Of a DNA stretch of 32,136 bases, positions 1 to 32,136 are shown one piece after another. The notes under the pieces were generated by a model, which was not told the DNA's origin, made no database searches, and saw only the letters and a list, made by a program, of their open reading frames with translations. Position 1 is the first letter of the stretch; each line of letters opens with the position of its first letter. Source of the DNA: Cytophagales bacterium (GTDB lineage Bacteria > Bacteroidota > Bacteroidia > Cytophagales > VRUD01); the NCBI GenBank assembly GCA_019456305.1, contig VRUD01000051.1, positions 1-32,136 on the forward strand. The letters are read 5' to 3'. A program made the position numbers and the translations under genes.

Positions 1-1229
1 AGGTTTTGAAAACCTTGCGGGTCTTTAATACCAACAGGAGATATATTTACCAAAAACTCCTCTGAAACAAAGCTGCTAATGCCCGGCCCCCAGATCATAT
101 TGTTAGTATCTAATGCTGTACCATAAGACCTGCAGGTATAAACTCCGTTCTCTGCCAATGTAACATTGGGAATTATTAATAGTGTATCTGTAGCACCCAT
201 AATAGTATCTGTTCCCCTGAACCATTGGTAGCTTAACGCAGAATCCTGATTGGCTATACTTAATATGAGTGTTTCTCCCGCATTCAAATTAAAAGTAACT
301 GCCACGCCAAAAGGATCTTGTGGGCTGTAAATATAAGTGGTAAGTGTTGAAATGGTATCAGCTATTCTTAACGCTCTTGCATCTGAAAAGTCTAATTTAT
401 TATTAGCACAATCAAGCCAATACAAAGCGGTATTATTCGTAAAGTCAGGCAGGGCGGTTAATTGATTATTATAACACCAAAGCTGTGTAATATTAACAAA
501 GTATTCTACTCCCGTAAGGTCAGCAATGTTTTGATTACTGCAATTCAACACACCTGTCAGTGTGGCTGCTGAGTCAATAAGCAAGCTGTCACCTGAACCA
601 TCCATAAAAGCGGGGTAGTTTGTATTGAGGAAATTGCGGAAGTTAATATCGGGGATGTAGGCTTTAAGGGAAGGCGGGATTGGAGCGACAACGGTGCATA
701 AACCCGTTACCTGCACTGCAAGGGTTTTATTTGCAGTTGTTCCGTCTCCTAATTGCCCATATAAATTGAATCCGCAGGCCCACACCGTGCCGTCATTTTT
801 CAGGAAAAGAGAATGATGTTGTCCCGCTGCCACTGCAGTGATGCCTGTAAGGCCGCTTACCTGCACCGCAAGGGTTGTACTTGTAGTTGTTCCGTTTCCT
901 AACTGACCATAGGCATTGAGTCCGCAACTTCTTACTGTACTATCAGCGCATGCAAACAGGGAGTGACTTGCTCCTCCTGCAATGACCTGGGCTTTTAAAT
1001 GGTTAATGGTTAATGAATATTGGAAAATGAAAGAAACGAGCAGTAGGGACGTTGCCCGGCCAAAGACGGATCTCCGCTTTGCTGCGACATGCAACGTTCC
1101 TGTGTTATGCAGAGCCGTTGCATGCAACGTCTCTACATTCCGGTCATTCCTTTTGATATTTCTTCCCGGTAACCGGGATAGAGATTTGGGAAAATTTGTT
1201 TTTACGGTGGTTTTTGTTTGATTTTTCAT
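1..1229 (-). CDS. Secreted RCC1-repeat / leucine-rich / Ig-like protein, partial at left edge
   Basis: An open frame runs from an ATG at 1229 to base 1 without a stop, about 409 codons, so the C-terminus lies outside the window. The N-terminus (residues 1-62) is basic and odd; a hydrophobic stretch at about 63-80 (LLLVSFIFQYSLTINHLKAQ) looks like the signal-peptide core with cleavage after Ala-Gln. Two RCC1-type repeats follow (GLNAYGQLGNGT at about 100 and GFNLYGQLGDGT at about 145), then a leucine-rich stretch (residues about 170-285, with LTGVEYF and YNNQLTALPDF), then an Ig-like domain with paired cysteine/tryptophan pattern (about 290-390). Proteins of this kind are usually surface-exposed or secreted in Bacteroidota, often by the type IX system, whose C-terminal signal would be off-window. 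Residues 32-62 are encoded by a palindromic element at 1043-1136, and a second small palindrome lies at 1164-1178, so the leader appears to have been expanded by insertions. Function beyond extracellular binding or adhesion is not evident. Confidence 0.8.
   Translation of the reverse strand, partial: MKNQTKTTVKTNFPKSLSRLPGRNIKRNDRNVETLHATALHNTGTLHVAAKRRSVFGRATSLLLVSFIFQYSLTINHLKAQVIAGGASHSLFACADSTVRSCGLNAYGQLGNGTTTSTTLAVQVSGLTGITAVAAGQHHSLFLKNDGTVWACGFNLYGQLGDGTTANKTLAVQVTGLCTVVAPIPPSLKAYIPDINFRNFLNTNYPAFMDGSGDSLLIDSAATLTGVLNCSNQNIADLTGVEYFVNITQLWCYNNQLTALPDFTNNTALYWLDCANNKLDFSDARALRIADTISTLTTYIYSPQDPFGVAVTFNLNAGETLILSIANQDSALSYQWFRGTDTIMGATDTLLIIPNVTLAENGVYTCRSYGTALDTNNMIWGPGISSFVSEEFLVNISPVGIKDPQGFQN
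1043..1136. repeat. Palindromic element inside coding leader (GTAGAGACG family)
   Basis: The ends are a 13-bp inverted repeat with one mismatch: GTAGGGACGTTGC at 1043-1055 and GCAACGTCTCTAC at 1124-1136. The interior contains the perfect palindrome CGTTGCATGCAACG at 1116-1129. It is read through in frame by the RCC1-repeat gene. The same GTAGAGACG/CGTCTCTAC arms form the stem of the element at 11527-11584. Confidence 0.75.
1164..1178. repeat. Small palindrome TCCCGGT-A-ACCGGGA in coding leader
   Basis: Two perfect 7-bp arms around a single central base, encoding the SRLPGR region of the RCC1-repeat protein leader. It resembles in form, but not in sequence, the TCCCGAC/GTCGGGA palindromes elsewhere in the window. 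Confidence 0.6.
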
Positions 1230-1240
1230 AATGGTATAAT

Positions 1241-1549
1241 TTAAATTGAAATATATTTTTTAAGGTATTTTTTTATTTGTGCTGTATTTTTTGCAAAAGT
1301 AATAAAATATTCTACTCCCGTAAGGTCTGCAATGTTTTGAGAACCGCAATTCAATGTATCTGTGAGTGTGGCTGCTGAGTCAATAAGTAAGCTGTCACCT
1401 GAACCATCCATAAAAGTGGGGTAGAATGTATTGAGGAAAGCGCGGAAGTTGGTATCGGGGATGAAGGCTTTGGGAGACTGGGCGAACGTTCCTAACGCTC
1501 CGAGCGTTAGGAACGCTGCTACTGCGAATGTTAAAGTTAGTTTTTTCAT
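1241..1549 (-). pseudogene. Truncated paralogue of the RCC1/leucine-rich secreted protein
   Basis: This 102-residue frame begins with a signal peptide (MKKLTLTFAVAAFLTLGALG, then TFAQ) and continues with the leucine-rich N-terminal segment FIPDTNFRAFL..DGSGDSLLIDSAATL..LTGVEYF. The segment at 1307-1480 is nearly the same at DNA level as 502-672 in the downstream gene, so one is a duplicate of the other. Homology stops immediately after VEYF; the last 20 residues (ITFAKNTAQIKKYLKKYISI) are lysine-rich, unrelated, and end in AT-rich DNA 12 bp before the next gene's start codon. It is best read as a gene cut off by deletion or partial duplication, though a short secreted product could still be made. 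Its signal-peptide core is encoded by a 29-bp perfect palindrome (1487-1515). Confidence 0.65.
1487..1515. repeat. 29-bp perfect palindrome within a signal-peptide coding region
   Basis: Arms CGTTCCTAACGCTC (1487-1500) and GAGCGTTAGGAACG (1502-1515) are exact reverse complements around one central base. It encodes the FLTLGALGTF hydrophobic core of the truncated secreted protein. A perfect 14-bp stem in codons of a hydrophobic leader is unlikely to arise by chance. Confidence 0.75.
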
Positions 1550-1572
1550 GGTTGATAATTGTTTAGAGTTTA

Positions 1573-1644
1573 CTAATACTTTAATTTTTCAGGATCTTGT
1601 CTGTTAGCCCAAAAAGTAAGTAACTCAATTTCATTACTTTTAAT
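1573..1644 (-). pseudogene. C-terminal remnant of a ParE/RelE-type toxin
   Basis: Immediately after the stop codon of the antitoxin-like gene, a frame reads KSNEIELLTFWANRQDPEKLKY and stops at 1573-1575. The pattern IELLTFWxxRQxPxKL is the usual C-terminus of plasmid-stabilisation (ParE/RelE superfamily) toxins in Bacteroidota. The remaining three quarters of the toxin, including any start codon, are missing, so the toxin is deleted and the antitoxin is left as an orphan. The identification rests on this short motif and on its position directly downstream of an antitoxin-like gene. Confidence 0.6.
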
Positions 1645-1887
1645 TTAGAGCCATTTTTTATATCTCTTCATTACTTCTTTGTGGCTTTTTAATTCGCCTT
1701 TGTCTGCCTGAACAATTCCTCTTTCAATTGATTGTTTTTGTTCATTAGTTAAAGTATTCCAGATATCTTTTTCATTTCTTTGTTTTAAAGCAAAATCTAA
1801 AATTTCCTTTATTGCCTGAATAAGGGATATGTCGTTTATTTGTTCTAAACGCTGTATAACTGATAATTTTTCTGCTTGTATATCCAT
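1645..1887 (-). CDS. Antitoxin-like small helical protein, orphan
   Basis: An 80-residue protein starting MDIQAEKLSVIQRLEQINDI is rich in charged amphipathic helices and lacks a signal peptide. Its form (MDIQxxKLxxIQxLxxINDxxLIxxIKEIL) matches antitoxin components of ParE/RelE-type modules in Bacteroidota, which bind their toxin and repress their own promoter. A start at 1920 is possible by frame, but it would fall inside a promoter-like TATATTTG (1910-1917), so 1887 is preferred. Directly downstream lies only the tail of a toxin gene (1573-1644), so this is probably a surviving orphan antitoxin. It diverges from the radical SAM gene at 1965. Family assignment is by pattern, not by a specific signature. 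Confidence 0.65.
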   Translation of the reverse strand: MDIQAEKLSVIQRLEQINDISLIQAIKEILDFALKQRNEKDIWNTLTNEQKQSIERGIVQADKGELKSHKEVMKRYKKWL

Positions 1888-1909
1888 AATGATATCCTTT
1901 ATTGTTCTG

Positions 1910-1917
1910 CAAATATA
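1910..1917 (-). promoter_or_regulatory. Candidate Bacteroidota -7 promoter box
   Basis: On the minus strand this reads TATATTTG, an exact match to the TAnnTTTG consensus, 22 bp upstream of the antitoxin ATG at 1887. I do not see a TTG box at the usual -33 spacing, so support is partial. Confidence 0.4.
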
Positions 1918-1964
1918 CAATTATTTATTATTATTGGGTTTTTCAAAGCTTCCCGATACTCAAT

Positions 1965-2972
1965 ATGCGCTTAATAAACCATCCTGTTTTATGTAATTAC
2001 TATGTTACCTACCGCTGCAACGCAAAATGCGGCTTTTGTGATATTTGGCAAAAACCCTCGCCTTATATAACTGTGGAAAATTTCCGGGAAAATCTAAAAG
2101 ATCTGAAACGTTTGGGTGTGAAAGTGATTGACCTTACAGGCGGAGAGCCTTTGCTTCACAGGCAAATTGATGCGTTGCTGCATGTTGCCAGGGATGCAGG
2201 ATTTATAACCACCATTACCACCAACTGCCTGCTATACCCCAAGTTTGCTGAAAGATTAAAAGGAAAAATTGATATGCTGCACTTCTCTCTTGATTCGTCT
2301 GTGAAAGAAGAGCATGATCGCTCAAGAGGTGTCGCTTGCTATGATTTTGTGCTTAAATCCATAGAAATAGCGCGTTCTTTAGGCGAAAGGCCCGATATAT
2401 TATTTACAGTGTTTGACCAAAATATCGGGGAGATAGAAAAAGTTTATGAAAACATCTGTATCCCCAATAACCTTGTTTTGATCTTAAACCCTGTGTTTGA
2501 ATATAATGGCGTTGAGACTGGAAATCAGCTATCAGGGGCACAATTAAATACCCTTTCAAAATGGGGCAAAAAGAAAAACGTTTATCTCAACCAGGCATTT
2601 ATCCTGCTTAGAAAAGATGGCGGAAATCATATCAATGACCCTGTTTGTAAAGCGGGAAGCTCAACCGTTGTGATATCACCTGAAAATAAATTGGTGACGC
2701 CTTGTTACCATCTGGGCATGCAGGAATACGAGATCAACGGCAATTTATTTGAACTTTACAATTCGAAAAAGGTACGGGAAATTATTGCTATGGAAGGACG
2801 ATTTTCTGAATGCGAGGGTTGCACCATCAATTGTTATATGCAAACTTCCTTTACTGTGAATATGAACAAATATTGGTGGAAAGCGCTGTCTTCTACCATT
2901 AAATATAATAGGATCAAAGGAACCTGGAAAGCGTTGTTGAGGAAAGAAGGAAATAAGGAAATAAGGGAATAA
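1965..2972 (+). CDS. Radical SAM protein (MoaA/PqqE-like)
   Basis: The 335-residue product begins MRLINHPVLCNYYVTYRCNAK and carries the radical SAM cluster motif CxxxCxxC (C18, C22, C25, CNAKCGFC), which binds a 4Fe-4S cluster and S-adenosylmethionine. A glycine-rich SAM-binding LTGGEPLLH follows at about residue 62. The C-terminal third has further cysteines (DPVC, TPCYH, SECEGC, INC), the arrangement of SPASM/twitch domains that hold extra iron-sulfur clusters and often modify peptides or act in cofactor synthesis. The substrate cannot be told from sequence. The frame is open from 1902, but the conserved N-terminus starts at the ATG at 1965. The last residues (RKEGNKEIRE) are encoded by an AAATAAGG octamer repeat, so the original C-terminus may have been replaced. 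It stands alone, convergent with the acyltransferase gene. Confidence 0.85.
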   Translation: MRLINHPVLCNYYVTYRCNAKCGFCDIWQKPSPYITVENFRENLKDLKRLGVKVIDLTGGEPLLHRQIDALLHVARDAGFITTITTNCLLYPKFAERLKGKIDMLHFSLDSSVKEEHDRSRGVACYDFVLKSIEIARSLGERPDILFTVFDQNIGEIEKVYENICIPNNLVLILNPVFEYNGVETGNQLSGAQLNTLSKWGKKKNVYLNQAFILLRKDGGNHINDPVCKAGSSTVVISPENKLVTPCYHLGMQEYEINGNLFELYNSKKVREIIAMEGRFSECEGCTINCYMQTSFTVNMNKYWWKALSSTIKYNRIKGTWKALLRKEGNKEIRE

Positions 2973-3053
2973 GGAAATAAGGAAAAGAATACAATTCTTA
3001 TTTGTTTGGTCTATTTTCCCTATTTCCCTTATTCCCTTTATTTCCTTCTTTAT
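2941..3053. repeat. Octamer-repeat palindrome between convergent genes
   Basis: The left arm (2945-2986) is built of AAATAAGG/GAATAAGG units, and the right arm (3011-3053) of complementary CCCTATTT, CCCTTATT and CCTTTATT units, giving an imperfect long hairpin. The left arm encodes the tail of the radical SAM protein, and the right arm reaches the stop codon of the acyltransferase at 3050. Placement suggests it could serve as a two-way terminator. Related G/A-rich units occur in coding sequence at 24801-24848 and pyrimidine-strand units at about 4504-4530. Confidence 0.6.
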
Positions 3054-3592
3054 ATAACTCCCTGCTCCGGATATTTTCCGGTTATGTTTCTATAAAACTT
3101 TTTTATCTCTTTAATATCTGTATCTACATCACCTGTAGGTACAAATACAGGCCCGACTCCTGTAGTTTTTTTCGAATAATCTATGTATCCTAAAATAATA
3201 GGAACGTTTGCATTGTTGGCTATATGCCAGAATCCTGTTTTCCATCGTTCAGCATAACTCCGGGTACCTTCAGGTGTGATAAATATTACCAACTCGTCAT
3301 ATTTTTTAAATAAGTCAACGATATTATCAACCAGGTTGCCTGCTTTGGCCCTGTCAACCTGAATACCACCAAGGGCGTTTAAGATGATCCCTAATGGAAA
3401 AAAGAACAATTCCTTTTTAATAGGAGTTTTTATTTTTATTCCCATTATATAAAAAGCAATTATTCCATAAAAAAAATCCCAATTACTTGTATGTGGAGCT
3501 GCAACCATCACACACTTTTTAATATCAGTTGGAACACTGCCCTTTAGCTTCCAACCCAAAATTTTATACATCAACTTAGCAAGGAACTTCAT
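3050..3592 (-). CDS. PlsC-type glycerolipid acyltransferase
   Basis: A 180-residue protein of the 1-acyl-glycerol-3-phosphate acyltransferase superfamily. It has the catalytic HxxxxD motif in APHTSNWDF (residues about 32-40), the substrate-binding block TPEGTRS (about 105-111) and the GGIQVDR block (about 75-81). These enzymes transfer an acyl chain to lysophospholipids or related acceptors at the cytoplasmic face of the membrane. The protein is shorter than classical PlsC, as is usual for the small acyltransferase branch common in Bacteroidota, so the exact acceptor is uncertain. There is no signal peptide; one hydrophobic stretch lies near residues 44-52. Its upstream region (3614-3717) carries three dyad sites that could be operators, and its 3' end meets the octamer palindrome shared with the convergent radical SAM gene. 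Confidence 0.85.
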   Translation of the reverse strand: MKFLAKLMYKILGWKLKGSVPTDIKKCVMVAAPHTSNWDFFYGIIAFYIMGIKIKTPIKKELFFFPLGIILNALGGIQVDRAKAGNLVDNIVDLFKKYDELVIFITPEGTRSYAERWKTGFWHIANNANVPIILGYIDYSKKTTGVGPVFVPTGDVDTDIKEIKKFYRNITGKYPEQGVI

Positions 3593-3613
3593 TTTATTTA
3601 TGATTTGTTGTTG

Positions 3614-3717
3614 AACGATGCCATCGCTTTATTTAGTTATCAATCAATTAAATAATGCTACTATCGTTTTAAGCAATGACATCGTTAAATATATTAGTTT
3701 TGAGCGATGGCATCGTT
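3614..3717. promoter_or_regulatory. Three dyad sites upstream of the acyltransferase (operator array or short inverted-repeat element)
   Basis: AACGATGCCATCGCT at 3614-3628 and its exact reverse complement AGCGATGGCATCGTT at 3703-3717 flank the region. A third copy with two mismatches (AGCAATGACATCGTT) lies at 3672-3686. Each core, CGATG-N-CATCG, is itself a dyad, as expected for a dimeric DNA-binding protein. A TATATTTA box lies between the second and third sites (3686-3693, minus strand). No target-site duplication was found at the outer ends, so an operator array is at least as likely as a mobile element. Confidence 0.5.
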
Positions 3718-3738
3718 TGTCTATTTTAGATTTACGAT

Positions 3739-4398
3739 TTAAAAATGTAAATTCAAATATATGGCGCCTGCTGAGTATAATTTAAAACTTATACCTGTGG
3801 TTTTCTCAATTCTATTAACATAATCCGGGTCAGAATAAATTGTCTCCCGCAATCTGTAATAAAACAAAGCCATAGGTAAAACTTCTGTTGAGAAAGAGAT
3901 CCTGGAATTCAAAGTAAATTCCAGACCGGCTACAGGCGCTAAACCACCAGTTATGTATATATACTTATCACTTCTCTTAATTATTATAGACGGATCCCGG
4001 TAATATTCACTTTTTGTAGATCCGTAAGAATAACTAAAAGTAAGATCAATCCCATAATAAAAATCCAGTCTTTGCAAAATATTCTTATGCCATTCAAATC
4101 CTAATCTTGAATTGCTGCCAAATCTTTTAGATAAGCCGGGATCTTTATAATTACCAGTAGATGTAACGCTTAGGTCAAAATTATTAATTGCCCCTCCGAT
4201 ACCCATCCTTATTGCCTTATTAGCTTTTACGTATCTTTTATAAGAAATTAACCAGGGGCTGCTTCTCCAGATGAGTATGCCAATTTCATTTTTGTAATTA
4301 CCTGAAACAACCGAATCTTTCGTATCCTGTGCGAAACACAGATTTAAAAAGATCACACAGATAAGTGCAGTTGCAAATGTTAAAGTTAGTTTTTTCAT
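3739..4398 (-). CDS. Secreted outer-membrane beta-barrel-like protein
   Basis: A 219-residue protein with a clear signal peptide (MKKLTLTFATALICVIFLNL, cleaved after CFAQ). The mature part alternates hydrophobic and polar residues in short strands rich in Tyr, Gly and Arg (for example RMGIGGAINNFDLSV, FYYGIDLTFSYSYG, YIYITGGLAPVAGLEFTLN) and ends YSAGAIYLNLHF, with a terminal Phe typical of outer-membrane barrels. It fits the small OmpA/OmpW-like barrel proteins of Bacteroidota, but no specific family signature is visible. The first nine residues (MKKLTLTFA) and their codons match the truncated secreted gene at 1241-1549, so the two leaders share an origin or were exchanged. It lies downstream of the lytic transglycosylase gene, separated by 179 bp. 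Confidence 0.7.
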   Translation of the reverse strand: MKKLTLTFATALICVIFLNLCFAQDTKDSVVSGNYKNEIGILIWRSSPWLISYKRYVKANKAIRMGIGGAINNFDLSVTSTGNYKDPGLSKRFGSNSRLGFEWHKNILQRLDFYYGIDLTFSYSYGSTKSEYYRDPSIIIKRSDKYIYITGGLAPVAGLEFTLNSRISFSTEVLPMALFYYRLRETIYSDPDYVNRIEKTTGISFKLYSAGAIYLNLHF

Positions 4399-4577
4399 AA
4401 TAATTAACGAAATTATAAGCGCCTAATGTAAATGTAATATCCTATTCCTCTATCCCCTTTCCAGCGTATTCGTACCCCGACTCCACCACTGTTCCAGCAA
4501 AGTCGGAGCACGATTCCCTATTTCCCTATTCTTAAACCTTAACTTTTTACTGCGAGAAGTATGTCGCGTTACATATC
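4399..4577. repeat. Intergenic region with imperfect CCGACT/AGTCGG palindrome and CCCTATTT units
   Basis: No gene is visible in this 179-bp gap. It contains a CCCGACTCC...AAAGTCGGAG inverted pair (about 4475-4515), related to the TCCCGACTTTGTCGGGA family, and short TTCCCTATTTCCCTATT repeats (about 4504-4530) related to those at 2941-3053. Confidence 0.45.
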
Positions 4578-6032
4578 TCATCCCAACTTCAGCTTCTGTC
4601 CTGGCTTTATCTTATTTGATTTCAGGTTATTGAGCTCTTTAAGTTGATCGATGGTGACTCCTTCATATTTACGGGAAATATCCCATAAAGTATCGCCCGG
4701 CTGTACATAATGTATTTTCCCCTTGGGTATCGGAACAGGTTTGACGGATACTGTTTTTGTTTTGTATTTAGTGAAATAGGCGGGGTCTTTCCATATAGTA
4801 AGCTTTTGGCCAGTGCGAATCATCGTGCCTTTTATATTGTTCCATGCCCTGATCTGCGAAATTCTTACATGGTATTTTTCAGCTACTTTTCCCAGCACAT
4901 CTCCCTTTTTTACAGTATATACAATTTTTTTCCTGCCTGTCCCGACTTTGTCGGGATAATTTGTATTCTTTCCTGTTATTTGACCAGACGCAATATTTAA
5001 AAGAACAGAAGCATCAAGGCAGGATGCAGAATCCATGATAAATGCCCGGTTTAATACAATAAATTCTTTCTTATCGGAAGGCACTTTCAATGGATATTTT
5101 TTTTCACTTTGTGGAATTATATCACTTTTGACCTCCGGATTGAGCCTGTTCAGGTCATCCTCGCAAACTCCGATAAGGCCGGCAAATACTGACAAACTGA
5201 TGGTTTGCTGAATAATAATGGTATCACTAATGATCGGATATTCGACAGTATCAACAAAGATATTATGGTGTTCAGCATAGTTTAAAGCATAATTGACAGC
5301 AACAAAAGAAGGGACATAACCCCTTGTTTCCCTGGGAAGGAAATTATATATTTTCCAAAAATCTCTTTTATAACCCGATCTTCTGATAGCTCTTCTTACT
5401 TTGCCCGGCCCGCAATTATAAGCCGCTAAAGCTAATTCCCAGTCGTTGAAGATATTATAGAGCTGCTTCAGATATTTACAGGCTGCCTCGGTAGATTGGT
5501 ACGGGGCCATCCTTTCATCAATAAAACGGGTTTGTTTCATATCAAACATTTTGCCGGTATAATACATAAATTGCCACAATCCTGTTGCTCCGGCTCTTGA
5601 AACAGCTTTGGGGTTAAGCCCCGACTCTACGATGGCTAAATATTTCAGCTCTTCGGGAAGGTCATATTTTTTAAAGGCCGCTTCAAAGACCGGAAAATAG
5701 AGATTTTTCCTTCTTATCATTAACCTCGTATATGCCCTGTCTGCAATAGTGAAGTAGTCAATAAAAGACCTGACGGTTCTGTTAAAAGACAAATTTATTT
5801 CACCTTCGATACAGCCAAGCCTGTCTCTGATAAGATCATCAGGCAGATCAGGGATATATTCGTACCCTTCAATTGGAGTATCATATAGTGTATCCAATGC
5901 TACCTGGCTGGAATCATACCGGACTATTTTACTATCCGGCTGCATACTTGTGTCAACAGTTAGTTGTTTTGTGCAGCAGAATAAAATCAATGAAATAGCT
6001 AATGCGGGGTAATATTTTAAGGATCTTTCCAT
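4578..6032 (-). CDS. Membrane-bound lytic murein transglycosylase with two LysM domains (MltD-like)
   Basis: The 484-residue protein has an N-terminal hydrophobic segment ending LILFCCTKQ, compatible with a lipoprotein signal (Cys19 or Cys20). The lysozyme-like SLT domain (about 105-235) shows the catalytic Glu136 in IVESGLNPKAVSRAGATGLW and the conserved ALAAYNCGPGKV at 201-212. Two LysM peptidoglycan-binding domains follow (about 371-414, YTVKKGDVL...; and 440-483, HYVQPGDTLWDIS...). Such enzymes cleave glycan strands to 1,6-anhydro products at the outer membrane during wall turnover. It sits 34 bp downstream of gatA in the envelope gene series. A TCCCGACTTTGTCGGGA palindrome encodes residues about 359-365 (YPDKVGT) in the linker just before LysM1, a spot that tolerates insertion. 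The start is the first ATG before the hydrophobic segment. Confidence 0.93.
   Translation of the reverse strand: MERSLKYYPALAISLILFCCTKQLTVDTSMQPDSKIVRYDSSQVALDTLYDTPIEGYEYIPDLPDDLIRDRLGCIEGEINLSFNRTVRSFIDYFTIADRAYTRLMIRRKNLYFPVFEAAFKKYDLPEELKYLAIVESGLNPKAVSRAGATGLWQFMYYTGKMFDMKQTRFIDERMAPYQSTEAACKYLKQLYNIFNDWELALAAYNCGPGKVRRAIRRSGYKRDFWKIYNFLPRETRGYVPSFVAVNYALNYAEHHNIFVDTVEYPIISDTIIIQQTISLSVFAGLIGVCEDDLNRLNPEVKSDIIPQSEKKYPLKVPSDKKEFIVLNRAFIMDSASCLDASVLLNIASGQITGKNTNYPDKVGTGRKKIVYTVKKGDVLGKVAEKYHVRISQIRAWNNIKGTMIRTGQKLTIWKDPAYFTKYKTKTVSVKPVPIPKGKIHYVQPGDTLWDISRKYEGVTIDQLKELNNLKSNKIKPGQKLKLG
4940..4956. repeat. Dispersed palindrome TCCCGACTTTGTCGGGA, coding copy
   Basis: This 17-bp palindrome with 7-bp arms lies in the linker of the MltD-like gene. 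An identical copy is intergenic at 23063-23079 and a near copy is at 23007-23023. Confidence 0.75.
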
Positions 6033-6066
6033 AAATTCGATATAATTTAAAGCTTACTTTAGATTA

Positions 6067-7506
6067 TTAATTTTCTATCTCTAAGGTGATAATTTCTTTA
6101 GCAAATGCCAGCAATTGCTCCTCTTTAAAAGCGTCAGCAATGATCTGTATTCCCACAGGTAATCCCTTACTATCTGTTCCGTTAGGAATGGAAATAGCCG
6201 GCAGCCCTGTTAGCGAAGCATGTACAGTAAACAAATCCTGTAAATACATCTCTATCAGATTTTCCGAATATTTTCCTACCTTAAATGCAGTAGTAGCTGT
6301 AGTCGGCAATAATAAAAAATCATACGTTGAAAACAGTCCACCGGTTTTATTTTTGATCAATCTGCGTACTCTTTGTGCTTTTGTGTAATAAGCGTCATAG
6401 TAGTCGGCACTCAGCACAAAGGTTCCCAGCATGATCCTTCTTTTTACTTCCTGGCCAAATCCTTCGCTTCTTGTTTTTTTATACATAGATTCTATATCTT
6501 TGGTATTTGAACTCCGGTACCCGTATTTAATGCCATCATACCGTGAAAGATTGGAGCTTGCCTCTGCGGTAGTAAGAATATAGTATGTGGGAAGCATATA
6601 ATCAAGATAAGGAAAATTAACCGGTGACACACTATATCCTTTGTTTTTAAGCTTAGAGATCACTTTTTCTGTTGCCTTTTTAACTTCAGGGTCAACGCCT
6701 TTATTTTCTATTGCATCTTTAATGTAGGCTATTTTTACGCTGGAATTCCGGGTTGTTGCATATAGAGACTGGGGATATGCCGGTACTTCTTTCTTTGAAA
6801 CAGTACTGTCAAATTCATCTTTGCCCGATATTATTTCCAGAAGCATCGCAGCATCCTCAACAGATTTTGAAATAATACCAATAGTATCAAAGGAAGATGA
6901 ATAGGCCACCAGGCCATACCTTGAAATTCTTGAATAGGTCGGTTTAAGGCCTATGACTCCGCAAAATGAGGCTGGCTGTCTTACAGAGCCGCCTGTATCT
7001 GAACCTAAAGCTGCAAGGCAGAGGTCTGCCGCCACAGATACTGCCGACCCTCCTGACGATCCTCCTGGCACCCTTGTGTTATCCTTGTCATTCAATACAG
7101 CTCCGAAAGCCGAATTTTCATTAGAGGAACCCATGGCAAACTCGTCACAGTTTTGCCTGCCAATAATAATGGCGTCTTCAGCAAGGAGCCGCTGTACGGC
7201 AGTAGCATTGTACAACGATTTAAAACCATCTAATATCCTGCTTCCTGCCTGCAAAGGATGATCTTTATAACATAAAACGTCTTTGATCCCGACAATCATA
7301 CCTGCCAGGCGTCCATGCTCGCCTCTTTCTATTTTCTGATCAATTTCATCTGCTCTTTTGCGTGCTTCTTCATCATAAACTTCCAGGAAAGCGTTAAGGT
7401 GTGACTTTTCATTGATGTTTTTTAGATAATGATCAACAAGCTGCCTGCAGGTAATTGAGCCGCTTGAAATATCTGCCTGTACTTCTGCCAGGGAGTTATA
7501 TGTCAT
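6067..7506 (-). CDS. gatA: Asp-tRNA(Asn)/Glu-tRNA(Gln) amidotransferase subunit A
   Basis: A full-length 479-residue GatA of the amidase-signature family. The Ser-cisSer-Lys triad is visible: Lys75 in GIKDVLCY, cis-Ser150 in PGGSSGGSAVSVAA and nucleophile Ser174 in GSDTGGSVRQPAS. Conserved segments LKPTYSRISRYGLVAYSSS and LPTTATTAF and the C-terminal LTGLPAISIPNG are present. Subunit A releases ammonia from glutamine for the GatB-dependent amidation of mischarged Glu-tRNA(Gln) or Asp-tRNA(Asn) in the cytoplasm. gatB and gatC are not in this window, consistent with their being unlinked in many Bacteroidota. The gene lies between tatA and the MltD-like gene. The start ATG at 7506 begins at the family's usual N-terminus (MTYNSLAEVQADI). 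Confidence 0.96.
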   Translation of the reverse strand: MTYNSLAEVQADISSGSITCRQLVDHYLKNINEKSHLNAFLEVYDEEARKRADEIDQKIERGEHGRLAGMIVGIKDVLCYKDHPLQAGSRILDGFKSLYNATAVQRLLAEDAIIIGRQNCDEFAMGSSNENSAFGAVLNDKDNTRVPGGSSGGSAVSVAADLCLAALGSDTGGSVRQPASFCGVIGLKPTYSRISRYGLVAYSSSFDTIGIISKSVEDAAMLLEIISGKDEFDSTVSKKEVPAYPQSLYATTRNSSVKIAYIKDAIENKGVDPEVKKATEKVISKLKNKGYSVSPVNFPYLDYMLPTYYILTTAEASSNLSRYDGIKYGYRSSNTKDIESMYKKTRSEGFGQEVKRRIMLGTFVLSADYYDAYYTKAQRVRRLIKNKTGGLFSTYDFLLLPTTATTAFKVGKYSENLIEMYLQDLFTVHASLTGLPAISIPNGTDSKGLPVGIQIIADAFKEEQLLAFAKEIITLEIEN

Positions 7507-7713
7507 ACGTTATTTGCAGGTTAATGGCGATTAATGGCTGTGAACATTTAGAGCATGGCGCATAGCGCCTGGCACATCCCGATACTTGTGACACTCAAAC
7601 CCTTTTTTCCCCGCTAAATGGCGGGGCCATGCTATTAAAAAGAGTATACAGGAATTTGAACTGTCTTGATAGGTTTACTTTTCTGCTGAACGATCTTATC
7701 TATTGCTTTTGCA
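7507..7713. repeat. tatA-gatA intergenic region with GCGCAT-family palindromic element
   Basis: AGCATGGC (7552-7559) and GCCATGCT (7626-7633) are 8-bp inverted ends. The left arm is made of heptamers GCATGGC, GCATAGC and GCCTGGC; the centre carries CCCGATACT; and a hairpin CCCCGC-taaatg-GCGGGG lies at 7609-7626. The same plan (GCGCAT heptamers, central CCCGATAC, complementary right arm) appears inside coding sequence at 23635-23753. No gene is seen here. Confidence 0.6.
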
Positions 7714-7920
7714 TTATTTCTTATCCTTTTTAGTCTCCTCTTCTTTAACATCCTGCGCAACACCTTTCACACCATCTTTAAACTCCCTGATTCCTCTTCC
7801 CAAACCTCTTGCAAGTTCAGGAATTTTTTTTGCGCCAAAAAGCAATAAAACGGCAACAATAATGATGATCCATTCCATACCGCCAGGCATGCTAAAACAT
7901 AAGATGTTTAGTGTTTCCAT
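7714..7920 (-). CDS. tatA: Sec-independent protein translocase TatA/E
   Basis: A 68-residue TatA/E protein: a short N-terminus, one membrane helix (MEWIIIIVAVLLLF, about residues 15-28), the hinge and amphipathic helix FGAKKIPELARGLGRGIREF with the conserved FGxxKxPxxxxxxG pattern, then a charged Lys/Glu tail. TatA oligomers form the variable pore of the twin-arginine pathway for folded proteins in the cytoplasmic membrane. TatC is not in the window. The first ten residues (METLNILCFS) are not typical, and translation could begin at Met11 or Met15. It lies between gatA and the AAA ATPase gene; the ATPase appears to have been inserted into a series where tatA usually follows the EnvC-like gene. 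Confidence 0.92.
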   Translation of the reverse strand: METLNILCFSMPGGMEWIIIIVAVLLLFGAKKIPELARGLGRGIREFKDGVKGVAQDVKEEETKKDKK

Positions 7921-7995
7921 AATTAAAAAAAATGATGAAATATTTATGGGGTAAATTTACAATAAAATTTATTAAATAAAGTTTTTTTGTTTTGT

Positions 7996-9129
7996 TTATT
8001 TATTGATCTCTACAATCCATTCCTTAAAAACAGGATTGCTAATGGTGTATGTTTTACCAGCGTGGTGAATAAGATCTTTTTTGATAAGTCCCTTTAAAGT
8101 AGTGGCAAGGGTAGACGAAACAGGTAAATTGAACTTGTTGCTAACTTTTTGAGAAAACAATTCTTCTCCGGTTTTTAATAAAGCTATTGACCTGAGAACA
8201 TTTCTCTGATTTTTATTTAATTGATCATATATATTTTGAAAAATAATAGATTGGCTGGCTATTATTCTATTGATCCATAGATCTGTAAAACCCGGAGAAT
8301 CCTGGTCAATGCCTTCATAAATAAGCTGCCAGACAATAGAAGCAAAATATTGAGTAAAGTGTGGATGTAAGTCAGATTTATTCAAAATAATACCAACATT
8401 TGTGTCAGTAATGGAAAGTCTGCTTTTAGCAAATTTTTCTTTTATAAATCTTGTCAAATCCTCAGATGAAATAGGATATATGGGCATTTTAAATCCAAAT
8501 TCATATAATGGTGAATTGGTTGAGGCAAAAATGCTTTCCATTAATGACTGCTTGCTGCCAAGAAAAATATAGGATACATCTTTCTGTCTTTGAAAAGAGC
8601 TTCGCATCCAGTTGATCAAAAAAGGTTCTATTCTATTGATTTCCTGGAACTCATCAAAAGCAATGCAAATTTGCTGTTTGTTTTTTTTTGCAATTTGAGC
8701 TGGTATCTGAAGAATTGTTTCAATATCCTGTTGTTCTTCAATGCTCTGAACTTCTAATGAAAACGATGGGTTACCAAACTGATCAAAAGATGCTTTTGGC
8801 AGAAGGTTTTTAAAATATACTCCAAATTTTTTTGTTAGGGTACTGATATTATCTTTCCAGTTAAACAAACTTTCAGCTAATATCTGCGCATATTTTTTAG
8901 CAAAATCATCCAAAGACTGAATATTGTAAAGATCAAAATAAATAGTTTTAACATTCTTAATTTTATTAAATGATTCTAATATCAAAGAGGTTTTTCCATA
9001 TCTTCTTGGAGAATAAAGCCAAAAAGAATACCTGTTATAGATAGCAGTTTTAATTTCCTTAAGCTCTTTTGTTCTATTGCAAAAGTATTCTCCTTTTACA
9101 ATTTCTCCATATTTGAAAGGATTTCGCAT
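7996..9129 (-). CDS. AAA ATPase with C-terminal winged-helix-like region (archaeal-type ATPase family)
   Basis: A 377-residue ATPase that starts MRNPFKYGEIVKGEYFCNR, the usual N-terminus of the archaeal-type ATPase group (ATPase_2/DUF234-like). Walker A is SPRRYGKTSLI (40-50) and Walker B is ICIAFDEFQEI (154-164), followed by a sensor-like IFLGSKQSLM. The C-terminal 80 residues (QLNKNQRNVLRSIALLKTGEELFS...LPVSSTLATTLKGLIKKDLI) look like a winged helix, as in STAND-type regulators. The biological role of these proteins is unknown; they are patchily distributed and often found near mobile DNA. Consistent with that, this gene separates tatA from the EnvC-like gene and is preceded by three 15-bp tandem repeats and a MITE-like element. 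Confidence 0.8.
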   Translation of the reverse strand: MRNPFKYGEIVKGEYFCNRTKELKEIKTAIYNRYSFWLYSPRRYGKTSLILESFNKIKNVKTIYFDLYNIQSLDDFAKKYAQILAESLFNWKDNISTLTKKFGVYFKNLLPKASFDQFGNPSFSLEVQSIEEQQDIETILQIPAQIAKKNKQQICIAFDEFQEINRIEPFLINWMRSSFQRQKDVSYIFLGSKQSLMESIFASTNSPLYEFGFKMPIYPISSEDLTRFIKEKFAKSRLSITDTNVGIILNKSDLHPHFTQYFASIVWQLIYEGIDQDSPGFTDLWINRIIASQSIIFQNIYDQLNKNQRNVLRSIALLKTGEELFSQKVSNKFNLPVSSTLATTLKGLIKKDLIHHAGKTYTISNPVFKEWIVEINK

Positions 9130-9136
9130 GTTTTAA

Positions 9137-9181
9137 CACGTAAATATACGACACGTAAATATACGACACGTAAATATACGA
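9137..9181. repeat. Three 15-bp tandem repeats upstream of the AAA ATPase gene
   Basis: The unit CACGTAAATATACGA occurs exactly three times at 9137-9151, 9152-9166 and 9167-9181, followed by a decayed fourth (TACGTAAAATTGC). The array starts 8 bp upstream of the ATPase start codon, within its leader or promoter. TTTAACACG at 9132-9140 has its complement CGTGTTAAA at 9223-9231, bracketing the array. It could be a binding-site array for an autoregulator. Confidence 0.75.
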
Positions 9182-9204
9182 TACGTAAAATTGCAAAATA
9201 GGTT

Positions 9205-9461
9205 GGCTTTAGTTTAATATAGCGTGTTAAACTGTATATTAGCTCTGTAAATGTACACGAAATTGATAAAATCGGCAGTCGATAATCGGCAAAAAGGCAA
9301 AATTGATAAAGTCGGCAATCGGCAGTCGGCAAAAAAGCAAAAAACAATTGCCGACTGCCGACTGCCGACTGTAGACTGTGGACTGTCGACTGCCGACTTA
9401 AAGGTATTTAATGTGATTTTGAAAAATTATACATTTTGCAACGTTAGTTTAAACTAAAGCC
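9205..9461. mobile_element. MITE-like element with 13-bp terminal inverted repeats and 8-bp target duplication
   Basis: GGCTTTAGTTTAA (9205-9217) and TTAAACTAAAGCC (9449-9461) are exact inverted ends. They are flanked directly by AATAGGTT on both sides (9197-9204 and 9462-9469), an 8-bp direct repeat as left by transposition. The 257-bp interior has no convincing gene. It holds an imperfect hairpin of TCGGCAA/CAGTCGG heptamers (9271-9330) and complementary CTGCCGA units (9344-9398). A transposase acting in trans would be required; none is in the window. Confidence 0.8.
9271..9398. repeat. Heptamer-repeat hairpin inside the MITE-like element
   Basis: The right arm reads as consecutive 7-bp units (TTGCCGA, CTGCCGA, CTGCCGA, CTGTAGA, CTGTGGA, CTGTCGA, CTGCCGA). 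The left arm contains complementary TCGGCAG/TCGGCAA units. Small open frames over this repeat are artefacts of the periodicity. Confidence 0.7.
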
Positions 9462-9478
9462 AATAGGTTTTGGGGGTT

Positions 9479-10681
9479 TTACTTTTTTAAAAGCCATTCT
9501 TCCGGATCCATTTTAGTATGGTTTTTCCACACCTGGAATTGTATCTCAGAGACACCATCTTTGTCGGTATAAACTTCGCCCAACAGACCCATGGTATTAA
9601 CTGCCTGCCCGGTTTTTACCTTTACGTTCTTTAATCTTGCATAAACGGTAAAATATTCTCCGTGCTGTATCATCACTGCCTGGTTCAGTCCCGGTACGGA
9701 GGCAACGGCACTTACCTTTCCTTTAAAAACTGCCCTTACGGACTCTCCGTTATTTGTTTGTATATCCACGCCTAAATTATCAATAATTACTTTCGGCAAA
9801 ACCGGATGCTGCTGGCGGCCAAATTTGCGGGAGATAAATCCATGTTTCACCGGCCAGATCAACCTGTTTTTATTCCCTTCAAATGAAGAGGAAAGCATCG
9901 CTGCTTCAGGTGTGAGCATTAATTTACCTGCCGAAGATTTTTTTATTACTTTTTTTACAATGTCCGAGATTAATTTTTCTAACTTTAGGAGCGCCTTGTT
10001 CCTGTTCTCTAATTCCCTGAGCAATTCCTTCTCCCTGCCAACCAGTTTTTTTACTACTTCATTTTTTTCAGATTTAAGTGTGATAAGATTTTGAGCTTCA
10101 ATCATTTGAATACGGAGCAATGACTCTTTTTCTTTTTTCTTTTTTGTAAGACTATTTTTTTCTACACTCAATGCCTCTTTTACCTTTTCAATTTGCTGAA
10201 CCTGGGTTTTACGCGCTTCAGAATACTGCTCAAAGTATTTTAACCTCATAATTAGCTGGTTGAATGTTTTGGCTGAAAAGATAAAGGTAAGCTTGTCGTA
10301 GCTGTTGTGTGCTTTATATGCAGCATAGATCATAGCAGCATATTCTTCCTTGAGTTTTTGCAGATCAAAAGCAAGAGCTGTAATTATTTCTTCATTTTCA
10401 CCAATTTCATCTTCCAGGAAAATGATTTCCTCAGAGATTGAGTTGATCAGCGATCGTCTATCCTTAATTTGCTGTTTTAAGGCATAAAGCTGTCCGATAG
10501 ATGCTTTCTTTTTAATTTTAGTCCCCTCTAAAATTTTGCTGGTCTCTTTAATCTTCTTTATGATCTCTTTTTTTTCCCTTTCAAGCTGGCTTTTGTTTTT
10601 TTGGGCATGGGATAGGGTGGTCGTGGAAAGTATGATTGATAAACAAAACAAAAAAAATGTTATCTGATTATATAGTTTCAT
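9479..10681 (-). CDS. EnvC-like murein hydrolase activator (degenerate M23 domain)
   Basis: About 400 residues: a signal peptide (MKLYNQITFFLFCLSIILST, cleaved after SHAQ), a long charged coiled coil (about 30-255, with LEREKKEIIKKIKETSKIL and later heptads), then a LytM/M23 fold (about 285-400). All zinc-ligand positions of active M23 peptidases are replaced: the usual HxGxD motif is NLGVDI, the HxH near YAHL is YARL, and the last LHFE-type motif is IQFQ. As for E. coli EnvC, this predicts an amidase activator rather than a peptidase, acting in the periplasm during septum splitting. The ATG at 10681 lies after the DUF4292 stop; an ATG at 10696 would overlap that gene and begin inside a heptamer repeat, so 10681 is preferred. 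Confidence 0.88.
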   Translation of the reverse strand: MKLYNQITFFLFCLSIILSTTTLSHAQKNKSQLEREKKEIIKKIKETSKILEGTKIKKKASIGQLYALKQQIKDRRSLINSISEEIIFLEDEIGENEEIITALAFDLQKLKEEYAAMIYAAYKAHNSYDKLTFIFSAKTFNQLIMRLKYFEQYSEARKTQVQQIEKVKEALSVEKNSLTKKKKEKESLLRIQMIEAQNLITLKSEKNEVVKKLVGREKELLRELENRNKALLKLEKLISDIVKKVIKKSSAGKLMLTPEAAMLSSSFEGNKNRLIWPVKHGFISRKFGRQQHPVLPKVIIDNLGVDIQTNNGESVRAVFKGKVSAVASVPGLNQAVMIQHGEYFTVYARLKNVKVKTGQAVNTMGLLGEVYTDKDGVSEIQFQVWKNHTKMDPEEWLLKK

Positions 10682-10702
10682 ATATCTAATATCCAATATC
10701 TA
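10682..10702. repeat. Three ATATCYA heptamers at a gene junction
   Basis: ATATCTA, ATATCCA and ATATCTA lie in tandem between the end of the DUF4292 gene and the start of the EnvC-like gene, encoding the last residues (LDIGY) of the former. They belong to the same 7-bp periodic class as other repeats in this window. Confidence 0.55.
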
Positions 10703-11501
10703 ATTTTTTATACCTGGGTGGCACTCTGAATGGAAAATTAAGTCGTTTTGTTGAAATACTAACTTTTTTATAACTTATCCGCAGGGTAGATTTGTAATCC
10801 CCTGCACCTCCACCAGCCGGGGAAATCATGTGGGGGTAAACAGGTTTATTATTTTGCTCATAGAAAATCCTGATGATATTGGAATATGCAAAATCACTTT
10901 TTCCCAGTTTTTTAAAATCATTATAATCTAATTCTATAACATTGTTTGAAGATTGCTCGTAAAGTTTTAGTTTTTCAAGCTTACGGCTTTTTTTGTTGAT
11001 ATAATTATCAATTATATAACGATCATATTCCTGCCTGATGAGGTAATGATCCGCTTCTTTAATTAATTTGTTTTGCGCTGAAGATGCGTAAAAAGGCATG
11101 TTGCCCAATATTAAATCCTGCAAAAGATCGTAGCTGATTGCTATACCAACAGGATTTCCTGCTTTTGCGGAAACTTTTTTAGCTATATGCCTAATATCCA
11201 TTGCATAATAATTTTTGTTAAATTTGTCCAGGATAAAGATAGAATCTGTAGTTATCACCACTCTTGCCACTTCAATACCCAGCGCTATTGAGGCAGAGAT
11301 CCATATCACACTATCCTTACGTATCCTGATAGAGGTATTTAAAGTAATATGTTTGTTTTTGTCGGTAAAGGAGACTTTGGATTTTGCTATAAAGTTCTCG
11401 AACTGAAGTTCATTGATATTCAGCCTATCTATGGTTTTGACTTGCTGCCTTTTACAGGAAAAAAGAAAGAGAATGAAAAGTATAAATAGAAATTTATTCA
11501 C
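10686..11501 (-). CDS. DUF4292 lipoprotein
   Basis: A 271-residue protein with a lipoprotein signal (MNKFLFILFILFLFSCKRQQ, lipobox LFSC, Cys16). The mature chain has the DUF4292 pattern: a beta-rich fold with ISASIALGIEVARVVITTDSIFILDK, AISYDLLQDLILGNMPF, and a C-terminal LNFPFRVPPRYKKL segment. The family is restricted to Bacteroidota and resembles LolA/LolB lipid-binding folds; a role in envelope lipoprotein or lipid handling is an inference. It stands between the TPR gene and the EnvC-like gene, as in many relatives. A glycine-rich SPAGGGAGDYKS at about residue 226 looks like an insertion in a normally lysine-rich strand region. The gene is preceded by a strong palindrome at 11527-11584. 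Confidence 0.87.
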   Translation of the reverse strand: MNKFLFILFILFLFSCKRQQVKTIDRLNINELQFENFIAKSKVSFTDKNKHITLNTSIRIRKDSVIWISASIALGIEVARVVITTDSIFILDKFNKNYYAMDIRHIAKKVSAKAGNPVGIAISYDLLQDLILGNMPFYASSAQNKLIKEADHYLIRQEYDRYIIDNYINKKSRKLEKLKLYEQSSNNVIELDYNDFKKLGKSDFAYSNIIRIFYEQNNKPVYPHMISPAGGGAGDYKSTLRISYKKVSISTKRLNFPFRVPPRYKKLDIGY

Positions 11502-11526
11502 CGATGTTTAGTGGTTGGTTGATTTT

Positions 11527-11584
11527 ACCCGATGCCAATCGTAGAGACGCCCAATTTGGACGTCTCTACGGATTGGCATCGGGT
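11527..11584. repeat. 58-bp palindrome between TPR and DUF4292 genes (GTAGAGACG family)
   Basis: The arms at 11527-11549 and 11561-11584 pair perfectly over 23 bp apart from one unpaired G. They combine ACCCGATGCCAATC with GTAGAGACG and their complements, around an 11-bp loop. The outer end touches the stop codon of the TPR gene. The inner GTAGAGACG/CGTCTCTAC stem is shared with the coding element at 1043-1136. It has no T-run, so it is more likely a REP/MITE-type repeat than a classical terminator. Confidence 0.85.
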
Positions 11585-13332
11585 CATTCGTAGAGCATTT
11601 TATCAGAAATCTTTTTATCTATGAAAATAGAAGTATTACCTGATTCTTTGGCTTTTTTCCATTGTTGAACTGCCAGGTCTTTTTCACCAAGTTTGAAAAG
11701 CACATCACCATAATGTTCAATAATAATACCTTTTTTAGTATAAGTCATTGCACGCTCCAGCACCTTTTTAGCTTCATCATATTGTTGCTGCTTGTAAAGT
11801 ACCCATGCATAAGTATCCAGAAAAGTGGGGTTTTGCGGAAATCTTATAGTAAGTTTTTCAGCATGTTTCCTGGCTATATTTAATTTATCACTTCTCAATG
11901 AAAGGAAATAGCTGTAATTATTCAGCGCATGTGAATTGTTGCCATCATATTTTAAGACTTCTTCAAAGGCTGCATCTGATTTTTCATATTCTTTCAACCC
12001 GTTATATACATCTCCAAGCTGGCTATTGAACATGCTTAATAATTCTAAGTTATTTGCTGACATTTTTTTCCCCTGTTCAAATGATTTGACGGCACTTGCA
12101 TGATCATTTTGTAATAAATAACCAATACCATTATAGTGCCACAACATAGCCTGGTTTGGAAATAATTCCAATGCCTGTGCTGAATGTGCAATGATGCTGT
12201 CAACTTCATTTAATTCAGATTCAAGGATGATCAGCTGTTCCCATATCTTATAATGCGAATTATCCATTGAAATGGCTTTCAAATAACTTTCTACCGCTTT
12301 GTTCTTTATATTACAAATAGCCAGCAGGTCTCCATACACTGCAAATGCTTTCGCTTCGTGAGGATGAACCTCTGTAGTTGTTTTGCCTAATCTCAACACT
12401 TTTTCCCGGATATTATTATTAGATAATAATCTGATATAGCCCAGTAAGATCCCTACTTTAGCATCTATATTTAATTTAGGATTCTGAAAAACTATCTGTA
12501 ATTGATTAAATAATTCTACAGAGTTATTTTTGGCTTTATAAATATCAGAAAGTCTTAACCTGGGAAGTGGATTATCAGGATTTAATGATAGCACTTTTTC
12601 AAGTAAGGTAATGGCTTCATCAAATTTATCGTTTGATATTAATAGTTCTGCCAATTCAAGCTTATATTTTGTCACTTCCGGGTAAGCATTTATCAACTCT
12701 TCGCCAACCTCTATTGCCTTATTTAATTCATTGTTCCTAAGATATATCTGCTGCTTTTTTTTGCTTATATCTTCATAAATACCATGCAATATTTCTATTT
12801 TATTGTAGGTTTTGATGACATCATCATATTTTTCTTGTTGAGAATAAACACCGGCAAGATCAAACAGGTATGCTTCTGTACCAGGAACTTTTTTCAATAA
12901 TTTTTGATATACTTTTGTGGCTTCATTAAAATTCAACTGTCTTTCGTATATTTCTGCTAACAACTCGTAATAATATTTATTTTGGTCATTAAGAGAAACT
13001 GCATTTTTTGCATAAGGCAGCGCATTGAAATATTTATTATCCTGGGCTAAAAGATCCGCTATTTTATAATTAATGGCTGCATTATCCGGATTTAATTCGT
13101 ATGCTTTTTCAAAATTTTGGAGCGCTTTAGCGTATAACTCCATCATGCAATATTTCATACCATCTATAAAATAATTCTCAGATAGTTGAAGCTCTTCCTG
13201 GCTAGGTGACTTATTGGGCTTCTCACTTTGCTTGCCGGCAGATTTTTTCTCCTTCTGGGCATGAGACTCAAAGCCCGTAAATAAAACTATAAAGAGAAAA
13301 GTTAATATGATGTGTTTAATTGTTAAGTTCAT
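11584..13332 (-). CDS. Secreted tetratricopeptide-repeat protein
   Basis: A 582-residue protein with a signal peptide (MNLTIKHIILTFLFIVLFTG, cleaved after FESHAQ), then a Lys/Ser-rich linker, then about a dozen TPR-like helical pairs from residue 50 to the end. Clear TPR cores include ALQNFEKAYELNPDNAAINY, AITLLEKVLSLNPDNPLPRL, AVESYLKAISMDNSHYKIW and AAFEEVLKYDGNNSHALNNY. TPR arrays are protein-binding scaffolds; the signal peptide places this one in the periplasm or outer membrane. Its neighbours (sugar nucleotidyltransferase upstream; DUF4292 and EnvC-like downstream) suggest an envelope-assembly role, but the partner is not evident. Its start lies 3 bp after the stop of a 43-codon ORF, compatible with translational coupling. 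Confidence 0.88.
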   Translation of the reverse strand: MNLTIKHIILTFLFIVLFTGFESHAQKEKKSAGKQSEKPNKSPSQEELQLSENYFIDGMKYCMMELYAKALQNFEKAYELNPDNAAINYKIADLLAQDNKYFNALPYAKNAVSLNDQNKYYYELLAEIYERQLNFNEATKVYQKLLKKVPGTEAYLFDLAGVYSQQEKYDDVIKTYNKIEILHGIYEDISKKKQQIYLRNNELNKAIEVGEELINAYPEVTKYKLELAELLISNDKFDEAITLLEKVLSLNPDNPLPRLRLSDIYKAKNNSVELFNQLQIVFQNPKLNIDAKVGILLGYIRLLSNNNIREKVLRLGKTTTEVHPHEAKAFAVYGDLLAICNIKNKAVESYLKAISMDNSHYKIWEQLIILESELNEVDSIIAHSAQALELFPNQAMLWHYNGIGYLLQNDHASAVKSFEQGKKMSANNLELLSMFNSQLGDVYNGLKEYEKSDAAFEEVLKYDGNNSHALNNYSYFLSLRSDKLNIARKHAEKLTIRFPQNPTFLDTYAWVLYKQQQYDEAKKVLERAMTYTKKGIIIEHYGDVLFKLGEKDLAVQQWKKAKESGNTSIFIDKKISDKMLYE

Positions 13333-13335
13333 AAT

Positions 13336-13467
13336 TCAAAGAAGGTCAACAAATTCCAGAAATTCTTTTGGATAATTAGACATATCTAATTTTTCATTTT
13401 CTAAATCAAGTTTTATACCCCATATGTTGTCATTTTTCACGGAAATATTTTCTCTTATTCTACCCAT
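13336..13467 (-). CDS. Small conserved-looking ORF, 43 residues, function unknown
   Basis: An ATG at 13467 overlaps the last codons of the nucleotidyltransferase gene and opens a 43-residue frame (MGRIRENISVKNDNIWGIKL..NYPKEFLEFVDLL) that stops 3 bp before the TPR gene start. The tight overlap, exact fit between two genes and protein-like composition (charged, with a hydrophobic C-terminal helix) favour a real gene. There is no recognisable domain, membrane segment or signal peptide. It could alternatively be a frame-compatible leader of the TPR gene. Confidence 0.5.
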   Translation of the reverse strand: MGRIRENISVKNDNIWGIKLDLENEKLDMSNYPKEFLEFVDLL

Positions 13468-14462
13468 ACCGAATTATAATCTCCCAAACTCATATCCAAA
13501 CTTTTTCCTTCAAAATTAACAAAATTACCAATCATAGAGTTTGAAATATTAGCATTTTTAATTATAGTATTTTTTTGAATGATCGAATTTTTTATGACAC
13601 TGTCAACTATTTTTGAATTACTGCTTAGAGAAACATAAGGTCCAATCACTGTATTATTTATCTCTGAATTGTCACCAATAAATACAGGCGGAATAATTAC
13701 TGAATTGTTAATAAGGGCGCTTTTAGCTATCAGATCAGTGTCTTTTATATAATCTAAATAACGTTGGTTTGCAAATATAGTTGCATCTTTGTTACCACAA
13801 TCCAACCACTCTGAAACCTTACCGGGGATAAATTTTGTGCCCTTATTTTTCATATTCTCAAGCGCGCTGGTGATCTGGTATTCGTTTTTGTCTTTTATGT
13901 CATTGTCAACTAAATATTGTAATTCATTTTTTAAATAAACGCCATCTTTAAAATAATAGATGCCCATTATTACAAGATCAGAGACAAAAGTTTCCGGTTT
14001 TTCTACAAACTCAGTAATTTCATTGTCATCATTGACTTTCACAACACCAAATCCTGCAGGGTCTTCTACTTTATGAACCCAGATATTGCCGTCCTTTGAA
14101 GTATCCATCTTAAAGCCGGCTTTAAACAAGGTATCGGCAAAAGCAACAACTACTTCCCCATTAAGGGATTCCTTAGCACATAATACTGCATGGGCAGTAC
14201 CTAAAGCTTCCTGCTGATAGTAAATAGTTCCTTTTGCATTCAGGGACTTGGCAATGTTAATAAGCGCTTTTTCTACTTCTTTACCAAAATTCCCAACTAC
14301 AAAAGCCACTTCATCAATTTTTGCACTGCATACCTTAGCAATATCTTCTACCATTCTTTGAACGATTGGCTTTCCTGCTATTGGTATCAACGGTTTTGGA
14401 ACAGTTAAAGTGTGGGGTCGCAAACGCTTTCCGATGCCTGCCATGGGGACTATGATTTTCAT
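13455..14462 (-). CDS. Sugar-phosphate nucleotidyltransferase with left-handed beta-helix C-terminus
   Basis: The 335-residue product starts MKIIVPMAGIGKRLRPHTLT, carrying the nucleotide-binding GxGxRLxP signature and VPKPLIPIAGKP of the NTP-transferase family. The conserved QEALGTAHAVLCA, a VAFADTLF metal-binding region and an EFVEKPE motif follow. From about residue 240 hexapeptide-type repeats (NNSVIIPPVFIGDNSEINNT..VIKNSIIQKNTIIK) form a beta-helix, as in GlmU-like and glucose-1-phosphate thymidylyl/uridylyltransferase-like enzymes. It activates a sugar phosphate with NTP to an NDP-sugar for surface polysaccharide or wall synthesis; base and sugar specificity cannot be read from sequence. 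The open frame extends to 14543, but the family N-terminus is at 14462 and the extra codons lie in a MITE-like element. It is preceded by dut and a flippase. Confidence 0.9.
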   Translation of the reverse strand: MKIIVPMAGIGKRLRPHTLTVPKPLIPIAGKPIVQRMVEDIAKVCSAKIDEVAFVVGNFGKEVEKALINIAKSLNAKGTIYYQQEALGTAHAVLCAKESLNGEVVVAFADTLFKAGFKMDTSKDGNIWVHKVEDPAGFGVVKVNDDNEITEFVEKPETFVSDLVIMGIYYFKDGVYLKNELQYLVDNDIKDKNEYQITSALENMKNKGTKFIPGKVSEWLDCGNKDATIFANQRYLDYIKDTDLIAKSALINNSVIIPPVFIGDNSEINNTVIGPYVSLSSNSKIVDSVIKNSIIQKNTIIKNANISNSMIGNFVNFEGKSLDMSLGDYNSVWVE

Positions 14463-14484
14463 GTAATTTTTTATATTATAAGTT

Positions 14485-14642
14485 TGAGTCCACTCTAAAA
14501 AGTGTTTTTGGTTCTTCCCGAGTACTCGGGACAAAGAGCACAAAGTTATATACTTAACTAATTGATATTCAATCCTTTGCGAACTTTGCGTCTTTGCGAG
14601 AAACGATTTCTTTTCAATTTTTTACTTTTTAGAGTGGACTCA
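14485..14642. mobile_element. MITE-like element with 19-bp terminal inverted repeats and 4-bp AGTT duplication
   Basis: TGAGTCCACTCTAAAAAGT (14485-14503) and its exact complement at 14624-14642 bound a 158-bp element, flanked on both sides by AGTT (14481-14484 and 14643-14646). Inside are a perfect palindrome CCCGAGTACTCGGG (14517-14530) and a run of CTTTGCG units (about 14577-14598). It lies 22 bp upstream of the nucleotidyltransferase ATG, separating it from dut. Single ends of the same element occur at 26953-26971 (19/19, followed by AGTT) and 23160-23177 (diverged, in coding sequence). Confidence 0.82.
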
Positions 14643-14686
14643 AGTTTACTAATATATTTAAGACTAATAACAATTGATAAAGGAAA

Positions 14687-14750
14687 TTGACAATTAACAG
14701 TAGGCAAATATTGCTAACTACCAACCAAATTGTCAATTGCTAATTGTCAA
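14687..14750. repeat. Heptamer palindrome downstream of dut
   Basis: TTGACAATTA (14687-14696) pairs with TAATTGTCAA (14741-14750). The right part is the 7-bp series TTGTCAA, TTGCTAA, TTGTCAA. It begins 7 bp after the dut stop codon and could act as a transcription-end hairpin, although the T-run lies on the far strand. Confidence 0.5.
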
Positions 14751-14756
14751 CTTTTT

Positions 14757-15194
14757 TTATTTAATTCCCGTACTGCCAAACCCGCCCCCTTCCCTGGTAG
14801 TAGCAGCCAGTTCCAGGGTTTCGTCCCAGGATACTTTTTCATGCTTTGCAATGATCATCTGTGCTATTCGCTCACCATCATTTACAGTATAAGTTTCATT
14901 TGAAAGGTTAACCAGTATGATTTTGATCTCACCTCTATAATCGGCATCAATGGTACCCGGGCTATTTAATAATGAAATGCCATGTTTAAAGGCAAGCCCG
15001 CTTCTGGGCCTTATTTGTGCTTCATAACCTTTAGGCAATTCAATATACAGCCCCGTTGGTATCAAAGCCCTTTCCAATGGCTTGATTTCTACGGGGTCTT
15101 CCAAATTTGCCCTCAGGTCCATCCCTGCTGCACTGTCTGTTTCATAAGAGGGTAAAGGATGTTTTGAACGGTTTATGATGTTGAGTTTTAGCAT
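14757..15194 (-). CDS. dut: dUTP diphosphatase
   Basis: A 145-residue trimeric dUTPase, the usual length, with the five conserved motifs: [10 protein letters not shown] (motif 1), [11 protein letters not shown] (motif 2), [20 protein letters not shown] (motif 3), GERIAQMII (motif 4) and the Gly-rich C-terminal [10 protein letters not shown] (motif 5). It hydrolyses dUTP to dUMP and pyrophosphate in the cytosol, keeping uracil out of DNA and supplying dTMP synthesis. It lies 61 bp downstream of the flippase gene in the same direction. The start at 15194 gives the normal N-terminus ([20 protein letters not shown]). Confidence 0.97.
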
Positions 15195-15255
15195 ATTTAT
15201 TGTGCCGGACGATTGATACGAATTATAAATTAGAATTCATGCAAAAATATAAAAA

Positions 15256-16665
15256 TTATCCCTTTTTTCTAAAGAATTTTGGTCTTAATGTAAACCATAC
15301 CACAACAAGGTAAACCAAAATCAGGAAATTATGGAACAGATGATCACTCAGGTTACCTACAAACGAAACTTTCAATGCAATCACTACCAGCAAAACCGCC
15401 CCCAGGATATAGCCAAAGCCCGATTTTAAATTATATGGAACAGGAAGATGTTTTTTTCCGTAGAAATAACAGGCAGCAGCCATCAAAAAATAGCATATTA
15501 ATGTAGCAACAGCGCATCCCATATATCCCCAAAAAGGTATTAATGCCAGGTTAAGGAAAATGGTTATCACAGCGCCTCCGATACTGATGTACATGCCGTA
15601 ATATGTCTTGTCTTTTAATTTATACCATACGGAAAGATTGTAATAAATCCCAAGAAAAAGATTTGCCAGTAATAAAACAGGAATAACCAATCCTCCTTCC
15701 CTGTACTCAGCCTGCCTTAAAAGCAGCAGGAACAGCTCCAGGTTCACGCTTATGATCACGAAAATTATACAGCATGCGATCACAAACCAATTCATAACTT
15801 CGGCAAACAATTCCGGAGCGTTCTTGTTCTTTGCTTCTGAAAAGAAAAAAGGCTCTGCCGCATACCTGAATGTCTGGATGCCCAGGGTCATAAAAATAGA
15901 TAGCTTGTAGCACGCCCCATAGATACCCAGTGCAGCTAAGTTATCTTTGCCCGGATAAAAGCCCTCCGGCAACACCTGTTTTAGCAAAATCCTATCTATC
16001 ATCTCGTTTACCATACCTGCCAGTCCCATAAAAAGGAGCGGCCAGGCATATATTAGTATCGGTTTGAGCTTTTGCCAGTTGAGCTGAATTCTGAATGAAA
16101 CGAAGGACCTCCAAAGTATGATAATGAGCATTGCATTGGCTATGAGATTTGAAAGAAACACATAGCCTACTCCAATTTCAGGTGAATATATCTTTAGAAT
16201 GACCGGTTTTAGGGATGGGAGATAATTCCCATCATATACATCTTTACAAAAGACCAGGAAAAATAAATTCAGCCCGATGTTCAATGCAATATTTATCAGC
16301 CTTGCAGTAACAAACTGCACTGCCTTTTTTTCAAGTCTCAACTTTGCAAAAGGAATGGCAACAACAGCATCAATAGCCAGTATCAAAGCAAGCCAGATGA
16401 TAAAAGACTGCTTGTCAGGATAATCCAAAGCCTGGGCAATTGGTGATGAAAAAAGGATGATGAGACCCGATAATAACAGACTGGTAAGCAGGATAGAAGT
16501 TAATGTAATGTTGTATTGTGTTGAACGGTTCAATTCATTGGTAAACCGAAAGAAAGCAGTCTCCATTCCATAAATAAAAACAATATTCAGAAATGCCACA
16601 TAAGCGTAGAGTTCAGTAACAACCCCGTATTGTGAGGCTGAGAAAATAGCGGTATAAAAAGGCAC
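15256..16665 (-). CDS. Oligosaccharide flippase / polysaccharide biosynthesis protein (MATE-like), start codon unclear
   Basis: A polytopic membrane protein with about 12-14 hydrophobic helices and the pattern of the Wzx/RfbX flippase group (YGVVTELYAYVAFLNIVFIYGMETAFFRF, GIYGACYKLSIFMTLGIQTFRYAAEPFFF, then a Lys-rich C-terminus FTLRPKFFRKKG). It would move lipid-linked oligosaccharides across the inner membrane. The only standard start in frame is a GTG at 16665 (469 codons). However, the frame stays open to 16770 and encodes PLKALAGQTAIYGISSIGGR then ALNWLLVPFYT, which is the conserved family N-terminus and first helix. No ATG, GTG or TTG lies in that extension. The true start is therefore a non-standard codon (ATC/ATT) or has been lost by mutation or sequencing error. 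Confidence 0.85.
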   Translation of the reverse strand: MPFYTAIFSASQYGVVTELYAYVAFLNIVFIYGMETAFFRFTNELNRSTQYNITLTSILLTSLLLSGLIILFSSPIAQALDYPDKQSFIIWLALILAIDAVVAIPFAKLRLEKKAVQFVTARLINIALNIGLNLFFLVFCKDVYDGNYLPSLKPVILKIYSPEIGVGYVFLSNLIANAMLIIILWRSFVSFRIQLNWQKLKPILIYAWPLLFMGLAGMVNEMIDRILLKQVLPEGFYPGKDNLAALGIYGACYKLSIFMTLGIQTFRYAAEPFFFSEAKNKNAPELFAEVMNWFVIACCIIFVIISVNLELFLLLLRQAEYREGGLVIPVLLLANLFLGIYYNLSVWYKLKDKTYYGMYISIGGAVITIFLNLALIPFWGYMGCAVATLICYFLMAAACYFYGKKHLPVPYNLKSGFGYILGAVLLVVIALKVSFVGNLSDHLFHNFLILVYLVVVWFTLRPKFFRKKG

Positions 16666-16983
16666 AAGCAGCCAGTTGAGGGCTCTGCCTCCAATGCTGC
16701 TGATGCCGTATATTGCTGTTTGGCCAGCGAGGGCTTTTAGTGGGGAAGGATGGTTGATGATTAATGAACTTTAATTGATTAGATTTGCAAATATATATTG
16801 CAATTAAAGAATATGTTAAATACTCTACAAAAAATTTGATGCAAAAATATCAAAAATATAATATTATTGTACTATAAGGCAACTTTTATTAATTTTGTTC
16901 GTTTTAATAATTCACCAAAGTTTGTGGAGAAGAAAATTGATTGAATATAATCGGTATTATTTAAATATTATAAGTTTAAATTA

Positions 16984-17331
16984 ATGATTCATAACCCTAA
17001 GATAATAAAATTACCTAAAGTTGAAAAATTTGTAGAAAGTTTAGAACAAAAGGAACAAAAGAAAGTAGATTTTAATTTTAAAAAAACTGAGGCTGGATTA
17101 AAAGGAGAATGGTTTAAAAAAATGACAGGTACAGACGATATATGGGAATTTAGAACATTTTATAATAAAAAATATATTCGTATTTTGGCATTTTGGGATA
17201 CAAAAGATAAAGAGAATCCCTACATTATTTCAACAAACGGCTTTATAAAAAAAACGAATACTTCACCAAAAACTGAAATTGATAAATCTGAAAATATTAA
17301 GAATGAATATTTTCAGAAACTTTTAATTTAG
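16984..17331 (+). CDS. HigB/RelE-superfamily toxin (phage Gp49-like)
   Basis: A 115-residue basic protein with the Gp49-like pattern: LPKVEKFVESLEQKEQKKVD, then GLKGEWFKKMTGTDDIWEFR (the LxG...LWELR region) and YIRILAFWDTKD, then a lysine-rich tail. Members of this group are ribosome-dependent mRNA interferases. The gene is followed 8 bp later by an XRE-type antitoxin gene, giving the toxin-first order typical of HigBA modules. It has its own upstream AT-rich region. Assignment is by pattern and gene order; activity is not shown. Confidence 0.82.
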   Translation: MIHNPKIIKLPKVEKFVESLEQKEQKKVDFNFKKTEAGLKGEWFKKMTGTDDIWEFRTFYNKKYIRILAFWDTKDKENPYIISTNGFIKKTNTSPKTEIDKSENIKNEYFQKLLI

Positions 17332-17339
17332 TATATATT

Positions 17340-17708
17340 ATGAAATATTCAAATATAAAAAACCGCAGAGCGGCTGTCCTTAAAAGTATGGGAGCTATAA
17401 CTTTCGAAGAATCACTGGATAAACATTACGGCAAAATTGGAACCTCCAATCGAGATGAATTTGAACTAGAATCAAAGCTTGAGATAATAGGAGAGATCCT
17501 TAAACAGGCAAGAAAGTCACAAAACCTGACACAGGAAAAAATTGCTCAAAGTATGGGTATAGACAAGACTAATATCTCAAAAATTGAAAATAACGTAAAA
17601 AGACAGCGCATTGATACTATATTAAGGTTTGTTAATGCTTTAGATGCGCGTATGTCTATTAAGATAAAGTTAAACGGTGAGCATAACGAATTCGAAATGG
17701 TTTTTTAA
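17340..17708 (+). CDS. HigA-like XRE-family antitoxin
   Basis: A 122-residue protein with a Cro/C1-type helix-turn-helix at about residues 53-105 (ILKQARKSQNLTQEKIAQSMGI, then DKTNISKIENNV with the recognition helix). The N-terminal 45 residues carry the toxin-binding extension (FEESLDKHYGKIGTSNRDEF). It would neutralise the Gp49-like toxin encoded just upstream and bind the shared promoter to repress the operon. The start ATG is 8 bp after the toxin stop. Confidence 0.87.
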   Translation: MKYSNIKNRRAAVLKSMGAITFEESLDKHYGKIGTSNRDEFELESKLEIIGEILKQARKSQNLTQEKIAQSMGIDKTNISKIENNVKRQRIDTILRFVNALDARMSIKIKLNGEHNEFEMVF

Positions 17709-17752
17709 ATGAAGATTAGAAAAAAGCCTTAAAGAGGGACTAACGGGGATGA

Positions 17753-17888
17753 TTAATATTCTGCAATTAATGTTTCAGCAGGGATATTCAGCTTTTTGAG
17801 CAACTTCATACCACTCATTTAATTGTAGTTCACAATCTGCATGTTTTTCCCAATATTCCCGCAATGTTTTTTTAGTAAAAATCCTCAA
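17753..17888 (-). pseudogene. Fused remnant: HigB toxin N-terminus joined to HigA antitoxin C-terminus
   Basis: From a TTG at 17888 a frame reads LRIFTKKTLREYWEKHADCE then LQLNEWYEVAQKAEYPC and stops at 17775-17777. This is the start of the HigB_toxin family (MRIxxKKxLREFWEKHxDxE). In an overlapping frame, starting within it (17809 to 17753), the sequence reads MKLLKKLNIPAETLIAEY, the usual C-terminus of HigA-type antitoxins. An internal deletion has thus joined the toxin 5' end to the antitoxin 3' end. Neither product would be functional. A promoter-like TATATTTG at 17904-17911 remains upstream. Confidence 0.65.
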
Positions 17889-17903
17889 AATTTAATTATA
17901 TTG

Positions 17904-17911
17904 CAAATATA
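17904..17911 (-). promoter_or_regulatory. Candidate -7 box TATATTTG of the dead HigBA module
   Basis: An exact TAnnTTTG match on the minus strand, 16 bp upstream of the HigB remnant. A TTG lies 14 bp further upstream, which is closer than the usual spacing. Confidence 0.35.
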
Positions 17912-18157
17912 CAAAAAGGTTACCACAATCTTAACTAATTTAAAATTTTGGTGTAATGGACAAAAGTTGGTGCGTAAAATGACATTCAAAAGTAGTAAAA
18001 AATTATAAACGGATAAAAAAATTTATTACTCTTAGTACTCATGGCTTAAATAAAGTTTGATTGTTTTGATTACAAATTGGATAAAACAGGACAGCAAAGA
18101 TAATAAATAATTTATTTCAAATGGCAAAGATTCAGACAAAAGTAAAGATTTTTTATT
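17912..18157. other. AT-rich interval between HigA and HigB/HigA remnants
   Basis: There is no convincing gene on either strand. A TATCTTTG box on the minus strand near 18098-18105 would be followed only by an 18-codon frame (MSTKSNKFFYPFIIFYYF). Probably decayed DNA left after loss of toxin-antitoxin genes. Confidence 0.4.
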
Positions 18158-18322
18158 TCAGAAAAAGATAGGGTAATGCTTTTCTTCATAAGCTTCTACT
18201 AAGGTGAATAAAACCTCAAATTCTTCGCCTTCAGGGGTATTTTCATCCACTCCCCAAAGCCTTTCAACTCTTGCTAAAGCTTTTTTGTAATCTTTCTCTG
18301 TTCTGATCGGTTTGATATTCAT
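18158..18322 (-). pseudogene. HigA-type antitoxin, N-terminal fragment
   Basis: A 54-residue frame begins MNIKPIRTEKDYKKALARVE and continues RLWGVDENTPEGEEFEVLF, TLVEAYEEKHYPI, then stops after FF. This is the N-terminal domain of the HigA group that normally continues into an XRE helix-turn-helix. That DNA-binding half is absent, replaced by AT-rich sequence. Because it lies upstream of the HigB remnant rather than after a toxin, it probably comes from a second degraded module or a rearrangement. It might still be translated. Confidence 0.65.
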
Positions 18323-18431
18323 TTTTTATATGTTTTTTGTGTAATAAATATAAAAATGTTACCAAAATGGTTGCATTTATATCTTTTCTCTATGCAAAAC
18401 TGTCAACTGCCTGTTATATAACTGCTACTAC

Positions 18432-18500
18432 CAATGTAATTGCCTGTCTCAACTTGAAAGTTGAGCTACATTGCCTATTGCCAACTGCCTACTGCCAACT
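18432..18500. repeat. Nested hairpin plus RYTGCCW heptamers downstream of the crotonase gene
   Basis: CTCAACTT-GA-AAGTTGAG (18448-18465) is a perfect 8-bp hairpin, nested inside CAATGTA (18432-18438) and TACATTG (18467-18473). Heptamers ATTGCCT, ATTGCCA, ACTGCCT and ACTGCCA follow at 18470-18497, just before the stop codon of the minus-strand crotonase gene. Confidence 0.65.
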
Positions 18501-18505
18501 AATTC

Positions 18506-19288
18506 TCACTTCCCCTTAAACTCCGCCTTCCTCTTCTCCAAAAACGCCCTCGTACCTTCATTGATATCCTCTGACCCGCAGCAACGGCTGAATGAATCAA
18601 CCTCCATTTGGTAACCATTAACTTCACCATCAAATACGGCATTGACACAATCTATCACCAATCCAACTGCCAGGGGAGCTTTTGAAAATATCTTTTTTAG
18701 TATATCTTCACATTTTGGTATTAATTCATCCTTTGAAGTTACGTAATTCACAAGACCCAACTCTTTAGCCAGGTCTGCCGATATCATGTCTCCTGTCATC
18801 ATCAATTCATTCGCCTTGCCTTTGCCGACAAGCTGTGTGAGCCGTTGAGTGCCTCCGTAACCAGGGATGATACCCAGCCCCACTTCCGGCTGGCCAAATT
18901 TGGCATTGTCTGATGCTACCCTCATATGGCAAGCCATAGCCAATTCGCAACCCCCACCCAGCGCATATCCGTTTACCGCAGCGATAACGGGTACTTTGCA
19001 ATTTTCTATCATAGCAAAAACTTCCTGCCCGTTTTCAGAAAACTTTCTTCCATTTGCTTCATTCAATCCTGCAATTTCGCTTATATCTGCGCCTGCAATA
19101 AATGCCTTATCACCTTCACCCGTTATGATCACGCCTTTTATTTCGTTTTCATCATAGGCGCTTTGCATTGCCATGCGAATTTCTTCCACCGTTTCTACGT
19201 TCAGGGCATTCATTTTTTCCGGACGGGATATTGTGATAGTAAATATCCCATCAGTGTTTTTTGTTTTTAAGTTTTTAAAATTTCCCAT
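18506..19288 (-). CDS. Enoyl-CoA hydratase / crotonase-family protein
   Basis: A 260-residue crotonase of normal length. Both catalytic glutamates of enoyl-CoA hydratases are present: Glu115 in GYALGGGCELAMAC and Glu135 in FGQPEVGLGIIPGYGGTQRL. The oxyanion-hole segments FIAGADISEI (63-72) and AAVNGYALGGG are intact. It hydrates trans-2-enoyl-CoA (for example crotonyl-CoA) to 3-hydroxyacyl-CoA in beta-oxidation or butanoate metabolism, in the cytosol. No other fatty-acid gene is adjacent, so the pathway cannot be fixed. The C-terminal EGTRAFLEKRKAEFKGK is typical for the group. Confidence 0.93.
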   Translation of the reverse strand: MGNFKNLKTKNTDGIFTITISRPEKMNALNVETVEEIRMAMQSAYDENEIKGVIITGEGDKAFIAGADISEIAGLNEANGRKFSENGQEVFAMIENCKVPVIAAVNGYALGGGCELAMACHMRVASDNAKFGQPEVGLGIIPGYGGTQRLTQLVGKGKANELMMTGDMISADLAKELGLVNYVTSKDELIPKCEDILKKIFSKAPLAVGLVIDCVNAVFDGEVNGYQMEVDSFSRCCGSEDINEGTRAFLEKRKAEFKGK

Positions 19289-19343
19289 AATTATTGGCGT
19301 TTGTTATTTATAGTAATTCAATAGAATTACAACTGAATTACTG

Positions 19344-20228
19344 CTATTTCTTCCGGCTTGCATTAAACAACTTCTGCTTCTCTTCTTTGGTAAGTTTCTC
19401 ATATCCTGATTCCGATATTTTATCAAGGATGGCATCTATTTCTGTCTGGTCCGAATCACTTCTTGTAGTTTTTTTGCTGCTTTTTTTGGTATGGGTCACC
19501 TTAATTTTAGCTTCACGCGTAAAGAAGCTTTTGAACCCTTCCAGGATAGAAGTGATGGGTTTACCTAAATTATTGCCCTTTTGAAGTTGTCTAATAAAAA
19601 TATATCCAATTAAAGCGCCACCAAGGTGGGCTATATTGCCTCCTGCATTATCTTGAATAGTCCCGGCAATAGAGATTAGTATAACAAATGCCGCGATATA
19701 AAATATCCGAACCGGGCCTATAAAAAGTAAAAAGAAGGTATAATTGGGCATGTATGTGGCTGCACCAACAACAACTGCAAAAACGCCTGCTGAAGCTCCC
19801 AACAAAACAGCTCTTTCAACCTGATCTTGAAAATAAGGGAGCAAATTGTAAGCTAAGATATAAAGAACACCCCCGGTTAATCCACCTATAATATAAAGAT
19901 TGACCAGATGCTTATTGCCAAGGAAATCTTTAATAAGTTTTCCAAACCAATATAGTATTAACATATTCCATAAGATATGCAAAAATCCTTCATGTATAAA
20001 AAAGTAGGTTATTACAGACCATGGTCTGTAGATCAATTTATTTAAAGAAGAAGGGAGCGTAAGCTGTTCAATAATTAGTGCATAAATTTGTTCTGACCCG
20101 GAAAGAACCAGAAATACCTTTAAGATCAAAAGCGCAACAAAAACGATCACATTGATCAGTATCAACTGAATCAATCCATTATCCGGCAGTCTGAAAGCAT
20201 TTTTAATATCGTTTGAAAAACCGTTCAT
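19344..20228 (-). CDS. Rhomboid-family intramembrane serine protease (second of pair) with C-terminal tail
   Basis: A 294-residue polytopic protein with the rhomboid catalytic dyad: Ser146 in LLGASAGVF and His201 in GGNIAHLGGALIG. The conserved N-terminal features FIHEGFLHILWNMLILYWFG are present. After the last helix a hydrophilic tail (about 212-294) ends in TEIDAILDKISESGYEKLTK then EEKQKLF, a short helical module often found on Bacteroidota rhomboids. Rhomboids cleave transmembrane segments of substrates within the membrane; the substrate is unknown. It starts 2 bp after the first rhomboid ends, so the two are almost certainly co-transcribed with mutL. Confidence 0.92.
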   Translation of the reverse strand: MNGFSNDIKNAFRLPDNGLIQLILINVIVFVALLILKVFLVLSGSEQIYALIIEQLTLPSSLNKLIYRPWSVITYFFIHEGFLHILWNMLILYWFGKLIKDFLGNKHLVNLYIIGGLTGGVLYILAYNLLPYFQDQVERAVLLGASAGVFAVVVGAATYMPNYTFFLLFIGPVRIFYIAAFVILISIAGTIQDNAGGNIAHLGGALIGYIFIRQLQKGNNLGKPITSILEGFKSFFTREAKIKVTHTKKSSKKTTRSDSDQTEIDAILDKISESGYEKLTKEEKQKLFNASRKK

Positions 20229-20230
20229 TT

Positions 20231-20962
20231 CTAATAAAAAGACCCTCCCTGTTTTTGCCAGTATTTGATCAAAATAAACCCAAATAGCATACCACCCAAG
20301 TGAGCAAAATGAGCTATGTTGTCACCGTAATTACTAATTCCCATCCACAATTCAATTCCGCCATATATTAATACAAAATATTTCATTTTTAAAGAAATTG
20401 GAGGAAACATCAAAAAAATAGAATTATTAGGAAAAAGCATACCATTGGCCAATAGTAAACCAAAAACTGCTCCTGAAGCTCCAACTACAGTAGTATTTAT
20501 TATTAAATTTATTTTTGCGGCAATAGGGTCAATAAAATTTTGATTGTTCTGGAGTATTTGATAACCATTATTTAACACTTCATCTAAAAGTTCCGGAGGT
20601 ATAGTATCATAAAGTAGAATTAATCTGATATGCGCTACAAGTATTTGAATCAAACCGGCTCCAACTCCGGTAATCATGTAATAAATTAAAAACCTTTTGG
20701 GCCCCCATACATTTTCCAATACACTTCCAAACATCCATAAAGCATACATATTAAATAAAATATGGAACAACCCGCCATGCATAAACATGTAGGTTATGAT
20801 CTGGAAAGGTTTAAACCCAGGTGAATCAAAATAATAAAGCCCTAAAATTCGGTTCAGATCTATGTGCAGTTGTTCGAATATAAATGTTACCACAAACATT
20901 AAAATATTAATGATCAACAGGTTTTTTACGACACCTGGTATGTTTCCTAAAAAATTATTCAT
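20231..20962 (-). CDS. Rhomboid-family intramembrane serine protease (first of pair)
   Basis: A 243-residue membrane protein with Ser163 in VVGASGAVFG and His221 in NIAHFAHLGGMLFG, the catalytic dyad of rhomboid proteases, and the MHGGLFHILFNMYALWMFG loop-helix that is conserved in the family. Six or so hydrophobic segments are visible. A stretch at about 117-157 (TIPPELLDEVLNNGYQILQN...) forms an enlarged loop before the catalytic helix. It begins 1 bp after the mutL stop and is followed 2 bp later by a second rhomboid. The mutL-rhomboid-rhomboid order is common in Bacteroidota. Confidence 0.93.
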   Translation of the reverse strand: MNNFLGNIPGVVKNLLIINILMFVVTFIFEQLHIDLNRILGLYYFDSPGFKPFQIITYMFMHGGLFHILFNMYALWMFGSVLENVWGPKRFLIYYMITGVGAGLIQILVAHIRLILLYDTIPPELLDEVLNNGYQILQNNQNFIDPIAAKINLIINTTVVGASGAVFGLLLANGMLFPNNSIFLMFPPISLKMKYFVLIYGGIELWMGISNYGDNIAHFAHLGGMLFGFILIKYWQKQGGSFY

Positions 20963-20963
20963 A

Positions 20964-22952
20964 CTAATAACTACTTTTTTTTACAAAATATTCATTAATT
21001 TTATCCAACCCCAAAATAATCAATGTAAAATCCCCATTGGGCGTATAAGCGGGTGTTTTACACGTAAAAAGCTGGTTGATCACGGTGTTCATTTCCGTAG
21101 CGGTTAATTTTGTCCCGTGTTTCATAGCCGATCTTTTAGCCAGAGACCGGGACAGGTTCTCCCTTGTTTCAAGCTTTAGATCAGTTTTGTATTTTTTGTA
21201 CTGCTCAATAAGCCCTTCAAACAGATCTTTCTCACTGCCTGGTAGTATATCAGCAGGAACGCCATTTACTACAATGGAATTTTTCCCAAAGTAAGAGAAT
21301 ACAAACCCTAATGCATGGATCTCTTCTTTTAACTCCGTAACCAGTTCAAAATCCGGAGGGCTTAATTCAATAGTTTGAGGAAAAAGAAACTGTTGGGAAG
21401 CACCGAATCTATTTTGTAGCATGGTCAGGTATTTTTCATATAGGATACGCTGGTGGGCAGCGTGCTGATCAATGATCATCATTCCTGATTTTACCTGAGT
21501 GATTATATAACTGTTGTGAATTTGAAATGCTGTACTTTCGTCAGAAGACAAAAAGTCTTTTTCAACCGCTATATCAGTGTTGACAGCGCTTGGTAAGGTG
21601 AAAGAAGAAGAAGAAGCCCCCCCTAAATCCACAGCCCCCCTACCTCCCGCAATGCTGGCCCGATGTCCACTGGACATCGTCCTCCCCAAAGGGGGGACTA
21701 TTCCATCGCTTTTGCCAGCCCCTTTCCCTTTGGGAAGTGTGGTGGGAAAGTCCCCCCTTTGGGGGGATTTAGGGGGGCTGGGCCTGAATTGTTGTCTTGT
21801 ATATTCTATATCAGATTTGTTCAGTTCTTCTTGTTGTGATACTAACCTCGTAGACTTCTTATAGTTCACATCAACAGAATAATCTATTGAAGGGGTGATA
21901 TTATGAACTCCCAGAGATCTTTTTACAGCAGATCTCACAAAGGCATAAATCGTTTTTTCGTCATCAAACTTGATCTCTGTTTTAGTAGGATGCACATTTA
22001 TGTCAACATGCACTGGGTCAATTTCTATGAACAAAACATAAAACGGGAACCTGTCTTTTGTAATGAGCTCCTCATAAGCATTCATCACCGCGTGGTGCAA
22101 GTAGGGGTGTCTTATGAATCTCTTGTTCACATAGAAGAATTGCTCACCGCGTGTTTTTTTGGTAAATTCAGGTTTACCGATATAGCCTGTGATATTTGTT
22201 AAGGTGGTTTTTTCCTGGCATGGCGCTAATTGCTTTTTATATTGGTCACCGAAAATTGATACAATGCGTTGGCTGAGTTTGCCGGAAGCAAGCTGAAAAA
22301 GCTCCATATCATTTTGATACATTGTAAAGGACAGACCTGGATAGGCGATTGCAATTCGTTGAAACTCATCCAATATGTGGCGCATCTCAACAGGATTTGA
22401 TTTCAAAAAATTCCTCCGTGCCGGAACGTTATAGAAAAGATTCTTAACAGTGATTGATGTACCCGCAGAGCAGGGGACAGGTTCCTGGGATTTGGTCTCT
22501 GAAGCTTCAACCTTAATTAACGTTCCTAACTCAGTTCCTTCCTCTGATAAATCGGGTCCTGGACGGAGTTTTGAGCGCAGTTCTACCTGCGCTACTGCCG
22601 CTATTGAGGCTAAGGCTTCCCCTCTAAAACCTAATGTCCGGACTCTAAACAGGTCATCTGTGTTGGAGATTTTTGAAGTAGCATGCCTTTCAAAGCACAT
22701 CCTGGCATCGGTTTCACTCATGCCCATGCCATCATCAATTACCTGTATTAAGGTTTTGCCGGCATCTTTAACGATGAGCTGAATTTTTTTGCTACCGGCC
22801 GGCCTGCCGTCCTTTTGCCCTATGTTTGGCAGGCAGGCGTCCACAGAATTTTCCAGCAGTTCTTTTACCACAGAAGCAGGCCGCTGCACCACTTCACCGG
22901 CAGCGATCTGGTTGGCTATTGAGTCGGGTAATAAATGGATTTTGTCAGGCAT
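20964..22952 (-). CDS. mutL: DNA mismatch repair protein MutL with two in-frame repeat insertions
   Basis: A 662-residue MutL. The GHKL ATPase has Glu31 and Asn35 in ELLENSVDA, DDGMG (74-78) and TLGFRGEALASI. The transducer contains NLFYNVPARRNFLKS, FVNKRFIR and DVNVHPTKTEI(K), and the C-terminal dimerisation domain has DQHAAHQRILYE. That last motif has Gln where the endonuclease motif DQHA(x)2E(x)4E has its first Glu, so nicking activity is uncertain. Residues about 40-54 (CLPNIGQKDGRPAGS) interrupt the normally contiguous NSVDAGAxxI, and residues about 391-446 in the linker are encoded by a palindromic repeat. Both are read in frame. MutL links mismatch recognition by MutS to strand removal. 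It is followed by two rhomboid genes at 1-2 bp spacing. Confidence 0.95.
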   Translation of the reverse strand: MPDKIHLLPDSIANQIAAGEVVQRPASVVKELLENSVDACLPNIGQKDGRPAGSKKIQLIVKDAGKTLIQVIDDGMGMSETDARMCFERHATSKISNTDDLFRVRTLGFRGEALASIAAVAQVELRSKLRPGPDLSEEGTELGTLIKVEASETKSQEPVPCSAGTSITVKNLFYNVPARRNFLKSNPVEMRHILDEFQRIAIAYPGLSFTMYQNDMELFQLASGKLSQRIVSIFGDQYKKQLAPCQEKTTLTNITGYIGKPEFTKKTRGEQFFYVNKRFIRHPYLHHAVMNAYEELITKDRFPFYVLFIEIDPVHVDINVHPTKTEIKFDDEKTIYAFVRSAVKRSLGVHNITPSIDYSVDVNYKKSTRLVSQQEELNKSDIEYTRQQFRPSPPKSPQRGDFPTTLPKGKGAGKSDGIVPPLGRTMSSGHRASIAGGRGAVDLGGASSSSFTLPSAVNTDIAVEKDFLSSDESTAFQIHNSYIITQVKSGMMIIDQHAAHQRILYEKYLTMLQNRFGASQQFLFPQTIELSPPDFELVTELKEEIHALGFVFSYFGKNSIVVNGVPADILPGSEKDLFEGLIEQYKKYKTDLKLETRENLSRSLAKRSAMKHGTKLTATEMNTVINQLFTCKTPAYTPNGDFTLIILGLDKINEYFVKKSSY
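21615..21779. repeat. 165-bp palindromic element inside the mutL linker
   Basis: The left end AGCCCCCCCTAAATCC (21615-21630) and right end GGATTTAGGGGGGCT (21765-21779) are inverted repeats. The interior has further C-run/G-run pairs (CCCCAAAGGGGGG and CCCCCCTTTGGGGGG) and a perfect palindrome CGATGTCCA-C-TGGACATCG at 21661-21679. Its base composition differs strongly from mutL. It encodes about 55 residues rich in Pro, Gly and Ser in the disordered linker between the ATPase and C-terminal domains. Confidence 0.8.
22796..22838. repeat. Small palindromic insertion in the mutL ATPase domain
   Basis: GCCTGCC (22802-22808) pairs with GGCAGGC (22828-22834, also 22832-22838), with a 19-base loop. 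It encodes CLPNIGQKDGRPAG between the ENSVDA motif and the next beta-strand, where MutL proteins normally have only two or three residues. Confidence 0.7.
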
Positions 22953-23094
22953 TATTGTACCGGAATTTCAATCTTTTAAATGAAACTTATATTCAAATCT
23001 ATCCTTCCCCGACTTTATCGGGGCAGGTGTGCTCTTAATGAACAGCTACCGGGCTTTGGTTATCCCGACTTTGTCGGGACACTCAGTACCCAGT
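22953..23094. repeat. Intergenic gap with two TCCCGAC-type palindromes
   Basis: CCCCGA-CTTTA-TCGGGG at 23007-23023 and TCCCGACTTTGTCGGGA at 23063-23079 lie between mutL and the small membrane protein gene. The second is identical to the coding copy at 4940-4956. No gene is visible. Confidence 0.7.
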
Positions 23095-23538
23095 TTAATT
23101 ACCAAATTCCTTATCAATTTCTTCTGAACTTTTATTTTTTGCACTTAAAAAAACATTCTTGAGTCCACTCCAAAAAGCATGCACTGAACGAAGTGAACGT
23201 GTCAAAAAATAAAAATAAATAATAACAACTTCTAACAAAACAGCGCCAGGTAATAAATAGCTATTATCCGCATAAAAATAAAGCAAAAAATCACATATCA
23301 AAAATACTACAATCAATAATTGCAGGTTAACAGCCTTCCTGGCAGGGCTTGTTCTGCGTCTGAAAGCTCCTGGTATGCCGGGCTTATAATCATCACTGCT
23401 AAAAGTATTTTTTTTGTTGAGTTGTTTTTTTATTAAATCAGTTCTTCTTTTAATATCCTCTTTTATTGGATCATAATAGCGTGGTTGATATTCAAATCGT
23501 TTATATTTGGGACGGGATAATAGGGAAGGTAATTTCAT
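23095..23538 (-). CDS. Small membrane protein of unknown function, mutL-linked
   Basis: The product of 147 residues starts MKLPSLLSRPKYKRFEYQPR. The basic N-terminus contains YKRFEYQPRYYDPIKED, a pattern I associate with small uncharacterised proteins next to mutL in Bacteroidota. Two hydrophobic helices follow (about residues 68-90, LQLLIVVFLICDFLLYFY, and 95-110, AVLLEVVIIYFYFL), probably a hairpin in the membrane. Residues about 110-126 (RSVHAFWSGLKN) are encoded by a diverged copy of the MITE end seen at 14485 plus a small CACT..AGTG palindrome, so the C-terminus may have been altered. An ATG at 23553 overlaps a TATTTTTG box (23542-23549), so 23538 is preferred. It is divergent from the NagZ fusion gene. 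Confidence 0.7.
   Translation of the reverse strand: MKLPSLLSRPKYKRFEYQPRYYDPIKEDIKRRTDLIKKQLNKKNTFSSDDYKPGIPGAFRRRTSPARKAVNLQLLIVVFLICDFLLYFYADNSYLLPGAVLLEVVIIYFYFLTRSLRSVHAFWSGLKNVFLSAKNKSSEEIDKEFGN
23160..23195. repeat. Diverged MITE end within coding sequence
   Basis: TGAGTCCACTCCAAAAAG (23160-23177) matches the 19-bp terminal repeat of the 14485-14642 element except for one T-to-C change and the last base. It is followed by the palindrome CACTGAACGAAGTG (23182-23195). No AGTT flank is present. Confidence 0.6.
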
Positions 23539-23608
23539 TTTGCAAAAATACATTTATTTTTTTAAAATGAATTTAAGTTAGAGTCATTTTTTAATAACGT
23601 ATTGCTTA

Positions 23609-26600
23609 ATGTTAAAACATATCTTAACCTTTAGGCGCATAGCGCATAGCGCATGGCGCATGGCGCAGTGTATAGGAGCAAAGGACAAAGCGTTGAGCCC
23701 CGATACTCGGGATTCTGCAATATGTGCTATGCGCCATACGCTATGCGCTATGCTCATCATTGTTTTTACTGACGTTAGATCCCAGGAAAATTGGGTTGAC
23801 AGTGTTTTTAAGAGCATGAATGCCGGGCAACGTATCGGCCAGCTTTTTATGGTTGCAGCTTATTCCAATAGTGGCGAGACCCATTATAAAGCAATTGAGC
23901 AATTAATTAAAAACAATCACATAGGTGGTTTGATATTTTTTCAGGGTACGCCTTACCAGCAAGCGAAGTTGACAAATCGTTATCAATCCATTTCTAAAGT
24001 TCCGCTGCTGATTGCCATGGATGCAGAATGGGGGCTTGGGATGCGTCTTGACAGTGCCATAAGTTTCCCCAGGCAAATGACGCTTGGTGCAATCCAGGAT
24101 AATCAATACATCTACCGGATGGGTGCGGATATCGCACGGCAATGTAAGCGGATAGGGGTCCATGTTAACCTGGCTCCTGTAGTGGATATAAACAGCAACC
24201 CCGGCAATCCTGTCATCGGCCCACGATCATTTGGAGAGAATAAGGAGAACGTGACAATGAAAGGCATTGCTTATATGAAAGGATTACAGGAGAACGCTGT
24301 AATAGCAAATGCCAAGCATTTTCCCGGCCACGGTGATACAGACACCGATTCGCACCTTACCCTCCCGGTTATCAATCATTCTAAAGAGCGGCTTGATGAA
24401 ATAGAACTTTATCCTTTTAAAAAATTAATGCAGGAAGGATTGATGAGTGTAATGGTAGCACATTTACACGTCCCCGCTTATGATGATACTTTAAACAGGG
24501 CTACCACACTTTCCAAAACTGTCGTTACCGGTCTGTTAAAAAATAAGCTCGGTTTCAGAGGCCTGATTTTTACGGATGCTTTAAACATGAAAGGAGTAAG
24601 CCAGTTTTATAAACCCGGTGAAGTTGACCTGAAAGCTTTACTGGCTGGCAATGATGTGCTTTTATTTTCTGAAAAAGTCTCTTTAGCGATTAAAAAGATC
24701 AAACAAGCGATCAGGAAAGGAATGATCTCCCAGGAAGAAATTGATAAGCGGGTGAAAAAGATACTGAGAGCAAAATATTGGGTGGGGTTGCATGCAAAAA
24801 AGGGAATAAAGGAAATAGGGGAAATAAAGGAAATAGGGGAAATAAAGGCAGATAATTTTCACTCAATAGATTTAAATTATATATATGAAGATTTGAATAA
24901 TCCTCATGCAAAATTGTTACAGCAAGAGTTATTTGAGAAAGCGCTTACATTAGTAAAAAATCAGGATGATTTGATCCCCATTAAGATATTAGATACCAAC
25001 AGTTTCGCCTCAGTTGCAATTGGTCTTTCCCACCTTATTAAGGGAGAATTAAACGGAGTTAATGAATTTCAAAAAATGCTGAGCAATTATGCCCCATTTC
25101 ACCATTTCAGTATTTCAAAAAAAGCCCGGGAAGAAACTTATAATGATCTTTTAAATGAAGCGTCTAAATATAAGGTAGTGGTCGTAAGCATACACAAAAT
25201 GAATAATAAGAATTCTGCAGGATATGGAATAAGCCAAAAAGCAAAGGATTTCATAAAGCAAATCAAGGAAAAAACAAAAGTTATCCTGGTGGTTTTTGGC
25301 AATCCATACAGCCTGAAATATTTTGAAGACAGCAAATGGCTGGTTTGTGCCTATGAGGATAATGCTGTTACTCAAAAAGTGGTTTCTCAATTGTTGTTTG
25401 GCGCCATACAGGCAAACGGGAGGCTACCTGTTTCCGCTTCTTCAAAATTTAAAGAGGGCACAGGGTTGTTCACAGAAAAATTAAAAAGGTTAAGGGTTAC
25501 TTTTCCCGAAAGCGTAGGCATGAATTCCGAAACATTGCAAAAGATTGACAGTATTGTGCTCGAAGCAATTGCCGATTCGGCAATGCCTGGCTGCCAGGTG
25601 CTTATTGCAAAAGACGGAGCCGTGATCTTTAACAGGTCTTACGGATACCACACCTATGATAAAAAACGGCCTGTAACGTATCAAACAATTTATGATGTTG
25701 CCTCCATTACAAAAGTTGCAGGCACTTTGCAGGCAATCATGTTCTTAAAAGAGCATGGGCTGCTGAATATGGACGCCAAAGCCTCCAAATACCTTCCTGA
25801 ACTCAAAGGCACAAATAAAAAAGACCTGACCATCAGGCATATTATTACACACCAGGCAGGCCTGATCCCCTATATTGAATACTGGAAAAGAACCGTGGAC
25901 TCTTCAGGAATGCTTAGCGACTCTTTTTATTCTAAAATTAAAAGTGAGAAATTTTGCAATCTTGTAGCTTTCCGGATGAAGGCAGGAATGGCTACTACCG
26001 ATGGGAAAGTCCCAACCCTTGAGGGGAATCTGTTTTCAATTGCCGCAATGGAAGATTCTTTATGGAAGTGGACAATTAATTCTGAAATGAGAAAAAAGAA
26101 AAGGAGGAGAAGATATAAATATGGTTATAAATACAGCGACCTGGGATTTTATATTATGAAGCAGATTGCTGAAAAATTGTTAAATCAATCCATAGAATCG
26201 TTTTTAGAGCAGAATTTTTACGCACCCCTGGGCCTTCATTCACTGACTTATCAGCCGTTAGACAAATTTGGGATAGAAAATATCGCTCCCACAGAACGTG
26301 ATACCAATTTCAGGAAAACTTTGGTATGGGGCACAGTGCATGATCCGGGAGCAGCCATGATTGGGGGTGTGGCAGGCCATGCCGGTATCTTTTCTAATGC
26401 AAACAGCCTGGCTGTATTGATGCAAATGAATATGCAGCATGGATATTATGGAGGAATGAGGTATTTAGCGCCTGCTACAATTCCTGAATTCACCGCCAGG
26501 CAATTTAAAAAGAACAGGCGCGGTTTGGGTTGGGACAAACCCGATCCTGACGGTCACGGCCCCACTTCAAATTTCGCTTCTGCCCATACTTATGGCCATT

Positions 26601-26758
26601 CCGGTTTCACCGGCACCTGCGTTTGGGTTGACCCGGATCGCCAGCTTATCTATGTGTTCCTTTCTAATCGGGTATATCCTGATGCCTTTAATACAAAACT
26701 CATCACAAAAAATATTCGTACGAGGATCCATAATGTTATTTATAGAGCGATGGAATAA
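23609..26758 (+). CDS. Beta-N-acetylhexosaminidase (GH3, NagZ-like) fused to a serine beta-lactamase-like domain
   Basis: A 1049-residue fusion typical of Bacteroidota. The GH3 TIM barrel (about 70-395) has KHFPGHGDTDTDSH (236 onward), the His/Asp catalytic element of NagZ, and the nucleophile Asp323 in GLIFTDALNMKG. A GH3 C-terminal alpha/beta domain follows (about 420-610), then a class C beta-lactamase/DD-peptidase-like domain (about 640-1040) with Ser699-xx-Lys702 (ASITK), Tyr842-Ser-Asp (YSD in place of YxN) and His997-Ser-Gly (in place of KTG). It probably removes N-acetylglucosamine from wall fragments and cleaves peptide or ester bonds in the periplasm. Residues 9-48 are encoded by a palindromic heptamer element that splits the signal peptide (MLKHILTF ... 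LIIVFTDVRSQ), and residues about 397-413 are GEIKEI repeats. An ATG at about 23750 is an alternative start. Confidence 0.9.
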   Translation: MLKHILTFRRIAHSAWRMAQCIGAKDKALSPDTRDSAICAMRHTLCAMLIIVFTDVRSQENWVDSVFKSMNAGQRIGQLFMVAAYSNSGETHYKAIEQLIKNNHIGGLIFFQGTPYQQAKLTNRYQSISKVPLLIAMDAEWGLGMRLDSAISFPRQMTLGAIQDNQYIYRMGADIARQCKRIGVHVNLAPVVDINSNPGNPVIGPRSFGENKENVTMKGIAYMKGLQENAVIANAKHFPGHGDTDTDSHLTLPVINHSKERLDEIELYPFKKLMQEGLMSVMVAHLHVPAYDDTLNRATTLSKTVVTGLLKNKLGFRGLIFTDALNMKGVSQFYKPGEVDLKALLAGNDVLLFSEKVSLAIKKIKQAIRKGMISQEEIDKRVKKILRAKYWVGLHAKKGIKEIGEIKEIGEIKADNFHSIDLNYIYEDLNNPHAKLLQQELFEKALTLVKNQDDLIPIKILDTNSFASVAIGLSHLIKGELNGVNEFQKMLSNYAPFHHFSISKKAREETYNDLLNEASKYKVVVVSIHKMNNKNSAGYGISQKAKDFIKQIKEKTKVILVVFGNPYSLKYFEDSKWLVCAYEDNAVTQKVVSQLLFGAIQANGRLPVSASSKFKEGTGLFTEKLKRLRVTFPESVGMNSETLQKIDSIVLEAIADSAMPGCQVLIAKDGAVIFNRSYGYHTYDKKRPVTYQTIYDVASITKVAGTLQAIMFLKEHGLLNMDAKASKYLPELKGTNKKDLTIRHIITHQAGLIPYIEYWKRTVDSSGMLSDSFYSKIKSEKFCNLVAFRMKAGMATTDGKVPTLEGNLFSIAAMEDSLWKWTINSEMRKKKRRRRYKYGYKYSDLGFYIMKQIAEKLLNQSIESFLEQNFYAPLGLHSLTYQPLDKFGIENIAPTERDTNFRKTLVWGTVHDPGAAMIGGVAGHAGIFSNANSLAVLMQMNMQHGYYGGMRYLAPATIPEFTARQFKKNRRGLGWDKPDPDGHGPTSNFASAHTYGHSGFTGTCVWVDPDRQLIYVFLSNRVYPDAFNTKLITKNIRTRIHNVIYRAME
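23635..23753. repeat. Palindromic GCGCAT heptamer element inside a signal-peptide coding region
   Basis: The left arm is the 7-bp series GCGCATA, GCGCATA, GCGCATG, GCGCATG, GCGCAGT (23635-23669). The right arm (about 23722-23753) is the complementary series GTGCTAT, GCGCCAT, ACGCTAT, GCGCTAT. The centre has CCCGATACTCGGG (23699-23711). It encodes residues 9-48 of the NagZ fusion. The element at 7552-7633 has the same plan. Confidence 0.8.
24801..24848. repeat. 18-bp G/A-rich tandem repeat in the NagZ-fusion linker
   Basis: The unit GGAAATAAAGGAAATAGG recurs with 18-bp period and encodes KEIGEI repeated, between the GH3 barrel and the GH3 C-terminal domain. Its composition matches the octamer repeats at 2941-3053. 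Confidence 0.65.
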
Positions 26759-27072
26759 AGTGATTAGGTGTTTGAGTGTTAAAGTATTGCAGTAAGTGAT
26801 TTGTAAAACAGCAATAATTTTAAGTATTTATTATGGATAAATTTAAACCTTTGGCTATAACTTACGCAATACTACGTAGGTAAAAATAAAAAAATATTTA
26901 CATAAAATGCAAATCCAAGAATATTTTAAAAATAAATGGTTATGTTTGTGAGACTTTTTAGAGTGGACTCAAGTTTTGTTTTTAAAAATAAATGTATTAT
27001 ATTGCAGCGATTTATTAAAGTTGCAAACATTTGCATAGGTTACAATTTTTTAAAAAAAAGAATTAAAAGATT
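26759..27072. other. 314-bp intergenic region with a solitary MITE end
   Basis: No gene is visible. The 19-bp sequence at 26953-26971 is identical to the right terminal repeat of the 14485-14642 element and is likewise followed by AGTT. No matching left end is seen upstream within the gap, so it is a truncated or solo copy. A TATATTGC sequence at about 26998-27005 is a weak -7 candidate for the downstream genes, and CTACGTAG near 26872 is a short palindrome. Confidence 0.55.
26953..26971. repeat. Solitary 19-bp MITE terminal repeat followed by AGTT
   Basis: An exact 19/19 match to ACTTTTTAGAGTGGACTCA at 14624-14642, followed by AGTT at 26972-26975 as in the complete element. Confidence 0.8.
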
Positions 27073-27447
27073 ATGAAAAACATAATTAACAGCGGCTTAT
27101 TTTTGATGCTCTTTGTATGCCTTTCTGCAATTTGCTTTGCCCAAAACAATAAAAAGAATGATAAATCAATCCAAAGCTCAGAGGTTAAAAAGCAAAGTCA
27201 GGTCATTATAAACCAATCCGGAATTAATAAGACAAATACAGGTGAATATGAAAAAATATTAATTAATAAGCAAACGCAAAAAATTTCACAAAAGGGAAAA
27301 TTTGAAATTACAGGGCAGCAAATGCAATTGTATATAGCTCCTGAACCCAAAAGTGATGATTTGTACGAAGTAACAGTATCTCAGGAAAAAAAGCAGGTAG
27401 TAAAAAAAGACAAACCCATCAGACCAATAAAAATGATTAAATATTAA
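27073..27447 (+). CDS. Small secreted protein, function unknown
   Basis: A 124-residue protein with a clear signal peptide (MKNIINSGLFLMLFVCLSAI, cleaved after CFAQ). The mature part is strongly polar and lysine-rich (NNKKNDKSIQSSEVKKQSQV), then a short beta-rich stretch (GKFEITGQQMQLYIAPEPKS), ending in a basic tail (KKQVVKKDKPIRPIKMIKY). I recognise no family. It is followed 4 bp later by another secreted protein gene and then the metzincin gene, all on plus, so it is probably the first gene of that secreted set. An accessory or inhibitor role for the protease is only a guess from position. Confidence 0.75.
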   Translation: MKNIINSGLFLMLFVCLSAICFAQNNKKNDKSIQSSEVKKQSQVIINQSGINKTNTGEYEKILINKQTQKISQKGKFEITGQQMQLYIAPEPKSDDLYEVTVSQEKKQVVKKDKPIRPIKMIKY

Positions 27448-27451
27448 TATA

Positions 27452-28030
27452 ATGAAAAGAAAAGCTATTTTATCAATAATTTTAATTTTACATTTTGCAA
27501 TCTTCAATACCCTGTTGTTTGCTCAGTTATATCATGTTACCCTGGATCAGAGGATTGAAAATTCCAAGATCATTTTTGAAGGTAAAGTGATCAGTAAAAA
27601 ATCATTTTGGGATGTTGACAATTATAATATATATACTTCCAATATCATAGAAGTGTATAAGGTATTTAAAGGTAATTTGAAATTTTCGCACGTAGAAGTA
27701 ATTACTGAAGGCGGTATTGTTGGAACAGAAATGCAAACAGTATCTCACTCGCTGCAGTTGAATGAAGATGACGTAGGCATTTTTAATTGTATTTCAAATA
27801 CTATTAATAAATCCAATAAGAGCATAAACCCAGGTTACATAAGCTTAAAAACTTATGCAGACCTGCAGGGCTTTATTCGCTATGACCTGAATAACATGTC
27901 CGGCAATGACATTTTTAATAAGTATGCAGATATTAACAATGATGTATATACTGCCATAACAAGCAGGACAAAAAATGACTATCGTACCATAAAAGATGTC
28001 AATTTATATCAAAGAAAAGATAAGAAGTAA
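27452..28030 (+). CDS. Secreted protein, function unknown, upstream of metzincin
   Basis: A 192-residue protein with a signal peptide (MKRKAILSIILILHFAIFNT, cleaved after LLFAQ). The mature protein begins LYHVTLDQRIENSKIIFEGK, then VISKKSFWDVDNYNIYTSNIIEVYKVFKG, a beta-rich pattern I have seen at the N-terminus of secreted Bacteroidota proteins that accompany metalloproteases, but I cannot name a family. The C-terminus is charged (YQRKDKK). It is 4 bp after the preceding secreted gene and 5 bp before the metzincin gene, so the three are very likely one transcript. Confidence 0.78.
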   Translation: MKRKAILSIILILHFAIFNTLLFAQLYHVTLDQRIENSKIIFEGKVISKKSFWDVDNYNIYTSNIIEVYKVFKGNLKFSHVEVITEGGIVGTEMQTVSHSLQLNEDDVGIFNCISNTINKSNKSINPGYISLKTYADLQGFIRYDLNNMSGNDIFNKYADINNDVYTAITSRTKNDYRTIKDVNLYQRKDKK

Positions 28031-28035
28031 TAAGT

Positions 28036-31000
28036 ATGAAAAAAAGAAATTTCACATATTGCTTTAAAGAGGTTTTTCCTGTATTGTTGGGAATAATATT
28101 TTGTTATGGTACTGGCTGGACACAGGTTAGCATCACCAGCTTTGCTCCCGGTACGATAAGCGCAGGTACCAAAAGTGTATTGACCATTGATGGCAGCGGA
28201 TTCGGCACAGGAGGACCAACAAGCACCAAGTATGTGGAATTCAGGAATGCTGATGATGGTGGCGCTACTTATGTTAAACCTATTACTTCAGAGTACATTT
28301 TATGGACTGATGCTCAAATTCAGGTAGAAGTACCTTCCGATGCAGGTACAGGCACTTTTCGCGTTAGAAATGGCGGATCAACAGGCACTTCCCCTAGCTC
28401 TCTGACAGTAACCTTTTCTTACCTGAATGTAACTTCCGGAGGGCTCACATACCAGCCCGATCATATTGATGATAACGCAGCCGGTGGTTATACCTGGCGA
28501 ATGTTTACTGACTTCGATGCCAATGCCGGAGCTAACAATGCATTTCTGAGAGCTTTAGAAACATGGAGATGCGCTACTTATATTAATTGGGATGTAGGCG
28601 CTGTTACTACTGTGGATAATATAGCAAGTGACGGTATAAATATATGCCGGTTTGATAATGGTGGAGAATTACCTGCCGGAGTGTTGGGAAGGGCTACCAG
28701 CAGATGGACGGCATGTGACCCCGGAGGTGGATATGAATGGTGGGTATATGAATTAGATATTGTTTTTGATGATGGTACGGCCTGGGACTTTACCCCCCCG
28801 GCAACATGTTCCAATTTCGAATTTGAGGCAGTTGCCCTGCATGAACTGGGCCATGCCCACCAATTAGGCCATGTTATTGATGGTGCTGATGTTATGCATT
28901 ATGCTGTCGGATGCGGAGCCGCTACAATCACGCTTAACGCCAATAACACTGCAGGTGGCAATGCAGTAATGGCAAACAGCACGGCAGCCAACAACTGTCC
29001 TGAAAGCCCAATGATCGCCTTGAGTGCTGGTAATTGCGCATTGGCGTGTATCGGAAGTGAGCCGGCAAATGATGCCGCCTGCACTCCTACTGCCTTGCCG
29101 GTTGACGGCACTTGTGTCACTGCACAAACAAACTATTGCGCTACTTCCGAAGGTTACACTTTTGGGTGTGCTATAACAGATAATACGGTATGGTATCAGT
29201 TTACAATTACCGGTGTAAATGACAAATTGGATGTTACTTTTACCAACTCCACTATAGGTCCTGATGTTGAACTGGCGCTGTTCGATAATACGGGCTGCAG
29301 CCCTCCTACGGGTATAATGTCTGCATGTGGGGATACCTCCTCTGCTTTTCAGTTTGAAGGAGTTTCAGCCGGAGCTTCTCCATATTTATTAAGCGTTACC
29401 ACATCAAGCGCCAATGAAGGAGATTTTGATATATGTGCTACAGAATCTGCTGACCCGTGTCTGGGCGCTGAACCGGTCAATGATGCTATCTGCAGTTCCA
29501 CTGCATTACCTCTGACCGGCGCTTGTGTTACCAGTCAAACCAACAAGTGTGCTACGCTGGACCTTACGTTTGGTTGCTCTACCACCGACCACACTGTGTG
29601 GTACACATTTACGGTTACGGGCGGGCTTGACCAAGTTGATATTACTTTTGCCAATGAAACCTTTGGAGGGGATGTTGAGCTAATGTTATTTGACGGAGCT
29701 TGTGGCGCAGCTACCGGAGTGACTTCTCAGTGTGATACTTCTAGTAACTTGTTCCGGTTTTACCCACTTACCGGTGGTACTACTTACTGGCTGAGTGTTT
29801 CCACAGCAGATGCAGATACGGGCAACTTTGACATTTGCGCTACAGAATCTGTTAACACTTGCACAGGAAATCAGCCCGCTAACGACAATGCCTGCAGTTT
29901 TGTTACATTACCGGTTGACAGCACTTGTGTAACAGGGCAAACCAATAATTGTGCAACCTCACAGGGCTATACTACAGGTTGCCTTACTTCTCCCTATACA
30001 GTGTGGTATCAGTTCACGTTAGGTGCAACAGCTTCAGTATTTAATGTTACCTTTGAAAATTACTCACTTGGAAGCAATGTGGAAGTAGCCGTTTATGATA
30101 ATGTTTGCGGAGGGCCTACAGGTATCTCATCAAGCTGTGGCTCACCTGGGGGCATGTTTATTTTTTCAGGATTATCACCACTCACTACTTACCTGCTTGC
30201 TGTTTCCACGGTCATCGCAGATACAGGTGGTTATGATATATGCTCATGGGAATCTATTGACTGCTCTGTCAGCCAGCCTTCCAATGATTCTATTTGCAAT
30301 GCTTTAGCGGTACCTGTGGATGGAACCTGTCTCACAGGACAAACCAATATCTGCGCTACACCGGATTTCAGCTCAGGTTGTGTGGATACATTAGTCGCTT
30401 CAGTCTGGTTTTCTTTTTCCATAACCACTCCTGCCAACAGAGCTTATTTTACATTCCAGAATTATACATGGTCAGCTTCCACAAAGGTGCAAACATTATT
30501 AGCAGCAGGGCCATGTAATTCAAATCCATTAAGTGTTTTATACGCTTTATGTGGCAGCCCTTCTGATACCTTTTGGTTTCCGGTAAATCTTGTTTCCGGA
30601 AATACTTATTACGTAATGGTTGCTACAGATACATTATCAACCGGCAATTTTGATATCTGCGGAAGGGAATATGAAGTACCTCCTGCCACCATCACAGGCC
30701 CGGAGCAGGATTGCCCTGGAGCTATCCCTATATGCGGTCCAACATATTATGAAATAAACGCATATTCGGGTATCGGTACGGTGCAGGAAGTTTTTAATAC
30801 CTGTTTGGGAGATGGCATCCAAATCACGGGTGAAAATAATTCGGTCTGGTACACCTTTACCGTTCAGGATAATGGTGACGGAGATATAGATTCTTTGTAT
30901 TTTATCATAAATACTGTAGATCTTTATGACTGGGCATTGTTTGATATTACTACAATAGGATGTGCAGGTATCCCTACAGCGACTCCTGTAAGATGTGCAT

Positions 31001-32136
31001 TTTCGAATACAGTAGGGCCTACAGGAGCTAGTGTTGCTCCTGCTCAACCTAAACTCCCTCCAATAAGCAGCGGGCAGATGGGTTCACCTACGATACCCGG
31101 CATACAGGTAACCGAAGGTGAAATATATGCATTGATCATTGATAACTGGTTTGGAAATAATAACGGATATGAATTAAATTTCTGGGGAGATGCTATTATC
31201 TGGGATAATACCCCTCCAAACATGACCGGAGCTGCTTCATGTGCTACCAATGTTATTATTTTGACTTTTGATGAACAAGTTAATTGCGACAGCATTGTTT
31301 CAGGAGAATTTAAATTGACCAACATCACTACAGGTACTGATTATTCTTCTGCCATAACTTCAGTAGCCGGATTCGGTTGTCCTGGTGGAGGCGGTGGGCA
31401 AACCACACAGATAAGCATTACACATAATGGTATGTTCCCTACAGGTACTTATGCACTGGAAATTAACCTGGGCGTACTGGAAGATATGTGCGGGAATAAA
31501 GCCATTGTTGGAGATACCGTAACGTTCAGCTATCTGCTGCCTCCGATATTTACCGCAAATTTTGATACAATCTGTACCAGCGGGGAAGCAGTGACACTTA
31601 CCACTGATGTTGGCCAGGGTGTTTATCAGGGCTCACCGCCATCAGGCCTTACTTTTACACTTAATCCTGGCGCCATTACAAATTCTACAGGTATCTTTAC
31701 AGTTTACCCAACTGCAACAACCACCTATACAGTGGATGTAACTTATGGCGGATGCACTAAATCGGCAAGTCTCAATATTACATTAATAGACAATATAGTT
31801 GTTACCATTAATCCCGTTGATCCGCAAATTTGCAGTGGAACTACTACCTTGTCCGCTTCAACTACAGTAAGTGGAAACCCTTGTGGTAGCTGCACTTTTT
31901 CATGGAGCACAGGAGAAACTACATCATCAATAACTGTAGGGCCTGGCACTTATTGGGTTACTTCATCTACAGCAGAAGGCTGTGCAAGCAATAACACAGA
32001 TACATCTATTGTTTCACTCGCATCAGCAGGATCTGCAGGAGTTTGTAATATATGGTATGTATCACCGGCCGGAGGAGGTGATGGTAAAACCAAATTAACA
32101 CCTGCTACGTTAACAGCCGCTTTGGATTCGGCAATA
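28036..32136 (+). CDS. Giant secreted metzincin-type metalloprotease with adhesin-like repeats, partial at right edge
   Basis: An unbroken frame of 1367 codons runs from the ATG at 28036 to the last base. It has a signal peptide (to about residue 30, TGWTQ), an IPT/TIG-like beta domain (about 30-130, with LTIDGSGFG), then a metzincin domain with the zinc site HELGHAHQLGH (269-279) and a Met-turn DVMHY (285-289). The third histidine is present, although the usual Gly at position 8 is Gln. Four repeats of about 134 residues follow (starting near 340, 476, 610 and 746), each with PxNDxxC...LPVDGTCVTxQTN..CAT....VWYxFT...DVELxLFD....FDICATE, then a divergent fifth (about 890-1000) and Big/Ig-like domains (about 1056-1340). 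It is probably surface-bound or secreted by the type IX system; the sorting domain would be off-window. Confidence 0.88.
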   Translation, partial: MKKRNFTYCFKEVFPVLLGIIFCYGTGWTQVSITSFAPGTISAGTKSVLTIDGSGFGTGGPTSTKYVEFRNADDGGATYVKPITSEYILWTDAQIQVEVPSDAGTGTFRVRNGGSTGTSPSSLTVTFSYLNVTSGGLTYQPDHIDDNAAGGYTWRMFTDFDANAGANNAFLRALETWRCATYINWDVGAVTTVDNIASDGINICRFDNGGELPAGVLGRATSRWTACDPGGGYEWWVYELDIVFDDGTAWDFTPPATCSNFEFEAVALHELGHAHQLGHVIDGADVMHYAVGCGAATITLNANNTAGGNAVMANSTAANNCPESPMIALSAGNCALACIGSEPANDAACTPTALPVDGTCVTAQTNYCATSEGYTFGCAITDNTVWYQFTITGVNDKLDVTFTNSTIGPDVELALFDNTGCSPPTGIMSACGDTSSAFQFEGVSAGASPYLLSVTTSSANEGDFDICATESADPCLGAEPVNDAICSSTALPLTGACVTSQTNKCATLDLTFGCSTTDHTVWYTFTVTGGLDQVDITFANETFGGDVELMLFDGACGAATGVTSQCDTSSNLFRFYPLTGGTTYWLSVSTADADTGNFDICATESVNTCTGNQPANDNACSFVTLPVDSTCVTGQTNNCATSQGYTTGCLTSPYTVWYQFTLGATASVFNVTFENYSLGSNVEVAVYDNVCGGPTGISSSCGSPGGMFIFSGLSPLTTYLLAVSTVIADTGGYDICSWESIDCSVSQPSNDSICNALAVPVDGTCLTGQTNICATPDFSSGCVDTLVASVWFSFSITTPANRAYFTFQNYTWSASTKVQTLLAAGPCNSNPLSVLYALCGSPSDTFWFPVNLVSGNTYYVMVATDTLSTGNFDICGREYEVPPATITGPEQDCPGAIPICGPTYYEINAYSGIGTVQEVFNTCLGDGIQITGENNSVWYTFTVQDNGDGDIDSLYFIINTVDLYDWALFDITTIGCAGIPTATPVRCAFSNTVGPTGASVAPAQPKLPPISSGQMGSPTIPGIQVTEGEIYALIIDNWFGNNNGYELNFWGDAIIWDNTPPNMTGAASCATNVIILTFDEQVNCDSIVSGEFKLTNITTGTDYSSAITSVAGFGCPGGGGGQTTQISITHNGMFPTGTYALEINLGVLEDMCGNKAIVGDTVTFSYLLPPIFTANFDTICTSGEAVTLTTDVGQGVYQGSPPSGLTFTLNPGAITNSTGIFTVYPTATTTYTVDVTYGGCTKSASLNITLIDNIVVTINPVDPQICSGTTTLSASTTVSGNPCGSCTFSWSTGETTSSITVGPGTYWVTSSTAEGCASNNTDTSIVSLASAGSAGVCNIWYVSPAGGGDGKTKLTPATLTAALDSAI

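Follow-up and report, generated by a model that had tools for sequence, protein, structure and literature searches.

What is the short insert that lies between two genes on a contig of a Cytophagales bacterium, and what kind of enzyme put it there? The stretch analyzed here (the window; 32,136 nucleotides) is contig C51 of a 4.25-Mb genome in 159 contigs. Reading the sequence directly, we found perfect 13-bp inverted ends and an exact 8-bp duplication, AATAGGTT, on either side, as the initial annotation had described (Table 1). The figure of 257 bp given there for the interior is the right length for the whole element (9205-9461); the stretch from one terminal repeat to the other measures 231 bp. 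Within the 32-kb window, 9197-9469 is the sole combination of an exact 8-bp direct repeat with a 13-bp inverted repeat pair (≤2 mismatches). Analytically, 4e-5 perfect structures of this type are expected per window, and none of 100 Markov-1 simulated windows contained the same structure by chance.

Table 1. Features of the element and its flanks (window coordinates)
Feature	Position	Strand	Basis or remark
Left target-site duplication AATAGGTT	9197..9204	.	Direct read
Left terminal inverted repeat GGCTTTAGTTTAA	9205..9217	+	Direct read; 35 exact matches listed for the genome
Left conserved end, ~62 bp	9205..9266	+	Copy comparison; match in L108
Variable core, heptamer hairpin GGCAGTC / GACTGCC	9308..9398	+	Also alone elsewhere in the genome
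Right conserved end, ~62 bp	9400..9461	+	Copy comparison
Right terminal inverted repeat TTAAACTAAAGCC, exact reverse complement of GGCTTTAGTTTAA	9449..9461	-	Direct read
Right target-site duplication AATAGGTT	9462..9469	.	Direct read

The element shows the general features of a MITE (i.e., it is short, lacks a transposase gene, and has terminal inverted repeats and a target duplication). Its site is intergenic; the neighboring genes, both on the minus strand, encode an ATPase_2/AAA protein (7996-9129) and an M23 peptidase (9479-10696). The single open reading frame of at least 80 aa that touches it (9096-9347, minus strand) was rejected as a real gene, being an accidental frame across repeats, which agrees with the earlier statement that the MITE holds no transposase. 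A 15-bp repeat, ACACGTAAATATACG, stands in tandem at 9136-9189, between the start of the ATPase gene and the MITE.

The same genome contains at least 12 end-to-end copies of 101 to 328 bp, and an exact 8-bp duplication is present at 12/12 copies with readable flanks; a 13th copy runs into the start of its contig (C116). At C2 and C39, two of the 12, the duplication is one and the same AT-rich octamer. The duplications are 87.5% AT, versus 62% for the window. The copy at C80:9134-9390 is 100% identical over all 257 bp and lies within a different duplication, TATTGTAT (element orientation). Because an identical copy occupies another site, movement appears to have been recent, and this part of the initial annotation is upheld together with its MITE reading, which gains support from the many further copies bearing 8-bp duplications of their own. 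The relatives searched all came from other families, and the identical copy serves as evidence of recent insertion in place of an empty site with a single AATAGGTT. Most copies are almost the same over the outermost ~62 bp at either end and differ in the length and content of the middle. Numerous additional single ends, truncated ends, and fragments are scattered across the genome. The insertions at C2 and C32 are also intergenic; gene interruption was considered at both and rejected, since the long stop-free spans there belong to genes that begin just past the MITE.

The core contains the heptamer hairpin that had been reported, with inverted arms (9307-9332 and 9348-9373) that are 92% complementary and a single-strand fold z of -8.9. 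The same hairpin (~90 bp) also occurs alone at many places in the genome, without MITE ends, and the MITE thus resembles a dispersed repeat enclosed between transposon ends. These solitary hairpins, together with the Y1 (RAYT-like) transposases in the genome, would fit a reading of the whole element as a non-mobile REP/BIME-like hairpin repeat that was spread by other means and whose 8-bp duplications are coincidental. We consider this extremely improbable: exact duplications, mostly of different sequences, at every one of the 12 copies go beyond chance, the ends are kept as precise boundaries, and the 101-bp copy on C43 retains both ends and its duplication although its core is gone. The duplications refute the REP/BIME-like reading of the whole element, a refutation that does not extend to the origin of the core. 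The core resembles REP/BIME sequences in being a short hairpin dispersed over a genome with Y1 transposases; unlike them, it is also carried within a DDE-type element with duplications, and no heptamer array adjoins the Y1 genes examined. Five solid Y1 (IS200/RAYT-like) transposase genes were recorded (L178-L182). A palindrome, GAGTACTC, is found close to one of these genes (L179) and close to a weaker match (L183), which are too few occurrences for a link. A long heptamer array of ~20 units in register was observed outside MITE ends at about 600-790 of L167 (C37:22300-23387).

We searched 84,980 prokaryote genomes for the pattern formed by the end and subterminal bases, GGCTTTAGTTTAANNTANCGT; entries from the MITE's own genome were absent from the output and possibly excluded. 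Nine stretches matched, in other MAGs. The most informative is L111, from a Flavobacteriaceae MAG, where matching ends (the right one with 2 mismatches to the MITE end) bound a 1083-bp element encoding a 328-aa transposase. This protein scores 181 bits against the NF033547 IS1595 family model (NCBIfam; cut-off, 75) and 45 bits against PF12762; no clear 8-bp duplication was seen at the L111 element. In the genome of another matched stretch (L106), an IS1595 transposase 61% identical to that of L111 (L146; 173 bits) is bounded by GGCTCTAGTTTA ends, a close variant. Judged by eye, L105 and L108 each place a matching end beside an apparent transposase-gene start, cut by a contig end or broken by a stop, and the first 24 nt of the MITE's left end equal the transposase-side end of the IS1595-like element in L108 (Ignavibacteria MAG). 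Full-length insertion sequences with GGCTTTAGTTTAA ends, which the initial annotation had proposed as something to look for, do exist, in other MAGs, and are of the IS1595 family. Short gene-less elements with matching ends also occur in other MAGs, one of which (L113; 226 bp) has an exact duplication, TTAAGGTG. The match in L112 is probably a chance occurrence in ordinary coding DNA.

The IS1595 family (NF033547 / PF12762) comprises the groups ISPna2, IS1016, ISH4, ISSod11, ISNwi1, and ISNha5, with ISApl4 as an example. Duplications of 8 bp are typical of its members, and terminal GG is a feature of the related Merlin elements (PMC8101967); ISApl4 yields AT-rich 8-bp repeats (PMC12561309). 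The MITE resembles these insertion sequences in that its ends start with GG and form short perfect inverted repeats (14 bp in ISApl4), its 8-bp duplications are AT-rich, and its ends also occur, identical or almost so, on copies carrying an IS1595 transposase in other MAGs (L111 and L146). It differs from them in having no transposase gene, in its length (257 bp versus about 0.7-1.1 kb), and in that its own genome has no detectable IS1595 copy in the readable contigs. Since copies with duplications occur in one genome and the same ends bound an IS1595 element in another MAG, we consider it very likely that the element is a non-autonomous MITE of the IS1595 family. The end-matching transposases come from MAGs that are not closely related, so that only the ends connect them with the MITE.

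Among PF12762 loci in 291 genomes of the order, the best 30 belong to other IS1595 subgroups without the MITE ends and were rejected. A strict protein search of 395 genomes of the phylum at E 1e-20 yielded nothing closely related to the L111 transposase, and both the pattern scan and the protein scan of viral contigs were without matches. On plasmids, only relatives <60% identical were found.

In the MITE's own genome, neither the PF12762 profile nor the protein query detected an IS1595 transposase in the readable contigs, with twelve contigs of <3 kb masked. The protein query gave a single broken and distant match, in the zinc-ribbon region, at C38; it was rejected as a partner, being an IS1-like, frame-broken gene without MITE ends. 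A search for IS256/mutator transposases in the same genome was also negative. A collapsed multi-copy insertion sequence could sit in the masked contigs. Sharing ends with an autonomous element of the host genome is common among MITEs but does not define them. The enzyme encoded elsewhere that the initial annotation proposed is thus putative.

Several transposase families make 8-bp duplications. One of the others (ISL3, IS256, IS66, or ISAs1) might therefore have moved the MITE, its likeness to IS1595 ends being fortuitous, and the lack of a detected IS1595 gene in the readable contigs would agree with this. However, the 13-bp end and subterminal bases match at both ends of L111, a close variant bounds a second IS1595 element, the agreement extends over the 24 nt at L108, and no IS256/mutator transposase was found in the genome; we regard a mobilizer from another family as highly unlikely. 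A variant of the IS1595 reading is that the family is now inactive, its transposase having since been lost and its copies left immobile. The readable contigs, in which no IS1595 transposase was detected, and the many truncated ends speak for such a loss, whereas the pair of identical copies with clean duplications implies recent activity, and the masked contigs are where a collapsed multi-copy insertion sequence would be located. Inactivity is possible, although on balance we doubt it.

For an IS1595-family MITE, the following course of events may be envisaged. An insertion sequence would have had its transposase gene replaced, leaving its ends around the heptamer hairpin, itself a dispersed repeat. 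These ends would then be bound by a DDE transposase of the IS1595 type, supplied in trans, which would cut AT-rich intergenic DNA with an 8-bp stagger and join the ends to the cut; the 8-bp duplication would result from its repair. Variation in the middle could reflect expansion and contraction of the heptamers, internal deletion (e.g., the C43 copy), and insertion of a 16-bp palindrome. A composite scenario, rather unlikely in our estimation, is that the DDE-type element serves as a vehicle seeding the minisatellite hairpin genome-wide; the in-step change of the ends to GGCTATATTTTA, which one copy has at both ends together with an exact duplication, would suggest switching between related transposases.

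Among known MITEs with a tandem repeat array inside, the nearest to it are BrickBuilt and MITE464/PgRS from Porphyromonas gingivalis, whose ends are IS5-type (PMC4596501). They have in common with the present MITE a Bacteroidota host, a tandem-repeat cargo, intergenic placement, ~12 to 24 copies, and ends that match a full-length insertion sequence. They differ in their ends and duplications (IS5-type and irregular, versus IS1595-type and uniformly 8 bp) and in their cargo (direct arrays of 23 or 41 nt, versus heptamer arrays in inverted orientation). The MITE family described here is new, of an ordinary kind, and carries an unusual repeat cargo. A bacterial lineage that has been poorly sampled thereby gains a well-delimited IS1595-type family, two of whose copies are identical and whose duplications are clean. 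Minisatellite-carrying MITEs gain a further example, built on another type of transposon than the two from Porphyromonas. The family also illustrates how intergenic DNA builds up from layers of repeats: a heptamer hairpin core within an IS1595 shell, and a 16-bp palindrome inserted in its turn. Known mechanisms are left unchanged by the finding.

Two further kinds of variation were observed among the copies. At 1501-1788 of L153 (C39:5461-5748), a subfamily member has both ends changed to GGCTATATTTTA and an exact 8-bp duplication, AATTACTA; single GGCTATATTTTA ends are present in L150, L152, L155, and L156. The GGCTATATTTTA end has 9 matches in the genome versus 0 for a control, and this subfamily keeps the subterminal sequence of the main MITE. 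The 16-bp perfect palindrome, TCCCGAGTACTCGGGA, is located in the window at 14516-14531 and is dispersed over 203 genome sites (≤1 mismatch), versus 0 for the reversed control. Some MITE copies are broken up by it, as if it inserts independently; in one case (L066, ~5068-5097) the interruption is a 30-nt palindrome flanked by a TAAA/TAAAC repeat on either side.
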